From NCBI RefSeq assembly GCF_003075455.1, contig NZ_QDAE01000001.1:124001-188000 (forward strand): a stretch of DNA of 64,000 nt. Reading direction: 5' to 3'. The notes beneath the pieces were generated by a model that ran no database searches, had not been told where the DNA came from, and saw only the letters and a program-made list of their open reading frames with translations. The stretch comes from Arthrobacter sp. Bz4. GTDB taxonomy: Bacteria > Actinomycetota > Actinomycetes > Actinomycetales > Micrococcaceae. This document shows positions 1 to 64,000 of this stretch, piece by piece. Both the position numbers and the translations under genes were made by a program. Every line of letters starts with the position of its first letter. Within the stretch, counting starts at the first letter, position 1.

Positions 1-499
1 ACCCGGCGAAGTCCACGTTCGGTTGAATCTGGGCCGCCTCAATCCCAAAGCCCTGGGCGTCGAGGTTCAGTTTGACTGCCTCGGCGTCTACCGGGGTGCC
101 ATCACTGAACGTCACATCGGGTCGAATGGTGAAGGTGAACTCGGTTGCGTCTGCGTTAGCGGAGAACTCGGAGGCTATCCAGGGGACAATCTCACCCTGG
201 TCGGCGTCGAAATACGTCAGGCGGTCCAGGACGCTGTTGAGGACATTGGACTTTTCATAGAACCTCGCGGACTGGGTCTGCCAGTTATTGATGGGGGTCA
301 CCTCGGCATATACCAGGGTGCCGCCCTCGACCGGCTGCCCACTGGCCACACTTTCACCCGGAGCGGTAGTGGCGGTCGAACCGCAGGCGGTGAGCGCCAC
401 TGCCGTAAGGCCGATGAGCGCCGCTACCCGCAGGGACCGCCGGCGTGGACCGGGATTGGGCGGTAGGACGTTGTGGTGTGAGACGGTGCGGGAAATCAT
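1..499 (-). CDS. ABC transporter substrate-binding lipoprotein, family 5 (peptide/nickel type), 5' part only
   Basis: This is the first 166 codons of a gene that runs off the left edge of the window. The start is ATG at 499, preceded by a GAGAGGA ribosome binding site. Residues 1-39 form a basic, hydrophobic lipoprotein signal ending in the lipobox LTAC, with the lipid-bearing cysteine at about residue 39. The mature part has the layout typical of the SBP_bac_5 family: a GGTLVYAE-like opening strand, then LDRLTYFDADQGEIVPWIA, then the FTIRPDVTFSDGTPVDAEAV segment near residues 130-150. Such proteins sit on the outer face of the membrane and deliver oligopeptides, or sometimes metals or sugars, to an ABC permease. 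The permease genes would lie to the left of the window. Substrate cannot be told from this fragment. Confidence 0.88.
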   Translation of the reverse strand, partial: MISRTVSHHNVLPPNPGPRRRSLRVAALIGLTAVALTACGSTATTAPGESVASGQPVEGGTLVYAEVTPINNWQTQSARFYEKSNVLNSVLDRLTYFDADQGEIVPWIASEFSANADATEFTFTIRPDVTFSDGTPVDAEAVKLNLDAQGFGIEAAQIQPNVDFAG

Positions 500-791
500 G
501 TCGATCCTCTCAGTCGTGATCGAGGTGCCCTACCCACGCACGCTGAAGCATCTGACCGCCAGGAATGGGGTCGACACCAACGGGGGATAAAACTTTCTCC
601 ATCGGTCCTGGCAGTAGCACCGGCCCCGAGGGGTGGTTGCTGCGGCTTCAACGAGCCAGGTCTCTCAGCCGCTCTGGATGGTTGTTCAGTCCGGGGGAGC
701 GATACCCTGCGGACTACGGCGATCTAATCGCATAATGATGGGGCAATCAAGAAAGTCCTGATCTGTACGACTTCCGACGCAACATTCAGCA
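500..791. other. Intergenic region with no gene seen
   Basis: The stretch upstream of the substrate-binding protein gene holds no ORF with coding character that I can support. It should contain the promoter of the leftward transporter gene, but no clear -35/-10 pair stands out. Confidence 0.5.
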
Positions 792-819
792 TTGGCAGGC
801 CGGTGCAGGTGGGTATACA
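792..819 (+). promoter_or_regulatory. Predicted sigma70-type promoter TTGGCA-N16-TATACA
   Basis: TTGGCA at 792-797 and TATACA at 814-819 are 16 bases apart, and an ATG begins at 827, seven bases past the -10 box. Transcription from it would begin at or beside the ATG, so the message would be leaderless. This is read directly from sequence; activity is inferred. Confidence 0.5.
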
Positions 820-826
820 TTTCGGT

Positions 827-928
827 ATGAGAGAGATCAGCACGGAGTGGCGGGTGATCGATAACGTTGCGACGGCATGGTTCGACGCGCGTTCGCTGAC
901 CGTCGAATCCTCGAATCCGTCTGGATGA
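827..928 (+). CDS. Possible small ORF, 33 aa, leaderless
   Basis: The ATG at 827 lies seven bases after a good -10 box. The 33-residue product, beginning MREISTEWRVIDNVATAWF, resembles no family that I can name with confidence. It overlaps a second small ORF (877-1047) in another frame. It could be a true small protein, the stub of a decayed gene, or chance. Its composition looks protein-like, and the promoter placement is the main reason to list it. Confidence 0.3.
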   Translation: MREISTEWRVIDNVATAWFDARSLTVESSNPSG

Positions 929-1047
929 GAATATTCTGGCAGCGCGTGCTCGACTGCGCGCCTGCTGACGACGGCGGTTTGGCGGATCCGTTACGGCTCG
1001 ACCCCGCGCTACGGATCAACGCGCTACGGATAAAGGCAAAGAGTTGA
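877..1047 (+). CDS. Possible small ORF, 56 aa, overlapping the previous one
   Basis: ATG at 877 opens a 56-codon frame rich in arginine, leucine and aspartate (VRRAFADRRILESVWMRIF near the start). An internal ATG at 925 overlaps the stop of the 33-codon ORF as ATGA, which could give translational coupling. No ribosome binding site is clear for 877. The two frames may be halves of one decayed gene joined by a lost frameshift. I do not recognise a family. Confidence 0.25.
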   Translation: MVRRAFADRRILESVWMRIFWQRVLDCAPADDGGLADPLRLDPALRINALRIKAKS

Positions 1048-1190
1048 TGATCGTAAGTAGTTCATAATCTTCACCGGTGGGTCTTTATCTCGCGTCAGGC
1101 TGGCGGTAAAGGGAGTTCCCGGATCCGCTGCTGAACCCTTCCCGGAAACGCCGATAATCTACATTATGTCAACTAACGGATATCTGGTGG

Positions 1191-1727
1191 TCAGAAACAC
1201 GAGTCTTTCGTCATGGTCATTTTGATTCGCGCGTCAGAGACGTTGGTGTCCGGCCACTGCTCAGAGCGCACCCCAATTCCAGATGCAGTTCCCTGGCGGA
1301 CAGCTGCGGCGATTGATACTGCGGTCACCACATTAACCTGCTCCCCTGGGCCGATGACGTAGCCCTCAGCCGGTTCGGCCCGGTCCAGTATGGCTTGAAC
1401 CTCTGGGTCCTTTGTTAACGTCGAGCTCACGCCGAGGGTAGTACCTGGGCCTGACTGCATCGGAATAATGTAGGCGTCCTCCACCACCATGTCCTTAGCA
1501 TCCAGCAGCTTCACTTCCGTGACGGTGACCGGCTGATCTCCGTTGTTGGTGATTACCTCACCGACGAGGGTTTTCCCCTCGCTTGGCGGCACATCCACAA
1601 AGCACATTTCGTCGGTGCCCCCATCAGTCAGCACGCTTGAGTATCCCGGGCTGACGGAGCAGCCGGCCCCTGCCATCAGGAGGGCAAGGGCGAGCAGGGT
1701 GGTCGCACTGTTTCGCTTCGCATGCAT
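1191..1727 (-). CDS. Hypothetical lipoprotein, 178 aa
   Basis: The protein has a basic N-terminus, a hydrophobic core and a lipobox GAGC with cysteine at residue 23, so it should be exported and lipid-anchored on the cell surface. The remaining 155 residues include a segment like TLVGEVITNNGDQPVTVTEV, suggestive of a beta-sandwich, and two cysteines (FCVDV-type near residue 42 and the C-terminal DSCF) that could form a disulfide. The ATG at 1727 follows GAGGACAG at good spacing. No family is recognised. It stands alone between the small ORFs and a leftward membrane-protein gene. Confidence 0.7.
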   Translation of the reverse strand: MHAKRNSATTLLALALLMAGAGCSVSPGYSSVLTDGGTDEMCFVDVPPSEGKTLVGEVITNNGDQPVTVTEVKLLDAKDMVVEDAYIIPMQSGPGTTLGVSSTLTKDPEVQAILDRAEPAEGYVIGPGEQVNVVTAVSIAAAVRQGTASGIGVRSEQWPDTNVSDARIKMTMTKDSCF

Positions 1728-1740
1728 TCTGTCCTCGGTT

Positions 1741-1954
1741 CAGCGATTCTTGCGGGGCTTCAGCAATTCCACCGACCCTGCTGGAATAACCTCGATCTCG
1801 GCCCCAAGCCCGGCCGCGCCGCCCTCGAAGCTAAACACTCCGAAGTCGCTTATGCAAGAGGTAGATCGACTCCGCCACGCGATCCCCAATGGCCAGCATC
1901 CCGGGCAAACCTATGACCCCGGCGCCGTCGTAGCTCGACAGAGAGGCGCCGGCC
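1741..1954 (-). pseudogene. Possible frame-split gene remnant
   Basis: On the minus strand, about 1831-1950 reads as SSYDGAGVIGLPGMLAIGD and then AESIYLLHKRLRSV before a TAG at 1831. Directly after it, in another frame, 1741-1845 reads FEGGAAGLGAEIEVIPAGS and then VELLKPRKNR to a TGA. Both halves look like protein, but neither has a start or full length. A single-base loss around 1835-1850 would join them. I do not recognise the ancestor. Confidence 0.3.
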
Positions 1955-2788
1955 TTAGCCGATCGTTGTGCTCGTCCCGTCGGTGCTATCCAGGACATAG
2001 ACCACCTCGGCGGCGTCCGGCCACCCTTCAAGGAGGCCTTCGACCTGATCGGCGTCTTCCTGGTTCGTTACCTCTGCTGTGATGTGGTCAATCATGCCGT
2101 CGACGACTTGTACGAGCACCTGATGTGATGCGCCGTCCGGCCCAATGAAGCGGGCCCGCACCGGATATACCTGGTTGTGTGGCACAGCGCGGGGCAACCC
2201 TTCCGGGACCTTGAAGTATGCGGTGCCTGTGAACTCGTCGTCCCAGTAGACCTCCTCGGCGGCATCCAGCTGGGCGCGGAGCTCCTGAGCCCCTCTTTCC
2301 TCGCTGGCGCTGAGGATGCCCCCCACCAGTTTTCGAACTTTGCTGTCCAGCGGCCGTACCTGTTCGGACTGATCCTCGAGCATGGCCAGGAACTCCCGCC
2401 TTCTGGCTGCAGCACGATCACCAACGAATCCGGCGGCGATGAACGCTGCCGTACCGGCGGCCATCCATCGTCGCGGGTGCTGGATCCCGACCTGGCGCAG
2501 CTTGTTCTCCAGTCGCAAATCGATAGCCTCACTGGTGTCAGCGAAACGAAGCGTGGCAGCTCCTGTAACGACCCCGGCCAGAGCCCTGAGCGGTAGCCGC
2601 TTGCCGCCGATCGTAACGCCAACGTAGAGCCCCGACACTACGGCCGAGACCACCCGCATGACGCGGCGCTGCTGTCCGTCCAGCCTGGAAGGATCGACGA
2701 GCGTGACGGCGCCCATGACGGCGGTTGACGCGACACCGAAAGCTGGTGACGCCGGATCGACGAGTGAATAGCGTTTCTCATTGGTCAT
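1955..2788 (-). CDS. Hypothetical membrane protein, 277 aa
   Basis: The likely start is ATG at 2788, preceded by AGAGGA seven bases away; an upstream in-frame ATG at 2830 has no such site. The N-terminal 125 residues hold three or four hydrophobic stretches (about 16-32, 43-60, 66-80 and 109-122). A soluble, acidic C-terminal half follows, with charged helices (residues 140-190) and then a domain containing EVYWDDEFTGTAYFKVPEGL and many acidic residues. No named domain is recognised. The gene is divergent from the DUF421 gene at 2892. Confidence 0.65.
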   Translation of the reverse strand: MTNEKRYSLVDPASPAFGVASTAVMGAVTLVDPSRLDGQQRRVMRVVSAVVSGLYVGVTIGGKRLPLRALAGVVTGAATLRFADTSEAIDLRLENKLRQVGIQHPRRWMAAGTAAFIAAGFVGDRAAARRREFLAMLEDQSEQVRPLDSKVRKLVGGILSASEERGAQELRAQLDAAEEVYWDDEFTGTAYFKVPEGLPRAVPHNQVYPVRARFIGPDGASHQVLVQVVDGMIDHITAEVTNQEDADQVEGLLEGWPDAAEVVYVLDSTDGTSTTIG

Positions 2789-2891
2789 GGGTGGTCCTCT
2801 CGAGGCGGGTTCTTCACTGGGATCGAACAAACCCCACGTCCCCTACCGCTAGCCTGCTGCGATGGCACGAGCCGTATGAAACGATCTCTAC

Positions 2892-3419
2892 ATGTGGTTT
2901 GAATCGTGGGATCAGATTATCCGAGTACTCATCATTGGATCGGTATCATATGCCGCGCTGGTGGTGCTCCTGCGGGCGTCGGGCAAACGTACCCTTAGCC
3001 AGCTCAATGCTTTTGACTTCATCGTCACCGTTGCCCTGGGATCTACACTTGCCACCATCCTGCTCAGTGCTGAGGTCTCCTTCGCCCAGGGACTGACTGC
3101 ACTGGTGCTACTGGCGTCGCTTCAGTTGGTGGTCGCCGCGATGTCGGCACGTTGGCCCCGAATACGTTCGTTGGTCACGGCCAAGCCGGTTGCCCTGGTC
3201 CTTGGAGGGCAACTGCAGGCTGACGAACTGCGCAGAAACCGTCTGACGGAATCCGAGGTACGTCAGGCAATTCGCACCGCTGGCTCAGGAGACCTATCTG
3301 ACATTGCGGCTGTGATACTCGAAACCAACGGCACCCTCAGTGTCATTCCTACGGACAAGATCGGTAGCGGATCCGCGCTCGACGAAGTCACCAATTGGCC
3401 AGGTGCCGGTACGCCATGA
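2892..3419 (+). CDS. DUF421 (YetF/YcaP-type) membrane protein, 175 aa
   Basis: Three N-terminal membrane segments (about residues 8-26, 43-62 and 66-85) are followed by a cytoplasmic domain of the YetF type. The family signature is visible as LLRASGKRTLSQLNAFDFIV (residues 26-45). After the membrane part, KPVALVLGGQLQADELRRNR and a later ETNGTLSVIP strand match the DUF421 C-terminal domain. The molecular role of this family is unknown; some members are linked to envelope or spore traits. Its stop overlaps the start of the next gene as ATGA, so the two are probably co-translated. Confidence 0.85.
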   Translation: MWFESWDQIIRVLIIGSVSYAALVVLLRASGKRTLSQLNAFDFIVTVALGSTLATILLSAEVSFAQGLTALVLLASLQLVVAAMSARWPRIRSLVTAKPVALVLGGQLQADELRRNRLTESEVRQAIRTAGSGDLSDIAAVILETNGTLSVIPTDKIGSGSALDEVTNWPGAGTP

Positions 3420-4198
3420 CCAGCCCCCATGACGGAGTAGGCTCCGACTCACCGCTTGGGGTACGCCTGCGATCGGCCGAAGAACTGGCGCGGCGGCTCG
3501 ACAAACCGATGGGCATCCTGGGCATCATTTTCCTGTTCATAGTGCTCGGACAGGTGCTGGCTGAGGATCCGACGCTTGTCCTGGTGTTCAGTATTGTCGG
3601 CTGGCTGTTCTGGGTAATTTTCGTGGGTGAGTTTCTGTTGCGAGCCTACATCGCCAGTTTCAGTGCCGCGTTCTGGCGGAAGAACTGGTGGCAGGTAGTT
3701 TTCCTGCTTGTCCCGTTCCTCAGATTTTTTAGGGCGCTGCAGGCGTTCAGGATGTTGCGGGCGGCTCGCTTCGCGCGGTTCGGCGGAATCCTCTCTGCCA
3801 GCGTGCGAGGCTCCAGATCCGCTGGCAGACTGCTTTCCGGCAGGATCGGCTGGCTTGCGGCAGTGACAGCGGTAGTGATTCTTGCCGCTAGCCAATTGCT
3901 CTATGCCACCGGGTCCCACGAGTCCTACACCGACGCCTTGTTCGAAGCCTCGATGGCAACAATTACCGGTACCGGGATCACTCCGACAGACCATTTCGCC
4001 CGCGCACTCCAGGTGCTGCTGGCCATCTACTCTGTGGCGGTTTTCGCGACCCTCGCCGGTTCCCTCGGAGCGTTTTTCCTCAGGGACCAATCGCCCACGG
4101 TGGAGTCCGGACAGCCGGCCAACGGCGCTCCCCCGCTTTCGGAAGATAGTGCCCAGAAAAGTGGCTCATCCCCGGCTAAGTGGTTGCGCGACCGCTAG
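3416..4198 (+). CDS. Voltage-sensor-type ion channel protein, 260 aa
   Basis: The start ATG at 3416 overlaps the preceding stop. The architecture is that of a six-segment voltage-gated cation channel: S1 about residues 31-50, S2 55-80, S3 88-102, S4 103-121, S5 145-163, a pore loop about 174-190, and S6 197-222. S4 carries arginines at 103, 106, 112, 115, 118 and 121, the spacing of three that marks a voltage sensor. The pore loop reads SMATITGTGITPTD, so the filter is T-x-TGTG rather than the potassium TVGYG. Ion selectivity is therefore uncertain. It may be potassium-like or a distinct actinobacterial channel type. The C-terminal tail is short and charged. Confidence 0.78.
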   Translation: MTSPHDGVGSDSPLGVRLRSAEELARRLDKPMGILGIIFLFIVLGQVLAEDPTLVLVFSIVGWLFWVIFVGEFLLRAYIASFSAAFWRKNWWQVVFLLVPFLRFFRALQAFRMLRAARFARFGGILSASVRGSRSAGRLLSGRIGWLAAVTAVVILAASQLLYATGSHESYTDALFEASMATITGTGITPTDHFARALQVLLAIYSVAVFATLAGSLGAFFLRDQSPTVESGQPANGAPPLSEDSAQKSGSSPAKWLRDR

Positions 4199-4220
4199 TG
4201 TGCTGGTGCACCACTCTTGT

Positions 4221-4245
4221 GTGGCCCAGGGGGTCCAGGGGCCAC
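4221..4245. terminator. Weak hairpin between convergent genes
   Basis: GTGGCCC at 4221-4227 pairs with GGGCCAC at 4239-4245, in the 56-base gap between two convergent genes. There is no T tract on either side, so function as a terminator is only inferred from place. Confidence 0.35.
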
Positions 4246-4254
4246 TTGTGACCG

Positions 4255-5016
4255 TCACCCAGAACGCGCCCGGACTGCCCACGCCGTCGCGTCGATCATA
4301 AACGGCGGTGCGGGAAGCAGTTCGGCGCAGGCCTTCCGGAGAAACTCCCGACCCGTGGGGTCCAGCCCGTTCATATAATCACCGGCCGGCCCGACGCCGA
4401 GAGTGAAGGGCTCCCACCAGCCGGCGAATGAGTCGAACTCCACCCGCACGCTGAGACTCCCCTGCTCAATCTCGTTCAAACCCGCGGCCTCGAACAATTC
4501 GGCCAGGTGCCCCTCAGCGGTCCCCGCACGCCTAGTCTCTGATGCCGTGGGTCCGCCGACCTCCTCGACGGCCCGCCAGAAGGTGGCCAGCGGTCCGCGG
4601 CCGCCAGCGTTATCCCAGACACACGCTGCCACTACCCCACCGTTGCGCGTCACCCGGCCCATTTCCCGCAGGCCCGCCACCGGATCGCTCATGAAGTGAA
4701 CCACCAGCTGCGCCAACGCGATATCGAACACGCTGTCAGGAAAAGGCAGCTCCTCGGCTGTGCCGGGACGGATGTCGACTCCGGGGAGCCGGGTCCGCGC
4801 CGCAGCAACGAACGGCTCTGACGGGTCGACCGCCGCAACCAGGCCAGCGCCCACCCTAGATACCAGCCGGGCCGTCAGAGCTCCGGGGCCGCACCCCACG
4901 TCGAGGCACCGGAGGCCAGCTCCGACGTCAACCAGCCGGACAAACTCTGCAGCCAGAGGCACTGAGTACTGGCCCATGAGCCGGTCATAGGCGTCAGCTG
5001 CTACGGTGAAACTCAC
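4255..5016 (-). CDS. Class I SAM-dependent methyltransferase, 253 aa
   Basis: The glycine-rich SAM-binding motif CLDVGCGPGALTAR lies at about residues 37-50. The acidic motif AAVDPSEPF and the post-motif FPDSVFDIALAQLVVHFM follow in the order seen in UbiE-like and Methyltransf_11 enzymes. The protein should transfer a methyl group from S-adenosylmethionine to a small molecule; the acceptor cannot be told. The C-terminal 100 residues are variable and contain tryptophan-rich FAGWWEPFTLG. It is divergent from the hydrolase gene at 5121 and has no operon partner. Confidence 0.82.
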   Translation of the reverse strand: MSFTVAADAYDRLMGQYSVPLAAEFVRLVDVGAGLRCLDVGCGPGALTARLVSRVGAGLVAAVDPSEPFVAAARTRLPGVDIRPGTAEELPFPDSVFDIALAQLVVHFMSDPVAGLREMGRVTRNGGVVAACVWDNAGGRGPLATFWRAVEEVGGPTASETRRAGTAEGHLAELFEAAGLNEIEQGSLSVRVEFDSFAGWWEPFTLGVGPAGDYMNGLDPTGREFLRKACAELLPAPPFMIDATAWAVRARSG

Positions 5017-5085
5017 CCTCCCAACCTACTCCGACGGCCTTTACGCCGGTAGGGGCGAAGCGGCTCCGGTTCCGGGCGTCAATGG

Positions 5086-5114
5086 TTGCCGGGAACCCCC
5101 ACCGGGCGTAAGGT
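5086..5114 (+). promoter_or_regulatory. Promoter TTGCCG-N17-TAAGGT of the hydrolase gene, probably leaderless
   Basis: TTGCCG (5086-5091) and TAAGGT (5109-5114) are exactly 17 bases apart. The ATG of the next gene is at 5121, six bases past the -10 box, and no ribosome binding site is present. The expected transcript therefore starts at the ATG. Confidence 0.6.
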
Positions 5115-5120
5115 CCCGTC

Positions 5121-5819
5121 ATGGACATCATTCTGGTTCCCGGTTTCTGGCTTGACGCGTCGTCATGGGATGACGTGACTCCCCCGCTCACGGCTGCTGG
5201 ACACCACGTCCATCCCCTCACCCTTCCCGGCCTGGAAGCCAAGGATGCGCCCCGGGCCGGCATCGGCCTCCGCCAGCACATCGACGCCGTCGTGGCCACT
5301 ATCGATGCAGTGGACCGGCCTGTGGTGCTGGTCGGACATTCGGCGGGCGGTGCCATCATCTACGGCGCTATCGACCAGCGGCCCAACCATGTGCTCCGCG
5401 GGATCTATGTGGATAGCGGACCGCTCGGCGAGGGCGGAGTGATCAACGACCAGCTGCCGGCGGACGGCAATGAAATCCCGCTCCCGGCCTGGGATGTCTT
5501 CGACGCTGAGGACCTCGTTGACCTCGACGACGACGTCCGGCAGGCGTTCATCCGCCGAGCTATCCCGCAGCCCCTGGGGGTGGCCACCGACCAGCAGCGA
5601 CTGGTCGACGAAGGCCGCTTCAGGGTGCCGGCGACGGTTATCTGCTGCGAGTTCACCTCTGAACAACTTCAGCACTGGATGGATGCGGGGGATCCGAACG
5701 TTTCCGAACTGACCCATATCCACAATGTCGAGTATGTCGACCTGCCCACCGGTCACTGGCCCCAGTTCACCCGGCCGGCGGATCTCAGTGCGGCGATCCT
5801 CGCCGCCGTCGACCGCTAG
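5121..5819 (+). CDS. Alpha/beta hydrolase, 232 aa
   Basis: The protein is a compact alpha/beta hydrolase. LVPGFWLDASSWDDV near the N-terminus supplies the oxyanion loop. VGHSAGG at about residues 71-77 is the nucleophile elbow, with Ser74 as nucleophile. The catalytic histidine is probably in LPTGHWPQF near residue 216. It resembles the EstA/RsbQ-like and salicylate esterase-like hydrolases often annotated only as alpha/beta hydrolase. The substrate is unknown. Transcription probably begins at the ATG itself (see the promoter at 5086-5114). Confidence 0.85.
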   Translation: MDIILVPGFWLDASSWDDVTPPLTAAGHHVHPLTLPGLEAKDAPRAGIGLRQHIDAVVATIDAVDRPVVLVGHSAGGAIIYGAIDQRPNHVLRGIYVDSGPLGEGGVINDQLPADGNEIPLPAWDVFDAEDLVDLDDDVRQAFIRRAIPQPLGVATDQQRLVDEGRFRVPATVICCEFTSEQLQHWMDAGDPNVSELTHIHNVEYVDLPTGHWPQFTRPADLSAAILAAVDR

Positions 5820-5846
5820 GCTATCCCCACCGCCACCTCAGGCCAG

Positions 5847-5910
5847 AAAAGTAGTGGCCCTGCAGGTAAGCGGTAGCGCAACCACTCATCTGCAGGGCCC
5901 CCACTTTTTT
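5847..5910. terminator. Long imperfect palindrome, probable bidirectional terminator
   Basis: The sequence around the centre GCGC (5876-5879) folds into a hairpin with arms of about 28 bases. Perfectly paired blocks include GGCCCTGCAG (5856-5865) with CTGCAGGGCC (5890-5899). On the plus strand it ends in a run of six T; on the minus strand in TTTT. It lies between the convergent hydrolase and PhnB-like genes, so termination in both directions is the natural reading. It directly abuts the 15-bp repeat array. Confidence 0.7.
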
Positions 5911-6007
5911 GCGCAACTGGGTGCTGCGCAACTGGGTTCCGCGCAACTGGGTTCCGCGCAACTGGGTGCTGCGCAATTGGGTGCTGCGCAATTGGGTGCT
6001 GCGCAAC
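5911..6007. repeat. 15-bp tandem repeat (minisatellite), 6.5 units
   Basis: Six full units of GCGCAACTGGGTGCT and its variants, plus a seven-base partial unit, run head to tail from 5911 to 6007. Variation is limited to the third segment (GTGCT or GTTCC) and to one C/T change in the last two units, the pattern expected of recent slippage. The unit length is a multiple of three, but no real gene covers it; it lies in the gap between two convergent genes. Confidence 0.95.
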
Positions 6008-6033
6008 ACCGATGCAGGGAGAGTCCCAGAGCG

Positions 6034-6443
6034 TTAGGAGCCGTTGATATTGACCAGCCAGGCGACCCCATACCGGTCTTTGCACATGCCGAAACTGTCT
6101 CCCCACGGTGCTCGCTCCATCGGGACAGTCACCGTGCCGCTGCCTGATAGTTTGTCCCAGTAGCCGCGGAGCTCCTCCTCATCCTCGCCGCTCAGCGACA
6201 CCGAGAAAGTGTCCCCTTCCGTGTACTCCATGCCGGTCGGGATGTCGGCGCCCATCAGCATCAGCCCGCCTTCAGTTTCGAGCTGCCCATGCATGATCTT
6301 TTCCGCATCGGCCGGGTCCTGGGCCGCCTGGAATTCATCAAAAGTGCTCATGGTCAGCTCGCCAGCGAAGACCGACTGGTAGAAGGTCATGGCCTCCCGG
6401 GCGTTGCCTTTGAAATTGAGGTACGGATTGAGTCGGGTAGCAT
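6034..6443 (-). pseudogene. PhnB-like VOC-family protein with a one-base frameshift at its start
   Basis: The body (6034-6441) encodes a complete 3-demethylubiquinone-like/PhnB glyoxalase-fold protein: TRLNPYLNFKGNAREAMTFY, HGQLETEGGLMLMGAD, then the C-terminal WGDSFGMCKDRYGVAWLVNI. Family members usually begin M-A-T-R-L-N-P. Here a strong GAAGGAG ribosome binding site precedes an ATG at 6443, but the ATG is followed by CTACCC, not GCTACCC, so it is out of frame by one missing G. Translation of the body would need an upstream start (the open frame reaches an ATG at 6579) or a frameshift. It is either a very young pseudogene, a sequencing error, or has an unusual start. Enzyme function in this family is mostly unknown. 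Confidence 0.75.
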
Positions 6444-6523
6444 GGTGATCTCCTTCGATTCTGACGGAAGCTAGCGGGTGCAGGCCCGGGGCCTGTGCGG
6501 CGCTCCTACCAACCCGGTGGGAG

Positions 6524-6799
6524 TCAGCCGGTGGCGGCAAACCGTTTGGCAGACCGTGCCTTGTGTTTCTCGGCTTCAACCTCTCGGTCCTTGGGCGGCG
6601 CGGTGGTGACGAGGTCCGCCAGCAGATGCGCTGTCACATGGGCTATGCGGTCGACGGCGGCGTCAAACGCCTCCTGATTTGCCTTCGACGGTCTGGTGGA
6701 ACCACTGACTTTGCGGACGAATTGCAGGGCCGCCGCGTGAATCTCGTCGTCGGTGGCTGACGGTTCAAAATTGGACAGAGTTCGAATATTTCTGCACAT
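6524..6799 (-). CDS. DUF2277 domain protein, 91 aa
   Basis: The protein opens with MCRNIRTLSNFEPSATDDEI and continues with AALQFVRKVSGSTRPSKAN, then a conserved TTAPPKDREVEAEK segment, which together define DUF2277. Length is normal for the family. The function is unknown; the fold is expected to be helical and soluble. It lies upstream of the PhnB-like gene in the same direction with a gap of about 80 bases. Confidence 0.85.
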   Translation of the reverse strand: MCRNIRTLSNFEPSATDDEIHAAALQFVRKVSGSTRPSKANQEAFDAAVDRIAHVTAHLLADLVTTAPPKDREVEAEKHKARSAKRFAATG

Positions 6800-6905
6800 A
6801 TTCCATAGCGTAGGCCTAGTTCACCCCGGGGGGAATAGCCTCCTCAGTTCCCGATTGCGCCCTCACCATGCCTAGAGTTGAAGCACTCCCCAGCGAAGGA
6901 TCACG

Positions 6906-7682
6906 ATGCATTTCGAACGACACGGCAGCGGTACTCCCCTCCTCCTGGTGCACGGCCTGGGCTCAAGCCTTCGCACCTGGGACCCGATCATGCCGGCGCT
7001 GACCGCCGGGCGGGAAGTGACCGCCGTGGACCTGCCGGGGTTCGGCAACACGCCGCCGCTCATCGGGCCGGTGACGATCGGCACGCTGACGGATACCGTC
7101 GAACGTTTCATCGAAAGCGAGGACCTACAGGACACAGCTCTGGTGGGCAGTTCGATGGGTGCCCGAATTGTCCTTGAGCTGGCACGGCGCGGTCATTCGG
7201 GCAGCACTGTTTCACTTGACCCCGGAGGGTTCTGGACCGACCGTCAACGGCTGATCTTCGGTACCAGCATCACCGCCTCGGTCGCCCTGGTCCGCGCAAT
7301 CCAGTCCGCGCTCCCCTTCCTGACCGGCACAGCCATTGGTCGCAGCGCGCTGCTGGCGCAGTTCTCGGCTAAACCCTGGCAGCTCGATCCTGGTCTGGTC
7401 CTCACCGAGCTGCAGGGTTTCGCGTCCTCGCCAGGCGTCGACGAGGCCCGCCGGTCCCTGATCGAAGGGCCCACCCAGCAGGGCGCCCCCGCCGGATCCC
7501 TCTCCGGCAACGTGGTGATTGGGTGGGGGCGACGCGACCGGGTGACCTTCCCCAGCCAGGCGGCCACCGCCCAGCAGCGCTTCCCTGATGCGACTTTGCA
7601 CTGGTTCGAGGAAAGCGGACACTTCCCACACTGGGATCAGCCCGCGGAGACAGCCCGGCTGATTCTCGACAGCACCTCGTGA
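6906..7682 (+). CDS. Alpha/beta hydrolase, 258 aa
   Basis: The protein shows LLLVHGLGSSLRTW (oxyanion loop, about residues 12-25), the nucleophile elbow VGSSMGA with Ser83, and the histidine motif ESGHFPHWDQP near residue 245, typical of the Abhydrolase_1 family. Substrate is unknown. The ATG at 6906 follows GAAGGATCACG. Its TGA overlaps the GTG of the next gene (7679), so the two are probably translated together. Confidence 0.85.
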   Translation: MHFERHGSGTPLLLVHGLGSSLRTWDPIMPALTAGREVTAVDLPGFGNTPPLIGPVTIGTLTDTVERFIESEDLQDTALVGSSMGARIVLELARRGHSGSTVSLDPGGFWTDRQRLIFGTSITASVALVRAIQSALPFLTGTAIGRSALLAQFSAKPWQLDPGLVLTELQGFASSPGVDEARRSLIEGPTQQGAPAGSLSGNVVIGWGRRDRVTFPSQAATAQQRFPDATLHWFEESGHFPHWDQPAETARLILDSTS

Positions 7683-8104
7683 ACGTGCCGCGCCTCAGCA
7701 AAAACGCCCCCGCCGAAGGGCGGACCCGACCAACCGGCCGAGCCGTAGCGGGCTGGCTTGCTGCGGACCTGGTGCTGATCACTGGATTCGCAGCGACCGG
7801 GCGGTCCACCCATGAGTCGGGACTGGTGATCCTCGGCGTCCTGGGCACTGCCGCACCCTTCCTCACCGCCTGTCTCCTCACCTGGGGCGCGTCCAGGGCC
7901 TGGCGGTCGCCGTCGGCGCTGTGGCCGACGGGGATGCTGATCTGGCTGGGTACCGCCGTCGGCGGATTGGGGATTCGAGCCTTACTTGGCGGCGGCATGG
8001 CGGTCAGCTTCCAGCTGGTCGCCGTCCTGGTGCTCGGTGCGGTGCTGCTCCTCCCCCGCGCTATCGCTGCCATGGTCCTGCGGTGGCGGAGCACTTCACG
8101 ATAA
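7679..8104 (+). CDS. DUF3054 membrane protein, 141 aa
   Basis: The start is GTG at 7679, overlapping the previous stop as GTGA. After a charged N-terminus come four hydrophobic segments (about residues 24-42, 48-70, 81-102 and 108-130). The motif AGWLAADLVLITGFAATGR plus STHESG matches DUF3054, a four-helix membrane family of unknown function in actinobacteria. Context suggests co-expression with the preceding hydrolase. Confidence 0.8.
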   Translation: MNVPRLSKNAPAEGRTRPTGRAVAGWLAADLVLITGFAATGRSTHESGLVILGVLGTAAPFLTACLLTWGASRAWRSPSALWPTGMLIWLGTAVGGLGIRALLGGGMAVSFQLVAVLVLGAVLLLPRAIAAMVLRWRSTSR

Positions 8105-8161
8105 GTTAGCCGAAGAGTTTGTTCCCCAGCCAGTCCCCCACTATTGCCTAGGAGACCCCCA

Positions 8162-8443
8162 ATGATCACCGCATTTGTTTTGATCCAAACTGATGCCTCC
8201 CGGATTCCGGAGTGCGCGCAGGAAATTTCCGAAATCGAAGGCATCAGCGAGGTCTATTCGGTGACCGGCGAATGGGACCTCATTGCCATTGCCCGGGTCA
8301 GCCGCCATGAGGACCTCGCGGACGTCATCGCCGACCGACTGTCCAAGATCGAGGGCGTGGAGTCGACCACCACCCAGATCGCGTTCCGCTCCTACTCGAA
8401 GCACGATCTGGACACCGCCTTCTCGTTGGGCTTCGAAGGCTAG
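8162..8443 (+). CDS. Lrp/AsnC ligand-binding domain protein, 93 aa
   Basis: The protein consists only of the RAM (AsnC C-terminal) domain, without the DNA-binding helix-turn-helix: MITAFVLIQTDASRIPECAQ, then EVYSVTGEWDLIAIARV and the TQIAFRSYSKHDLD end. Stand-alone domains of this kind form octamers or decamers that may bind amino acids and modulate full-length Lrp proteins. The start at 8162 follows AGGAGA at good spacing. The gap to the next gene is one base, so it probably shares a message with cutC. Confidence 0.82.
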   Translation: MITAFVLIQTDASRIPECAQEISEIEGISEVYSVTGEWDLIAIARVSRHEDLADVIADRLSKIEGVESTTTQIAFRSYSKHDLDTAFSLGFEG

Positions 8444-8444
8444 G

Positions 8445-9170
8445 ATGCGCGTTGAGATTGCGGTTCAGGACACTGCCGGGGCGGCGATCGCGTACGACGC
8501 CGGTGCGGTGCGGTCCGAACTCTGCGTTGCCCTGCCGCTGGGCGGTCTGACGCCCTCGGTCGGTCTGATTCGACAGATCAGAACAACAGTCCCCGGGCTG
8601 CCGCTGCACGTGCTGATCCGTCCGCGTCCAGGGGGTTTTGTCTACTCTCCCGCGGAACTGGAGCTGATGGCCGGCGACATCTCGGCTGCCGCGGACGAGG
8701 GCGCGGCTGGCATCGTGGTGGGGGTCCTGACGGGCTCCGGCGGAGTGGATGCTGGTGCCGTCAGGGCCTTGCGGCAGGCCGCCCCAGGGCTTGAATACAC
8801 CTTCCACCGCGCGATCGACCACACTCCTTCGCCGCTTGCCGCCCTCGACGCGATCGCTGCTGCCGGTTTCACGCGGGTCCTGACCTCCGGTGGGGCTCCG
8901 ACCGCGGGGCAAGGCATCGCAGCCCTGCAATCGATGGCGGCCGCTGGCAGCGGCCTAACCATCCTGGCCGGGGGCGGGGTGACCATCGGCGACCTGCCGG
9001 CGCTCGCCGCGGCAGGGATTTCCGAAGTCCACCTCTCGGCCAAGTCGGTTCACCGCCCCAGCGGCTACGGCGTGCCACTTGGCGCGTCAGACACGGAAGG
9101 CGCCAGCTATCAGGTCACCGACCCGGTGCTGGTCGCCGCAGTCATAGATCAGGCCACCCGGCTGGGCTAG
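8445..9170 (+). CDS. cutC: Copper homeostasis protein CutC-like, 241 aa
   Basis: The protein is a TIM-barrel of the CutC family. Seen are [20 protein letters not shown] at the N-terminus, [20 protein letters not shown] (residues about 50-69), [32 protein letters not shown] and [12 protein letters not shown], the family's ordered strands. CutC was named for copper tolerance in E. coli, but its biochemical role is not settled. Its TAG stop shares bases with the stop of the convergent trpD. Confidence 0.88.
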
Positions 9171-10231
9171 GCCACACCACCGGTTACCCGCACCCACTTC
9201 TCGAGCGAACCCTGCGCTGCCCCCGAGTCAATCGAATGCTCCGCACGCAGCATTGCCGCATTGATCCGGTCGATCAGTGGCGTGCCGTGAGCCACGTCGA
9301 ACGCCACCAGGCCTGCGGCAGCATTGAGCACGACGGCATCCCGGACCGGCCCCCGCTCCCCCGCCAACAATGCCCGCACCACACGCGCGTTGCTGGCACC
9401 GTCGGCCCCCCGGAGGGCCTCCACCGGCGACACCGGCAACCCGAAGTCGGCCGGGTGGACCTGCTGCTCCGTCACCGTCCCGCCGCGGACCTCCCAGATG
9501 GTCGAGGAGCCACTGGTCGTCAGCTTGTCCCGACCGTCGCTGCCCCGGAACACCAGGGCCCGGATCCCCCGCGCCGCCAATACTCCCGCCATCAGCGGCG
9601 CCATCCGCTCGCTGGCGCATCCCATGGCTTGAGCATCGACCCCAGCCGGGTTGCTCAGCGGGCCAAGAAAGTTGAAGGTCGTGGGGACACCCAGTTCACG
9701 CCGCGGGACTGCGACGTGGCGCATTGACGGATGGAACACCTGGGCGAAGCAAAAGGTGATTCCCGCCTCCTCGGCCGAACGGGCGACGTCGTCAATCGAG
9801 AGATCCAGCCGGACACCCAGCGCCTCGATCACGTCTGCCGCGCCGGCCGACGACGAAGCACTGCGGTTTCCGTGCTTCACCACTTTCGCCCCGGCGCCCA
9901 CGGCCACCAGCGACGACATGGTCGAGATGTTGAGCGTGTTGAGCCCATCCCCGCCGGTGCCCACAATGTCCAGGGTGGGCCCTGGCACGTCGATGCGGTG
10001 GGCCCGAGCCAGCATTGCCTCGACCAGCCCGACCAGTTCACCGACCGTCTCCCCCTTGCTTCTCAAACCGACGAGGAATCCCGCGATCTGGGCATGGGAA
10101 GCGTCGCCCTCCATGATCTGGTCCATCGCCCAGCGGGTCTGATCGGAGGTGAGATCGTCCCCCCGGATCAGCGCGGAGATGAGTACGGGCCAGGTCGGGG
10201 ATCCGCCGTCGGGGCTTGAAATCGTCGTCAC
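9167..10231 (-). CDS. trpD: Anthranilate phosphoribosyltransferase
   Basis: TrpD joins anthranilate to phosphoribosyl pyrophosphate, the second committed step of tryptophan synthesis. The PRPP-binding loop GTGGDG lies at residues 91-96, followed by [14 protein letters not shown], the anthranilate-site KHGNRS at about 119-124, and the [12 protein letters not shown] block. The 354-residue length is usual. It is separate from any other trp gene here, as is common in actinobacteria. GTG at 10231 is the likely start. Its stop overlaps the convergent cutC stop. Confidence 0.96.
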
Positions 10232-10367
10232 ACCTCAAGGTTATCTACGAATTGTAGAAAGTCATCTGTTCACTACTTCCGCGCCGTTACTGGGATGCCG
10301 AGTCCTTCGCGGTGCCGGGGACGCGCCGGGGCATCCCCAGCATTGGTGAACTGGCCCTTTTTAGAGA

Positions 10368-10373
10368 CATAAT
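10368..10373 (+). promoter_or_regulatory. Predicted -10 box of ctaE, leaderless arrangement
   Basis: CATAAT at 10368-10373 lies six bases before the GTG start of ctaE at 10380. No ribosome binding site precedes that GTG, so the transcript probably begins at the start codon. A TTGGTG at 10343-10348 could be the -35 box, with a long 19-base spacer. Confidence 0.45.
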
Positions 10374-10379
10374 GGCTCT

Positions 10380-11018
10380 GTGACATCTGCGACTCAAGCC
10401 CCCAGCACCACGGCGCATCCAACGCTGAACCGCCCCAACATGGTCTCCGTAGGAACCGTCGTTTGGTTGTCCAGTGAATTGATGTTTTTTGCCGGACTAT
10501 TCGCCATGTACTTCACCCTGCGTTCCACCTCGAGTGAGATGTGGGCAATGGAGACTGAAAAGCTGAACGTACCGTTCGCCTTGATTAACACGATCATTCT
10601 CGTGTTGAGCTCGGTGACCTGCCAGTTCGGTGTATTCGCAGCCGAGCGGTTGCAAGCACGCCGCACCGGCAGCGTCTTCTCCCCCCTCAAGTGGGGAATG
10701 ATCGAATGGTTCCTCCTGACCTTCCTCATGGGTTCCATCTTCGTTGCGGTTCAGGGCTACGAGTACGCGGTATTGGTTTCGGAAGGCGTCTCCCTTTCAT
10801 CCAACGCCTACGGCTCGTCGTTCTACCTGACCACCGGGTTCCACGGTCTCCATGTGCTGGGCGGGCTGATCGCCTTCCTCTTCATCATCGGCCGCGGATT
10901 CGCCGCGAAACGGTTCGGTCATTTTGAGGCCACCTCAGCAATTGTTGTGTCGTACTACTGGCACTTTGTTGATGTTGTCTGGATTGCGCTGTTCATCATC
11001 ATCTATTTCCTGAAGTAA
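10380..11018 (+). CDS. ctaE: Cytochrome c oxidase subunit III
   Basis: Subunit III of the aa3 oxidase, five membrane helices in 212 residues, as in other actinobacteria. Family signatures are [20 protein letters not shown] in helix [17 protein letters not shown] with its conserved histidines, and the closing [20 protein letters not shown]. It lies directly upstream of qcrCAB, the usual actinobacterial order, where the oxidase forms a supercomplex with the bc1-type complex. The start is GTG at 10380. Confidence 0.96.
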
Positions 11019-11025
11019 CCCTTAG

Positions 11026-11053
11026 TTGAACACTCTTCTACTAGGTGTAGAAT
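11026..11053 (+). promoter_or_regulatory. Promoter TTGAAC-N16-TAGAAT of qcrCAB
   Basis: TTGAAC (11026-11031) and TAGAAT (11048-11053) stand 16 bases apart, between ctaE and qcrC. Transcription would begin near 11060, leaving a leader of about 45 bases that contains the ribosome binding site AAGGCAGGA. This would let qcrCAB be expressed apart from ctaE. Confidence 0.6.
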
Positions 11054-11105
11054 TCCATCAAGTGGTACCGGCAGTGATTGCACGACAGAAGGCAGGAACC
11101 AGCAA

Positions 11106-11891
11106 GTGAAGGCACTTTCGCAAAGGCGACGTCATCCCCTGGCAGCGGTAGCTTTGTTGCTCATCGGATTACTCTTCACGGGCGGCGTCTATGCCCTGGC
11201 GAGCAGCACCAATGACGCCCAGGCCCAGTCCTTCTCGGCCGACGAGGTCGACGAGGGCGAGAAGCTCTTCATCGCCAACTGCGCCACCTGCCACGGCATG
11301 GGCGCAGTCGGATCCGATAACGGCCCGTCATTGGTTGGCGTCGGTGCCGCATCGGTGGACTTCCAGGTGGGCACCGGGCGCATGCCCATGCAGATGCAGG
11401 GACCCCAGGCGCAGGTCAAGCCACCACAGTTCGACGACGAGCAGACCATGCAGATGGCCGCTTATGTCGCCTCCCTGGGTGCCGGACCAGCCATTCCGAG
11501 CGAGGACATGCTCGACACGTCCGACGCCGACCCAGCAAACGGTGGAGTTGTCTTCCGCGTCAACTGCGCAATGTGCCACAACGCGGCAGCAGCCGGCGGC
11601 GCGCTGACCCGCGGCAAGTACGCTCCAGCACTGTCCGGCTCGACGGCGAAGCACACCTACGAGGCAATGGTTACCGGTCCGCAGAACATGCCAGTGTTCA
11701 GCGACGCGAACATCACCCCCGAGGACAAGCGCGACGTTATCGCGTTCCTCGAGACCATCGACGAGCAGGGCTCCCCCGGTGGAGCCGACCTCGGTTCGCT
11801 GGGTCCAGTCTCTGAAGGTCTGTTCATCTGGGTCGCAGGGCTAGGCGTCATTATCGCGTTCACTGTCTGGCTGACGGCCCGGTCGTCCTAA
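11106..11891 (+). CDS. qcrC: Menaquinol-cytochrome c reductase dihaem cytochrome c subunit
   Basis: The protein has an N-terminal membrane anchor, two haem c sites, CATCHG (about residues 59-64) and CAMCHN (about 155-160), and a C-terminal membrane helix (about 238-258). The two-haem layout is that of actinobacterial QcrC (cytochrome cc), which passes electrons from the Rieske centre to the aa3 oxidase without a free cytochrome c. The soluble domains lie outside the membrane. The start is GTG at 11106. Confidence 0.96.
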   Translation: MKALSQRRRHPLAAVALLLIGLLFTGGVYALASSTNDAQAQSFSADEVDEGEKLFIANCATCHGMGAVGSDNGPSLVGVGAASVDFQVGTGRMPMQMQGPQAQVKPPQFDDEQTMQMAAYVASLGAGPAIPSEDMLDTSDADPANGGVVFRVNCAMCHNAAAAGGALTRGKYAPALSGSTAKHTYEAMVTGPQNMPVFSDANITPEDKRDVIAFLETIDEQGSPGGADLGSLGPVSEGLFIWVAGLGVIIAFTVWLTARSS

Positions 11892-11984
11892 ACCACATGA
11901 CGCTCCATCAGCTGCCTCAGGGCTGCACCACCACACTTAACAACAGACCACAAGCGAAGTTTTATCAGAAGGATGCGAGGGATC

Positions 11985-13010
11985 ATGGCCGATCATAGTC
12001 ACGGCAGTCCAGAGAGTACTGGCGTCGTTGCTAGGCCCGGTCAGGGCGATGTACAGAAGTTCCAGAACCCTGGCTTGCCTCCACACCGTCCCCGCCTGGC
12101 TGACCGGGATCCGCGTGCGGAGAAGCGCGCGGAGCGACAGGTAGCGATTCTGTTCCTGGTGTCGATTATTGGGACCATCCTGTTTTTCGTTGGGTACTTC
12201 CTCATCCCGCTGGACGAGACCATCGAGACGCTCCGACTGCAAAACCTGACGCTCGGCCTCGGCACGGCGTTCGCGATGCTCGGCATCGGCGTGGGAATTG
12301 TTCACTGGGCCAAGACACTCATGCCTGACCACGAAGTATCCGAGGACCGGCACGAGATCCGCACCGAAGCTGACCGCGCCGATGCAGAAAAGATCATCAA
12401 CGACATCGTTGAGGAAACCGGCATCAAGCGTCGCCCACTGATCCGCAACACCCTCCTTGGTGCGATGCTTCTGGCACCGCTCCCGGCCGTCTTCATTTTC
12501 CGCGATCTGGGTCCCTTGCCCGGCAACGTGCTGCGGCAGACCTATTGGGAGTCGGGAACCCGGCTTGCGCGGGACCCCAGCGGCACCCCGATCAGGGCTT
12601 CAGACGTCACCATCGGTTCGGCTTTCCATGTCATCCCTGAAGGGCTCTCGGATTCTGAGCACTATCTGGAAGAGAAGGCCAAGGCGGTTGTCCTGCTGAT
12701 GCGCCTGAACCCCGAGTCGCTGAACCCCTCCCCTGGCCGTGAGGACTGGGGCTATGAAGGCATTGTTGCCTACTCCAAGATTTGCACGCACGTGGGTTGC
12801 CCTGTTGCTCTGTACGAACAGCAGACCCATCACCTGCTTTGCCCGTGCCACCAGTCGACGTTCGACCTCACGCAGGAATGCAAGGTCATCTTCGGACCGG
12901 CGACACGACCGCTACCGCAGCTGCCCATCGCCGTTGATGACGAGGGCTACCTCATCGCTACTAGCGATTTTCAAGAGCCAGTAGGACCAAGTTTCTGGGA
13001 GCGTGGCTGA
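11985..13010 (+). CDS. qcrA: Menaquinol-cytochrome c reductase Rieske iron-sulfur subunit
   Basis: The Rieske cluster ligands are visible as CTHVGCPV and CPCHQSTFD in the last 90 residues. The N-terminal half has three membrane segments, the actinobacterial form, rather than the single anchor of proteobacteria. It takes electrons from menaquinol to QcrC. ATG at 11985 follows GAGGG and is preferred over an ATG at 11973. Its TGA at 13008-13010 lies one base before the qcrB start. Confidence 0.95.
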   Translation: MADHSHGSPESTGVVARPGQGDVQKFQNPGLPPHRPRLADRDPRAEKRAERQVAILFLVSIIGTILFFVGYFLIPLDETIETLRLQNLTLGLGTAFAMLGIGVGIVHWAKTLMPDHEVSEDRHEIRTEADRADAEKIINDIVEETGIKRRPLIRNTLLGAMLLAPLPAVFIFRDLGPLPGNVLRQTYWESGTRLARDPSGTPIRASDVTIGSAFHVIPEGLSDSEHYLEEKAKAVVLLMRLNPESLNPSPGREDWGYEGIVAYSKICTHVGCPVALYEQQTHHLLCPCHQSTFDLTQECKVIFGPATRPLPQLPIAVDDEGYLIATSDFQEPVGPSFWERG

Positions 13011-13011
13011 C

Positions 13012-14694
13012 ATGAGCAGCACGACATCGCAAAGTACCTACCAACCCAAGACGAGCGTTGGCAAGATCACCAACTACGTTGACTCACGAGTCGGCGGATC
13101 CGGGATGGTCAAGGAGTTCGGGCGGAAGATTTTCCCCGATCACTGGACTTTCATGTTCGGTGAGGTGGCGCTGTACTCCTTCGTGATCCTGCTCCTGTCA
13201 GGAACCTTCCTGACCTTCTTCTTCGATCCCTCAATGGCAGAAACCCACTATGAGGGTAGCTATGTGCCGTTGCGCGGGGTCGAAATGTCCGAGGCATACG
13301 CCACGGCGTTGAACATCTCCTTCGATGTCCGCGGCGGGCTGTTCATGCGGCAGGTCCACCACTGGTCTGCGTTGCTCTTCGTCGCAGCAGTGTCCGTGCA
13401 CATGCTCCGAGTCTTCTTCACCGGTGCGTTCCGGCGTCCCCGCGAACTGAACTGGGTTGTCGGTTGCGTCCTGTTGATCCTGGCCATGGCCGCAGGCTTC
13501 ACCGGTTACTCACTCCCCGATGACCTGCTGTCCGGTAACGGCCTGCGCATCATCGACGGCGTCATCAAGGCCGTCCCGGTTGTTGGCACGTACATCAGCT
13601 TCTTCCTCTTCGGCGGCGAATTCCCCGGCACAGTGGTTATTCCACGGCTTTACGTGCTGCACATCCTGCTGATCCCCGCGATCATCCTGCTGATGATCGT
13701 CATCCACCTCTTCATGGTGGTGACCCACAAGCACACCCAGTTCCCCGGCCCAGGCCGGACGAACGACAACGTGGTCGGCTTCCCCGTCGGCCCGGTCTAC
13801 GCAGCGAAAGCCGGTGGATTCTTCTTCATCGTGTTTGGCATCATCGCAGCGATCTCGGCGGCGTTCACGATCAACCCGATCTGGAACTACGGCCCGTACG
13901 ATCCCTCCCCCGTGTCGGCTGGCACCCAGCCCGACTGGTACATCGGTTGGGTGGACGGTGCGTTGCGCCTCATGCCGGGGTGGCTCGGTGGGCTGCCGCT
14001 GGAGTGGAACATCCCGATGCCATGGGGCGTGAACACCCTGTCGCTGAACGTGTTGCTTCCCGCCCTCGTTCCTGCCGGAATCGTGTTCGGCCTGATGTTC
14101 GCCTGGCCGTGGATTGAGTCCTGGTTGACCAAGGACAAGCGGGAACACCACCTGCTCGACCGTCCGCGCAACGCACCGTTCCGCACCGCGGTTGGCGTGT
14201 CCGGCGTAGTGTTCTACTGCGTCATGTGGGCAGCGGCCAGCTCGGACCTCATTGCCACCCACTTCTTCGTATCCCTGAACGATGTGACCTACTGGCTGCG
14301 GGTGCTGTTCTTCGTGGGCCCGATCATCGGCTTCATGGTGGCACAGCGTATTGCTCTGGCTCTCCAGCGCAAGGATCGCGAGATCGCCCTGCACGGTCGG
14401 GAAACCGGCCGGATTGTGCGGCTCCCGCACGGCGAGTTCATCGAGGTCCACGAACCACTCGACGAATACAAGCGCTACAACCTGGTCAACTACGAGTCTG
14501 CAGGAGTGTTGCCAGCCGAGGCGGATGTCAACGGACACGTCACCCGGACCGAGAAGGCCCGCGGCTGGCTGTCACGCTTCTTCTTCGAAGACAGGGTGGC
14601 ACCGGTAACGCCTGCGGAGTTGGCGGCAGCGCATTCTCACGCACACCACGACGAGATCGCCGAGCAGCACGACAAAGCGGCAATCTCCAAGTAG
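13012..14694 (+). CDS. qcrB: Menaquinol-cytochrome c reductase cytochrome b subunit
   Basis: QcrB carries the two b haems and the quinol sites. Seen are the haem-ligand helix FMRQVHHWSALLFVAAVSVH, the second haem helix HILLIPAIILLMIVIHLFMV, and the quinol-oxidation loop. The C-terminal extension of about 150 residues, hydrophilic and histidine-rich at the end, is typical of actinobacteria. ATG at 13012 has GGGAG upstream; a GTG at 13003 in frame is possible. A strong terminator follows at 14706. Confidence 0.96.
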   Translation: MSSTTSQSTYQPKTSVGKITNYVDSRVGGSGMVKEFGRKIFPDHWTFMFGEVALYSFVILLLSGTFLTFFFDPSMAETHYEGSYVPLRGVEMSEAYATALNISFDVRGGLFMRQVHHWSALLFVAAVSVHMLRVFFTGAFRRPRELNWVVGCVLLILAMAAGFTGYSLPDDLLSGNGLRIIDGVIKAVPVVGTYISFFLFGGEFPGTVVIPRLYVLHILLIPAIILLMIVIHLFMVVTHKHTQFPGPGRTNDNVVGFPVGPVYAAKAGGFFFIVFGIIAAISAAFTINPIWNYGPYDPSPVSAGTQPDWYIGWVDGALRLMPGWLGGLPLEWNIPMPWGVNTLSLNVLLPALVPAGIVFGLMFAWPWIESWLTKDKREHHLLDRPRNAPFRTAVGVSGVVFYCVMWAAASSDLIATHFFVSLNDVTYWLRVLFFVGPIIGFMVAQRIALALQRKDREIALHGRETGRIVRLPHGEFIEVHEPLDEYKRYNLVNYESAGVLPAEADVNGHVTRTEKARGWLSRFFFEDRVAPVTPAELAAAHSHAHHDEIAEQHDKAAISK

Positions 14695-14705
14695 CACGAC
14701 ACGAT

Positions 14706-14744
14706 AAAGAACCCGGTCCAGCGCATAGCTGGATCGGGTTCTTT
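14706..14744 (+). terminator. Intrinsic terminator after qcrB
   Basis: AAAGAACCCGGTCCAGC (14706-14722) pairs with GCTGGATCGGGTTCTTT (14728-14744), giving a 17-bp stem with one mismatch and a T-rich 3' side. It closes the qcr operon. Confidence 0.88.
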
Positions 14745-14871
14745 CGTTGGCGCACATCCGGCTATGCGGGACAGCTCCGGCCCGTAGGGCAAGGATGGCC
14801 GCTGGGAACCGGCGGATCTGACTCCGGGGGCAGTTCCTGCAGGGTTTGACCCTACTGGCCTGAAGCGCTAG

Positions 14872-15669
14872 CTAGGGACTGTTCAACCGCTTCGCCGTAT
14901 AAGCGCGCGGGGACCGTACCCCGGGGCGCTGGAGTGGCACCCAGAGCTTGTACCGGTCCGCCCGGTAATAGGACACCGAGTAGTCGATCATCGACCTGGC
15001 CACGTAGGCGTGCCGCTGGATTTTCAGGAGGGGCGCTCCCAAATCCACATTGAGCAGCCTGGCGATCGAAGCAGAGGCCGCGGTCGCCTCGATGGTGTCC
15101 TCGCCCCATTCCATCAGCAGGCCGAACCGTTCGCTCAAAACGTTGTACAGCGACGTCGGCGCCGGCTCGTCAAGAATCCCCGGCACCCGGTGGGCCGGGA
15201 TGAAGTTCTCGTCAACGCTCATCGGCTCTCCATCCGCGAGCAGTTGGCGTCTGAACCGGACTACCGGCTGGCCTTGCTCGAGTTGCAGCTCGCGGGCAAT
15301 CAGCGGGGTTGCCCCGATCTGTTCGAAGCTCAGTACCCGCGCGTCGGGAACCATACCCCGCCGGTGCATCTCCTCGCTGTAGGAGGTGAGCTTCATCTGC
15401 AGGTCCAGCTTGGTATGTGCGACGAACGTCCCCAGTCCCACGATGCGTTCCAGCACCTCCTCGGCGACCAGGGCATCGATCGCGTGCCGGACGGTCATGC
15501 GTGCCACCCCGAAGTGTCTGGTCAACTCTCGCTCAGAGGGAATGGCTGTACCAGGCTCGGCGTGGTCAATGATCAGCTGGCGGAGGATCTCGCGGAGCTG
15601 CACGTGTTTCGGCGCCGTGGACTCAGGATTCAGCCCTCCCTCAAGGGAGAGCAATAGGGTACTCGACAA
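14872..15669 (-). CDS. GntR-family (HutC subfamily) transcription regulator, 265 aa
   Basis: The N-terminal winged helix-turn-helix (residues about 25-85) contains PSERELTRHFGVARMTVRHA, the GntR signature. Residues about 100-245 form a UTRA ligand-binding domain, seen in the strand PVVRFRRQLLADGEPMSVD and the SYYRADRYKLWVPLQRP end, typical of HutC, NagR and DasR proteins. Effectors of this group are often sugar phosphates or amino-acid intermediates. No target gene lies beside it, so its regulon is unknown. It is divergent from the PadR gene. Confidence 0.88.
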   Translation of the reverse strand: MSSTLLLSLEGGLNPESTAPKHVQLREILRQLIIDHAEPGTAIPSERELTRHFGVARMTVRHAIDALVAEEVLERIVGLGTFVAHTKLDLQMKLTSYSEEMHRRGMVPDARVLSFEQIGATPLIARELQLEQGQPVVRFRRQLLADGEPMSVDENFIPAHRVPGILDEPAPTSLYNVLSERFGLLMEWGEDTIEATAASASIARLLNVDLGAPLLKIQRHAYVARSMIDYSVSYYRADRYKLWVPLQRPGVRSPRAYTAKRLNSP

Positions 15670-15760
15670 CGGGAAAGCCTTTCAGGAGCCTTGGAAGAAC
15701 GCGGCTGCTTTCAGTCTAAAGGGCTCCCCCGGATCGTTGATTTACCCGCGAAATCGAGGG

Positions 15761-15790
15761 TATCGTTGAGTATCGCTATATATCGTTAGA
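15761..15790. promoter_or_regulatory. Three phased TATCG decamers, candidate PadR operator
   Basis: TATCGTTGAG, TATCGCTATA and TATCGTTAGA follow each other without a gap at 15761, 15771 and 15781. They end 20 bases before the padR-like start at 15810. A fourth related ATCGTTGA lies at about 15733. A ten-base period puts all copies on one face of the helix. PadR proteins commonly bind AT-rich sites near TATCG or ATAT cores, so autoregulation is likely. Confidence 0.5.
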
Positions 15791-15809
15791 TGATTCAAGG
15801 GAGAGCGCA

Positions 15810-16349
15810 ATGCGGAATTCATACCCAGCAGGCGGGTTCAGCGGAAACAACATTGACGGCATGTGGCAGGCGGTCGAAGAGCTGCGGTCACGGTTCGATA
15901 AGCGCACCGGAACCCGGGCGGGACGGGGCGAGGTACGGTCGGCGATTCTTGCCCTGCTCGCGGAAAGGCCCATGCACGGCTACCAGATCATCCACGAAAT
16001 CGAGGAGCGGAGTGGTGGCAGCTGGAAGCCAAGCGCCGGCTCGGTCTATCCGACTCTGCAGCTACTTTCCGATGAGGGGTTTATCAGCGCCGAGGAATCC
16101 AACGGCCGGAAAATCTATTCGCTGACCGAAGCGGGTCGGGAAGAAGTAGCCGGTGCGGGCGGAGCAGCGCCCTGGGCTATGGGCCACGAGGCCGGCACCG
16201 GGTTCGGCGCGCTGCCGAAGGCCGGAGTTGAACTTGCCCAGGCCGCGGCCCAGGTGGGGCGTACCGGAACACCTGAACAGGTCCAGGAAGCCGTCAAGGT
16301 GCTCAATGAAGCCCGACGCCGGCTGTACTCGATCCTTGCCCAGGACTGA
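15810..16349 (+). CDS. PadR-family transcription regulator, 179 aa
   Basis: The winged-helix PadR domain spans about residues 35-115: GEVRSAILALLAERPMHGYQ, then SAGSVYPTLQLLSDEGFI and a GRKIYSLTEAGREE wing. The C-terminal third is helical and probably serves dimerisation. PadR proteins are usually repressors of transporters, detoxification or membrane-stress genes. The start ATG at 15810 follows GGGAG. The next gene begins five bases after the stop, so the ABC1 kinase gene is its likely operon partner. Confidence 0.9.
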   Translation: MRNSYPAGGFSGNNIDGMWQAVEELRSRFDKRTGTRAGRGEVRSAILALLAERPMHGYQIIHEIEERSGGSWKPSAGSVYPTLQLLSDEGFISAEESNGRKIYSLTEAGREEVAGAGGAAPWAMGHEAGTGFGALPKAGVELAQAAAQVGRTGTPEQVQEAVKVLNEARRRLYSILAQD

Positions 16350-16354
16350 CGGGC

Positions 16355-18067
16355 GTGACATCGGGTCGCCGGGAGCGGACAGAGCAGCTACCCGGCGTTG
16401 GGGCGACCCGTGCCCGTTACCGCCGCATCATACGCTTCGCCGCGTGGCACCTGGCGGTCACCTGGTGGTTTGAACTGTTTTTGCCGCGCATCGGCCTCGG
16501 CAAAGTGGCGGAGCGCACCCGGACGAAAAGGATGCTGCGCTTTGCCCAGCGCTTCCGTGTCCTGGCGGTGGACCTGGGGGGCCTGATGATCAAGGTCGGG
16601 CAGTTCCTCTCATCGAGGCTTGACGTGCTGCCGCCGGAGATCACTGCGGAGCTGGAAGGGTTGCAGGACGAAGTCCCGCCAGTCCCCTTCAGAGCGATCC
16701 GCGTTCTGGCCGAGTCCGAGCTGGGCGCTCCCCTGGCGCGGGTGTTCGCGTCGGTCGAGGAAGCTCCCATTGCTGCCGCGTCCTTTGGCCAGGCACACCG
16801 GGCCCAGCTCCGGTCCCCTGATTCGGCGGACACCGGACTGACCAGTGTGGTCCTGAAAGTCCAGCGGCCGGGCATCGACGCGATTATCGACATTGATCTG
16901 GCTGCTCTCCGTAAAGTGGGCGGCTGGCTCAGCCGTATTCGTCTGGTTTCCAGTCGGGCGGACGTTCCGGCACTGGTGGAGGAGTTCGCCCAGATCAGTC
17001 TGTTGGAGATCGATTACCAGCACGAGGCTGCGAACCTTGAGCGGTTTGGTGCCGACTTCGCCGAGGACGACAGGGTGACTGTCCCGGCGGTCGTGTGGGA
17101 GCGCAGTACGCGCCGTGTGCTGACTCTCGAAGATGTCACCGCGATCAAGGTCAACGACACGGCAGCCCTGGTGGCAGCGGGTATCGACCCCGCCAGGGTC
17201 GCTCCGGTGTTCGCCTCGGTCATGTTCGACCAGATGTTCACCAACGGCTACTTCCATGCGGATCCGCACCCGGGCAACATTTTCGTCACCCCGACCAGGC
17301 GCCCTTCAGCAGACGACCAATGGACCCTGACCTTCATCGACTTCGGGATGGTGGGCGAGGTTCCGCTCAGCACCCGCAACGGACTTCGAAAACTCCTGAT
17401 AGCTGCCGCCTCCCGCGACGGCAAGGGACTGGTGGCAGCCATCAGCGACGTTGGTGTACTGGTGCCCTCGGCCGACACCACCGAGCTGGAACGGGCGATG
17501 ACTCACCTCTTCTCCCGGTTCGGCGGTCTGGGTTTCGCTGAACTTCGTGAGGTTGACCCGCGGGAGTTCCTCGATTTTGCTGTCGAGTTCGGCGACCTGG
17601 TTCGTTCCCTGCCGTTTCAGCTCCCCGAAAACTTCCTGCTGATTATCCGGGCGATGTCCCTGACCTCAGGAGTGGCCAGCTCACTGGATGCCCGGTTCAA
17701 CCTGTGGGATTCGGTGGAACCGTATGCCGCGCAATTGCTCCGCGACGAGCGTGGCAACCTGGTGCAGGATGTGGCTCAGCAAGCGATTGACGCCGCCGGG
17801 GTGGCCCTGCGGCTGCCACGGCGTCTGGATAGCCTGGTCACCCGCATCGAGGATGGGGCGATAGCCGTTGCCACGCCACGCCTGGAACGGCGGGTGGCCC
17901 AGCTCGACCGGTCGTTCAAACGGACCGCTTCGGCCCTGGTGTTCGGTGCGCTGCTGATCGCCGGTGCTCTGGTCCGGCCTGATGATCTGGTGCTGGGGAG
18001 CGTGCTGATGGTCTCGTCAGCGGTCCCCCTGCTCCATGGGCTGTGGGCGGGCCGCAGCGGATTGTAG
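16355..18067 (+). CDS. ABC1/AarF (UbiB-family) atypical kinase, 570 aa
   Basis: Motifs of the UbiB family appear in order: KVGQ at about residues 80-83 (the KxGQ helix that occludes the active site), AAASFGQAH (alanine-rich loop), VVLKVQRPG with the ATP-binding lysine, DPHPGNI (catalytic loop) and FIDFGMVGE (DFG-like). Two hydrophobic segments near the C-terminus (about 525-568) anchor it to the membrane. Family members support quinone and lipid metabolism through an ATPase or kinase-like activity. Menaquinone biosynthesis or trafficking is a fair guess because the gene lies among respiratory genes. The start is GTG at 16355. Confidence 0.88.
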   Translation: MTSGRRERTEQLPGVGATRARYRRIIRFAAWHLAVTWWFELFLPRIGLGKVAERTRTKRMLRFAQRFRVLAVDLGGLMIKVGQFLSSRLDVLPPEITAELEGLQDEVPPVPFRAIRVLAESELGAPLARVFASVEEAPIAAASFGQAHRAQLRSPDSADTGLTSVVLKVQRPGIDAIIDIDLAALRKVGGWLSRIRLVSSRADVPALVEEFAQISLLEIDYQHEAANLERFGADFAEDDRVTVPAVVWERSTRRVLTLEDVTAIKVNDTAALVAAGIDPARVAPVFASVMFDQMFTNGYFHADPHPGNIFVTPTRRPSADDQWTLTFIDFGMVGEVPLSTRNGLRKLLIAAASRDGKGLVAAISDVGVLVPSADTTELERAMTHLFSRFGGLGFAELREVDPREFLDFAVEFGDLVRSLPFQLPENFLLIIRAMSLTSGVASSLDARFNLWDSVEPYAAQLLRDERGNLVQDVAQQAIDAAGVALRLPRRLDSLVTRIEDGAIAVATPRLERRVAQLDRSFKRTASALVFGALLIAGALVRPDDLVLGSVLMVSSAVPLLHGLWAGRSGL

Positions 18068-18091
18068 GCGCGCAGGACAGCTGTTAACGAA

Positions 18092-18130
18092 CGAGAGGCC
18101 CCCACCGTTGTGAACGGTGGGGGCCTCTCG
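18092..18130. terminator. Strong bidirectional hairpin terminator
   Basis: CGAGAGGCCCCCACCGTT at 18092-18109 pairs perfectly with AACGGTGGGGGCCTCTCG at 18113-18130, leaving a three-base loop. It lies between the convergent ABC1 kinase and ctaF genes and can stop both. Confidence 0.85.
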
Positions 18131-18150
18131 TGTGGTCAGCGCAGACCTGG

Positions 18151-18552
18151 TTAGTGTGCGTGATCTCCGCGGCTGTACTCGAAGACCCAGCCAACAAGTG
18201 CTATCACTACCATGCCAAGGCTGATGTAGAGGATCCAAAAGCCGGCTGCCAGACCCAGGAAACCAGTCGCGGCGGACAGACCGAGCGCCAGGGGCCACCA
18301 GCTCCAGGGGCTGAAGTGACCCTGTTCGCCGGAGCCCTCGTGGATCTCGGCGTCGAGCCTGTCCTCGGGCCGCATTCCAACCCGGCGGCCGGTGAAGCCC
18401 AGGTAGAACCCGATCATTCCTGCCAGACCACCAACGAGCAGAATGCCCAGGAAGCCAACGTATTCATCCCAGCCGGTGAGGTATCCGTAGACAACCCCAA
18501 CGATGAGGAAGAAGGGCAAACCCCAAAAGAAGAGTCCGGTTTCAACCTTCAT
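18151..18552 (-). CDS. ctaF: Cytochrome c oxidase subunit IV, actinobacterial type
   Basis: A 133-residue protein with four hydrophobic helices and the opening [20 protein letters not shown], the hallmark of actinobacterial CtaF. It is a small structural subunit of the aa3 oxidase. Its ATG overlaps the ctaD stop as ATGA. Confidence 0.94.
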
Positions 18553-20276
18553 GGTTTAGGCGTCCTTCCGGTCGCTGCGCCAAGAGCCTGGCCGACAGCC
18601 GAGCTAGGCGTGTGCTGCTGTTGCAGCTCAGGGTGGTGGAGGTCCAGTGCTGGTCGCTCTGACCGGATCCGGGGCAACGAGGTGAAGTTGTGGCGTGGTG
18701 GTGGGCACGAGGTAGCCCACTCGAGTGACGCACCAAAGCCCCACGGGTCATCGACCTCTACCTTCTTGCCGCTGCGCCAGGTGATGTACACATTCCAGAA
18801 GAACGGAATCAGTGAAGCACCAAGAACGAAGGACGCGATAGTGGAGAACTGGTTCATCGCAGTGAACCCGTCCTCAGGCAGGTAATCGGCGTACCGGCGA
18901 GGCATCCCGATGACGCCAAGCCAGTGCTGGATCAGGAAGGTGCCGTGGAAGCCGAGGAACAGCATCCAGAAGTGGATCTTCCCGAGCCGCTCGTTGAGCA
19001 TCTTGCCGGTGAATTTTGGCCACCAGAAGTAGAAGCCGGCGAACATGGCGAACACCACGGTTCCGAAGACCACGTAGTGGAAGTGAGCCACCACGAAGTA
19101 GGTGTCAGAGACATGGAAGTCGAGCGGGGGTGAGGCGAGGATGATGCCCGTAAGTCCACCGAAGAGGAAGGTCACCAGGAAACCGAGGCTCCACAGCATG
19201 GGCGTCTCGAAGGTAATCGAACCCCGCCACATGGTGCCGATCCAGTTGAAGAACTTCACGCCCGTCGGCACCGCGATCAGCATCGTCATGAAGGCGAAGA
19301 ACGGCAGCAGGACCGCTCCGGTGACGTACATGTGGTGCGCCCAGACGGTCACTGACAAGGCAGCGATTGCGATGGTGGCGTAAACCAGGCCCTTGTAGCC
19401 GAAGATCGGTTTGCGACTGAAGACCGGGAAGATCTCGGAAACGATGCCGAAGAACGGCAGTGCGATGATGTACACCTCGGGGTGACCGAAGAACCAGAAC
19501 AGGTGCTGCCAGAGGATCGCTCCCCCGTTGTCCGGATCGAAGATGTGGGCACCAAATCGTCTGTCGGCTCCCAGGGCGAAGAGTGCGGCAGCCAGTGGTG
19601 GGAAAGCCATCAGCACGAGGATCGCGGTGACCAGCGTGTTCCAGGTGAAGATAGGCATCCGCCACATGGTCATGCCGGGGGCCCGCATGCAGATGATCGT
19701 GGTGATGAAGTTGACCGCGCCGAGGATGGTGCCGAACCCGGACAGGGCCAGACCAAAGACCCAGAGGTCACCACCGAGCCCCGGAGAGAACGTGGTGTTC
19801 GACAATGGGGCGTAGGCGAACCAGCCAAACGATGCGGCACCCTGTGGGGTGATGAAACCGGAGACGGCGATAGTGCTGCCGAACAGGAAGAACCAGAATG
19901 CCAGGGCGTTCAGGCGGGGGAACGCCACATCGGGCGCTCCGATCTGGAGCGGCATGATGACGTTGGCGAACCCGGCGAACAGCGGGGTGGCGAACATCAG
20001 CAGCATGACGGTGCCGTGCATGGTGAAGAGCTGGTTGTACTGCTCCTTGGTCTGCAGGATCTGCATACCGGGTTCAAACAGTTCAGCGCGGATGACCAGC
20101 GCCATCACTCCTGCGAAGCAGAAGAAGATGAAGGAGGCGATCAGGTACATGTACCCGATGGTCTTGTGGTCGGTGGAAGTAATCCAACTGACTACCACGC
20201 GCCCCTTGGACCTCGGTACTACCCGCGGCGCTACCAGGGTGCCGGTATCTTCAGCCGTGTATTCGTAGGTGGACAT
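18549..20276 (-). CDS. ctaD: Cytochrome c oxidase subunit I
   Basis: The catalytic subunit that reduces oxygen at the haem a3-CuB site and pumps protons. Visible are [20 protein letters not shown] (CuB histidine with the cross-linked tyrosine), [18 protein letters not shown] (the CuB histidine pair) and [19 protein letters not shown] (haem ligands). Twelve membrane helices fit the 575 residues. The last 60 residues form a hydrophilic proline-rich tail. The start ATG shares one base with the ctaC stop. Confidence 0.97.
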
Positions 20277-21142
20277 CAGCCGTTACTCCCTGCTGTTTCG
20301 GATTCAGTGTCCGGGTAGGAATTGCGATCGTATTCTTCCCCGAGCTGGCCGTCTTCAAGGGTGGCCATGTGCGCGTCGAACTCTTGCTGCGAAACAACCG
20401 CAACGTTGAAGAGCATCTCCGAGTGATACTCACCGCACAGTTCGGCACACTTGCCGTCGAAGGTGCCTTCCCTGGTCGGGGTCAGGGTGATGTAGTTGGT
20501 GCGACCTGGAATCATGTCGCGCTTCTGCAGGAACGCCGGCACCCAGAAGGAGTGGATGACGTCGCGGGCGTTGAGCTGTAGCTCGACCGTCTGGTTGACC
20601 GGCAGGTACAGGGTCGGGAGGGTTTCGGGGATCCCTTCCTCGCCGGTGAGGTTCGCCTGGACGCCGCTGAAGTACTTGTCCTCATTGACGTAGTTGAAGT
20701 CCCAGGACCACTGCTTGCCGCGGACGTCGACGATTACATCAGGGTTGTCGACGCGGGCGTCGATCGCCTGCTGGTCGCGGTCAGTGAAGTAGAAGAACAC
20801 CAGGACCATGAACAGGGGAATGGTCAGGTAGAACACTTCGAGTGGAAGGTTGTAGCTGACCTGGCGTGGGAATCCGGTCTCATTCCGGCGCCGGCGATAA
20901 GCAACGATGCACCAGATGATGAGGCCCCAGGTGATGATGCCGACTATCAGTGCGGCAATCCAGGAATTCACCCACAGATCGATGATTCGGCCGGTGTGGT
21001 TGGTGTTGTCGCGCTCGGCGGGCAACCAACCCCTTTGGACTTCAGCTGAACAGCCCGACAGAAACAACGCGCCAATCAGCATAATGCTGGAGATCTTGAC
21101 GACCCTTGCGCGCCGGGTGCCGGTTCGGTGCTGCGAACTCAC
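20276..21142 (-). CDS. ctaC: Cytochrome c oxidase subunit II
   Basis: A lipoprotein signal with lipobox LSGC places the anchored cysteine at residue 31. Two membrane helices follow (about 55-80 and 100-120). The extracytoplasmic cupredoxin domain carries the CuA site [12 protein letters not shown] near residues 230-241. CuA accepts electrons from QcrC. GTG at 21142 follows GGAAGGG. With ctaD and ctaF it forms one overlapping operon. Confidence 0.96.
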
Positions 21143-21334
21143 AGACGGCCCTTCCTTTTCTTACGTGTCTGCCACCCGTGGCGGCGTTACCCCGTGTGCG
21201 CAAAAAGCACACATTTAGTTTTACTACTTACTGTAGAGCTTACCTGTTACCGCCGCCATTGGATGACACAAAGACGGCCTGCCGTGGAACTTTTGGCAGG
21301 TCATCTGTGCGTTTGTTTGGGCAGCTGACACGTG
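21143..21334. other. ctaC upstream region with hairpin
   Basis: This 192-base gap should hold the ctaCDF promoter. An inverted repeat, GTGTGC and GCACAC around CAAAAA, lies at about 21194-21212. No good consensus -35/-10 pair was found. Confidence 0.35.
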
Positions 21335-21715
21335 CTAGTGGAATGAATCGCCGCACGCGCAGGAACCGCCAGCGTTGGGGTTGTCGATAGTGAAGCCCTG
21401 CTTGGAAATGGTGTCTTCGAAATCGATGGAGGCGCCTGCAAGATAGGGAACGCTCATCTTGTCGACGATGACCTCGACGCCGTCGAAGTCCCTGACGGCG
21501 TCGCCGTCGAGGGTTCGTTCGTCGAAATACAGCTGGTAGATCAAACCGGAGCAGCCGCCGGGCTGCACGGCGACGCGCAGGCGCAGGTCGGTGCGGCCCT
21601 CCTGTTCGAGGAGGCTGCGTACCTTTTCGGCAGCTACCTCAGATAGCGCCACCTCGTGTGCGGCCAACGCGGCCTCGGTGGTCTCTGTGGTGGTTTCGCT
21701 GGTGGAAGTACTCAT
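21335..21715 (-). CDS. erpA: A-type iron-sulfur carrier/insertion protein (ErpA/HesB family)
   Basis: The three cluster-binding cysteines of the A-type family are present: Cys55 in QPGGCSGLIY and Cys119 and Cys121 in GGSCACGDSFH. The core is about 100 residues; the first 20 are a low-complexity Thr/Ser/Glu extension. The protein carries a [2Fe-2S] or [4Fe-4S] cluster to target enzymes. The nearby Rieske subunit is an obvious client type, though no direct link is shown. The symbol is by family; IscA or SufA names would be equally defensible. Confidence 0.88.
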   Translation of the reverse strand: MSTSTSETTTETTEAALAAHEVALSEVAAEKVRSLLEQEGRTDLRLRVAVQPGGCSGLIYQLYFDERTLDGDAVRDFDGVEVIVDKMSVPYLAGASIDFEDTISKQGFTIDNPNAGGSCACGDSFH

Positions 21716-21808
21716 TACTGGTTTCTCCTCGCTGTGGACACGTGTCGCGGTTTTGCGTCCTACCCAATGGTACGTCGGCAGTCCCGTTCGGGACCAACCC
21801 CCGGCTTT

Positions 21809-23251
<1,443 letters not shown>

Positions 23252-23273
23252 TCAGGCCGGGTATCCTTGGAGG

Positions 23274-23846
23274 GTGTTTGGACGAAAAAAAGAGGCCCCT
23301 GAGGCCCCAGTAGACCAGTTACCCGCAGAGCGCCCAGTAGGCAAGGGAGCGCCGACGCCACGCCGTAGCTCGCAGGAGGCTGCGCGGAAACGGCCGTTGG
23401 TGCCTGACGACCGGAAGGCAGCCAGGGCCGCAAGCCGTGATGCGCAGCGGGCAGAGCGGCTCAAAACGCGCCAGGCCCTCGATACCGGCGATGAACGGTA
23501 CCTACCGTTGCGCGACAAGGGCCCAGCCCGTCGTTACATCAGGGATTTCGTCGATGCCCGCTGGAACCTCGGAGAGTTCCTGATGGTTGCCGCCCTGGTG
23601 TTTGTGCTCCTGAGCTTTGTGCAGAACCTCCAGGTACAGGCGATCGTGTTGAACGCCTTCTGGATCCTTATCCTCGCCGTTGTGCTGGACTGTTTCCTGT
23701 TGCGGCGTTCACTCAAGTCGAAGCTGACCGCCAAGTTCGGCGAGCCTGCCCGCGGTGACCTCTGGTACGGAGTCACCCGTGGGCTGCAGCTCCGCCGGCT
23801 GCGGCTGCCCAAGCCGCTGGTGAAGCGCGGCCAGTACCCCGCCTGA
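23274..23846 (+). CDS. DUF3043 membrane protein, 190 aa
   Basis: The likely start is GTG at 23274: TATCCT (23262-23267) ends six bases upstream, so the transcript is probably leaderless. The first 95 residues are highly charged. Then come RRYIRDFVDARWNLGEFLM, two membrane helices (about 104-140) and a basic tail, the full pattern of DUF3043. Function is unknown. It is divergent from the M20 peptidase gene. Confidence 0.85.
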   Translation: MFGRKKEAPEAPVDQLPAERPVGKGAPTPRRSSQEAARKRPLVPDDRKAARAASRDAQRAERLKTRQALDTGDERYLPLRDKGPARRYIRDFVDARWNLGEFLMVAALVFVLLSFVQNLQVQAIVLNAFWILILAVVLDCFLLRRSLKSKLTAKFGEPARGDLWYGVTRGLQLRRLRLPKPLVKRGQYPA

Positions 23847-23856
23847 CTATCTCTAG

Positions 23857-23897
23857 AAAAATAACCCCGGGGCGCCCAGCGGCCCGGGGTTATTTTT
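23857..23897. terminator. Intrinsic terminator, both directions
   Basis: AAAAATAACCCCGGG (23857-23871) pairs with CCCGGGGTTATTTTT (23883-23897), so each strand ends in a T run. It separates the convergent DUF3043 and pyrD genes. Confidence 0.88.
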
Positions 23898-23899
23898 GC

Positions 23900-23937
23900 G
23901 GGGTCACTGTTTTGGGGTCACTGGTTCGGGGTCACTG
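23900..23937. repeat. Three GGGGTCACTG repeats at the pyrD stop
   Basis: GGGGTCACTG occurs at 23900, 23914 and 23928, a 14-base period. On the minus strand each copy brings a TGA, and because 14 is not a multiple of three the three stops fall in different frames. The first of them is the pyrD stop. Confidence 0.85.
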
Positions 23938-25008
23938 CCGTGCCGCGAGCAGGGCTTCCAGGCGCCGGTTGATGTGCCGGGCCCAGAATGGTCCTTCGTA
24001 GAGGAACGCGGTGTAGCCCTGCACCAGGGTGGCGCCGGCATCGAGGCGTTCGAGGACGTCCTCCGCTGACTCGACCCCGCCCACCGACACGATCGCCAGG
24101 TTCTCACCGGCGGCGGCGCGGAGACGGCGAAGCACCTCGAGCGAACGCTGCTTCAGCGGCGCCCCGCTGAGGCCGCCGACTCCACACTTCATGACGGTCG
24201 CGTTGTCGGTCACCAGCCCCGACCGTGTGATGGTGGTGTTCGTCGCGATCACGCCGTCCAGTCCAAGGTCGACGGCGAGGGCCGCGACGTCGTCGATGTC
24301 CTGGTCCTCAAGATCGGGTGCAATCTTGACCAGGAGGGGAACCGGCCGCCCGGCGGCCTCGTCGGCCGCTGCCCTGACGGCAGTGAGCAGGGGTCGGAGC
24401 GATTCGACGTTCTGCAGGAGGCGCAGGCCGGGCGTATTTGGTGAGCTGACGTTGACCACCAGATAGTCGGCGGCGGGCGCCAGCTCGCGGGTACTGACCA
24501 GGTAGTCCTCGACGGCGTCGCGGAGATTGACCGACTTCGTCTTCCCGATGTTGACCCCGATCATCGGCCGGTTGGCGACGTACCGCCGTTCGAGTTTGGT
24601 GCGTGCCGCCCTCAGCCGCGGGGCAACGGCCGCGGCGCCGTCGTTGTTGAAGCCCATCCGGTTGATCACTGCCCGGTCGGCGACCAGCCTGAACAGCCGC
24701 GGGGTCGGGTTGCCCGGTTGCGCCTGCCCGGTGATGGTGCCCACCTCGATGTGCCCGAATCCCAGGCTGGTGAGTGGGGTGATGCCGTGCCCTTCCTTGT
24801 CGAATCCGGCGGCCAGACCGAACGGGGAGGGGAAGGTGAGCCCGAAGGCTGAGGTCTGCAGGCCCGGGTGCGGTTTGGTCAGGTGCCGCAGTACCAGGCC
24901 GGCCGGCGTACGCTCGGCCACGCGAATCAGCCGGAAACCAATGCGATGGGCCTTTTCGGCGTCCATGCGGGCAAAGACCAGTTGAAAAAGGGCAGGGTAG
25001 ATTCGCAT
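23932..25008 (-). CDS. pyrD: Dihydroorotate dehydrogenase, class 2 (quinone-dependent)
   Basis: PyrD oxidises dihydroorotate to orotate in pyrimidine synthesis and passes electrons to menaquinone at the membrane. The N-terminal amphipathic helix (RIYPALFQLVFARMDAEKAH) marks class 2. FMN and substrate motifs are VVNVSSPNTPGLRLLQ with the catalytic serine, ATNTTITR, and SVGGVESAEDVLERL. Its length of 358 residues is usual. The start is ATG at 25008. Confidence 0.95.
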   Translation of the reverse strand: MRIYPALFQLVFARMDAEKAHRIGFRLIRVAERTPAGLVLRHLTKPHPGLQTSAFGLTFPSPFGLAAGFDKEGHGITPLTSLGFGHIEVGTITGQAQPGNPTPRLFRLVADRAVINRMGFNNDGAAAVAPRLRAARTKLERRYVANRPMIGVNIGKTKSVNLRDAVEDYLVSTRELAPAADYLVVNVSSPNTPGLRLLQNVESLRPLLTAVRAAADEAAGRPVPLLVKIAPDLEDQDIDDVAALAVDLGLDGVIATNTTITRSGLVTDNATVMKCGVGGLSGAPLKQRSLEVLRRLRAAAGENLAIVSVGGVESAEDVLERLDAGATLVQGYTAFLYEGPFWARHINRRLEALLAARQ

Positions 25009-25097
25009 GATCTAAAACTCCCACGCTGGGGCGGTCAACAACAACTTGCGTTGCACGCACCGACCAGCGAATCTGCTGGACCCGTGGTGAGACGGGC

Positions 25098-25103
25098 TAC
25101 AGT
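25098..25103 (+). promoter_or_regulatory. Predicted -10 box TACAGT, leaderless hydrolase gene
   Basis: TACAGT at 25098-25103 ends six bases before the ATG at 25110, and no ribosome binding site is seen, so the message probably starts at the ATG. A CTGGAC about 17 bases upstream is a poor -35 box. Confidence 0.45.
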
Positions 25104-25109
25104 TTTCGA

Positions 25110-26204
25110 ATGGGGCTGACATGGAGACCGGATTATCTGGGCGACGGATTCACCGCCGCCGACCTCAAACTGGCTGCTGATGATGAGGGGCCCTGCGTCG
25201 CCACACTGGTGGCCTACACGCCGCCAGTCACCGCTGAAACTCCCCCGACGCCAGAGACCTCCCCCGGCCTGCAGCACCTGGCCAACTGGTGGTCCCGCTT
25301 GACGGCTCGGATGGCCCCCGTCCCGGAGGCCCCGAGCGTCGCCCCTCCCCCAGTCAGCGCCGTCCTGTACATCCACGGTTGGAGCGACTACTTCCTGCAC
25401 CGTGGCCTGGCTGCCTTTTGTGCCGACCGCGGCGTTGAGTTCTATGCGCTGGATCTGAAAAAGTACGGGCGTAGTCTCCGTGACGGGCAAACCCCCGGCT
25501 ATGTGGCGAACCTCGACGAGTATGACGAGGATATTGACGCTGCGCTGCGGGCGATTGAATCCCGGGTCAGGGCGCGCCACGGCGTGGGAACCGACGTGTT
25601 GATTCACCTGATGGCCCACTCGACGGGCGGGCTGATCGCTTCCCTGTGGGCCCACCGCAACCCTGGCAGGATCGAGAGCCTGATCCTGAACAGCCCCTGG
25701 CTCGATGTGCAGAGCAACCCGATCCTGCGTGGCGCAACCCAGGGCCTGCTGGACCCCATCATCCGGTTCAAGCCGAAAGCGAAGCTGATCTTGCCGGAGT
25801 TTGGCTTCTATTGGCGCAGCATCAGCAACGCCGCCGACGGCGAGTGGGAAATCCACCCACAGTGGCGACCCGAGTTCGGCTTCCCGATCCGGGCCGGCTG
25901 GGTTGCAGCAGTGTTGGCGGGCCACGCACAGGTGCGGAGGGGCCTGGCCATCGACGTGCCCGTCTTGGTTCTGGCCTCGGCCCGCTCGTCGGTCAGCCCG
26001 GTCTGGAATGACTCAATGCTGACCTCGGATAGCGTGCTCGATGTCACCCTGATGACCCAACGGGCGCTCCAGCTCGGCCCCACCGTCACCGTCTGCCGGT
26101 TTGAGGGCGCCCTGCACGATGTCCTGCTGTCCCGGGAACCTGTCCGCCGCGAGGTATACCGATCCCTGGATCGGTGGCTGCGCTGCCAGCAGCAGGCAGG
26201 CTGA
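25110..26204 (+). CDS. Alpha/beta hydrolase, serine aminopeptidase/monoglyceride lipase-like, 364 aa
   Basis: The core has YIHGWSDYFLHRGLAAF (oxyanion region, about residues 88-104), YALDLKKYGRS as in monoglyceride-lipase-like enzymes, and the nucleophile elbow MAHSTGG with Ser171. An N-terminal proline-rich insert (about 38-82) separates the first strand from the core. The probable catalytic histidine is in EGALHDVLLSR near residue 335. It probably cleaves a lipid ester or lysophospholipid, but this is a family-level guess. Confidence 0.85.
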   Translation: MGLTWRPDYLGDGFTAADLKLAADDEGPCVATLVAYTPPVTAETPPTPETSPGLQHLANWWSRLTARMAPVPEAPSVAPPPVSAVLYIHGWSDYFLHRGLAAFCADRGVEFYALDLKKYGRSLRDGQTPGYVANLDEYDEDIDAALRAIESRVRARHGVGTDVLIHLMAHSTGGLIASLWAHRNPGRIESLILNSPWLDVQSNPILRGATQGLLDPIIRFKPKAKLILPEFGFYWRSISNAADGEWEIHPQWRPEFGFPIRAGWVAAVLAGHAQVRRGLAIDVPVLVLASARSSVSPVWNDSMLTSDSVLDVTLMTQRALQLGPTVTVCRFEGALHDVLLSREPVRREVYRSLDRWLRCQQQAG

Positions 26205-26271
26205 ACCTCTGGCCACTAAGGGGACGCTACCCGGTCACCACCGGGACGCTACCGGGTCGGCCGCGGCGACA

Positions 26272-27078
26272 CTATTTGGTCGCTGGCGACGACTGATCCA
26301 CGGCGCCCCCGAACCGTCGGTCCCGGCCCGCGTATTCGCCGATGGCTCGCCACAAAACCCGACGGTCGACGTCGGGCCACAGCACGTCCATGAACACCAT
26401 CTCTGCGTAGGCGGACTGCCACAGCATGAAATTGGAGAACCGTTGCTCCCCGGACGTCCTCAGGAACAAATCCACGTCCGGGAGGTCGGGTTCATCAAGG
26501 TACTTTTGGATGGTTTTCTCGGACACGGCCGACGCACGCAGCCTACCGGCCTCCACTTGCTCGGCGATCGCTTTGGCGGCGTCGGCGATTTCGGCGCGGC
26601 CACCATAGTTGACGCACATTGTCAGGGTGCAGGTAGTGTTCCCCAGGGTCTGCTGTTCGGCTAATTCGAGTTCCTTGACCACCGACTGCCACAACCGTGG
26701 CCGCCTGCCCGACCAGCGAATCCGCACCCCCCACGCGTCGAGTTGATCACGTTGCCGGCGCAGCACATCCCGGCTGAACCCCATCAGGAAACGCACTTCC
26801 TCGGGCGACCGTTTCCAGTTCTCGGTGGAGAAGGCGTACACCGACACGTGCTTCACCCCAATCTCGATGGCGCCGGCCATCACATCGAGCAGCGCAGCCT
26901 CACCCGCCCGGTGCCCCTCTGTCCGGGGCAACCCGCGCTGGTTGGCCCATCGGCCGTTCCCGTCCATCACAATCGCCACGTGCTTTGGCACGAACTGCGC
27001 CGGGATAGCCGGTGCCACCTCGCCCGATGGATGGGGCCATGGCCGGACGGGGCGGGTACCTGGTCGGTCCTGGTTCAC
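26272..27078 (-). CDS. uppS: Isoprenyl transferase (undecaprenyl diphosphate synthase family)
   Basis: This cis-prenyltransferase makes the polyprenyl diphosphate carrier used for cell-wall synthesis. The substrate-binding loop [20 protein letters not shown], the motif [16 protein letters not shown], and the C-terminal [19 protein letters not shown] are all present. Start GTG at 27078 overlaps the recO stop as GTGA, giving 268 residues; a longer open frame upstream overlaps recO and is not needed. The gene is coupled to recO, a frequent pair in actinobacteria. Confidence 0.94.
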
Positions 27079-27824
27079 TGACGCTCCACTAGTTTGAGAG
27101 ATTTGACGACGCGTTCGAGGTGCCACTGTAGATAGCTTGCCACCAATCCCGCCGCCTCCCTGCGGGATTGCGGACTGGAGGCATCCGCTGTTCCCCAGTT
27201 TCCGGACAAGAGGGCGGCGAGCAGTTCCATGGACTCCGGCGCTGGCGATGCCGCACCGGGTGGCCGACAGTCGGGGCAAACGCCGCCACCGAGCGGTGCC
27301 GAGAACGCGGTATGAGGGCCGGGCGTGCCGCAACGGGCGCAGTCGGTGAAACTCGGCGCCCACCCCGCGGTGGCAAGAGCCCGCAACAGGTAGGAGTCGA
27401 GGATCAGCTCCGGCGCGTGCAGACCCCTGCTCAGGGCGGACAGGGCCCCCACGATCAGGTTGTACTGCGCACCGGAGGACTCGCCGTCGGCGTCGGTCAG
27501 CCGCTCGGCGGTCTCCGCGATCGCCGCAGCGGCGGTGTACCGTCCGTAGTCGGCAGCGATCCCATGCCCGTAGGCTCCCTTGGTCTGCGCCTGCGTGACG
27601 ACGTCGAGGTTGCGGCCAGCCACCAGCTGCAGATCGACCGTCATATAGGGTTCCAGCCGGGACCCGAACTTGCTGCTGGTCCGTCGCACGCCTTTGGCTA
27701 CCGCCCGGACCTGCCCATGGTCGCGGGTCAGGAAGACAATAATCCGGTCGGCTTCGCCCAGCTTGTAGGTGCGCAGCACCACGCCTTCGGCGCGGTAGGT
27801 GCGGGAGGCGAAGGACGAAGACAC
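27075..27824 (-). CDS. recO: DNA repair protein RecO
   Basis: RecO helps load RecA by the RecFOR route and anneals single strands. The N-terminal OB-fold is visible in [20 protein letters not shown] and [14 protein letters not shown] zinc-finger set, CARCGTPGP and VCPDCRPP, lies in the C-terminal half. GTG at 27824 is preferred, giving 249 residues; an in-frame ATG at 27854 adds ten residues that look non-homologous. Confidence 0.93.
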
Positions 27825-27847
27825 AGACCTATTTTCGCACCCCTTGG

Positions 27848-27902
27848 GCCGCACGTGTGCATCCGTCGGCGGTGAGCCCCACCCGATGGATGCACACGCG
27901 GC
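27848..27902. repeat. Inverted repeat between leuA and recO
   Basis: GCCGCACGTGTGCATCC (27848-27864) pairs with GGATGCACACGCGGC (27888-27902), with one two-base bulge and a 23-base loop. There is no T run on the minus strand, so it may be a Rho-type or pause hairpin after leuA, or the site of a regulator of recO-uppS. Confidence 0.6.
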
Positions 27903-27920
27903 GCCACGTGGCTGCTGCAG

Positions 27921-29935
<2,015 letters not shown>

Positions 29936-31885
29936 ATGGCATTGGCAGGGACCACAGAGGCGGCAACAGACACCGACGCGAGGGTGCAGGACGACCTGTT
30001 CCGGCACGTCAACGGGACCTGGCTGAACTCCACGGAGATTCCCTCGGACCGGCCCCTCGAAGGAGCATTCACCCAGCTGCGGGATGCCGCTGAACTGGCC
30101 GTGCGGCAGATCATCGAGAATGCCGCGGCCACAGCTGATCCGGCCGGCGACAACTTCAGGATCAAGGCTCTCTACAGTTCATTCATGGCTGAGGAGCGGA
30201 TCGAGCAGCTGGGTGTCGCACCGGTGCTTCCGCTCCTCGATCGGATCAACGCCGTAGCGTCGACCGCGGAACTGGTCGCTTTGGACGGTGAGCTCACGCG
30301 GTCCGGAATTGCCGGCCTTGCGCTGCCCTATGTCAGTAACGACGCCGGGAACCCCGAGCGCTACCTGCTGCACCTGCACCAGTCCGGCCTCGGAATGCCC
30401 GACGAATCGTATTATCGGGAAGAAAAATTCAGTCAGACCCGAGACGAGTACCTGACCCTGCTCGTCGCCCTGCTCACCGCGGCGGGTGACCCCGAGGCTC
30501 AGACTCGTGCGGAGGCAGTCGTCGAACTGGAGACCCGGCTCGCGTCCTCCCACATGGATGCCGTCACCCGCCGCGATCCGCAGGCCACCTACAACCTGCT
30601 GACCGGCGACGCACTGGCCGAGCTCGCCCCCTTCAGCAGCTCCTGGCTGGAGCAGCTCACCCGGGGGCGTGAGGGAACCGACGAAGTGGTCATCAATCAG
30701 CCGGACTATCTGGCAGCTGTGGACCAGCTGCTGGCGGCCGAGGATCTGAGTGTCTGGAAGAGCTGGCTGACCACTCGGGTGCTGCTGCACGCGGCAGGCT
30801 ATCTCAGCAGTTCCTTTGTGGACCCGGCTTTCGCCTTCTACGGCACCCACCTCAGTGGCACACCTGAGATCAAGGACCGTTGGAAGCGTGGGGTGGCGCT
30901 GGTTGAGGGTGCCGTCGGCGAAGCTGTGGGGCGGGAGTACGTCGCGAGGCATTTCCCACCCACCCACAAGGCCATCATGCTCGACCTGGTCGAAAACCTT
31001 CTCGCCGCGTACCGGGTAAGCATTACCTCGCTCGACTGGATGACCGACGAGACGAAGACCCGGGCCCTCGCCAAACTGGACCGGTTCCACACCAAGATCG
31101 GTTTCCCTGACCAATGGATCGACTATTCGTCACTGGAGATTGTCGACGGCGACACCTACGGCAACGTTCGCCGCTCCACCGCATTCGAACTGGACCGCCA
31201 ACTCTCCCGACTGGGTGGTCCGATCGACCGGGGTAACTGGCTGATGACCCCGCAGACCGTGAACGCCTACTACATGCCGACGATGAACGAGATTGTGTTC
31301 CCGGCTGCGATCCTGCAGCCACCGTTCTTCGACGTCGACGCCGACCCGGCAGTGAACTACGGGGCAATCGGGGCGGTGATCGGTCACGAGATCGGTCACG
31401 GCTTCGACGATAAGGGCTCCCAGTACGACGGCAGCGGGCGCCTCGAAAACTGGTGGAGCGACCAGGACCGTGCTGCCTTCGACTCGCTCACCCAGCGGTT
31501 GGTGGACCAGTATGATGCGCTCTGCCCTGCTGAGGCGCCAGGAAGCTCAGTCAACGGCAGCCTCACGCTGGGCGAGAACATCGGGGATCTGGGCGGTCTG
31601 TCGATCGGCTACCGCGCCTATCTGCTGAGCCTGGACGGCGCCGAGCCGCCAATCGTGGCTGGACTGACCGGGGCCCAGCGCTTCTTCTTCTCCTGGGCCA
31701 GCTGCTGGCGGCAGAAGATCCGCGCCGAGGAAGCGCTCCGCCGCCTGACCATTGACCCCCACTCCCCCAACGAGTTCCGCTGCAACCAGGTAGCGCGGAA
31801 CCTTGACCAGTTCCATGACGCCTTCTCGGTCACGGACACCGATGACCTGTGGTTGGACCCGGCTGAGCGGGTCCGGATCTGGTAG
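29936..31885 (+). CDS. pepO: M13 family zinc metallopeptidase, 649 aa
   Basis: A neprilysin-like peptidase. The zinc site HEIGHGFDDKGSQYDGSG (about residues 484-501) and the downstream glutamate in GENIGDLGGLSIGYRAY are intact, as is the substrate-binding VNAYYMPTMNEIVFPAAILQ. The N-terminal 400 residues form the large helical domain. No signal peptide or membrane anchor is visible, so it should be cytoplasmic, as is common for actinobacterial PepO. It degrades peptides of modest size. ATG at 29936 follows TTAGGAAAACCC. Confidence 0.93.
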   Translation: MALAGTTEAATDTDARVQDDLFRHVNGTWLNSTEIPSDRPLEGAFTQLRDAAELAVRQIIENAAATADPAGDNFRIKALYSSFMAEERIEQLGVAPVLPLLDRINAVASTAELVALDGELTRSGIAGLALPYVSNDAGNPERYLLHLHQSGLGMPDESYYREEKFSQTRDEYLTLLVALLTAAGDPEAQTRAEAVVELETRLASSHMDAVTRRDPQATYNLLTGDALAELAPFSSSWLEQLTRGREGTDEVVINQPDYLAAVDQLLAAEDLSVWKSWLTTRVLLHAAGYLSSSFVDPAFAFYGTHLSGTPEIKDRWKRGVALVEGAVGEAVGREYVARHFPPTHKAIMLDLVENLLAAYRVSITSLDWMTDETKTRALAKLDRFHTKIGFPDQWIDYSSLEIVDGDTYGNVRRSTAFELDRQLSRLGGPIDRGNWLMTPQTVNAYYMPTMNEIVFPAAILQPPFFDVDADPAVNYGAIGAVIGHEIGHGFDDKGSQYDGSGRLENWWSDQDRAAFDSLTQRLVDQYDALCPAEAPGSSVNGSLTLGENIGDLGGLSIGYRAYLLSLDGAEPPIVAGLTGAQRFFFSWASCWRQKIRAEEALRRLTIDPHSPNEFRCNQVARNLDQFHDAFSVTDTDDLWLDPAERVRIW

Positions 31886-31900
31886 CCGCTTTCGGCTGCT

Positions 31901-33427
31901 CTAGGACTGGCAGGTCACCTGATCGGCGGTCTGGCCCGTCAGGGTTGGCGGGAGCCCGTCGGTGTCGACGGTCGAGCCGGCGGTGAAATCGGTGCCAACG
32001 CTCAACGCCAGACCCACGGTGGCCGGGCTGGACAGGACCTGCACCTCAGCGAGTCCGAACAGTTCGGCCACAGCCGCGCCGATTGCCTCATAACCCGATC
32101 CGACGAAGAGCTGGGTTGCCGGAGTTGCCACGTCCTCGGTGACAACTGCCTGGGTGTAGCCCTCCTCCACGAGAAGGTCCTGGATCTCCTCACCCCGATC
32201 GGTCTTTCCCGAGGAGTCGATGATGGTGAACGGAACGGCTGCCGGATCGAAGTCGAGGACCGGCTCGTCGGTCGGCTCGGCGTCGGGCGAGGCGGAAGCA
32301 TCGGTGGTTCCCGACGGGTCTGACTCCGACGGCTCCGGCTCGGGTTCGCCGACGATGCTGCGATCGGCGACCAGCGCCTCGAACAGTTCCTCGGCCGGTT
32401 CCGCATCGGGGATCAGCCGGTTCAGGTCAGGCTCGTAGGGCAGCACGGGCATTGTGACGAAGGCTACCTTGGCAAGGTCAACGTCCTTGAGCCGGTCGGC
32501 CAACCGCAGCAGATCGGGAATCTGGCTCAGGCCGTCGTCGACCGTCAGGTTCCTGGTGATGGTCTCGGCGATCGCGTACATCCGGGGCAGGTTCGTGAGG
32601 GTGCCCTCGTCTTGGATTTTGCGCGCCATCGACGCCATAAACGACTGTTGTGCGCGGATCCTGCCTTCATCCCCACCGTCGCCAAACGCATGCCGGGTCC
32701 GCAGGAAAGCCAGGGCCTGTTCGCCCTCCACCTCGGAGGTGCCGGCGGGAAGGCTCAGCCCGGAGTAGGTATCCTCAACCGCGTTGTTGACACAGACCTC
32801 GACCCCACCCAGAGTCGACGAGAGTTCCTTCACCGCGTTGAAATCCGCCATCATGAAGTGGTCGATTTTCAGCCCGGTGAGCTCGTTGATTGCGGCCACC
32901 GTGCACCCCGGCCCGCCGTTGCCGAGCGCGCCGTTGAGCATCGCGAGGTCCTGCGAGGGTGTCATTGTCCCGGTCTCCGGGTCCAGGCAGGCGGGCAGCG
33001 GGACCAGCAGGTCGCGGGGGAAACTGACCATTGTGACATTCTCGCGGTCGGCCGAGAGGTGCATCAGCATCATCACGTCGGAGTTGCCGGTTTCGGTGGT
33101 GAATTCGGCTCCGCCGTAGGCAGCGTTTTCGGCGCCCTCACGGGTGTCGGTTCCGAGAATGAGAATCTGGACCGGGTCCCGGTCAAGATTGGCCTTGTCG
33201 GTCTCGTTCTGGTCCGTCGAGAGGTTCAGCGGCTGGGTTGCCACATTGCCCTGCAGCCGGAGAAGCTGCACTGAAGCGAACCCGACTCCAGCGACGAGGA
33301 CGGTTGCCAGGGCGATAGCGATAATCTTCAGGACCCGCGGTGGTGCCTGGTGGCCCAGGTGGCGTCCCACGGGGGCTCCCGCCGAATCCTCAGCGTTCTG
33401 GCCAGCATCGGCGCGTCGACGACTCAT
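31901..33427 (-). CDS. LytR-CpsA-Psr (LCP) family cell-wall ligase, 508 aa
   Basis: After a cytoplasmic N-terminus of about 30 residues, one membrane helix (about 32-55) leads to an extracellular LCP domain: DPVQILILGTDTREGAENAA, SDVMMLMHLSADRENVTMVS, FPRDLLVPLP with its catalytic arginine, and TLGGVEVCVNNAVED. An acidic Pro/Ser/Asp linker (about 355-395) joins a LytR_C domain (about 400-495). LCP proteins attach teichoic acids, arabinogalactan-like polymers or capsule to peptidoglycan from polyprenyl carriers. The polymer is unknown. It is not overlapped with era. Confidence 0.92.
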   Translation of the reverse strand: MSRRRADAGQNAEDSAGAPVGRHLGHQAPPRVLKIIAIALATVLVAGVGFASVQLLRLQGNVATQPLNLSTDQNETDKANLDRDPVQILILGTDTREGAENAAYGGAEFTTETGNSDVMMLMHLSADRENVTMVSFPRDLLVPLPACLDPETGTMTPSQDLAMLNGALGNGGPGCTVAAINELTGLKIDHFMMADFNAVKELSSTLGGVEVCVNNAVEDTYSGLSLPAGTSEVEGEQALAFLRTRHAFGDGGDEGRIRAQQSFMASMARKIQDEGTLTNLPRMYAIAETITRNLTVDDGLSQIPDLLRLADRLKDVDLAKVAFVTMPVLPYEPDLNRLIPDAEPAEELFEALVADRSIVGEPEPEPSESDPSGTTDASASPDAEPTDEPVLDFDPAAVPFTIIDSSGKTDRGEEIQDLLVEEGYTQAVVTEDVATPATQLFVGSGYEAIGAAVAELFGLAEVQVLSSPATVGLALSVGTDFTAGSTVDTDGLPPTLTGQTADQVTCQS

Positions 33428-33503
33428 GCGTTGCAGCCCTTTCGAAGAATTCGGTCGGTAGTCGCTGGCGTGCGTGCCAGCTGAGCAAACAGCTCCCAGC
33501 CAC

Positions 33504-33539
33504 TAAAAACAACGTGTGTTGCAGCCGGGTAGTGCCCGG
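33504..33539 (-). terminator. Possible terminator after era
   Basis: On the minus strand a small stem CCGGG-CACTA-CCCGG follows the era stop. A short CAAC/GTTG stem then runs into five T (33504-33521 on the plus strand as AAAAACAACGTGTGTTG). The stems are short, so confidence is modest. Confidence 0.4.
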
Positions 33540-34469
33540 TCAGAAGCCCAGGCGCACCAGCTGCTTGGGATCGCGCTGCCAATCCTTGGCAATTTTGACG
33601 TGCAAGTCAAGGTAGATCCGGGTGCCCAGCAAAGCTTCGATGCTCTGGCGCGCGTTGGTGCCAACCTCGCGGAGACGCGCGCCGCCCTTCCCGATGATGA
33701 TCGCCTTCTGGGAGGAACGTTCGACGAACAGGTTCACCCTGACGTCGAGGAGCTGATTGTCGGCGCTGCGACCCTCCCGCGGAACGATTTCGTCCACCAC
33801 CACGGCGAGCGAATGCGGCATTTCGTCGCGGACACCCTCCAGGGCGGCCTCTCGCACCAGTTCAGCAACCATCACGGCTTCCGGCTCGTCGGTGAGCGCA
33901 CCGTCAGGGTACAGGGCTGGTGATTCCGGCATATGCGAAACGAAAACGTCGCCGACCGTTTCGACCTGGAACCCGTCTGCAGCGGACACGGGAACGACAT
34001 CGGCCCAGCCTTGTTCCCCCAATACTTCCTCGCCGAGGGCGACGACGGCCATCAGCTGGCGGGTCAAGGCCGCCCGGTCCACCAGGTCGGTTTTGGTGAC
34101 GACGGCGATCAGCGGTTTCCGCTGCAACCGGGAGAGCTGCGAGGTGATGAACTTGTCACCAGGGCCGATTGGCTCGTTGGCCGGGATGCAAAACCCGATG
34201 GCATCCACTTCGGCCAGGGTGTCCGCGACGAGGTCGTTCAACCGCTGGCCCAGCAGGGTGCGGGGACGGTGCAGGCCTGGCGTATCGACGAGGATCAGCT
34301 GGGAGTTCTCGCGATGCACGATTCCCCTGATGGTGTGACGGGTGGTCTGGGGTTTGGACGAGGTGATTGCCACCTTCTGTCCCACCAGCGCGTTCGTCAA
34401 CGTCGATTTGCCTGCGTTGGGCCGGCCGACCAGGGAAACAAACCCGGCCCGGTGCTTCTGTTCGCTCAT
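33540..34469 (-). CDS. era: GTPase Era
   Basis: Era binds the 3' end of 16S rRNA during 30S maturation. G1 GRPNAGKST, the switch segment TTRHTIRGI, G3 LVDTPGLHRPR and G4 VVTKTDLVD are present. The C-terminal KH domain shows IIGKGGARLREVGTNARQSI. ATG at 34469 overlaps the preceding stop as ATGA. The upstream open frame to 34547 overlaps the previous gene and is not used. With ybeY and phoH it forms a ribosome-maturation cluster. Confidence 0.96.
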   Translation of the reverse strand: MSEQKHRAGFVSLVGRPNAGKSTLTNALVGQKVAITSSKPQTTRHTIRGIVHRENSQLILVDTPGLHRPRTLLGQRLNDLVADTLAEVDAIGFCIPANEPIGPGDKFITSQLSRLQRKPLIAVVTKTDLVDRAALTRQLMAVVALGEEVLGEQGWADVVPVSAADGFQVETVGDVFVSHMPESPALYPDGALTDEPEAVMVAELVREAALEGVRDEMPHSLAVVVDEIVPREGRSADNQLLDVRVNLFVERSSQKAIIIGKGGARLREVGTNARQSIEALLGTRIYLDLHVKIAKDWQRDPKQLVRLGF

Positions 34470-35782
34470 GATATTCCGCCGTGTCCTTGAAGTTGTGCGG
34501 GATTCCGGTCCCGGCCGTCGTCGTCGAATGCTGGTTCCCGTTTCCACACAATAAGGTGCGAGACCCGGTTGCGGCGCCCCTCGACACGTTCGGCGCGGAG
34601 GCCGATACTGCCGACAGTTACCTCGCTGCCCACGATCGGGACCCGGCCCAGTGTCTTGGCGAGCAGTCCACCAACGGTGTCCACCTCGTCGTCTTCCAGG
34701 TCCACGTTGAAGACTTCGCCCAGGTCATCAATTCCCATCCGTGAGCTGATCCGGTATTCGCCGTTGCCCAGTTGTTCAAGTTCCGGCACCTCCGAGTCAT
34801 ACTCATCGACAATCTCCCCAACGATTTCCTCAATGAGGTCCTCAAGCGTGACCAGCCCTGCGGTTCCACCGTACTCGTCGATAACGATGGCGACGTGGGT
34901 CGATTCCCGCTGCAACTCCTGCAGGAAATCGCTGACCGGCTTGGACTCGGGGACGTAGCGCACTCCCCGGCAGATACCGTCGACCAGGTCCTCGTCGCGA
35001 CCGTCGGGCCCATGCAGTTGGGCCACGACATCCTTGAGGTAGAGGATCCCGATGATGTCGTCAGCACTGTCGCCAATCACCGGGATCCGCGAATAGCCGG
35101 AGCGGAGGAAAAGGGACATCGCCTGTTTCAGGGTGGACCCGGTTTCGATGGGAACCATGTCGGTGCGGGGCACCATCACTGCCCGCACCTTGGTGTCACC
35201 CAGTTCGAAGACTGAGTGAATCAGTTCCGCTTCGCTGTCCTCGATCATTTCGGCGTCGTTGGCACGGGAGAGCAGTTCGCGGAATTCCTCTTCAGTGAAG
35301 AAGGCCGCCTCGGCCCGGGCCGCACCCGGGGTAATGGCACTTCCGAGCGCAACCAGCCACCGCGGGATCGGTCCGAGGATCCCGCACAGGAATCTCACCA
35401 GGCCCGCGGTCGCTGGAACCACTTTGCTCGCGTGGGTCCGGCCGAGCTGGCGCGGTGAAACGCCAACGAGCACGAATCCGACGGCGGCCATGGTGGCGGT
35501 CGCGAGCAGACCGGCAATCCAGACGTTGTTGAGCAGGTCGTGGAAGAGGATTGCGACCGCCACAGCGGCTGCCATCTCGAACCACACCCGCCAGAACCTG
35601 AGGGCATGCATATGGGCGATCGGTGAGGCGAGGATACGCTGCAGTGACCGGCCAGATTTGCCGGCCAGAAGTTCTTCGCCTTCCTGGCGGGGCAGGTAAC
35701 TAAAGGCGGCCTCGGCTGCGGTTACCAACGCTGCGACCAGAACAAACCCCAAGGCCATGAAGGCCAGCAGCCAAATGATCAA
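34466..35782 (-). CDS. Hemolysin/CorC-family (CNNM-type) membrane protein with CBS domains, 438 aa
   Basis: The N-terminal DUF21 (CNNM) transmembrane domain covers about residues 1-170, with three or four helices. Two CBS domains follow (about 200-330), seen in [20 protein letters not shown] and [22 protein letters not shown]-terminal CorC_HlyC domain, with [20 protein letters not shown], ends the fold. Relatives export or sense magnesium, or work in divalent cation homeostasis. Its position between ybeY and era is conserved in many bacteria, and both junctions overlap by ATGA. Confidence 0.92.
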
Positions 35783-36252
35783 CTGATTGTCTCCTCGGGC
35801 GCTTTTCCGCCCAGATAATCGGCCAGCAGACGGCGTTGCAGACCGAACATTTCAGCCTCGTCCTCGGGTTCGGCGTGGTCGTATCCGAGGAGGTGCAACA
35901 GTCCGTGGGTGGTCAGCAGCAGCAGCTCTTCCTGGGTTGAGTGCCCTGCCTTCTCGGCCTGGGTCTGCGCCACCTCGGGGCAGAGGACAACATCACCGAG
36001 CACTCCCGCTGGTGTGAGCCGCCCCGCCGTGCCTGGTCGTAGCTCGTCCATGGGGAAGGACAGGACGTCGGTGGGACCCGGTTCGTCCATCCATTCGATA
36101 TGCAGTTTCTCCATTGCGGTGGTGTCGACCAGGATGATCGAGAGCTCAGCTTCCGGGTGCACGAAGAGACTGTCGAGCAGGAACCGGCCCAGGCGGATCA
36201 GGTTTTCCTCGTCCGCCGCTATCCCCGACTCGTTGTTGACCTCGATGCTCAT
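35779..36252 (-). CDS. ybeY: Endoribonuclease YbeY
   Basis: YbeY is a zinc-dependent RNase needed for 16S rRNA 3'-end processing and ribosome quality control. The metal site HGLLHLLGYDHAEPEDEAEM is complete near residues 114-133, and the DVLSFPMDE segment is typical. Length of 157 residues is usual. It overlaps phoH upstream and the CBS protein downstream by four bases each. Confidence 0.95.
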   Translation of the reverse strand: MSIEVNNESGIAADEENLIRLGRFLLDSLFVHPEAELSIILVDTTAMEKLHIEWMDEPGPTDVLSFPMDELRPGTAGRLTPAGVLGDVVLCPEVAQTQAEKAGHSTQEELLLLTTHGLLHLLGYDHAEPEDEAEMFGLQRRLLADYLGGKAPEETIS

Positions 36253-37313
36253 GGTTTGCCTCCAGCCGGTTTGGCCCCGGCATGACCGCGCGGGCCACGG
36301 TGATCCCGGGCAGCTGAGGCCCGCTGGTTCTCGTCCCAGACACTGTAGGCCGTGACGATGTCGCCCACCAGCCGGTGCCTGACGACGTCGGAGGCGTCGA
36401 GGGTGCGGAAGCTGACGTCCTGCACACCCTGAAGTATTTCACTGACCACCCGTAGCCCTGAGTTGGTCCCGCCGGGCAGGTCCACCTGAGTGACGTCGCC
36501 GGTGACCACCATCTTCGAACCGAACCCCAGGCGGGTGAGGAACATCTTCATCTGCTCGGGGGTGGTGTTTTGGGCCTCGTCCAGGATGATGAACGCATCG
36601 TTGAGGGTACGGCCCCGCATGTAGGCGAGAGGTGCCACCTCGATGGTGCCGGCCGCCATCAGTCGAGGGATGCTGTCCGGGTCCATCATGTCGTGCAGCG
36701 CATCGTAGAGCGGACGCAGGTACGGGTCGATCTTGTCGCTGAGGGTGCCGGGCAGGAATCCGAGCCGCTCCCCCGCTTCGACGGCCGGGCGGGTGAGGAT
36801 GATCCGGTTGACTTCCTTATGCTGCAGCGCCTGAACAGCTTTGGCCATGGCGAGGTAGGTTTTCCCGGTGCCCGCAGGGCCGATGCCAAACACCACCGTG
36901 TGCCGGTCAATCGCCTCGACGTAGTCCCGCTGGTTCAGGGTCTTTGGCCTGATAGTCCTGCCACGGGAGGAGAGGATGTTCATGGTGAGGACATCGGAGG
37001 GACTACTCACCGACTGATCCTTCAACATGGACACCAGCTGTTTGAGAACCTGGGGGTTGACGGTGGTGTTGTTGGCTGCGAGGGTGCGGATCTCGGAGAT
37101 CAGACGTTCGGTGCGCGCGACGTCGACGGCTGGGCCCGTGATCGACAGCTCATTACCCCGGACGTGAAGATTGACCCCCACGAAAGTGCTCTCGATCAGC
37201 CTGAGCGCCTCATCGTTGGTTCCAAGCGCTTGAACCATTTGTTCCGTCGAATCGAAGTGGACCACCTTCGTGTCCAAGCCCACTGCGCTGATGCCAACTG
37301 AAGAATCGGTCAT
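36249..37313 (-). CDS. phoH: PhoH-family ATPase
   Basis: A P-loop ATPase often found with YbeY. Walker A is VVFGIGPAGTGKTYLAMAKA (about residues 145-164) and Walker B is AFIILDEAQNTTPEQMKMFL. An N-terminal KH-like segment is seen before it in NLHVRGNELSITGPAVDVAR. RNA helicase or ribosome-assembly work is inferred from its partners. ATG at 37313 with an upstream GAGGG is chosen; the open frame to 37514 adds 67 basic residues without homology. A possible -10 box (TAAGAT on the minus strand) lies near 37390. Confidence 0.93.
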   Translation of the reverse strand: MTDSSVGISAVGLDTKVVHFDSTEQMVQALGTNDEALRLIESTFVGVNLHVRGNELSITGPAVDVARTERLISEIRTLAANNTTVNPQVLKQLVSMLKDQSVSSPSDVLTMNILSSRGRTIRPKTLNQRDYVEAIDRHTVVFGIGPAGTGKTYLAMAKAVQALQHKEVNRIILTRPAVEAGERLGFLPGTLSDKIDPYLRPLYDALHDMMDPDSIPRLMAAGTIEVAPLAYMRGRTLNDAFIILDEAQNTTPEQMKMFLTRLGFGSKMVVTGDVTQVDLPGGTNSGLRVVSEILQGVQDVSFRTLDASDVVRHRLVGDIVTAYSVWDENQRASAARDHRGPRGHAGAKPAGGKP

Positions 37314-37655
37314 ATAATCGGCCCTCGCGGCCTTCCATCTCTCCTTGAATCGGTTGGTGACGGCATACCGCCCCTTGACTAATCTTACGTTACGTCCCTG
37401 CCCGGCGGCCGTCCCCGGCCGCCGGATTCCGCCGTCGACGGAACCGGAGGTTTTGCGGCGTCTCCGCGCGCCCAGGAAGCAGATGATCTCATCTGGGCAA
37501 CGGCCCGGTTTCAATCCTGTCTCAGTCCGGCGACGACTTGGCTAAACCCCGTTCGGGGCCTGTTGCCATATGCGAAGCTGGAAACGTTGCTTTGAGTGCA
37601 TTACTCGGCGGCGCACCAATCCGGCCGAGTGGTACAGCGAAAGGACAGGACGCGA
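37314..37655. other. Divergent intergenic region between phoH and the GerMN lipoprotein
   Basis: These 342 bases should carry both promoters. A short stem CCCCG-TT-CGGGG lies at about 37547-37558. The AAAGGACAGGACGCGA before 37656 is the ribosome binding site of the rightward gene. No other gene is supported. Confidence 0.4.
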
Positions 37656-38609
37656 ATGGAGTGGTCCTTTCAACGCGATGCTGCCCGGCGCCGGCCTGGA
37701 CGCGCTCTCTCGGTCACCGCGCTAATCGTCCTCGCTGGTCTGGGCCTGGGTGGCTGCACACCGGTCCCCGGCGATGATGCGACGGCCTCGCTTTCTGGAC
37801 AACCAAACACGTCAGCTGGCCCAGCGTCGGCAGAGCACTCCGCAGTGACGGAATCCGCTACCCTGCGCAACCTGCTCCCCGTCTACTGGATGGGAGACAG
37901 CGACGGAAGCATCCAGCTTTACCGGGAGTTCCTGGACGGCGGGAACGGTGGTGACCCAATCGCGGCGGCGGTCCAGGCGATGACCGCCAACTCACCAATC
38001 GATCCCGACTACTTTGGGTCGTGGTTCCCCGCCGAGTCTGTCAGCGCATCAATCTCCCCCGACAACGTTATTACGGTCGATATCTCGGCCGAGGCCTTCG
38101 ATGCGCAGCTCGACCAGGGTGCCGCCTATCGTGCCATCCAGCAGCTCGTATACACAGCCACAGCGGCGGCGGCCAACGCGGGCCTGGTCTCGGGCGGTGA
38201 CCCCAGCCGCGTCGTCGTCCTGGTGGACGGAGCGGCGGGGTTCAACGCTTTCGGCCACATCGAACTCGGTGGCCCGTTGCAGCGTGACTCGGCGTTGATG
38301 GCTCCGATCTGGATCATCGAACCCCAGCATGGGGCGGTCCGCGACCAGCCTACGATCACCGTGTCAGGCAGCGGAATGACGGAGAACGCGGTCCTGCACT
38401 GGCGGATCGACGAGGTGGTCGGCGATGAGCTGGAATCGTACCGCACCGGAACGGTGGGACTGGACGCCAGCGCCAGTTCCCCCGGACTCTTCGAGTTCAC
38501 GATCGCCCTGGTGCCCGGTGAATACGAGATCAGCGTCTTCGACCGTCCGCAGGGCGTCCAGGAGAACCGTGAACTCGATACCGACACCAAGCGCGTCACG
38601 GTGCAGTAG
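37656..38609 (+). CDS. GerMN/Gmad2-domain lipoprotein, 317 aa
   Basis: A lipoprotein signal ends in LGGC at about residue 34. A GerMN domain follows (about 70-185), seen in VTESATLRNLLPVYWMGDSD and VITVDISAEAFDAQLDQGAA, then a Gmad2 immunoglobulin-like domain (about 210-300) with IIEPQHGAVRDQPTITVSGS. These domains occur in Bacillus germination proteins, but actinobacterial forms lie near cell-wall genes and have no known spore role. Function is probably in envelope protein assembly. ATG at 37656 is preferred over an upstream start. Confidence 0.85.
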   Translation: MEWSFQRDAARRRPGRALSVTALIVLAGLGLGGCTPVPGDDATASLSGQPNTSAGPASAEHSAVTESATLRNLLPVYWMGDSDGSIQLYREFLDGGNGGDPIAAAVQAMTANSPIDPDYFGSWFPAESVSASISPDNVITVDISAEAFDAQLDQGAAYRAIQQLVYTATAAAANAGLVSGGDPSRVVVLVDGAAGFNAFGHIELGGPLQRDSALMAPIWIIEPQHGAVRDQPTITVSGSGMTENAVLHWRIDEVVGDELESYRTGTVGLDASASSPGLFEFTIALVPGEYEISVFDRPQGVQENRELDTDTKRVTVQ

Positions 38610-38648
38610 GCAGCTGAGCCTCCTGCTTTCCTACCCGGGGCTTGCTAA

Positions 38649-38688
38649 TCCCGGGTGAGCACGGGACCTTATTCCCGGGTGAGCACGG
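38649..38688. repeat. Direct repeat, 16 bp, two copies
   Basis: TCCCGGGTGAGCACGG occurs at 38649-38664 and again at 38673-38688, a 24-base period, in the short gap between the convergent GerMN and rsmE genes. Confidence 0.9.
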
Positions 38689-38699
38689 AACCGAACCGG

Positions 38700-39455
38700 C
38701 TACCAGCGGCCCAGCAGTTGGCTCAGGACCGCGAGGGCGGCGGGTCCGGCGGTGGAGGAGCGCAGCACCTGGCCGCCGAGCCTGGCCGGATGCGCACCGT
38801 TCGACACGAACAGCTCCAGCTCCTGCCCGCTGATGCCCCCCTCGGGGCCGACCACCACTGCAATGCTGGTGGGCGGGGTGTCGGCCTGTGGCCCAACCAG
38901 TGCCCCAACCCCAGTTTCAGCGTCCTCGTGGAGGATCAGGGCGAGGTCCACGCCGGCAAGCCAGGCTGCCAGAGACCCGCTGTCGTGCAATGGCAGCACC
39001 TCGGGGAGGGTTGCACGCCGTGATTGTTTGGCGGCTCCCCACACCGTGGATTCCCATTTTCGCTGCCCTTTGAGCGCCTTGTCGGCACGCCAACGGACAA
39101 TACTTCGATCCGCCTGCCAGGGAATCACCGCATCGACGCCGAGTTCAGTGGCGGCCTCGACCGCCAGTTCATCCCGGTCCCCCTTGGCCAGTGCCTGCAC
39201 CAGGATGAGACGGCAGGCGGGGGCCGGCTCGTCAATCACTGTTCGCACCTCGAGGGTGACTTCCTGCCCGGCGCTGGCCGTGACCACGCCGACGATTCTG
39301 CGCCCGCGGCCGTCGGCGACGTCAATCGTCTCGCCGGCTGCCAGCCGTTTCACGGTCGCCGCGTGCCGGGCCTCGGCCCCGGTGAGGGTGAAACTGGCTC
39401 CGGGGAAGACAGCAGCCAGCGCCTCAGGGTCTCCGAAGTAGAGTGCGTTGCTCAC
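38700..39455 (-). CDS. rsmE: 16S rRNA (uracil-1498-N3)-methyltransferase
   Basis: A SPOUT-fold methyltransferase. The knot motif AVVVGPEGGISGQELELF (about residues 195-213) binds SAM, followed by LGGQVLRSSTAGPAALAVL. An N-terminal PUA-like domain contains FTLTGAEARHAATVKRLAAG. It methylates U1498 of 16S rRNA. The gene follows dnaJ with a two-base gap, as in many actinobacteria. Confidence 0.95.
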   Translation of the reverse strand: MSNALYFGDPEALAAVFPGASFTLTGAEARHAATVKRLAAGETIDVADGRGRRIVGVVTASAGQEVTLEVRTVIDEPAPACRLILVQALAKGDRDELAVEAATELGVDAVIPWQADRSIVRWRADKALKGQRKWESTVWGAAKQSRRATLPEVLPLHDSGSLAAWLAGVDLALILHEDAETGVGALVGPQADTPPTSIAVVVGPEGGISGQELELFVSNGAHPARLGGQVLRSSTAGPAALAVLSQLLGRW

Positions 39456-39457
39456 CC

Positions 39458-40585
39458 CTAGAGATTACCCAACCGCTCCCGCAACTTCGCGAACACCCCT
39501 GAACCGCTGCTGGCCAGCTGACCCTCGACAAATTCCTCGCCGCGGAGTTCGGCAAGTTTGCGCAGCAGCTCTTCCTGCGCCTGGTCAACGTTGCGCGGAG
39601 TCTCGACGTTCAGGTGCACCTTGAGGTCACCACGCCCGTACCCGCGGAGGTGGGTGACGCCAAGTCCGCGAAGAGTCACGATCTCGCCCGACTGCGTGCC
39701 TGCTTTGATCCCCAGTTCCTGGTCGCCGTCGAAGGAGGCGAGGTTCACGGTGGTGCCCAGGGCGGCGGCGGTCATCGGCACACTGAGGGTGACGTGGAGG
39801 TCATCACCCTCGCGGAGGAAGGAGGGGTCCGGGTTAACCCGGATCTCCACATAGAGGTCGCCCTGCGGTCCGCCGGCCATACCGGCCTCGCCCTGGCCCC
39901 CCAGTTGAATGCGGGTGCCGGTCGACACGCCTGCGGGCACCTTGATGGTGAGGCTCCGACGGCTACGCACCCGACCGTCGCCGTTGCATTCGTTACAGGG
40001 GTTCGGGATGACGGTGCCGTACCCCTGGCAGGTGCCACACGTGGCACTGGTCATGACCTGGCCCAGGATGGACCGCACCGCACGCTGCACCTGACCCGAC
40101 CCGCCGCAAATGTCGCAGGTTCGGGGGGAAGTGCCGGGCTGGCAGCAGGACCCGTCGCAGGTGGGACACACTGCTGCGGTATCGACGTCGATCTTTTTGT
40201 TGATCCCGAAGACGGCGTCGACCAGGTCGATCCGTACGGCGATCAGGGCGTCCTGGCCGCGACGGGTGCGCGACGGCGGGCCGCTGGCGCCACCGCCGCC
40301 GAAGAATGTTTCGAAGATGTCCTGGAAGGCGAAGCCCGGCCCGGCGTGTCCGCCGCCGAATCCGTTGTCGGTCCCGTTCTCGTTGCCGGTCGTGTCATAC
40401 ACACGCCGTTTCTGCGGGTCCGAGAGCACCTCGTAGGCACGGGTGACCAATTTGAACTCTTCAGAGGCGTCCGGCCCGGAGTTGACGTCCGGGTGCAGCT
40501 TTCGCGCGAGCTTGCGGTAGGCCTTCTTGATTTCCTCGCCGCTCGCATCGCGGTTCACACCGAGGACTTCATAGTGATTACTCAC
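39458..40585 (-). CDS. dnaJ: Chaperone protein DnaJ (DnaJ2 type)
   Basis: The J-domain (residues 1-70) has the HPD triad in [15 protein letters not shown] glycine-rich region follows (about 75-105), then four zinc-binding CxxCxGxG-type repeats: [24 protein letters not shown] and CNECNGDG. The first repeat ends in cysteine, a change also usual in actinobacterial DnaJ2. DnaJ delivers unfolded proteins to DnaK. GTG at 40585. It is preceded by hrcA in the heat-shock operon. Confidence 0.95.
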
Positions 40586-40613
40586 TCCTGCACTTCACTT
40601 CCTATGTCACTGA

Positions 40614-40640
40614 CCGGTGCAGGGCTTGGTGCCCTGCCGG
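40614..40640 (-). other. Hairpin in the hrcA-dnaJ gap
   Basis: CCGGTGCAGGGC and GCCCTGCCGG form a stem of about ten pairs with a small bulge, 30 bases before the dnaJ start. No T run follows on the minus strand. It may be a processing or stability element that sets the hrcA-to-dnaJ ratio. Confidence 0.5.
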
Positions 40641-40691
40641 TATGGGGTCGACTTTTTCTACAACAAGTTCGCTGATGCGGTTACGTCAGGG

Positions 40692-41705
40692 TTAGTCCGT
40701 CAGGATCCGCGATAGGTACCGGGCTACCGCCCGCACCGCCGACATCGACGTCGGGTAGTCCATTCGGGTTGGTCCAAGGACTCCTACCTTGGCCAACGAG
40801 TCGGGACCGTATCCGGTGGCAATCACCGAGGCTTCAGCGAGGCCGCCGTGCGGGTTCTCCCGGCCGATCCGCACCGAGACGCCAAACGCATCCTGCTTCA
40901 TTTCGGAAAGCAGGCGAAGCATTACTACCTGCTCCTCCAGGGCCTCGAGCACCGGCCCGATGCTCAGAGGAAAGTCTACGGTGGATCGGGCCAGGTTGGC
41001 TGTACCAGCCATCACAATCCGGTCATCCCGGTTGATACCTGCCAACTGTTCGAGCGCCCGCGCCAGCACGGTGCCCGCCCTGCGTTGCTGGAACGACAGG
41101 GCTCCCACGGCGAGTGCGAGTTCCTGCGGAAGGGACGCCAGCTTGGTGCCGGCGACGGAACCGAGGAAGTGCTGCCGAAGCTCGGCGAGGGATGATTCGG
41201 GCACCGGTTCGGGCAGCGGGACAACCCGCTGCTGGACTGTTCCGTTGGTCGCTATGAGCACCACCAGTACCTGGTTGGGCGCCAGTAGGACGAACTCCAG
41301 GTGCCGGACGGCTGCGCTACCCAGATGTGGGTATTGGACCACCGCCACCTGATTGGTCAGGTGGGAGAGCAGCCGCACTGTCCGGTCCATGACGTCGTCG
41401 AGATCCTCTGCCTCCTCCAGGAGCGCCTGGATGGCGCGCTTTTCGGCAGCAGACAGAGGCTTGACCTCGGAAATCTGGTCGACAAACAGTCGGTAGCCCT
41501 TGTCGGTGGGGATGCGACCCGAGCTGGTGTGGGGCGCAGTGATCAGCCCCTCTTCCTCCAGGACAGCCATATCATTACGGATGGTGGCCGATGATACCCC
41601 CAGCTGATGCCGCTCCACGAGTGCTTTGGAGCCCACAGGCTCGCGGGAATGCACATAGTCCTCGACGATGGCACGCAACACTTCAAGTCTGCGTGGTTCG
41701 CTCAC
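40692..41705 (-). CDS. hrcA: Heat-inducible transcription repressor HrcA
   Basis: HrcA represses heat-shock genes by binding CIRCE sites. The N-terminal winged helix carries RRLEVLRAIVEDYVHSREPV and QLGVSSATIRNDMAVLEEEG (helix-turn-helix, about residues 30-50). The C-terminal GAF-like domain ends in LGPTRMDYPTSMSAVRAVAR, the family signature. Length is 337 residues. GTG at 41705. A CIRCE-like site lies 41 bases upstream of it, so the operon is self-repressed. Confidence 0.96.
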   Translation of the reverse strand: MSEPRRLEVLRAIVEDYVHSREPVGSKALVERHQLGVSSATIRNDMAVLEEEGLITAPHTSSGRIPTDKGYRLFVDQISEVKPLSAAEKRAIQALLEEAEDLDDVMDRTVRLLSHLTNQVAVVQYPHLGSAAVRHLEFVLLAPNQVLVVLIATNGTVQQRVVPLPEPVPESSLAELRQHFLGSVAGTKLASLPQELALAVGALSFQQRRAGTVLARALEQLAGINRDDRIVMAGTANLARSTVDFPLSIGPVLEALEEQVVMLRLLSEMKQDAFGVSVRIGRENPHGGLAEASVIATGYGPDSLAKVGVLGPTRMDYPTSMSAVRAVARYLSRILTD

Positions 41706-41745
41706 TTTTCACCTCCGCACACGTCTACTGTCTCTTCCGGCAGAT

Positions 41746-41772
41746 CTGGCACTCGACACGCCCAAGTGCCAA
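41746..41772 (-). promoter_or_regulatory. CIRCE operator (HrcA binding site)
   Basis: CTGGCACTC (41746-41754), nine bases, then AAGTGCCAA (41764-41772) match the CIRCE layout TTAGCACTC-N9-GAGTGCTAA, with symmetric arms TGGCACT/AGTGCCA. It lies upstream of hrcA-dnaJ-rsmE, exactly where an autoregulatory site belongs. It is also close to the divergent DUF3097 gene (start 41856). Confidence 0.85.
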
Positions 41773-41855
41773 GTCTAGTACGTTCGAAGGGATTGTTAGC
41801 ATTGAAAATCCCTGGCCGGACCGTCCAGCGGCGAGTCGGGAAGTGAGCAACAATT

Positions 41856-42722
41856 TTGTCCAGTTATGAATGGGGCGCCCAGGACATCTCAGCCCCCCGC
41901 CAGGTTTCCCTGCCAAAGGTTCCGGTCAGCCGGGGCCTGGTTCTGGAGGATGTGCAGAGCGGTTACGTTGGCGCAGTGGTCCGGGTGGAGAAATCTGGTG
42001 GCATGCACGTCATGGTGCTCGAGGACCGGCGCGGCAGACTCAAGACTTTCCCGCTCGGGTTCGGGTTCCACGTCGACGGCGGGCCCGTTGAGGTGGTGGC
42101 ACCCGCGCTGGCACCACCAGCGCCAGCCCGCAAGGTGACGGCGTCGGGATCGGTCAAAGTGGAGGGCGCCCGCGCGAGGACCGCCCGGGCCAGCAGGATC
42201 TGGGTGGAGGGACAGCACGATGCTGAGCTGATCGAAAAAGTGTGGGGCGACGATCTGCGTCTTGAGGGGATCGTCGTCGAGCCGCTGCACGGCGTTGACG
42301 ACCTTGCCGGGATGATCCGCACCTTTAGTCCTGGACCGAACCGCCGGCTCGGTATCCTCGTCGACCATCTGGTAGCGGGGTCGAAGGAACAGCGCATCGC
42401 CCAGGAAGCCATGAAGGTTCCGGGAGCCGCCGCCAACGTCCTGGTGGTGGGACACCCGTATGTCGATGTGTGGCAGGCAATCAAGCCGGCGGCCGTCGGG
42501 CTCACCGCGTGGCCGGTGGTACCACGGGGCCAGGACTGGAAGACCGGAATACTCGCCGGTCTCGGCTGGCCGAACGCCGACAAGGCAGCGGTGGCACATG
42601 GCTGGAAGCGGTTGCTGGGGTGCGTCAATAGTTACTCCGACCTTGAGCCGTCGCTGCTCGGGCGGGTCGAAGAAGTGATCGATTTTTTGACCCCTCCCGG
42701 AGATTTCGACGCGACAATTTAA
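41856..42722 (+). CDS. DUF3097 family protein, 288 aa
   Basis: The protein matches the DUF3097 layout: an N-terminal SVYEWG-like start, GLVLEDVQSGYVGAVVRVEK, a RARTARASRIWVEGQHDAEL segment that resembles a Toprim-like fold with E and DxD-type acids, and HPYVDVWQAIKPAAVGLTAW near the C-terminus. Nucleic-acid cleavage or primase-like activity has been suggested for Toprim folds, but none is known for this family. The likely start is TTG at 41856. Confidence 0.85.
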   Translation: MSSYEWGAQDISAPRQVSLPKVPVSRGLVLEDVQSGYVGAVVRVEKSGGMHVMVLEDRRGRLKTFPLGFGFHVDGGPVEVVAPALAPPAPARKVTASGSVKVEGARARTARASRIWVEGQHDAELIEKVWGDDLRLEGIVVEPLHGVDDLAGMIRTFSPGPNRRLGILVDHLVAGSKEQRIAQEAMKVPGAAANVLVVGHPYVDVWQAIKPAAVGLTAWPVVPRGQDWKTGILAGLGWPNADKAAVAHGWKRLLGCVNSYSDLEPSLLGRVEEVIDFLTPPGDFDATI

Positions 42723-42809
42723 GCCCCAGTGCACGTTTGCTGGCGACGAAGTATCCTAGATAGGAAGGCTCCTGATCAAGGCTGCCCCGAAGCAATAGAG
42801 GATGTTCAG

Positions 42810-43241
42810 TTGTCTAACCCCGCCGACCAGCACGGACACCACGGATCCGAGGACGGCCACGGCCAGCCCCGATCCGCTTTTGAGGGTGCCCCGGCGAATG
42901 CCCTGCCTCTGACCGCGACGGAAGACCGGCAGTGGGCAACCCTGTCGCACTTCGGGGGAATCCTCGGTTTCATTCCGTCGCTGCTCATCCTGCTGATTTT
43001 CAAGAACCGGGGACCTTTCACCGCCCAGGAAGCGCGGGAGGCGTTCAACTTCACCTTCCCGCCGACGGTGTTGGCGTTCGTGGCCTGGCTGCTCTCCCTC
43101 TTGCCAGCGGTCGGCGGCATGTTCGCCGTCGTCAACGCCCTGATCTGGGTGGCAATCGCCGTATCCTCGGTCATTGCCGGGATCCAGGTCAACCGTGGCC
43201 GCCCCTACCGGTACGCGTTCAACCTGCGGCTCTTCCGTTAG
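42810..43241 (+). CDS. DUF4870-like small membrane protein, 143 aa
   Basis: After a hydrophilic histidine-rich N-terminus, the core reads EDRQWATLSHFGGILGFIPS and then TAQEAREAFNFTFPPTVLAF, typical of the DUF4870/Tic20-like family. Three hydrophobic segments are present. Function is unknown. TTG at 42810 follows AGAGGATG. The gene ends four bases before the convergent hemW stop. Confidence 0.78.
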   Translation: MSNPADQHGHHGSEDGHGQPRSAFEGAPANALPLTATEDRQWATLSHFGGILGFIPSLLILLIFKNRGPFTAQEAREAFNFTFPPTVLAFVAWLLSLLPAVGGMFAVVNALIWVAIAVSSVIAGIQVNRGRPYRYAFNLRLFR

Positions 43242-43245
43242 GAAC

Positions 43246-44475
43246 CTAGTCGGGTAGTAGCCTGCGGACGACCGCGTCGGCGAGCAACCGGCCCTTGCCA
43301 GTGAGCGTGATCGTTCCGGCGAAGGCCTCCGCTGCAACGATCAGTTCATCAGCAATCAATCCGGCGACGGCGAGCCGCCCCCCTGGGTGCAGCACCCGGG
43401 TTGGTAGACCCTCGCGCAGCCTGGCGCGAAGCATCACGTCCTCGGTGTAGCGGGTCTCCGCGTCCAGGATTTCGCGGCCAGCGGCCGGTGACACTCCGGT
43501 TGAGAGGCGCTGGGCGTACGCGGTCGGGTGCTTCACATTCCACCAGCGCACACCGCCCAGATGCGAGTGCGCGCCGGGACCAGCTCCCCACCAGTCGTCC
43601 CCACGCCAGTAGGCAAGATTATGCCTGCACTCGTCCGCAGGTGTGCGGGCCCAGTTGCTCACCTCGTACCATCCCAGTCCGGCGGCTGCCATCGCGCGTT
43701 CGGCCAGGGCGTACTTCTCGGCGTGATCGTCGTCGTCGATGTCGGGCACCTCGCCACGGCGGATCCGGGCCGCAAGTTTGGTGCCGTCCTCGATGATCAG
43801 TGCGTAGGCAGAGACGTGGTCCGGACCGTAGGACAGCGCCGCGTCAAGGGTCTGCTGCCAGTCGGCTGCGGACTCCCCCGGGGTGCCGTAGATCAGGTCA
43901 AGGCTGACGCGCAGCCCGGCTTCCCGCGCCCATTGCACGGCCAGTGGCACCCGTTCGGGCGCATGGGTGCGGTCCAGTACCTTCAGCACATGCGGAACAG
44001 CCGACTGCATCCCGAACGACACCCTGGTGAAACCCGCCTGCGCCAGCACCGCAAGTGACTCGGGCGTGACCGAATCGGGGTTGGCCTCCGTGGTGACTTC
44101 AGCGCCTGGTGCGAGGCCCCAGTGCCCGACAGCGGTGCGCAGCACCGTCGCCAGATCGGCTGCGGGGAGGAGGGTGGGAGTGCCGCCGCCGAAGAACACT
44201 GTCGATAGCTGGCGTGGCGCGGTGCCGGAAGCGGTCAGGACACCGGCTGCGAGGTCCAGTTCAGCGCTGACCGTTGCGGCATAGCGGTCTTGCGATGCGC
44301 CCCCACCCAGTTCAGTGGCCGTGTAGGTGTTGAAGTCGCAGTAGCCGCAGCGCACGGCGCAGAACGGGATGTGGACGTAGAGCCCCAGCTTCCGGTCGGC
44401 GCTGCCGATGGCGGCCTGCTCCGGCAGCAGGCCGCTTTCCGGCGCTGGCAAGCCAAGAGGGAGGGCACCTGGCAT
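43246..44475 (-). CDS. hemW: Radical SAM haem chaperone HemW
   Basis: The iron-sulfur cluster motif CAVRCGYCDFNTYT (about residues 38-51) and the following radical SAM core with GTPTLLPAADL define a HemN/HemW protein. HemN proper has an extra N-terminal cysteine, which I do not see, so HemW, the haem-insertion chaperone, is the better name. The C-terminal HemN_C domain contains EDVMLRARLREGLP. It lies one to two bases after lepA, the usual lepA-hemW pair. Confidence 0.92.
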   Translation of the reverse strand: MPGALPLGLPAPESGLLPEQAAIGSADRKLGLYVHIPFCAVRCGYCDFNTYTATELGGGASQDRYAATVSAELDLAAGVLTASGTAPRQLSTVFFGGGTPTLLPAADLATVLRTAVGHWGLAPGAEVTTEANPDSVTPESLAVLAQAGFTRVSFGMQSAVPHVLKVLDRTHAPERVPLAVQWAREAGLRVSLDLIYGTPGESAADWQQTLDAALSYGPDHVSAYALIIEDGTKLAARIRRGEVPDIDDDDHAEKYALAERAMAAAGLGWYEVSNWARTPADECRHNLAYWRGDDWWGAGPGAHSHLGGVRWWNVKHPTAYAQRLSTGVSPAAGREILDAETRYTEDVMLRARLREGLPTRVLHPGGRLAVAGLIADELIVAAEAFAGTITLTGKGRLLADAVVRRLLPD

Positions 44476-44477
44476 TG

Positions 44478-46331
44478 CTACTTCTTGACCTTGTCCTTGG
44501 ACTCGTCGGTGGTGAGGGCTGCGATGAAGGCTTCCTGCGGGACTTCGACGCGTCCCACCATCTTCATCCGTTTCTTGCCTTCCTTCTGTTTCTCCAGAAG
44601 TTTGCGTTTACGGGTGATGTCACCGCCGTAGCACTTCGCGAGGACGTCCTTGCGGATGGCCCTGATGCTTTCCCTGGCAATAATCCGTGACCCGATGGCC
44701 GCCTGGATGGGGACCTCGAACTGCTGCCGTGGGATGAGTTCACGCAGCTTGCCGGTCATCATGACGCCATAGGCGTAGGCCTTGTCGCGGTGGGTGATGG
44801 CCGAGAACGCATCGACCTGCTCGCCCTGCAGCATGATGTCGACCTTGACCAGGTCGGCGACCTGGTCGCCGTCGCTCTTCCAGTCCAGCGAGCCGTACCC
44901 GCGGGTCCGGGATTTGAGGATGTCGAAGAAGTCGAACACGATCTCGGCCAGTGGCAGTCGGTACCGGATCTCCACCCGGTCCTCGGAGAGGTAATCCATT
45001 CCGCCCATCACGCCGCGCCGGCTCTGGCACAGCTCCATGATGGCACCGACGAACTCGGTGGGCGCCAGGATGGTCGCCGAAACCATAGGCTCGCGGACCT
45101 CGGCGATTTTCCCGGTCGGGTACTCGCTGGGGTTGGTCACGTGGACCATCTTTTTGTCCTCGAGTGTCACCAGGTATTCCACGTTGGGTGCCGTGGAGAT
45201 CAGGTTGAGGTTATGCTCGCGCTCGAGCCGCTCCCTGGTGATCTCCAGGTGAAGGAGCCCGAGGAAGCCCACCCGGAACCCGAAGCCCAGTGCCGCGGAG
45301 GTCTCGGGTTCGTAGACGAGCGCTGCATCGTTGAGCATCAGCTTTTCCAGCGCGTCGCGAAGCACCGGGTAATCGGTGCCGTCCAGCGGGTACAGACCGG
45401 AGAAGACCATGGGCTTCGCATCGGCATATCCGGGCAGGGACGCCTGGGCGGGCTTGGCCAGGTTGGTAACCGTGTCACCCACCTTGGACAGCCGGACGTC
45501 TTTCACACCAGTGATGAGGTAGCCGACCTCACCCACTCCAAGCCCCTTGGATGGGGTGGGCTCCGGGGAGCTGACGCCAATTTCGAGGAGCTCGTGACTG
45601 GCGCGGGTGGACATCATCTGGATCCGCTCGCGGGGATGCAGCATGCCGTCGACCACGCGGACGTAGGTGACGACACCGCGGTAGGTGTCATACACGGAGT
45701 CGAAGATCATCGCCCGTGCGGGGGCGTTGGGGTCACCAACAGGAGGCGGCAGGTCCCTGACAATCTTGTCCAGCAGTGCTTCGACCCCCATACCGGTCTT
45801 CCCGGAGACCCTGAGGACGTCGTCGGGATCGCCACCGATCAGGTTCGCCAGCTCGGCAGCATACTTCTCGGGCTGGGCGGCGGGCAGGTCGATCTTGTTC
45901 AGGACCGGAATGATGGTGAGGTTGTTTTCCATCGCCAGGTAAAGGTTGGCAAGTGTCTGGGCTTCGATCCCCTGGGCGGCATCGACCAGCAGGATCGCCC
46001 CTTCGCAGGCCGCGAGCGACCGGGAAACCTCGTAGGTGAAGTCAACGTGGCCTGGCGTGTCGATCATGTTCAGCGCGTGGCTGACACCGTCGAGTTCCCA
46101 GGGCAGCCGCACCGCCTGGGATTTGATGGTGATGCCACGTTCACGCTCGATGTCCATCCGGTCCAGGTATTGGGCCTTCATGTCACGCTGCTCGACGACG
46201 CCGGTGAGCTGCAGCATCCTGTCCGCCAGGGTGGACTTCCCATGATCGATGTGCGCGATGATGCAGAAGTTTCTGATAATCGCCGGATCAGTGGCGGCGG
46301 GCACCGGTGAGGTGCGGGCCTTGGGTGACAC
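44478..46331 (-). CDS. lepA: Elongation factor 4
   Basis: LepA is a translational GTPase that acts on ribosomes in an EF-G-like way. Seen: [20 protein letters not shown] (G1), [14 protein letters not shown] (switch I), [20 protein letters not shown] (G3) and [14 protein letters not shown] (G4). The C-terminal LepA-specific domain ends in [20 protein letters not shown], then the basic [20 protein letters not shown] tail. GTG at 46331 follows AAGGA; the frame to 46379 adds 16 unlikely residues. 617 residues. Confidence 0.96.
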
Positions 46332-46516
46332 TGGACATTCCTTACTGTTGCGAGGGCTGCTGCGCGGCAACCGTTTCAACTACAACGACAGGGTTTGGAG
46401 CGAGGTGAACCCACCTCTCGGGCGGGATTTGTTAAACCAGCCCCTGCTAACAGTCTCCCACGAGCTGGCGGGTGATCTGGAACTGCCTGGACTGGGCAAA
46501 CTGTATCCTTTACCGC

Positions 46517-46996
46517 ATGTCATTTGATTCCCGATCCTTCCTGCGGCTGGCCCGCACCATTGTGCGGGCACTGCAGCCGCCGAAGCGGCGATCCGGACCG
46601 GCCCGGAAACCAGCCGCCTACCCTGGTGATTTCACCGGCACCCCGAAGGTCAGCTATTCGCCCCGAGCCGATGATGTCCCGGATGCGGGGGAAATTGTCT
46701 GGGCCTGGGTGCCCTATGAAGAGGACCACCGTCAGGGCAAGGACCGCCCGGTCCTGCTGATCGGCAACCACCGGGGCAGGCTGCTGGGACTGACGCTGAC
46801 TAGCCGCGACCGGAATGGAACCGGCAGATCGGATCCGGCCTACGTCGATATCGGGTCCGGCTCGTGGGACGTCAAGGGCAGACCGAGCGAAGTGAAAACC
46901 GATCGGATCATTCAACTGACACCGGCGGATGTCAGGCGGATCGGTGCTGTACTCCCCCGAGCGAAGTTTGATCGTGTGGTGGCGCGGCTGGGCTGA
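46517..46996 (+). CDS. PemK/MazF-family toxin-like protein, orphan, 159 aa
   Basis: The C-terminal 110 residues form a PemK-like fold: GEIVWAWVPYEEDHRQGKDR, PVLLIGNHRGRLLGLTLTSR, then EVKTDRIIQLTPADVRRIGA. The family includes ribosome-independent RNases of toxin-antitoxin pairs. An N-terminal basic extension of about 45 residues is not part of the toxin fold. No antitoxin gene is beside it; the neighbours are lepA and rpsT. It may be a domesticated form or a widespread orphan in Arthrobacter relatives. A -10 box TATCCT (46504-46509) ends seven bases before the ATG. Confidence 0.8.
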   Translation: MSFDSRSFLRLARTIVRALQPPKRRSGPARKPAAYPGDFTGTPKVSYSPRADDVPDAGEIVWAWVPYEEDHRQGKDRPVLLIGNHRGRLLGLTLTSRDRNGTGRSDPAYVDIGSGSWDVKGRPSEVKTDRIIQLTPADVRRIGAVLPRAKFDRVVARLG

Positions 46997-47230
46997 GTCA
47001 TTGTGGCTGCCCAATTTTCCATGCGGGACCTTCCACATGCGGCGCCGCGCTCAGACAGACCGGCTGCCGGGACTAATCCGTGCATCTCTGGTAATCTAGA
47101 CAGCTGTGTGTCCGCGCAGGTCGACGGGCACTTTAGTCCAATCGCCTACGGTATCCCCACGCCGCTCAGTCATTGGTTGAACTGAATTACCCTCACGACC
47201 AGTCCGCAATACAAAGAGAGTTCTAAATAC
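46997..47230 (+). promoter_or_regulatory. rpsT upstream region
   Basis: The gap before rpsT holds a possible -10 box TAATCT at about 47091-47096 and a leader of over 100 bases ending in AGAGAG, the likely ribosome binding site. S20 autoregulation is known in E. coli; whether this leader does so here is unclear. Confidence 0.35.
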
Positions 47231-47491
47231 GTGGCAAATATCAAGTCCCAGAAAAAGCGCATTCTCACCAACGAGAAGGCGCGCCAGCGCAACAACTCGG
47301 TTAAGTCCGAGCTGAAAACGGCCATCCGCGCCGTAAACACTGCGATCGGTTCCGCTGACAAGGAAGCTGCAACCAGCCTCCTCCAGTCGGCAAGCCGCAA
47401 GCTGGACAAGGCTGTCAGCAAGGGTGTCGTGCACAAGAACAACGCAGCGAACCACAAGTCTGCGATCTCGAAGAAGGTCAACGCTCTCTAA
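47231..47491 (+). CDS. rpsT: 30S ribosomal protein S20
   Basis: The 86-residue basic protein begins [20 protein letters not shown] and runs in the two long helices of S20, with a C-terminal [19 protein letters not shown]. It binds 16S rRNA at the base of the 30S body. The start is GTG at 47231. A terminator follows at 47518. Confidence 0.97.
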
Positions 47492-47517
47492 CCAGAGCCT
47501 AATCGTTCGACGATTTC

Positions 47518-47547
47518 CAGATGGCTGGCCTTCGGGCCGGCCATCTG
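47518..47547 (+). terminator. Terminator after rpsT
   Basis: CAGATGGCTGGCC (47518-47530) pairs with GGCCGGCCATCTG (47535-47547) through a TTCG tetraloop, with one mismatch, followed by TCGTTT. It closes rpsT. Confidence 0.85.
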
Positions 47548-47628
47548 TCGTTTAACCGGTTGATCCCTTCGCCTTACGCGCCTTCAACCGACCAACGCCG
47601 CCTAAAACGGCTGCCGCGCCACATATAA

Positions 47629-47663
47629 CTACAGCGCGAGACGGTATCTACAGCGCGAGACGG
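47629..47663. repeat. Direct repeat, 16 bp, two copies
   Basis: CTACAGCGCGAGACGG appears at 47629-47644 and 47648-47663, a 19-base period, in the gap between convergent rpsT and holA. Confidence 0.85.
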
Positions 47664-47762
47664 GTCAGGCGCGGTACGTTCAGGTCGCAGAGAGGGCAAG
47701 CGGGTGCGCAGTGACTCGGAGCGCCGTCCGGGCCTAGCGGCACTTCAGACCGTACAGAGCCG

Positions 47763-48779
47763 CTAGCCGCGGCCAGCGAGGGCGATGGTGGTGACTGCGC
47801 GTTCGACGGCGTACACCGGATCCCGGGAGGCGCCCTTCACCTGGGCATCGGCTTCCGCAAGCACCTGAATGCACTCAACCAGACCTTCGGAACTGAAGCG
47901 CTGGGCGTCGCGTCGGGCCTGGTCTACCTGCCAGGGCGCCATCCCGAGCTCTTTTGCTAGCTGGGCGGAGCTCCCCCGCACCTGATGGACCTTCGCTACG
48001 GCCCGGACCTTCATCGCAAGGGCCGCCGTCAGGAGTACTGGATCGGCGCCGGTCGCCAGGGCATGCCGGAGCATTGACAGGGCCTGTCCTCCACGGCCAG
48101 CCAATGCCGCGTCTGCCACCTTGAACCCGGTGACCTCCACCCGGCCGCCGTAGTACTTCTCGACGGTCTCCTCGGTGATTTCACCGGCCGTATCAGAAAT
48201 CAATTGTTGACAGGCTGCCGCCAGCTCGGCGAGCTGGGACCCGACCGCTGCCACCAGCGCCCGCAGGGCTCCACCGCCGATCCGCCGGCCCGCGGCCCTG
48301 AACTCCTCGACAACAAAGTCTGTCTTGTCCGAGTCCTTCTTCAACGGCTGACAGTCGACAACGGTTGCCCCGGAAGACTTGAGTGCGTCAAGAAGCTTCT
48401 TGCCACGGTTTCCGCCGCTGTGATGCATCACCAGCACGACATCGGGGGCAGGATCGGTCAGGTATCCGAGCGTGTCCTGAAGAAAGTCGTCGTTCATTTG
48501 GGCGAGGCCGCTCACCTCGATCAATTTGGCCTCCCCAAACAGGGATGGGCTCCCGTGGATGGTGAGATCGCCTGCCTCGTACTTGCCGGCGTCCAGCTTC
48601 ACGTCTTCAAGGTCTGGACGTGCATCCCGCAGGCTGCGACGAATGCGTTCGACTGCCTGGCCGGCGGCATACTCCTCGGGGCCGCTGAGCAGCACCACTG
48701 GTGCGGGTACAACGGTTCGCCAGTGCATCCCTGAGCTTCCAGCTGATTCCCTGCGGGATGCGGCGGGCCTGGAAGTCAC
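47763..48779 (-). CDS. holA: DNA polymerase III subunit delta
   Basis: HolA is the clamp-loader subunit that opens the beta clamp. The AAA+-like fold shows VVLLSGPEEYAAGQAVERIR at the N-terminus, PDVVLVMHHSGGNRGKKLLD in the middle and the C-terminal collar with LAGRGGQALSMLRHALATGA. Length of 338 residues is typical. GTG at 48779 has AGGAG eight bases upstream, which fixes the start. It follows comEC, a common arrangement. Confidence 0.93.
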   Translation of the reverse strand: MTSRPAASRRESAGSSGMHWRTVVPAPVVLLSGPEEYAAGQAVERIRRSLRDARPDLEDVKLDAGKYEAGDLTIHGSPSLFGEAKLIEVSGLAQMNDDFLQDTLGYLTDPAPDVVLVMHHSGGNRGKKLLDALKSSGATVVDCQPLKKDSDKTDFVVEEFRAAGRRIGGGALRALVAAVGSQLAELAAACQQLISDTAGEITEETVEKYYGGRVEVTGFKVADAALAGRGGQALSMLRHALATGADPVLLTAALAMKVRAVAKVHQVRGSSAQLAKELGMAPWQVDQARRDAQRFSSEGLVECIQVLAEADAQVKGASRDPVYAVERAVTTIALAGRG

Positions 48780-48867
48780 GTAGTTGCTCCTGGTGGTTGG
48801 TAGATGGAACGAGTCCTCAGCGTCAACTGTGCCACGGGCGGGACCTGCGGCAAAGCGGACAAGCGGG

Positions 48868-51579
48868 TCAACGGTGGACGCGGAGTGAGTCGTCCTGAAT
48901 GGAAACCAGAAACGTTCCCAGCTGGTCGGTTCTGGCCACGGTAATCCCCGCCGCAGACAATCCGGCAGTGATAGTTGGGTGTGGATGCCCGTAGTCGTTA
49001 TCCCGGCCAGCGGAAATCAGGGCGAGCCGTGGTTTGAGGGTGTGGGCCAGGTCGAGCCCACCGTTGCGGGCACCGTGGTGGGCTACTTTCAGGATCTGCA
49101 CCCCCCGCTCATTGAGTCCGGGGCTGGCTCTCAACATGGCACGCGCCGCGTCCTCCTCCAGATCACCAGTCAGCAGGACGGCCACATCGGGGGCGGCGTC
49201 AGTGTCGATGACGACGTCAAGCACAGCGCTGGAATTATTCTCGGAATCTATTGGTGCTCCGGCCTCTGGCCAGAGCACCGTCCAACTGACGCGGCCATAG
49301 GAGCCACCGTCGCCATGTTCTCCAGTCATGCCGGCAATGAGCCGCTCGGGTGATACCTGTTGCGCAGGGACCGCGGTGACAGTCGTGGGAAGTGCCGGTT
49401 CTGAGGAGGAGTACAGGATTCTCTGCACCGTCCTGTCCCTCGACACTCCTTCGATTCCACCATAGTGATCGGCATGAAGGTGGGTCAGCACGAGCAGTTC
49501 CACGGTGTCGACCGCCAGCCGGTCCAGACAAGCGTCGACGGCGTCCGGTTCGGGGCCCGTATCGATGAGGATCACGCTACGTTCGCCGGTCCGGACAGCG
49601 AAGGCGTCGCCCTGCCCGACGTCGCAGGCAGCAATGTGCCAGGTTCCATTGTCTGGTCTGCCCGGGGGCCACAGGGTGACGGCGGCAAGGCCCGCCACAC
49701 AACCTACCGCAAGCCACAGCAGGGCACCGATCCTGCCGTGACCGGAATGGGCTTCGCTCCGGTTTGACCCGCGTGAAGGGTTCACCTTCGTCGACCTGCC
49801 TGGGCCGGGAGTAACAGTCCGGCGCCGGGGGCTGAAAGTCACCGCCAGCACGATTGCCGCCGAGAGCATTCCGGTGAGAATCACTCCCACCGGACCGCCT
49901 ACCCACGGCAGGGTCGCCCCGGGCGCCGAGGCGAAGAAGGTTGCAACTGCGCCTACCCACGCTGTACCCCAACCGGCCGCCAGGACCAGGGGTACCGCCA
50001 GCGGTTCCGCGACGGCGATCAACGCGACAGCCGCCATCCCCACGATGGTGACGAACGGTACCACCGGGCTGGCTGCGAGGTTCGCCGGAATCGAGTACAG
50101 CGGGAGAGTTGGCTGCAACAGCGTCAGGATCGGCGCGCAGAACAGTTGCGCCGCAATCGGAACAGCGACGAGCTGGGCGACCAGCAGCGGCATGAAACGG
50201 CTCAGCCTCAATGCCAGTACCGGACCGAACAGGATCAATCCGGCCGCGGCGGCAACGGACAGCATGAACGCGAAGGAGGCGTGCAGCCAGGGATCGATGG
50301 TAAGGAGGACCACCACGGTGAGCAGCAAAAGTGCCAGCGGCACTTTCCCTCGCCCGGATAGCACCGCAGCAACTCCGATGCCGCCCATCAGCGCTGCGCG
50401 CAACACACTTGGCTCGGGTCGAACCAGGATGACGAAACCAATCAGTGCAAGGATGCCCAGGACCGCCGACGGGAGTCGCGGCAGTCTCAGAGCGCGGGCA
50501 CCGAGGAAAACGAAGGCCAACAGGTAGCTGCAGTTGGCACCGCTGACCGCTGTCAGGTGGGTCATCCCGGTGGTTTGCATATCTGCTGCCAGACTTTCGT
50601 CCAGTGTGCTCCGGTCGCCGATGACCATGCCTGGCAGCAGCCCGCCCTCCCCCGTCAGCCGGGAAGAAAGCTGCGAAAAGTCAGTTCTTAATTCGGCTGG
50701 AACGGTAGTCCAGCCGGCAGGCGAGGTCACCTGCGGGCTGGTCGCGGCGATGAGCAGTGCGGCTGCCCGGTCGCCGGGTTTGGTGGGTAGCAGGCGCCCG
50801 GCCGTGCGCACCGAGTCAGACGCGGCGACCGGCTGCCAGGACGCCGGGCCAATCACCACCACCGGCGTACCCGCCGTGAACCTGACCCCGTCAAGCGTTC
50901 CAGCCGTCAACGTCCCTTCCACCATAAACCGGGAGGATCCGGTAAACCGGTCGGGGCTGATCATCACTGCATCCGACGTCGCGTGCACAACAGCGGTGAT
51001 CGCGGACTGCTCCTGGACCGCAGTCGATACCGGGCCGGAGGTCCGTGCGGCAAGGCTGGCTGAGGCGGGCGCGCAGACCAGGGTAGCGATGGCCAGCGGC
51101 ACCACACAGGGTACCGCCACCCGCCTGACTCTGCCCGATGCAAGGCAGCCGATCACACTGCAAAGGGCCAGAGTCGCCAGCACAACGGCGCCGAGCAGTG
51201 CGGAGGAGGCGTCCAGCCGGGTCACCCCTGCTGCCGTGATCCACGCCACCGCGGCGGCAGGCAATAACCGTAAGTCCCGGTGACGGGGTTCGATAACGGC
51301 TGTTCGGGTGTCCCTACCCCGCTTCTCCCGCAGAAACTTCTTCCGCCAGCTCGCCAGCGGGCCGATCGGTGTGCTTCGACTGCGCGCCGCCGTCAGTGTC
51401 GCTGCCGCACGGCCCGCTATAGTGCCGCTCACAGGGACGCTTGCCACAGGGTCGGTCGCAGCAGCACCGCACACCACCGGTGCGTCGCCTGTCTGGGCGC
51501 CCCTTCGGGCGTCCGCCCCCTCCGTCGCGGCCCGGACATACCTCGTCCAGTTGTGCCGTGGTCTCATGACCTCGACCAT
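48868..51579 (-). CDS. comEC: ComEC/Rec2 DNA-uptake channel protein, 903 aa
   Basis: The protein carries single-stranded DNA across the membrane in natural transformation. Three parts are seen: an N-terminal membrane and OB-fold part, a competence domain with many helices (HLTAVSGANCSYLLAFVFLG, VLRAALMGGIGVAAVL), and a C-terminal metallo-beta-lactamase domain with LVLTHLHADHYGGIEGVS. About 90 basic residues at the very start are unusual. ATG at 51579 and ATG at 51567 are both possible and lie within 12-base repeats. It follows comEA by three bases. Confidence 0.92.
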   Translation of the reverse strand: MVEVMRPRHNWTRYVRAATEGADARRGAQTGDAPVVCGAAATDPVASVPVSGTIAGRAAATLTAARSRSTPIGPLASWRKKFLREKRGRDTRTAVIEPRHRDLRLLPAAAVAWITAAGVTRLDASSALLGAVVLATLALCSVIGCLASGRVRRVAVPCVVPLAIATLVCAPASASLAARTSGPVSTAVQEQSAITAVVHATSDAVMISPDRFTGSSRFMVEGTLTAGTLDGVRFTAGTPVVVIGPASWQPVAASDSVRTAGRLLPTKPGDRAAALLIAATSPQVTSPAGWTTVPAELRTDFSQLSSRLTGEGGLLPGMVIGDRSTLDESLAADMQTTGMTHLTAVSGANCSYLLAFVFLGARALRLPRLPSAVLGILALIGFVILVRPEPSVLRAALMGGIGVAAVLSGRGKVPLALLLLTVVVLLTIDPWLHASFAFMLSVAAAAGLILFGPVLALRLSRFMPLLVAQLVAVPIAAQLFCAPILTLLQPTLPLYSIPANLAASPVVPFVTIVGMAAVALIAVAEPLAVPLVLAAGWGTAWVGAVATFFASAPGATLPWVGGPVGVILTGMLSAAIVLAVTFSPRRRTVTPGPGRSTKVNPSRGSNRSEAHSGHGRIGALLWLAVGCVAGLAAVTLWPPGRPDNGTWHIAACDVGQGDAFAVRTGERSVILIDTGPEPDAVDACLDRLAVDTVELLVLTHLHADHYGGIEGVSRDRTVQRILYSSSEPALPTTVTAVPAQQVSPERLIAGMTGEHGDGGSYGRVSWTVLWPEAGAPIDSENNSSAVLDVVIDTDAAPDVAVLLTGDLEEDAARAMLRASPGLNERGVQILKVAHHGARNGGLDLAHTLKPRLALISAGRDNDYGHPHPTITAGLSAAGITVARTDQLGTFLVSIQDDSLRVHR

Positions 51580-51595
51580 GACCTAGACCATGACC
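51565..51595. repeat. Three 12-bp phased repeats across the comEA-comEC junction
   Basis: CATGACC occurs at 51565, 51577 and 51589, a 12-base period (on the minus strand GGTCATGGTC units). They hold the comEA stop and two candidate comEC start codons. Confidence 0.85.
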
Positions 51596-52521
51596 AGTGG
51601 GAGAAGTGCAGCGAGCATGGCCTCACCGATGCCTGGCACTGCGTCGAGATCTTCGGGCCGGGTGAACGCCCCGTGTGCGGCACGCCATTGGACGATCCGC
51701 TCTGCCAGCACCGGGCCAATCCTCGGAAGTGTCTCCAGTTCGACGACTCCAGCCGTGTTGATGTTCACCGGGGCCGCCGGGCCAGTGGAACCCAGAGGAT
51801 TCGCGGGCGACCCGCCGTTGGCTGCGCCATCGGGCGCAACCGGAGCCGGGGTCTCGCCCTGCAGGGGTACGCGGATCTGCAGACCATCCTGTATCTGAGC
51901 GGCCAGGTTGATTGCGGCGAGATCGGCGTCGGGGAGTGCTCCCCCGGCCTGATCGATCGCCTCAAAGACGCGGGATCCTGAGGCGAGTTCAACAATTCCG
52001 GGACGGGTCACCGCCCCCGCAACATGGACGAACAGACGTTCGGAGGCTGCCTCCTCCCCCGGCGGCGGAGCCCCTGAGCGCGGTGCTCCAGCTGGCTGCG
52101 CCCCGGCAGGCGGTGCACCCGAGGATGGTGTTCCCGAAGACAGTGTTCCCGAAGACAGTGTTCCCGAGTACGGTGCACCTGACGGCGTGGGTTTCGATGA
52201 GGCTGGTGCACCTGACGCGTGGGCCGGAGGTGCCGGCTGCCCGGCCAGCGGACTATCCAGCGCTACCGAGGTGATTTCCGGTGCCGGCCCGCCCCGGAAC
52301 AGGAAAAGCCCGAAGGCGATCGCAAGTGCCAGACCAAGCACCACGAAGGATACGCCACGACCGATTGCCCACCGGCGCCCACTGTCGGCTGGCGGACCGG
52401 GCGGGTCTAAAGCCTCGAAATCCTCGTATCCCTGGGAGGGATCAGCAGCCCCGATCGGATCCTGTCGACACCCCAAAGCGCCGCGGGGCGGTGGGCTGGT
52501 TGCCCAACGATGTCTGGCCAT
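51583..52521 (-). CDS. comEA: ComEA-like DNA-binding protein, 312 aa
   Basis: A membrane helix (about residues 50-75) precedes a low-complexity Pro/Ser/Gly/Ala stretch (about 95-160, including GTLSSGTLSSGTPSSGAPP). A SLBB-type segment follows with RLFVHVAGAVTRPGIVELAS. The C-terminal helix-hairpin-helix pair reads VNINTAGVVELETLPRIGPV and AFTRPEDLDAVPGIGEAMLA. ComEA binds incoming duplex DNA outside the membrane and hands it to ComEC. A TAGGCT box six bases before the ATG suggests an own, leaderless promoter. Confidence 0.9.
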   Translation of the reverse strand: MARHRWATSPPPRGALGCRQDPIGAADPSQGYEDFEALDPPGPPADSGRRWAIGRGVSFVVLGLALAIAFGLFLFRGGPAPEITSVALDSPLAGQPAPPAHASGAPASSKPTPSGAPYSGTLSSGTLSSGTPSSGAPPAGAQPAGAPRSGAPPPGEEAASERLFVHVAGAVTRPGIVELASGSRVFEAIDQAGGALPDADLAAINLAAQIQDGLQIRVPLQGETPAPVAPDGAANGGSPANPLGSTGPAAPVNINTAGVVELETLPRIGPVLAERIVQWRAAHGAFTRPEDLDAVPGIGEAMLAALLPLVMV

Positions 52522-52593
52522 GGGTCGAGCCTAGGATTTACCGCCAGGGGAAGGAGACCGGACGGCTGCGTATGTGGGTAAACCCAGTAGCAG

Positions 52594-53682
52594 TCAGTCG
52601 GGAGTGGACGGTCCAGCGTCGCCGTCGTCGTCAATCCGCCCTGCCACGGCGATAGCGATGACTCCCAGTCCGGTGTGGGCAGCCAGCACTGCCGGGAGTT
52701 GCGCCAGGACTGTCCGAACTTCGGGGTGGCGCTCCTGGAGGTTCAGTGTCAGCTCCTGCACCTGGGATTGATTGCCGAAGTAGTGGAAGGCGACCACGGC
52801 ACCGGGCCTCCCGGCAAGGTCCGCTTCCACCAGGTCCAACAGGCGGGCAATAGCCTTGGGCAGGGACCTCACCTTTTCGAGCGGCAGGATCCGTCCCTCC
52901 TGCACACTGAGGATCGGTTTCACCGACAACAGTGTTCCCAGCATGGACGCTGCCGTGCCAATCCGGCCCCCTTTACGAAGCTGCTCCAGGCTGGGTACCA
53001 GAAATCTGAGCGTCGACGAATCACAGACCGCGCGCGCTACCGCTGACGCCCCAGCAAGGTCGACCCCGTCACGCGCAGCCGCCTGGGCCGCCGCCACCCC
53101 GAAACCCATCGCCATCCCGACCGTCCGGCAGTCGAGCACCTCCACCGGGATGGAGACGGCCGCCGCCGCCCAGCGCGCCGCGTCGGTGGTCCCCGATAGG
53201 TCGCCCGAGAGGTGCACCGAGAGGATTCCCGTCGCTCCGTCGGCTTCGAGCCGCCGGTAGACACTCTCGAACTGGCCCGGCGACGGCCGGGACGTGCGCA
53301 CCTCGGCGCCTTCGGCCAACGCCACCGACAGCGGCCCGGTCAGGTCGTCCGTGCCCTCACCAAAGATTCGTCCGGCGATCATCACCGGCATGGGCACGAC
53401 GACGACGCCACGCGCGGCACCCCCGGCTGCCAGCCACTCGGGCGGTATGGCCGCGGCCGAGTCAGTCACCACAGCGATGCGGGACGGTGCGGCGGCCTCC
53501 TGCGCGGCACGGGTTCCCGACGGACGGACCCACAGTCGCTCCAGCCACCTCATCGAGTACCAGGCCGCAGAACCGGTTTTTGCCGGCGTCCGTGGTGGCT
53601 GTTCCGAGGCCGACGGGCGTGGTTCAGCCAACGCCGGACCACCCTGTCCTGCTGGAGACTTCACTGCTTTGTCGGCCCGCAT
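52594..53682 (-). CDS. DegV family protein, 362 aa
   Basis: DegV proteins bind a fatty acid; some act as the FakB partner that presents fatty acid to the FakA kinase. The core has IAVVTDSAAAIPPEWLAAGG (about residues 70-89), RTSRPSPGQFESVYRRLEAD, and GILSVHLSGDLSGTTDAARW. The first 65 residues are an unusual basic, proline-rich extension. The gene begins three bases after the leuS stop. Confidence 0.9.
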   Translation of the reverse strand: MRADKAVKSPAGQGGPALAEPRPSASEQPPRTPAKTGSAAWYSMRWLERLWVRPSGTRAAQEAAAPSRIAVVTDSAAAIPPEWLAAGGAARGVVVVPMPVMIAGRIFGEGTDDLTGPLSVALAEGAEVRTSRPSPGQFESVYRRLEADGATGILSVHLSGDLSGTTDAARWAAAAVSIPVEVLDCRTVGMAMGFGVAAAQAAARDGVDLAGASAVARAVCDSSTLRFLVPSLEQLRKGGRIGTAASMLGTLLSVKPILSVQEGRILPLEKVRSLPKAIARLLDLVEADLAGRPGAVVAFHYFGNQSQVQELTLNLQERHPEVRTVLAQLPAVLAAHTGLGVIAIAVAGRIDDDGDAGPSTPD

Positions 53683-53685
53683 GGG

Positions 53686-56184
53686 TTACTCCGGAACGAT
53701 GTTGACCAGCTTGGGAGCCCGCACGATGATAGTCCGGATTCCTCTGCCGTCGAGGGTTTTCTGGATCTGGGGACTGGCCAGGGCCAGTTCCCGCAGTGCG
53801 TCCTCGGTGATGTCCGGGGACACCTCCAGCCGGTCACGGACCTTGCCCTGCACCTGCACGACGGCGACCACTGTCTCCTGCACCAGCAACGACTCGTCGA
53901 CGGCAGGCCATCCCGCTGTCGCCACCGAGGCTGGGTGTCCCAGCCGGTTCCACAGGTCCTCCGCGGTGTAGGGGGCGAACAGGCTCAGGATGATCGCTAC
54001 CGCCTCCGTGGCTTCGCGGACAGCCGGATCGGCGCCCCCAACACCCGAGTCGATGGCCTTGCGGGTTGCGTTGACCAGTTCCATCACGCGGGCGATGACC
54101 ACGTTAAACTTGTTCCCCTGCAGCAGCGTGGCGCTGTCCGCGACGGTCCGGTGCGTGACCGACCGCAGCGCGCGGTCGCCGCCTGAGACGTCGACGTCGG
54201 GCACACTGGTCACGTCCTGACCGAGCCGCCAGGCACGGGCCAGGAACTTCGACGAACCCGACGGCGACACATCGGCCCAGTCGACGTCGTCCTCGGGTGG
54301 GGAGGCGAACACCATGGTCAGCCGGATGGCGTCAACGCCGAACTTGTCTAGCTGCTGGCTCAGGTCAACGCCGTTGCCGAGCGACTTGCTCATGGCCTTG
54401 CCGCCGTTGAGCACCTGCCCCTGGTTCAGGAGCGCCGAGAACGGTTCGGTGAACCCGATCAGGCCCAGGTCGAACAGCACCTTGGTGAAGAAGCGGCTGT
54501 ACAGCAGGTGCAGAATGGCATGCTCAACGCCGCCCACGTACTGTCCGACGGGCAGCCAGCGGTTCACTGCGTCGGTATCGAACGGCGCGTCGGTGGTGTC
54601 AGGGGATGCGAACCGCAGGAAGTACCAGGAGGAATCGACAAAGGTGTCCATCGTGTCGGTGTCCCGCTTGGCGGGCCCGGCGCACTGCGGGCAGGGCACA
54701 TTGACCCAGTCCTCGACGGCGGCGAGCGGCGAGGTCCCCTTCGGGGACAGGTCGCCGCCGCGCAGGTCTTCCGGCAGCGTGACGGGCAGCTGGTCGTCGG
54801 GGACCGGCACTTCGCCGCAGGTGGCGCAGTGGATGATCGGGATCGGGGTGCCCCAGAATCGCTGCCGGGACAACAACCAGTCGCGCAACCGGTAGTTGAC
54901 CGTGTGCTCGCCGGTGCCGTGCTCGGCGACCAGATCGATGGCGCGGGCAATGGCTTCGTCCTTGCCCAGCCCGTCCAGCTCACCGGAGTTCACCAGGGTG
55001 CCGTCGCCGGTGATGGCGATCCCCGACACCGCCGGATCCTCGGCACCGGTGTCCACAACCATTCGGACCGGCAGCTCGAAGGCGCGGGCGAAGTCTAGGT
55101 CGCGCTGGTCGTGGGCGGGAACGGCCATAATGGCGCCGGTGCCGTAGTCGGCCAGCACATAGTCGGCGGCCCAGACCGGCAGCTTCTCCCCATTCAGGGG
55201 GTTGATCGCCCAGCGGCCGGTAAACACGCCGGTCTTTTCGCGCTCGGTCGACTGCCGCTCGATCTCCGACAGGGACTTGATGCCCTCCCGGTATTCTTCC
55301 AGCTCGGCCCGGTGGGATTCGGTGACCAGGTCCAGGGCCAACGGGGCGTCTGCCGCCACCACGAAGAATGTGGCGCCGTGCAGCGTGTCCGGCCGGGTGG
55401 TGAACACGGGAACGCTCTGGGCCGGCTGCCCGTCGGCCTCTTCGATGACGAAGTCGACGTGGGCACCCTCGGAGCGACCAATCCAGTTGCGTTGCATGGC
55501 CAGGACCCGCTCGGGCCAGTGACCCCGCAGCTGGTCCATATCGTCCAGCAGACGATCCGCGTAGTCGGTGATCTTGAAGTACCACTGGTTGAGGCTCTTC
55601 TTGGTGACTGGGGTGCCGCAGCGCTCGCAGGCGCCGTTGACTACCTGCTCATTGGCCAGCACCGTCTGGTCTTTCGGGCACCAGTTGACCGGCGAGTTTT
55701 TCCGGTACGCCAGACCCTTTTCGAAGAAGCGCAGGAACAGCCACTGCGTCCACTGGTAGTACCCGGGGTCGGACGTGTGCAGCCGACGGGACCAGTCAAC
55801 GCTGATCGCGTAGCGGCGGAACGAGTTGGCCTGCGTCTCGATGTTGGTATAGGTCCATTCGGACGGGTGAGCGTTGCGCTGGATGGCCGCATTTTCGGCG
55901 GGCAGCCCGAACGAGTCCCAGCCGATGGGGTGCAGGACGTCGAACCCCTGCTGCCGGTAGTAGCGGGCGACGACGTCGCCCATCGCGAACGCCTCGGCGT
56001 GCCCCATGTGCAGGTCGCCTGAGGGGTACGGGAACATGTCCAGCACATACCGGCGCTCCCGTGAGCCGTCGTCGGCTGGCTTGAACGGCTGGAGCCGGTC
56101 CCACTCCGCGGGCCATCGGGCTTCGATGTCAGCGAAACTGTAGGTGTTCTCGTCCGGTTGCCCGGCGTCGGGTTGCGTGCTCAC
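53686..56184 (-). CDS. leuS: Leucyl-tRNA synthetase
   Basis: A class I synthetase that charges tRNA-Leu. The HIGH-type motif is [20 protein letters not shown] (about residues 50-69) and the KMSKS motif is [20 protein letters not shown]. The CP1 editing domain contains [21 protein letters not shown] zinc site, CATCGEVP and CPQC, is present. GTG at 56184 is chosen, giving 832 residues; the frame to 56226 runs into the leader terminator. A short leader ORF and hairpins lie upstream. Confidence 0.96.
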
Positions 56185-56224
56185 TGTTGTTGCCCTGTCC
56201 TCTTGATCAATTGCCCCTAGACAC

Positions 56225-56251
56225 ACAAAAGCCCCTCATCCAAGGAGGGGC
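56225..56251 (-). terminator. Leader terminator (attenuator) before leuS
   Basis: On the minus strand GCCCCTC and GAGGGGC (plus-strand 56231-56237 and 56245-56251) form a seven-pair GC-rich stem with a seven-base loop, followed by TTTTGTGTGT. It lies between the leuS promoter and the leuS start, which is the layout of a transcription attenuator. Confidence 0.75.
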
Positions 56252-56253
56252 AT

Positions 56254-56275
56254 GCCGCACGGTTGACTGTGCGGC
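56254..56275 (-). other. Second leader hairpin before leuS
   Basis: GCCGCAC and GTGCGGC form a seven-pair stem with an eight-base loop, just after the leader ORF stop and two bases before the terminator. It may act as the pause or anti-terminator-competing stem. Confidence 0.7.
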
Positions 56276-56301
56276 TAGCTAAGGAGTTGTACTACAGACA
56301 T
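56275..56301 (-). CDS. Predicted leuS leader peptide MSVVQLLS, leaderless
   Basis: An 8-codon ORF begins with ATG at 56301 and ends with TAG at 56275. Two adjacent leucine codons, CTC and CTT, precede the final serine. TAGAGT (plus-strand 56308-56313) is a -10 box six bases before the ATG, so the transcript would begin with this ATG. Two hairpins, the second a terminator, follow it. The set fits ribosome-mediated attenuation of leuS by leucyl-tRNA supply. Confidence 0.6.
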   Translation of the reverse strand: MSVVQLLS

Positions 56302-56307
56302 GCGACC

Positions 56308-56313
56308 ACTCTA
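56308..56313 (-). promoter_or_regulatory. -10 box of the leuS leader
   Basis: TAGAGT on the minus strand, matching TANNNT, lies six bases before the leader-peptide ATG. No good -35 box is seen at 16-18 bases. Confidence 0.5.
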
Positions 56314-56465
56314 GCGCAGATTGGCGACGGCGACCTGGGGCGCGGGTTACGATGATCCTGGTACGCGCGCACGCAGGTCGCGCGCTGCCACGCCGAGGCG
56401 GAGTGCGCCCCCGGCTGATCGGCCACCGGCCCCGCAAGGGGAATACCACCTGATACCAGGAACCG

Positions 56466-59400
56466 ATGACAGTGGCCCGTCACATTGTGAGGCACGATCG
56501 CATGACACAGCTCTTTCCCACAGCCGATCCCGCTCCCGCAGACCTGGGTGACGACGCCGTCGCGCTGGTCCGCCGCTGGCTGCACCTGGACGACGTCCGG
56601 CGCCCCGAACCGACAGTCACCCGTGGGTCGCGGTCGGCGCAGCTGCTCGCCGAGGTCCTAAAGGACGACGCCGGGCTGCAGTTCACACTGGGCTTCGTTG
56701 ACCGGGTCATCCGTCCCGAAGACAACGCGGTCGCTGCACGCAACCTCTCAAAGCTGGCGCGGCAGACGCCGTCGTTCCTGCCCTGGTACATGCGCGGCGC
56801 CGTGAAGCTTGGCGGCGCGCTCGCCCCGACGCTGCCCGGCATCGTGGTCCCGGTGGCGCAGCGGGTGCTCCGCGAAATGGTGGGACACCTGATCGTTGAC
56901 GCCCGCCCCCAGAAGCTGGGCAAGGCCATCGCCGGTTTGCGGGGCGAATCTGTTCGGCTCAACATTAATCTGCTCGGCGAAGCGGTACTCGGCCACGAGG
57001 AGGCAGACGCGCGCCTCGCAGGAACCAAGAAACTGCTGGCCCGCGACGACGTCGACTACGTCTCCGTCAAGGTGTCCTCGGTGGTGAGCACCATGAATCT
57101 GTGGGACTTCCACGAGACGGTGGAGCGGGTCGCGGAGCGGCTGCTCCCCCTGTACCGGTTGGCTGCCTCCTCCCCGGCGCCGAAGTTCATCAACCTCGAC
57201 ATGGAGGAATACCACGACCTTGACCTGACCGTGGCGGTCTTCAAGCGCATCCTCGACACCGGGGACCTGCTGCATCTCGAAGCGGGGATCGTGTTGCAGG
57301 CCTACCTGCCGGACGCGCTCGGCGCGCTGCAGGACATCACCGGCTGGGCCACCGAACGTCGTGCTCGTGGCGGTTCGGCCGTCAAGGTGCGGCTGGTCAA
57401 GGGCGCCAACCTGGCAATGGAACTCGTCGACGCGAAGGTTCACGGGTGGGAGCCCGCCACCCTGCCGTCGAAGGAAGCGACCGACACCAACTACAAGCGC
57501 TGCCTCGATTGGGCGTTGCGTCCGGACAACGCGGAGGCGGTCAGGATCGGTGTCGCCGGTCACAACCTGTTCGATATCGCCTTCGCACGCCTGCTCTCCT
57601 TGGCGCGCGGCGTGGAGGATCGCATCGAGTTCGAAATGCTGCTCGGGATGGCCGAGGAGCAGGCGGAGGAGATCAAGAAGGACGTCGGCTCGCTCCTGCT
57701 GTACACGCCGGTGGTGCACCCGGCCCAGTTCGACGTCGCCATCAGCTACCTGATCCGCCGGCTCGAAGAAAACGCGAGCCAGGAAAACTTCATGTCGGCT
57801 GTCTTTGAGCTGAACAAGAGTCCGCACCTGTTTGAGCGTGAGAAGCAGCGTTTCCTCGCCTCACTGGCCGCTGTGGATGCTGTGGTGCCGGGTCCCAACC
57901 GGGCGCAGAGCGTTGACCGGTTCGTGGAAACTGCACCCGGCGAGTTCGCCAACCAGTCCGACTCCGACCCGTCGCTGCCCGTCATCAGGGACTGGGCCAC
58001 CGAGATTCTCCAGCGGGTTCCGGAGTCAACCCTGGGGGTTGAGTTGGTGGAAGCTTCCTGGCTGGACACCAACGACGACGTCGAGCGCACCATCGCTGCG
58101 GCCCTTGCCGGCCAGCAGGAATGGGCGTCCCGGACCGGAGCCGAACGGGCCGGGGTACTGCGGAACGCAGCGGCCCGGCTCGCAGCGATCCGTGGTGACC
58201 TGGTGGAAGTTGCTGCCAGTGAGACCGGCAAGACGGTTGCCGAGTCCGATCCGGAGATTTCCGAGGCGATCGACTTCGCCAACTATTACGCACTGCTCGC
58301 CGAGGAACTGGACCAGGTGGAGGGCGCCGAGTTCGTGCCTGCACGCCTGACGGTCGTCACGCCGCCGTGGAACTTCCCGGTGGCCATCGCCGCGGGGTCG
58401 GCTCTGGCACCGTTGGCGGCGGGCAGCGCCGTCGTCGTGAAGCCTGCACCGCAGGCCAAGCGTTGCGCGGCAGTGCTGGTCCAGGCGTTGTGGGACGCAG
58501 GGGTGCCCCGCGAGGTGCTGCATTTCGCGGATGTTGAGGAGGGGCCGGTGGGGCAACACCTCATTTCGCATCCGTCGGTGGACCGGGTCATCCTGACCGG
58601 TGCCTACGACACCGCCAAGCTGTTCCGCAGCTGGCGCCATGACCTGCCGCTGCTCGCGGAGACCAGCGGCAAGAACGCGTTGATCGTCACTCCGAGTTCG
58701 GACCTCGATCTTGCCGCGGCCGATGTCGTCAAGTCCGCGTTCGGTCATGCCGGGCAGAAGTGCTCGGCCGCGTCGCTGGTGATTCTGGTGGGTGCGGCCG
58801 GGAAGTCGGCGCGGTTCCGCAACCAGCTGGTTGACGCAGTGGCGTCGCTGAAGGTTGGTTACCCGGAAGATGCAGCCACCGAGATGGGCCCTGTCATCGA
58901 GCCTGCTGAGGGGAAACTGCGCGACGCGCTGACTACCCTTGGCGAGGGTGAAACCTGGCTGGTCAAGCCGAAGCAGCTCGACGACACGGGTCGGCTGTGG
59001 AGCCCCGGCGTCCGCGCTGGAGTGAAACCGGGCAGCTACTTCCATCTCACTGAATTTTTCGGTCCGGTCCTCGGGGTGATGCACGCGGACTCGCTCGCAC
59101 AGGCGATCGAATGGCAGAACGCCAGCCCCTACGGGTTGACGGCAGGCATTCACACCATGGATGGCGATGAACTCGCCCAGTGGCTGGACGCTGTCCAGGC
59201 AGGCAATCTGTATGTGAACCGCGGCATTACCGGTGCAATTGTTCAGCGCCAGCCGTTTGGTGGCTGGAAGCGTTCGGCTGTCGGGCCGGGCGCAAAGGCT
59301 GGTGGCCCCAACTATTTGATGCACCTGGGCAGCTGGAACCCCGTCGAGCTGCATCCCGGGAACGTTCATGCTCCGTTGAGTGGGCCGGTGCGGGATCTGC

Positions 59401-59957
59401 TACACGCAGCCGATATCCCCGCCGTCGACCAGGGGTTCCTGGCCAGGGCGACCGCGGACGATCAGCGTCATTGGGTCAGGTCCTTCGGTGCCAATCGCGA
59501 CGTGTCGGACCTCGGGGTGGAACGCAATGAGTTCCGTTACATTGCCGGTGCTGTGACGGTGCGGCTCAACGAGGCTGGCACCCTCGCTGGTTTGGTCCGG
59601 GTCCTCGCTGCCGGCCTGCGTGCCGGTGCCTCTCTGCGGGTTTCGACGGCTCACCCGCTACCGCCGGCTCTCACAGCGGCGCTCTCGGCGCACAACATTG
59701 AACACGGCGTGGACGACGACGCCGCGTGGCTGAAGCACGCACCCACGGCTTCCCTTGGCCGGGTTCGGCTGATCGGCGGCGGCTATTCGGAACTGTGCGC
59801 GGCCACCGACGGGGATCCGGATGTTGCCATCTACGCCGGACCCGTCACAGAGTCGGGTCGGATCGAGATGCTTCCGTTCCTGCACGAGCAGGCTGTCAGC
59901 ATCACAGCCCACCGGTTCGGCAACCCGGACAGCGTGTCGCACACGGTGCTCGGCTAG
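56466..59957 (+). CDS. putA: Bifunctional proline dehydrogenase/delta-1-pyrroline-5-carboxylate dehydrogenase
   Basis: PutA oxidises proline to glutamate in two steps. The N-terminal FAD-dependent proline dehydrogenase covers about residues 60-470, seen in VKVSSVVSTMNLWDFHETVE and YLIRRLEENASQENFMSAVF. The NAD-dependent aldehyde dehydrogenase covers about 500-980, with LLAETSGKNALIVTPSSDLD (Glu) and FGHAGQKCSAASLVILVGAA (catalytic cysteine). A C-terminal domain of about 180 residues follows. No DNA-binding domain is present, so it is not a repressor. ATG at 56466 has AGGA before it; ATG at 56502 is also possible. Confidence 0.95.
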   Translation: MTVARHIVRHDRMTQLFPTADPAPADLGDDAVALVRRWLHLDDVRRPEPTVTRGSRSAQLLAEVLKDDAGLQFTLGFVDRVIRPEDNAVAARNLSKLARQTPSFLPWYMRGAVKLGGALAPTLPGIVVPVAQRVLREMVGHLIVDARPQKLGKAIAGLRGESVRLNINLLGEAVLGHEEADARLAGTKKLLARDDVDYVSVKVSSVVSTMNLWDFHETVERVAERLLPLYRLAASSPAPKFINLDMEEYHDLDLTVAVFKRILDTGDLLHLEAGIVLQAYLPDALGALQDITGWATERRARGGSAVKVRLVKGANLAMELVDAKVHGWEPATLPSKEATDTNYKRCLDWALRPDNAEAVRIGVAGHNLFDIAFARLLSLARGVEDRIEFEMLLGMAEEQAEEIKKDVGSLLLYTPVVHPAQFDVAISYLIRRLEENASQENFMSAVFELNKSPHLFEREKQRFLASLAAVDAVVPGPNRAQSVDRFVETAPGEFANQSDSDPSLPVIRDWATEILQRVPESTLGVELVEASWLDTNDDVERTIAAALAGQQEWASRTGAERAGVLRNAAARLAAIRGDLVEVAASETGKTVAESDPEISEAIDFANYYALLAEELDQVEGAEFVPARLTVVTPPWNFPVAIAAGSALAPLAAGSAVVVKPAPQAKRCAAVLVQALWDAGVPREVLHFADVEEGPVGQHLISHPSVDRVILTGAYDTAKLFRSWRHDLPLLAETSGKNALIVTPSSDLDLAAADVVKSAFGHAGQKCSAASLVILVGAAGKSARFRNQLVDAVASLKVGYPEDAATEMGPVIEPAEGKLRDALTTLGEGETWLVKPKQLDDTGRLWSPGVRAGVKPGSYFHLTEFFGPVLGVMHADSLAQAIEWQNASPYGLTAGIHTMDGDELAQWLDAVQAGNLYVNRGITGAIVQRQPFGGWKRSAVGPGAKAGGPNYLMHLGSWNPVELHPGNVHAPLSGPVRDLLHAADIPAVDQGFLARATADDQRHWVRSFGANRDVSDLGVERNEFRYIAGAVTVRLNEAGTLAGLVRVLAAGLRAGASLRVSTAHPLPPALTAALSAHNIEHGVDDDAAWLKHAPTASLGRVRLIGGGYSELCAATDGDPDVAIYAGPVTESGRIEMLPFLHEQAVSITAHRFGNPDSVSHTVLG

Positions 59958-59987
59958 CGGATTCGTTCGCGCTAGACAGCAAGGATC

Positions 59988-60034
59988 GATTGTTCCGGGC
60001 CTGGGAATGACTCATTCCCAGGCCCGGAACAATC
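59988..60034. terminator. Near-perfect 47-bp palindrome, probable two-way terminator
   Basis: The 23 bases from 59988 to 60010 are the exact reverse complement of 60012 to 60034 around a single central C at 60011. The arms begin GATTGTTCCGGGCCTGG. It lies between the convergent putA and ankyrin genes. There is no T run, so it may be a terminator or a recognised DNA site. Confidence 0.75.
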
Positions 60035-60130
60035 CATCTGAGGCATCCGCTGGTAACGACGGCGACCACAATGCCCCGGCTCCTGTCGATCGTGGCGGAC
60101 CTTTCCCTGCTGTTGAGGGGGCCTCCGCGG

Positions 60131-60868
60131 TTACTGCTCGGCCGCGTTGCGCAGAATGGCAGCAATCTCCTCGAAGCCTAGGGAGGTAGCGTGCTGCAAT
60201 GGCGTCAGACCATCGCGCTGGGAAGGGAGCCTCACATCGGCGCCGCCTTCGACGAGCAGCCGCACGGTCTCCACATACCGGGGCGAGCCATCGCCGAAGA
60301 TGATCGCCTCGTGCAGCGCGGTCCAGCCCGGAATGTTGACGTGGTTGACTGAGACATCGGTCTCCAGCAGCCTTCGAACCACGTCCGCGTGGCCACGCTC
60401 CGCGGCGCGGATCAGAGCGGTGCCGTTGAAGCTGTCGCGAGCGTCGACGTCCGCGCCGTTACGCAAGGTCAGGTCCAGCAGCTCGAGGTAGCCCTCACTC
60501 GCTGCGATCAGGAAAGCGCTCTGTTCGGTCTCGTCCTCGTAGTTGACGTCAGCGCCAGCTGCGATGAGCCGGCGAGCTTGGTCGACGTCGTTGTCCCAGG
60601 CCACCCCGATCAGGGTTTGATTCAGCGCGATCAGTTCGCCGGGGGCGAGCGTCTTGGACGTAGCCGATCGGCTGCTCGGGGAGACCCCCGCAGCAGACTC
60701 CGTGGTTGGCGGCGACGGGCTGGACGGGCTCGACGGGCTCGACGGGCTGGAGGCACTCGCGGACCCGGAAGGCGTCAGTTGGGCCGGACCGGTCACCTCG
60801 CCGGGGTCGGTGCAACCGGTCATCAGCAGCAGTACGGCCAAAACACCGCCTGGCACAAGGGCCCTCAC
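60131..60868 (-). CDS. Ankyrin-repeat lipoprotein, 245 aa
   Basis: A lipoprotein signal ends in LLMTGC at about residue 19. A Ser/Pro-rich linker (about 30-60, with repeated SSP units) leads to five ankyrin repeats, seen in ARRLIAAGADVNYEDETEQS, LLDLTLRNGADVDARDSFNG, VVRRLLETDVSVNHVNIPGW and VRLLVEGGADVRLPSQRDGL. It should be displayed outside the membrane and bind a protein. GTG at 60868 is chosen because it puts the signal at the start; a longer frame reaches 60997. Confidence 0.85.
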   Translation of the reverse strand: MRALVPGGVLAVLLLMTGCTDPGEVTGPAQLTPSGSASASSPSSPSSPSSPSPPTTESAAGVSPSSRSATSKTLAPGELIALNQTLIGVAWDNDVDQARRLIAAGADVNYEDETEQSAFLIAASEGYLELLDLTLRNGADVDARDSFNGTALIRAAERGHADVVRRLLETDVSVNHVNIPGWTALHEAIIFGDGSPRYVETVRLLVEGGADVRLPSQRDGLTPLQHATSLGFEEIAAILRNAAEQ

Positions 60869-60997
60869 CGGGACGCCTGTCGCGGAGCCACCGGGGTGGC
60901 ACACCAGAAAATCAGCGGAGCCATTACCATGCTTGCAAGCATACCCGAGCCATGAATCGGCCCCCCGTAGGCAGGTCCGACCGGGATCCGGCAACAA

Positions 60998-61141
60998 TCT
61001 GTCCAGTCCAGTTCATGATTTCGGCCGTCAGGAGTCCCCCGGCATGCCGTCGGTCAGGAAGAGTCGGACCTGTTTACCTGGAACCATGCCTGGCCTCGCT
61101 ATCAGTCGTCAGTGGAGTGTGTATGTGCTTCGCGTCACCGT
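60998..61141. other. Gap between the ankyrin and hsdR genes
   Basis: About 140 bases upstream of the ankyrin gene and downstream of hsdR. It should hold the ankyrin promoter; I see no clear boxes or terminator. Confidence 0.35.
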
Positions 61142-64000
61142 TCAGCCGCGTGCTTCCGCGTAGCGCGGTGCCATGGATTCCATCTGCTCCATGACTAACT
61201 TGATGGCGGCCGGTTGCTTGTCGGGTGGATAACCGTTCTTCACGAGCAGCCGTTTGATCGAGGAGCGCAGCTTCGCCCGGACGTCGTCGCGCACGGTCCA
61301 GTCGGTCCGCACGTCCCGTTGCATCACTGCCACGAGGTCTCGGGCGATCTGCGCCAGGATCCCCTCGCCCTGCACCTCCACCGCTGACTCATTTTGCGCC
61401 ACCGCATCGTAGAACGCGAGTTCGTCCTCGTTGAGCGGTGGAGAGAACTTCGCGCCACGCGCAGCCTCGGCAGCAACTTCCTTTGCCAGCGCGACCAGCT
61501 CGGCAATGACCTCGGCCGAGGTGAGTTGCTGGTTCGTGTACCGGTTCATCAGTTCAGTGATGCGTTCCGAGAAGGCACGCTCACGGATCACGTTGTTGCG
61601 GGTGGTCTTCGCCGATTCCTCGGCCACCAGCTTCCGCAGCGCCTCGATGGCAAGCTGCGGATTCCGTGCCTGCTGCGTCTTCGCGATGAACTCAGGGGTC
61701 AGGTCGCCCAGTGACGGCTTGGGCATCCCTGCGGCTTCGTAGATGTCGAGGATGTCCCCGGTGGACGTCGACGTCGCGATCAGGTCCCCGAGCAGCCTTG
61801 CGATGTCCTCGGGCACCGGCTCCCCCCGGGACTGCCGGTCCGCGGCGTCAAACTTCGCCATGTAGACGCGGATCTCCTCGTAGACCTGGATTTCCGGGCG
61901 AAGCTCAGCAAGGTTCTGGGCCCCTGAACACAGGGCCCAGGCACGGGACAGCTGACTCGAGGCCTTCCGGTACCGTTCCGCCAGGGTCTGGGCGCCGTCG
62001 TCGGGTTGGTTCCCCGGGGTCAACGCGCTGCGCAGGTAGTTGACCGAGCCGGTGACAGCATTCTTGAAGGCCTTGGGGGTGCCCGCACGGTAGACGGCGC
62101 GCCAGTCGAACCCGGCGAGCATCTCACGCAGCATCTCCACCAGGGATTTGGTGAGCTCCACCGCCTCGTCGATGTTCTTTCCGATGGGCTTGCTCTGCTG
62201 GTCGGTCTTGGAATACTCCGCCAGTGCCTTGGCCAGGTTGTCGGCCAGCGGCGCATACGCCACCAGCAGCCCGTCCTGTTTACCGCGGAAGGTGCGGTTC
62301 ACCCGGGCGAGCGTCTGCATCAGCAGGGCACCCTTCAGCGGCCGGTCCAGGTACAGGGTGTGCAGCGGGGGCGAGTCGTACCCGGTGAGCATCATGTCCT
62401 TGACGATCACTATCTCGAGTTCGTCGTCGACATTCCGCAGGCGTTCCTTGATGGTCGCGTTCGCCGAGTCCCGGCGCACATGGTCGACCACCGGGGGGAC
62501 GTCCGACGGCGTGCCGGAGTACACCACCTTGATCTTGCCCTTGTCGAGGTCATCCGAGTGCCAGTCGGGGCGCAGCGCAATGATGGCCGTATACAGGTTG
62601 GCGCAGATTTCCCGGGTGCCGCCGACGATCATGGCCTTGCCGGGCGATTCGATGAACTGGCGCATCTTGCCCGAACGATTTTCCCAGTGCGCCACCAGGT
62701 CTTCCGCGAGGGCAGCGATGCGCTGAGGCGCCCCGTAGACCGCGTTTACGACGGCTACACTCGCCTCGATCCGTGCCCGCTCGGTGTCGTCCAGGCTCCG
62801 GGTGATGTCATCGGCCGCCTGGTCGAGGGTTTCCTCGGTGACGTCCTTGGCCAGCGCCACCTTGATCAGCCGTGGTTCGAAATACACGGGAACGGTGGCC
62901 CCGTCGTCGACCGCCCGGCTGAGGTCGTAGATATCGATGTACTCGCCGAACACGTCACGGGTGTTGCGGTCGTCGAAGGAAATGGGCGTTCCGGTGAACG
63001 CGATCAGGGTGGCCCGCGGCAGCGCGTCGCGCAGGTGGCGGGCGTAGCCGTCGAGGTCGTCGTAGTGGCTGCGGTGAGCTTCATCGACAATCACAATGAT
63101 GTTCCGCCGGTCCGAGAGCAGCGGATGGTCCACGCCGGCGTCCTTCTCCCCCTGGCTGCGGCCGAACTTCTGCAAGGTGGTGAAGTAGATGCCTCCCGTG
63201 GTTCGGCTGGAGAGTTCCTCGCGCAGTTCGGCCCGGCGGCGGATTTGCTGCGGTTTCTCCGGGAGCAGGAGGCTCTGCGCAAAGGTCTCGTACAGCTGGC
63301 CGTCGAGCTCGTTGCGGTCGGTGATCACCACGATGGTGGGATTGAGGAGCTTGGGATGGCGGGTGACCTGGTTGGTGTAGAGCTCCATCTCCATGGACTT
63401 GCCCGAGCCTTGCGTGTGCCAGACGACGCCGGCCTTCCCGTTGCTTGCAACCGCTGTGACGGTGCTGCCGACGGCCTTGGAGACGGCAAAGTATTGGTGG
63501 GGCTTGGCGATGCGTTTGGTCAGCCCCTCCGAGTTTTCATCGAACGCGGTGAAGCTGCGGGTCAGCTGAACGAACCGCTCGAGACTGTAGAGGCCGTCGA
63601 GGGCTAGCTCCAGTTCGGTGACCGGCTCGCCGTCGACGAGGGCGTCGCGGGCCACAGGTTCGCCGTCGTCGTCGACATTCCACGGCGAGAAGTGGTTCAG
63701 CGGGGTGAACGGCGTGCCGTACTTGGCGAGGATCCCATCCGAGGCGAGGGTGAAGACGCAGAAGCGGAAGGCAAGCGGGAATTCGCGGAGGTAGGTCTGC
63801 AGCTGTGCGTGCGCGGCGGGTACATCGGCTGAGCGGCTCCCAGCCCTCTTGAGTTCGATCACGCTGACCGGCATGCCGTTGCAGTAGAGCACGACGTCGA
63901 AGCGTCGTTTGTAGTCGCCCTGCCGGAGTGTGATCTGGTTGACGGCGAGCCAGTCGTTGTCGTCAGCGTCGGCGCTGAGGACGCGGAGGGTGGGATTGTG
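61142..64000 (-). CDS. hsdR: Type I restriction enzyme R subunit (HsdR), 3' part
   Basis: The open frame runs to the right edge without a start, giving 952 residues of the C-terminal part. The nuclease fold (PD-(D/E)XK) shows FDVVLYCNGMPVSVIELKRA near the edge. The translocase has GVVWHTQGSGKSMEMELYTN (Walker A), IVDEAHRSHYDDLDGYARHL (DEAH box) and ATLIAFTGTPISFDDRNTRD. The last 300 residues are the HsdR C-terminal helical domain that binds HsdM. The hsdM and hsdS genes, if present, lie beyond 64000. This subunit cuts and translocates foreign DNA. Confidence 0.95.
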   Translation of the reverse strand, partial: HNPTLRVLSADADDNDWLAVNQITLRQGDYKRRFDVVLYCNGMPVSVIELKRAGSRSADVPAAHAQLQTYLREFPLAFRFCVFTLASDGILAKYGTPFTPLNHFSPWNVDDDGEPVARDALVDGEPVTELELALDGLYSLERFVQLTRSFTAFDENSEGLTKRIAKPHQYFAVSKAVGSTVTAVASNGKAGVVWHTQGSGKSMEMELYTNQVTRHPKLLNPTIVVITDRNELDGQLYETFAQSLLLPEKPQQIRRRAELREELSSRTTGGIYFTTLQKFGRSQGEKDAGVDHPLLSDRRNIIVIVDEAHRSHYDDLDGYARHLRDALPRATLIAFTGTPISFDDRNTRDVFGEYIDIYDLSRAVDDGATVPVYFEPRLIKVALAKDVTEETLDQAADDITRSLDDTERARIEASVAVVNAVYGAPQRIAALAEDLVAHWENRSGKMRQFIESPGKAMIVGGTREICANLYTAIIALRPDWHSDDLDKGKIKVVYSGTPSDVPPVVDHVRRDSANATIKERLRNVDDELEIVIVKDMMLTGYDSPPLHTLYLDRPLKGALLMQTLARVNRTFRGKQDGLLVAYAPLADNLAKALAEYSKTDQQSKPIGKNIDEAVELTKSLVEMLREMLAGFDWRAVYRAGTPKAFKNAVTGSVNYLRSALTPGNQPDDGAQTLAERYRKASSQLSRAWALCSGAQNLAELRPEIQVYEEIRVYMAKFDAADRQSRGEPVPEDIARLLGDLIATSTSTGDILDIYEAAGMPKPSLGDLTPEFIAKTQQARNPQLAIEALRKLVAEESAKTTRNNVIRERAFSERITELMNRYTNQQLTSAEVIAELVALAKEVAAEAARGAKFSPPLNEDELAFYDAVAQNESAVEVQGEGILAQIARDLVAVMQRDVRTDWTVRDDVRAKLRSSIKRLLVKNGYPPDKQPAAIKLVMEQMESMAPRYAEARG

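What the first reader, a model, noticed from the sequence alone, without database searches (positions are those of the whole stretch)
56225..56313. Candidate ribosome-mediated attenuator controlling leuS, with a leaderless Leu-Leu leader peptide
Seen directly: a -10 box TAGAGT six bases before an 8-codon ORF (MSVVQLLS) with adjacent CTC and CTT leucine codons, a stop, a seven-pair hairpin, then a seven-pair GC stem followed by TTTT, all before the leuS start. Established: ribosome-mediated attenuation controls leu, ilv and trp genes, where stalling at scarce-tRNA codons prevents the terminator. Inference: leucyl-tRNA shortage would raise leuS transcription here without a T-box. A clear anti-terminator pairing was not found by eye.
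Basis: partly seen in the sequence, partly recalled or inferred. Interest (0 to 1): 0.75.

Follow-up and report, generated by a model that had tools for sequence, protein, structure and literature searches.

The report
Leucine-sensing switch before leuS
A tiny reading frame with rare leucine codons, a hairpin and a transcription stop signal sit just before the gene for leucine-tRNA loading, and the same layout recurs across many actinobacteria, with isoleucine codons before an isoleucine gene, so it is very probably a ribosome-driven leucine sensor of an apparently unusual build.

Summary
On the minus strand, a -10 box (TAGAGT) lies 6 nt before a uORF, MSVVQLLS*. A 7-bp hairpin A, a 2-nt linker, a 7-bp terminator with TTTT, and leuS follow. 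The layout is kept in 34 of 34 readable same-genus leaders. A covariance model from 47 leaders matches 183 of 394 class genomes. In 75 of 79 distinct model matches a start 6-7 nt after TANNNT is in frame with the regulatory codons; the other frames give 1 of 79 each. Regulatory codons follow the downstream gene: leuS 97/97 Leu, cimA 14/14 Ile, ilvB 10/10 Leu/Val/Ile. This strongly supports ribosome-mediated attenuation. It is a known kind: leuS attenuators were predicted in Streptomyces in 2005, and a leaderless S. lividans leuS leader peptide is identical to that of two of our loci. New here: the wide spread, the near-fixed geometry (stem 5 nt after the last regulatory codon, terminator usually 1-2 nt after the stem), and no convincing antiterminator pairing in 132 leaders. 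I propose that intact hairpin A sterically prevents the terminator base from closing. That step is inference and untested.

The parts
56308..56313 (-). -10 box TAGAGT, 6 nt before the uORF ATG
   Evidence: TANNNT 6-7 nt before the start in 34 of 34 same-genus leaders (with L022 read as) and in 75 of 79 distinct matches of A2
56275..56301 (-). leaderless uORF ATG TCT GTA GTA CAA CTC CTT AGC TAG (MSVVQLLS*)
   Evidence: conserved uORF in relatives; leaderless by -10 spacing only
56281..56286 (-). regulatory leucine codons CTC CTT; CTT is 58 of 880 Leu codons in 13 chosen window ORFs and 0 of 71 in leuS
   Evidence: (last codon CTT in 92 of 97 leuS rows, all 97 Leu)
56254..56275 (-). hairpin A (sensor stem GCCGCAC/GTGCGGC, 8-nt loop); starts 5 nt after the last Leu codon
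56252..56253 (-). 2-nt linker between hairpin A and the terminator
   Evidence: leuS rows: 1 nt in 86 of 97, 2 nt in 11 of 97
56231..56251 (-). intrinsic terminator stem-loop GCCCCTC/GAGGGGC
56216..56230 (-). U-tract TTTT and following tail GTGTGTCTAGG
56193..56204 (-). probable ribosome-binding region of leuS (AAGAGGACAGGG)
   Evidence: read from the sequence, position; not tested
53686..56184 (-). leuS, leucine--tRNA ligase, start GTG
   Evidence: TIGR00396, 963.7 bits; start chosen by conservation of GTGAG in 13 relatives

Best explanation
Transcription starts at or next to the A of the uORF ATG, so a ribosome loads on the bare 5' end (inferred from the -10 spacing). With enough leucyl-tRNA the ribosome passes CTC CTT, reaches the stop codon and opens the base of hairpin A. 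With a Leu codon in the A site the base of hairpin A lies near the mRNA entry of the ribosome, so a ribosome starved of leucyl-tRNA leaves hairpin A whole or mostly whole. Hairpin A ends 1-2 nt before the terminator stem. I propose that such a rigid duplex next to the terminator base stops the last base pairs of the terminator from closing inside RNA polymerase, so transcription runs on into leuS; opening hairpin A frees the flank and lets the terminator work. Leucine shortage therefore raises leuS. Shown by comparison: parts, frame, codon identity, spacing, both stems, lack of a clear antiterminator pairing. Inferred: leaderless start, ribosome position, direction of control, and the steric step.
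For: Frame: in-frame start after TANNNT in 75 of 79 distinct matches against 1 of 79 in each other frame; 95 of 97 against 1 and 2 for leuS rows. Codons follow the gene: leuS 97/97 Leu, leuA 2/2 Leu, cimA 14/14 Ile (ATT), ilvB 10/10 Leu/Val/Ile (genes called by short motifs, examples checked against NCBIfam: one cimA, one ilvB, two leuA). The model was trained on leuS leaders only, so finding Ile codons before cimA runs against its bias. The stop codon sits at two main places (35 at -2, 36 at +7 from the stem, 4 elsewhere) while codon-to-stem distance stays. Linker 1 nt in 71 and 2 nt in 9 of 80 matches; 121 of 126 leader-type terminators have a hairpin of -12 kcal/mol or better ending within 2 nt, against 11 of 91 other terminators. 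Covariation of both stems. Terminator arms do not pair convincingly with upstream sequence in 132 leaders, and stem extensions are weaker than shuffles on average. S. lividans leuL2 is reported leaderless with a terminator and has the same peptide, MRAVRLLLSEPR, as L167 and L168. A ribosome just upstream of a terminator blocks it in E. coli, and closure of the final 2-3 bp is stated to be essential (PMC4824070 section 10).
Against: No expression data for this organism. No direct evidence for the steric step was found. Related cases argue against codon sensing: codon substitutions before ilvBNC in S. coelicolor had no effect, and mutated Leu codons before leuA did not change regulation (both as cited in PMC1262725); one Val-to-Glu change in a Corynebacterium ilvB leader did not change regulation (PMC10272879), and that paper proposes a base-paired antiterminator. 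PMC4824070 gives about 10 nt protected downstream of the A site; by that figure a ribosome at the last Leu codon would cover about 5 nt of the stem, so 'hairpin A whole' is borderline. One of six pairing comparisons (uORF against the terminator 3' arm) is slightly stronger than shuffles (-7.78 against -7.35; 9 of 132 at p<=0.05). The model finds no match in 211 of 394 class genomes (strict filters) nor in the named Micrococcaceae loci L036 (Glutamicibacter), L038 (Yaniella) and L041 (Kocuria). Spacing and last-codon counts come from matches to a model trained on such leaders, which favours them.
Confidence: 0.55

Rival explanations
1. Classical attenuation: a base-paired antiterminator that overlaps a terminator arm forms when the ribosome stalls, as in trp leaders.
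For: Seliverstov and colleagues predict antiterminator hairpins in the Streptomyces leuS leaders (PMC1262725; text and legend seen, figure not). In this window hairpin A can gain 2 basal pairs that take 2 nt of the terminator while the transcript is 52-61 nt long (-15.4 to -16.2 kcal/mol, against -14.4 at 49 nt). In one search the uORF against the terminator 3' arm is slightly stronger than shuffles (-7.78 against -7.35).
Against: In 132 leaders five of six comparisons are weaker than shuffles on average; for the whole leader against the terminator 5' arm it is -4.34 against -6.23 with 0 of 132 at p<=0.05, and no comparison exceeds 9 of 132. Extension of hairpin A is not better than shuffles (-2.15 against -2.56, n 79). 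Hairpin A and terminator coexist in the minimum-energy fold of this leader.
Confidence: 0.22
2. Hairpin A only pauses RNA polymerase to synchronise it with the ribosome, and leucine control acts through an unknown further step.
For: The stem base lies about 10-16 nt upstream of the terminator loop (sequence), a spacing like that recalled for pause hairpins.
Against: Hairpin A lies downstream of the Leu codons, not over them, and a pause alone does not give read-through; the tight linker is not needed for a pause.
Confidence: 0.13
3. A constitutive partial terminator with a uORF that has no sensing role.
For: No expression data exist here; codon changes in ilvB and leuA leaders were reported to have no effect.
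Against: Regulatory codons match the amino acid of the downstream gene in leuS, cimA, ilvB and leuA leaders, and frame and codon-to-stem distance are kept while the stop codon moves.
Confidence: 0.08

Closest known systems
leuS attenuators of Streptomyces coelicolor and S. avermitilis (predicted, PMC1262725) and S. lividans leuL2 (PMC8079986)
   Same: Same gene, leaderless leucine leader peptide (MRAVRLLLSEPR is identical to that of L167/L168), hairpin and terminator.
   Different: Here the stop codon ends at the stem (TAG) instead of lying inside it, and the uORF has two Leu; the 2005 paper names an antiterminator hairpin, for which I find no convincing pairing with the terminator.
trp-type ribosome-mediated attenuation
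   Same: Leader peptide with codons for the controlled amino acid, hairpins, intrinsic terminator.
   Different: No convincing overlapping antiterminator; uORF apparently leaderless; the sensor stem lies wholly downstream of the codons.
ilvB-II motif of Corynebacterium (PMC10272879)
   Same: uORF with branched-chain codons, stem P1, then terminator stem P2; reporter high in minimal and low in rich medium (tested in B. subtilis).
   Different: That uORF spans most of P1, and an antiterminator between the P2 3' side and the P1 loop is proposed.
LEU element before leuA (PMC1262725)
   Same: Leucine codon run in a uORF before a leucine gene of Actinobacteria.
   Different: A pseudoknot is reported there; I did not test for one here, and the leuS leaders have a terminator.
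Polycysteine leaderless uORFs of mycobacteria (recalled; not read here)
   Same: Leaderless uORF as amino-acid sensor.
   Different: Recalled as not working through an intrinsic terminator.

Membership tests
ribosome-mediated transcription attenuators | short leader ORF with codons for the amino acid of the controlled gene | tested here: met
ribosome-mediated transcription attenuators | intrinsic terminator between leader ORF and gene | tested here: met
   (sequence only)
ribosome-mediated transcription attenuators | competing antiterminator that shares bases with the terminator (classical trp form) | tested here: not met
   by energy of pairings against shuffles
ribosome-mediated transcription attenuators | read-through rises when the charged tRNA is scarce | not testable with these tools
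   needs an experiment
Streptomyces-type leuS leader | leucine leader peptide, hairpin and terminator before leuS, alignable to Streptomyces | tested here: met
T-box | match to Rfam T-box models | tested here: not met
   no T-box hit in the window at gathering score nor in L002 at E<=0.5
any Rfam family | match of the leader to a curated RNA family | tested here: not met
   window; 9 leader-bearing loci; one weak hit, not on a leader
LEU element | pseudoknot, with the Leu codon run pairing with the Shine-Dalgarno box | not tested
   only pairings with the terminator arms and stem extensions were tested

The most novel reading that the evidence does not exclude
An attenuator class of Actinomycetota that has no base-paired antiterminator: a codon-gated hairpin placed 1-2 nt before an intrinsic terminator blocks its closure by steric hindrance, and the sensor codons have been exchanged between genes (Leu for leuS and leuA, Ile for cimA, Leu/Val/Ile for ilvB) while the geometry stayed nearly fixed.
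Probability: 0.43. Interest if true: 0.82.

Novelty: new variant of a known kind. Interest (0 to 1): 0.62.

Why it matters
It would give a large group of high-GC bacteria a common leucine/isoleucine sensing device for which I found no Rfam family, with a natural codon exchange that argues for sensing before any experiment. It also makes a clear physical question testable: can a hairpin beside a terminator switch it off without sharing a base with it? If so, such switches could be built by spacing alone, and leaders thought to lack an antiterminator would need a second look.

Tried and rejected
Antiterminator by duplex search between upstream leader and terminator arms: in 34 genus leaders lowest p 0.09; in 132 leaders, where one of six comparisons is slightly stronger than shuffles. 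Extension of hairpin A into the terminator base, and extension of the terminator by the hairpin A 3' arm with the tail: weaker than shuffles on average (30 and 16 of 79 better than their own shuffle mean). Pairing of the Leu codons with the terminator 3' arm (7 pairs in this leader, p 0.43): not beyond shuffles, and it would give the wrong sign of control. Pairing of the tail with the bases before hairpin A: looked at by eye, not consistent; the tail has CCGG in 60 of 134 leaders against 4 of 34 other terminators and stays unexplained. A first control for neighbouring hairpins (28 of 40 leaders, 3 of 11 other terminators at -12) was too small and was replaced, where leader terminators were picked by sequence pattern and the 11 background cases may include unrecognised leaders. 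A regex for leaders in named contigs failed. Weak model hits L221 and L239 (E 0.004 and 0.005) look false (no leucine run); they stand among the 12 unassigned rows and were dropped, as was L164 (N in its sequence); one search dropped L164. Second matches L223 at 250 and L185 at 1676 were dropped.

Selection: one search was given 84 loci, 80 matched (none in L036, L037, L038, L041). Of the 80 named contigs, 22 were given; the others showed no leader by the pattern, so the counts are shares of model matches, not of all leuS genes. The window's taxon was not established; the best named contigs are Micrococcaceae.

Full report
Observation. The -10 box TAGAGT ends six bases before the ATG of an eight-codon uORF, MSVVQLLS. 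Hairpin A follows directly; its first paired base is the last base of the stop codon. A 2-nt linker, a seven-pair terminator stem and TTTT follow. The gene is leuS (TIGR00396, 963.7 bits). The mechanical ORF begins at GTG 56226, inside the terminator tail; GTG 56184 is the likelier start because GTGAG stands there in the 13 relatives printed in gene orientation.

Conservation in the genus. Thirty-five same-genus loci, the window's own included, were fetched. In 34 the whole leader could be read; L024 is cut by a contig end but keeps part of hairpin A and the terminator. All 34 have a TANNNT box 6-7 nt before the uORF start (L022 as read), a uORF that ends Leu-Leu-x-TAG, hairpin A and the terminator. 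For the order, upstream regions of 7 of the 22 genomes outside the genus were fetched; read by eye, five have the layout and two, L117 and L120, do not.

Structure. In an alignment of 47 leaders, the two stems are paired in 97.3% of cells, 9 of 15 pairs have changes on both sides (shuffled mean 2.7, 0 of 500 shuffles as high), and slid versions do much worse. The structure was derived from the same alignment, which favours it over the slid versions.

Spread. A model from these 47 (R1) matches 183 of 394 genomes of the class at E<=0.001, in 74 of 137 genera (strict filters), and 29 of 296 genomes drawn from the phylum; 15 of those 29 lie outside the class, with E 1.1e-8 at best. Some genomes may also be behind training sequences (L154 and L074 have the same leader). 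The named Micrococcaceae loci L036 (Glutamicibacter), L038 (Yaniella) and L041 (Kocuria) gave no match; by eye L036 has a hairpin, a terminator and a uORF with one Leu. No Rfam family matches the window leader at gathering score, nor the leaders in nine loci at E<=0.5.

Reading frame. Of 84 loci given, 80 matched, 79 of them distinct. In 75 of 79 a start codon (55 ATG, 20 GTG) lies in the frame of the regulatory codon, 6 nt (57) or 7 nt (18) after TANNNT; in each other frame 1 of 79 does. The stop lies at -2 (35) or +7 (36) from the stem start, with four elsewhere, while the codons stay 5 nt from the stem. The loci were chosen partly because they showed a leader, so these are shares of matches.

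Codon exchange. Over both sets of matches, 135 distinct rows were sorted by the gene downstream: leuS 97, cimA 14, ilvB 10, leuA 2, unassigned 12. The last regulatory codon is Leu in 97 of 97 leuS rows (CTT 92, CTC 4, CTG 1), Ile ATT in 14 of 14 cimA rows, Leu, Val or Ile in 10 of 10 ilvB rows, and Leu in 2 of 2 leuA rows. The model favours CTT for leuS, since it was trained on it; it does not favour Ile. Gene calls rest on short motifs; one cimA, one ilvB and two leuA examples passed NCBIfam cut-offs. The TANNNT test is met in only 1 of 14 cimA, 2 of 10 ilvB and 1 of 2 leuA rows; several cimA leaders have a CANNNT box instead, seen by eye. The window's own genome has such an ilvB leader, MQFESVVVLLTKRVA. 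CTT is 58 of 880 Leu codons in 13 chosen window ORFs and 0 of 71 in leuS, so the leader uses a codon that leuS avoids; sensitivity of weakly decoded codons is a recalled general idea, not tested.

Geometry. The stem starts 5 nt after the last regulatory codon. With that codon in the A site the stem base is about 12 nt from the first base of the P site, near the mRNA entry (recalled geometry). A ribosome at the stop codon would open about 8 nt (TAG type) or more (TGA type). A published figure of about 10 nt protected beyond the A site (PMC4824070) would put about 5 nt of the stem under a ribosome at the last Leu codon, so this point is borderline; at the earlier Leu codon it is less so. The terminator stem begins 1 nt (71 of 80) or 2 nt (9 of 80) after hairpin A; in the larger set leuS has 1 nt in 86 and 2 nt in 11 of 97, cimA 1 nt in 14 of 14, leuA 1 nt in 2 of 2, and ilvB 1 nt in 7 and 2, 3 and 4 nt in one each of 10. 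Among other terminators in the fetched sequences, 11 of 91 have a hairpin of -12 kcal/mol or better ending within 2 nt, against 121 of 126 leader-type terminators.

Antiterminator. Energies of pairing between either terminator arm and upstream sequence do not reach p 0.05 in any of 34 genus leaders. In 132 leaders five of six comparisons are weaker than shuffles on average (whole leader against the 5' arm: -4.34 against -6.23 kcal/mol, 0 of 132 at p<=0.05); the sixth, uORF against the 3' arm, is slightly stronger (-7.78 against -7.35), with 9 of 132 at p<=0.05 where about 7 are expected. Extensions of hairpin A or of the terminator are not better than shuffles. The folds of hairpin A and terminator are compatible in this leader. 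A classical switch by shared bases is therefore unlikely, though not excluded.

Mechanism. Hairpin A whole should mean leucine shortage, and leuS should then rise, so whole hairpin A must oppose termination without pairing with the terminator. The short linker suggests a steric cause: a paper on E. coli states that closure of the final 2-3 bp of a terminator is essential, shows that a ribosome a few bases upstream represses a terminator, and advises against GC-rich inserts upstream, whose structure could inhibit terminator folding (PMC4824070; abstract and sections 10 and 15 read). A stable duplex in the same place could do the same. This is inference.

Literature. PMC1262725 (passages and section 4 read) predicts leuS attenuators in S. 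avermitilis and S. coelicolor. PMC8079986 (passages) reports leaderless leuL2, MRAVRLLLSEPR, with a terminator before leuS in S. lividans; L167 and L168 have the same peptide. PMC10272879 (passages and section 12) describes a related ilvB leader with reporter data. Searches for leuS or similar attenuators in other actinobacteria and for cimA leaders, and for hairpins that block a terminator sterically, gave listings in which I saw no paper announcing either; I opened only four papers, and only open-licence papers are held. Against the reading: codon substitutions before ilvBNC of S. coelicolor and Leu-codon mutations before leuA are said to have no effect, and so is one codon change in PMC10272879.

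Verdict. Observation confirmed; attenuation by leucine codons well supported (about 0.9 in my judgement); steric switch plausible (about 0.43). It belongs to a known kind, the actinobacterial leuS attenuator, with a structural feature that I did not find described.

Noticed in passing
596-684 (-): SAM riboswitch (RF00162, 60.6 bits).
   Followed up: no
L159:1501-1611 (G000:C24:2864-2974): The window genome's ilvB has a leader of the same layout, uORF MQFESVVVLLTKRVA.
   Followed up: partly
L161-L163, L210-L218, L222, L236-L238, L180: Leaders of the same layout before citramalate synthase (cimA) with isoleucine codons ending in ATT (14 rows classed cimA, L180 and L238 unassigned there); the listing showed no description.
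   Followed up: partly
L227:201-285, L229:201-282: Leaders with Leu runs before 2-isopropylmalate synthase genes in genomes outside the class.
   Followed up: no
L164, L165 (G261); G466:C1:3856942 and 3860004: G261 has two leuS genes of different LeuRS type, each with its own leader; G466 has two leader matches 3 kb apart, one before leuS (L220), the other unassigned.
   Followed up: no
56216-56226 (-): Conserved tail after the U-tract ((Y)RTGYCCGG in many relatives; CTAG here); CCGG in 60 of 134 leaders against 4 of 34 other terminators. Function unknown.
   Followed up: partly
56226 (-): The longest mechanical ORF for leuS starts at a GTG inside the terminator tail; an automatic annotation could place the start there wrongly.
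   Followed up: yes
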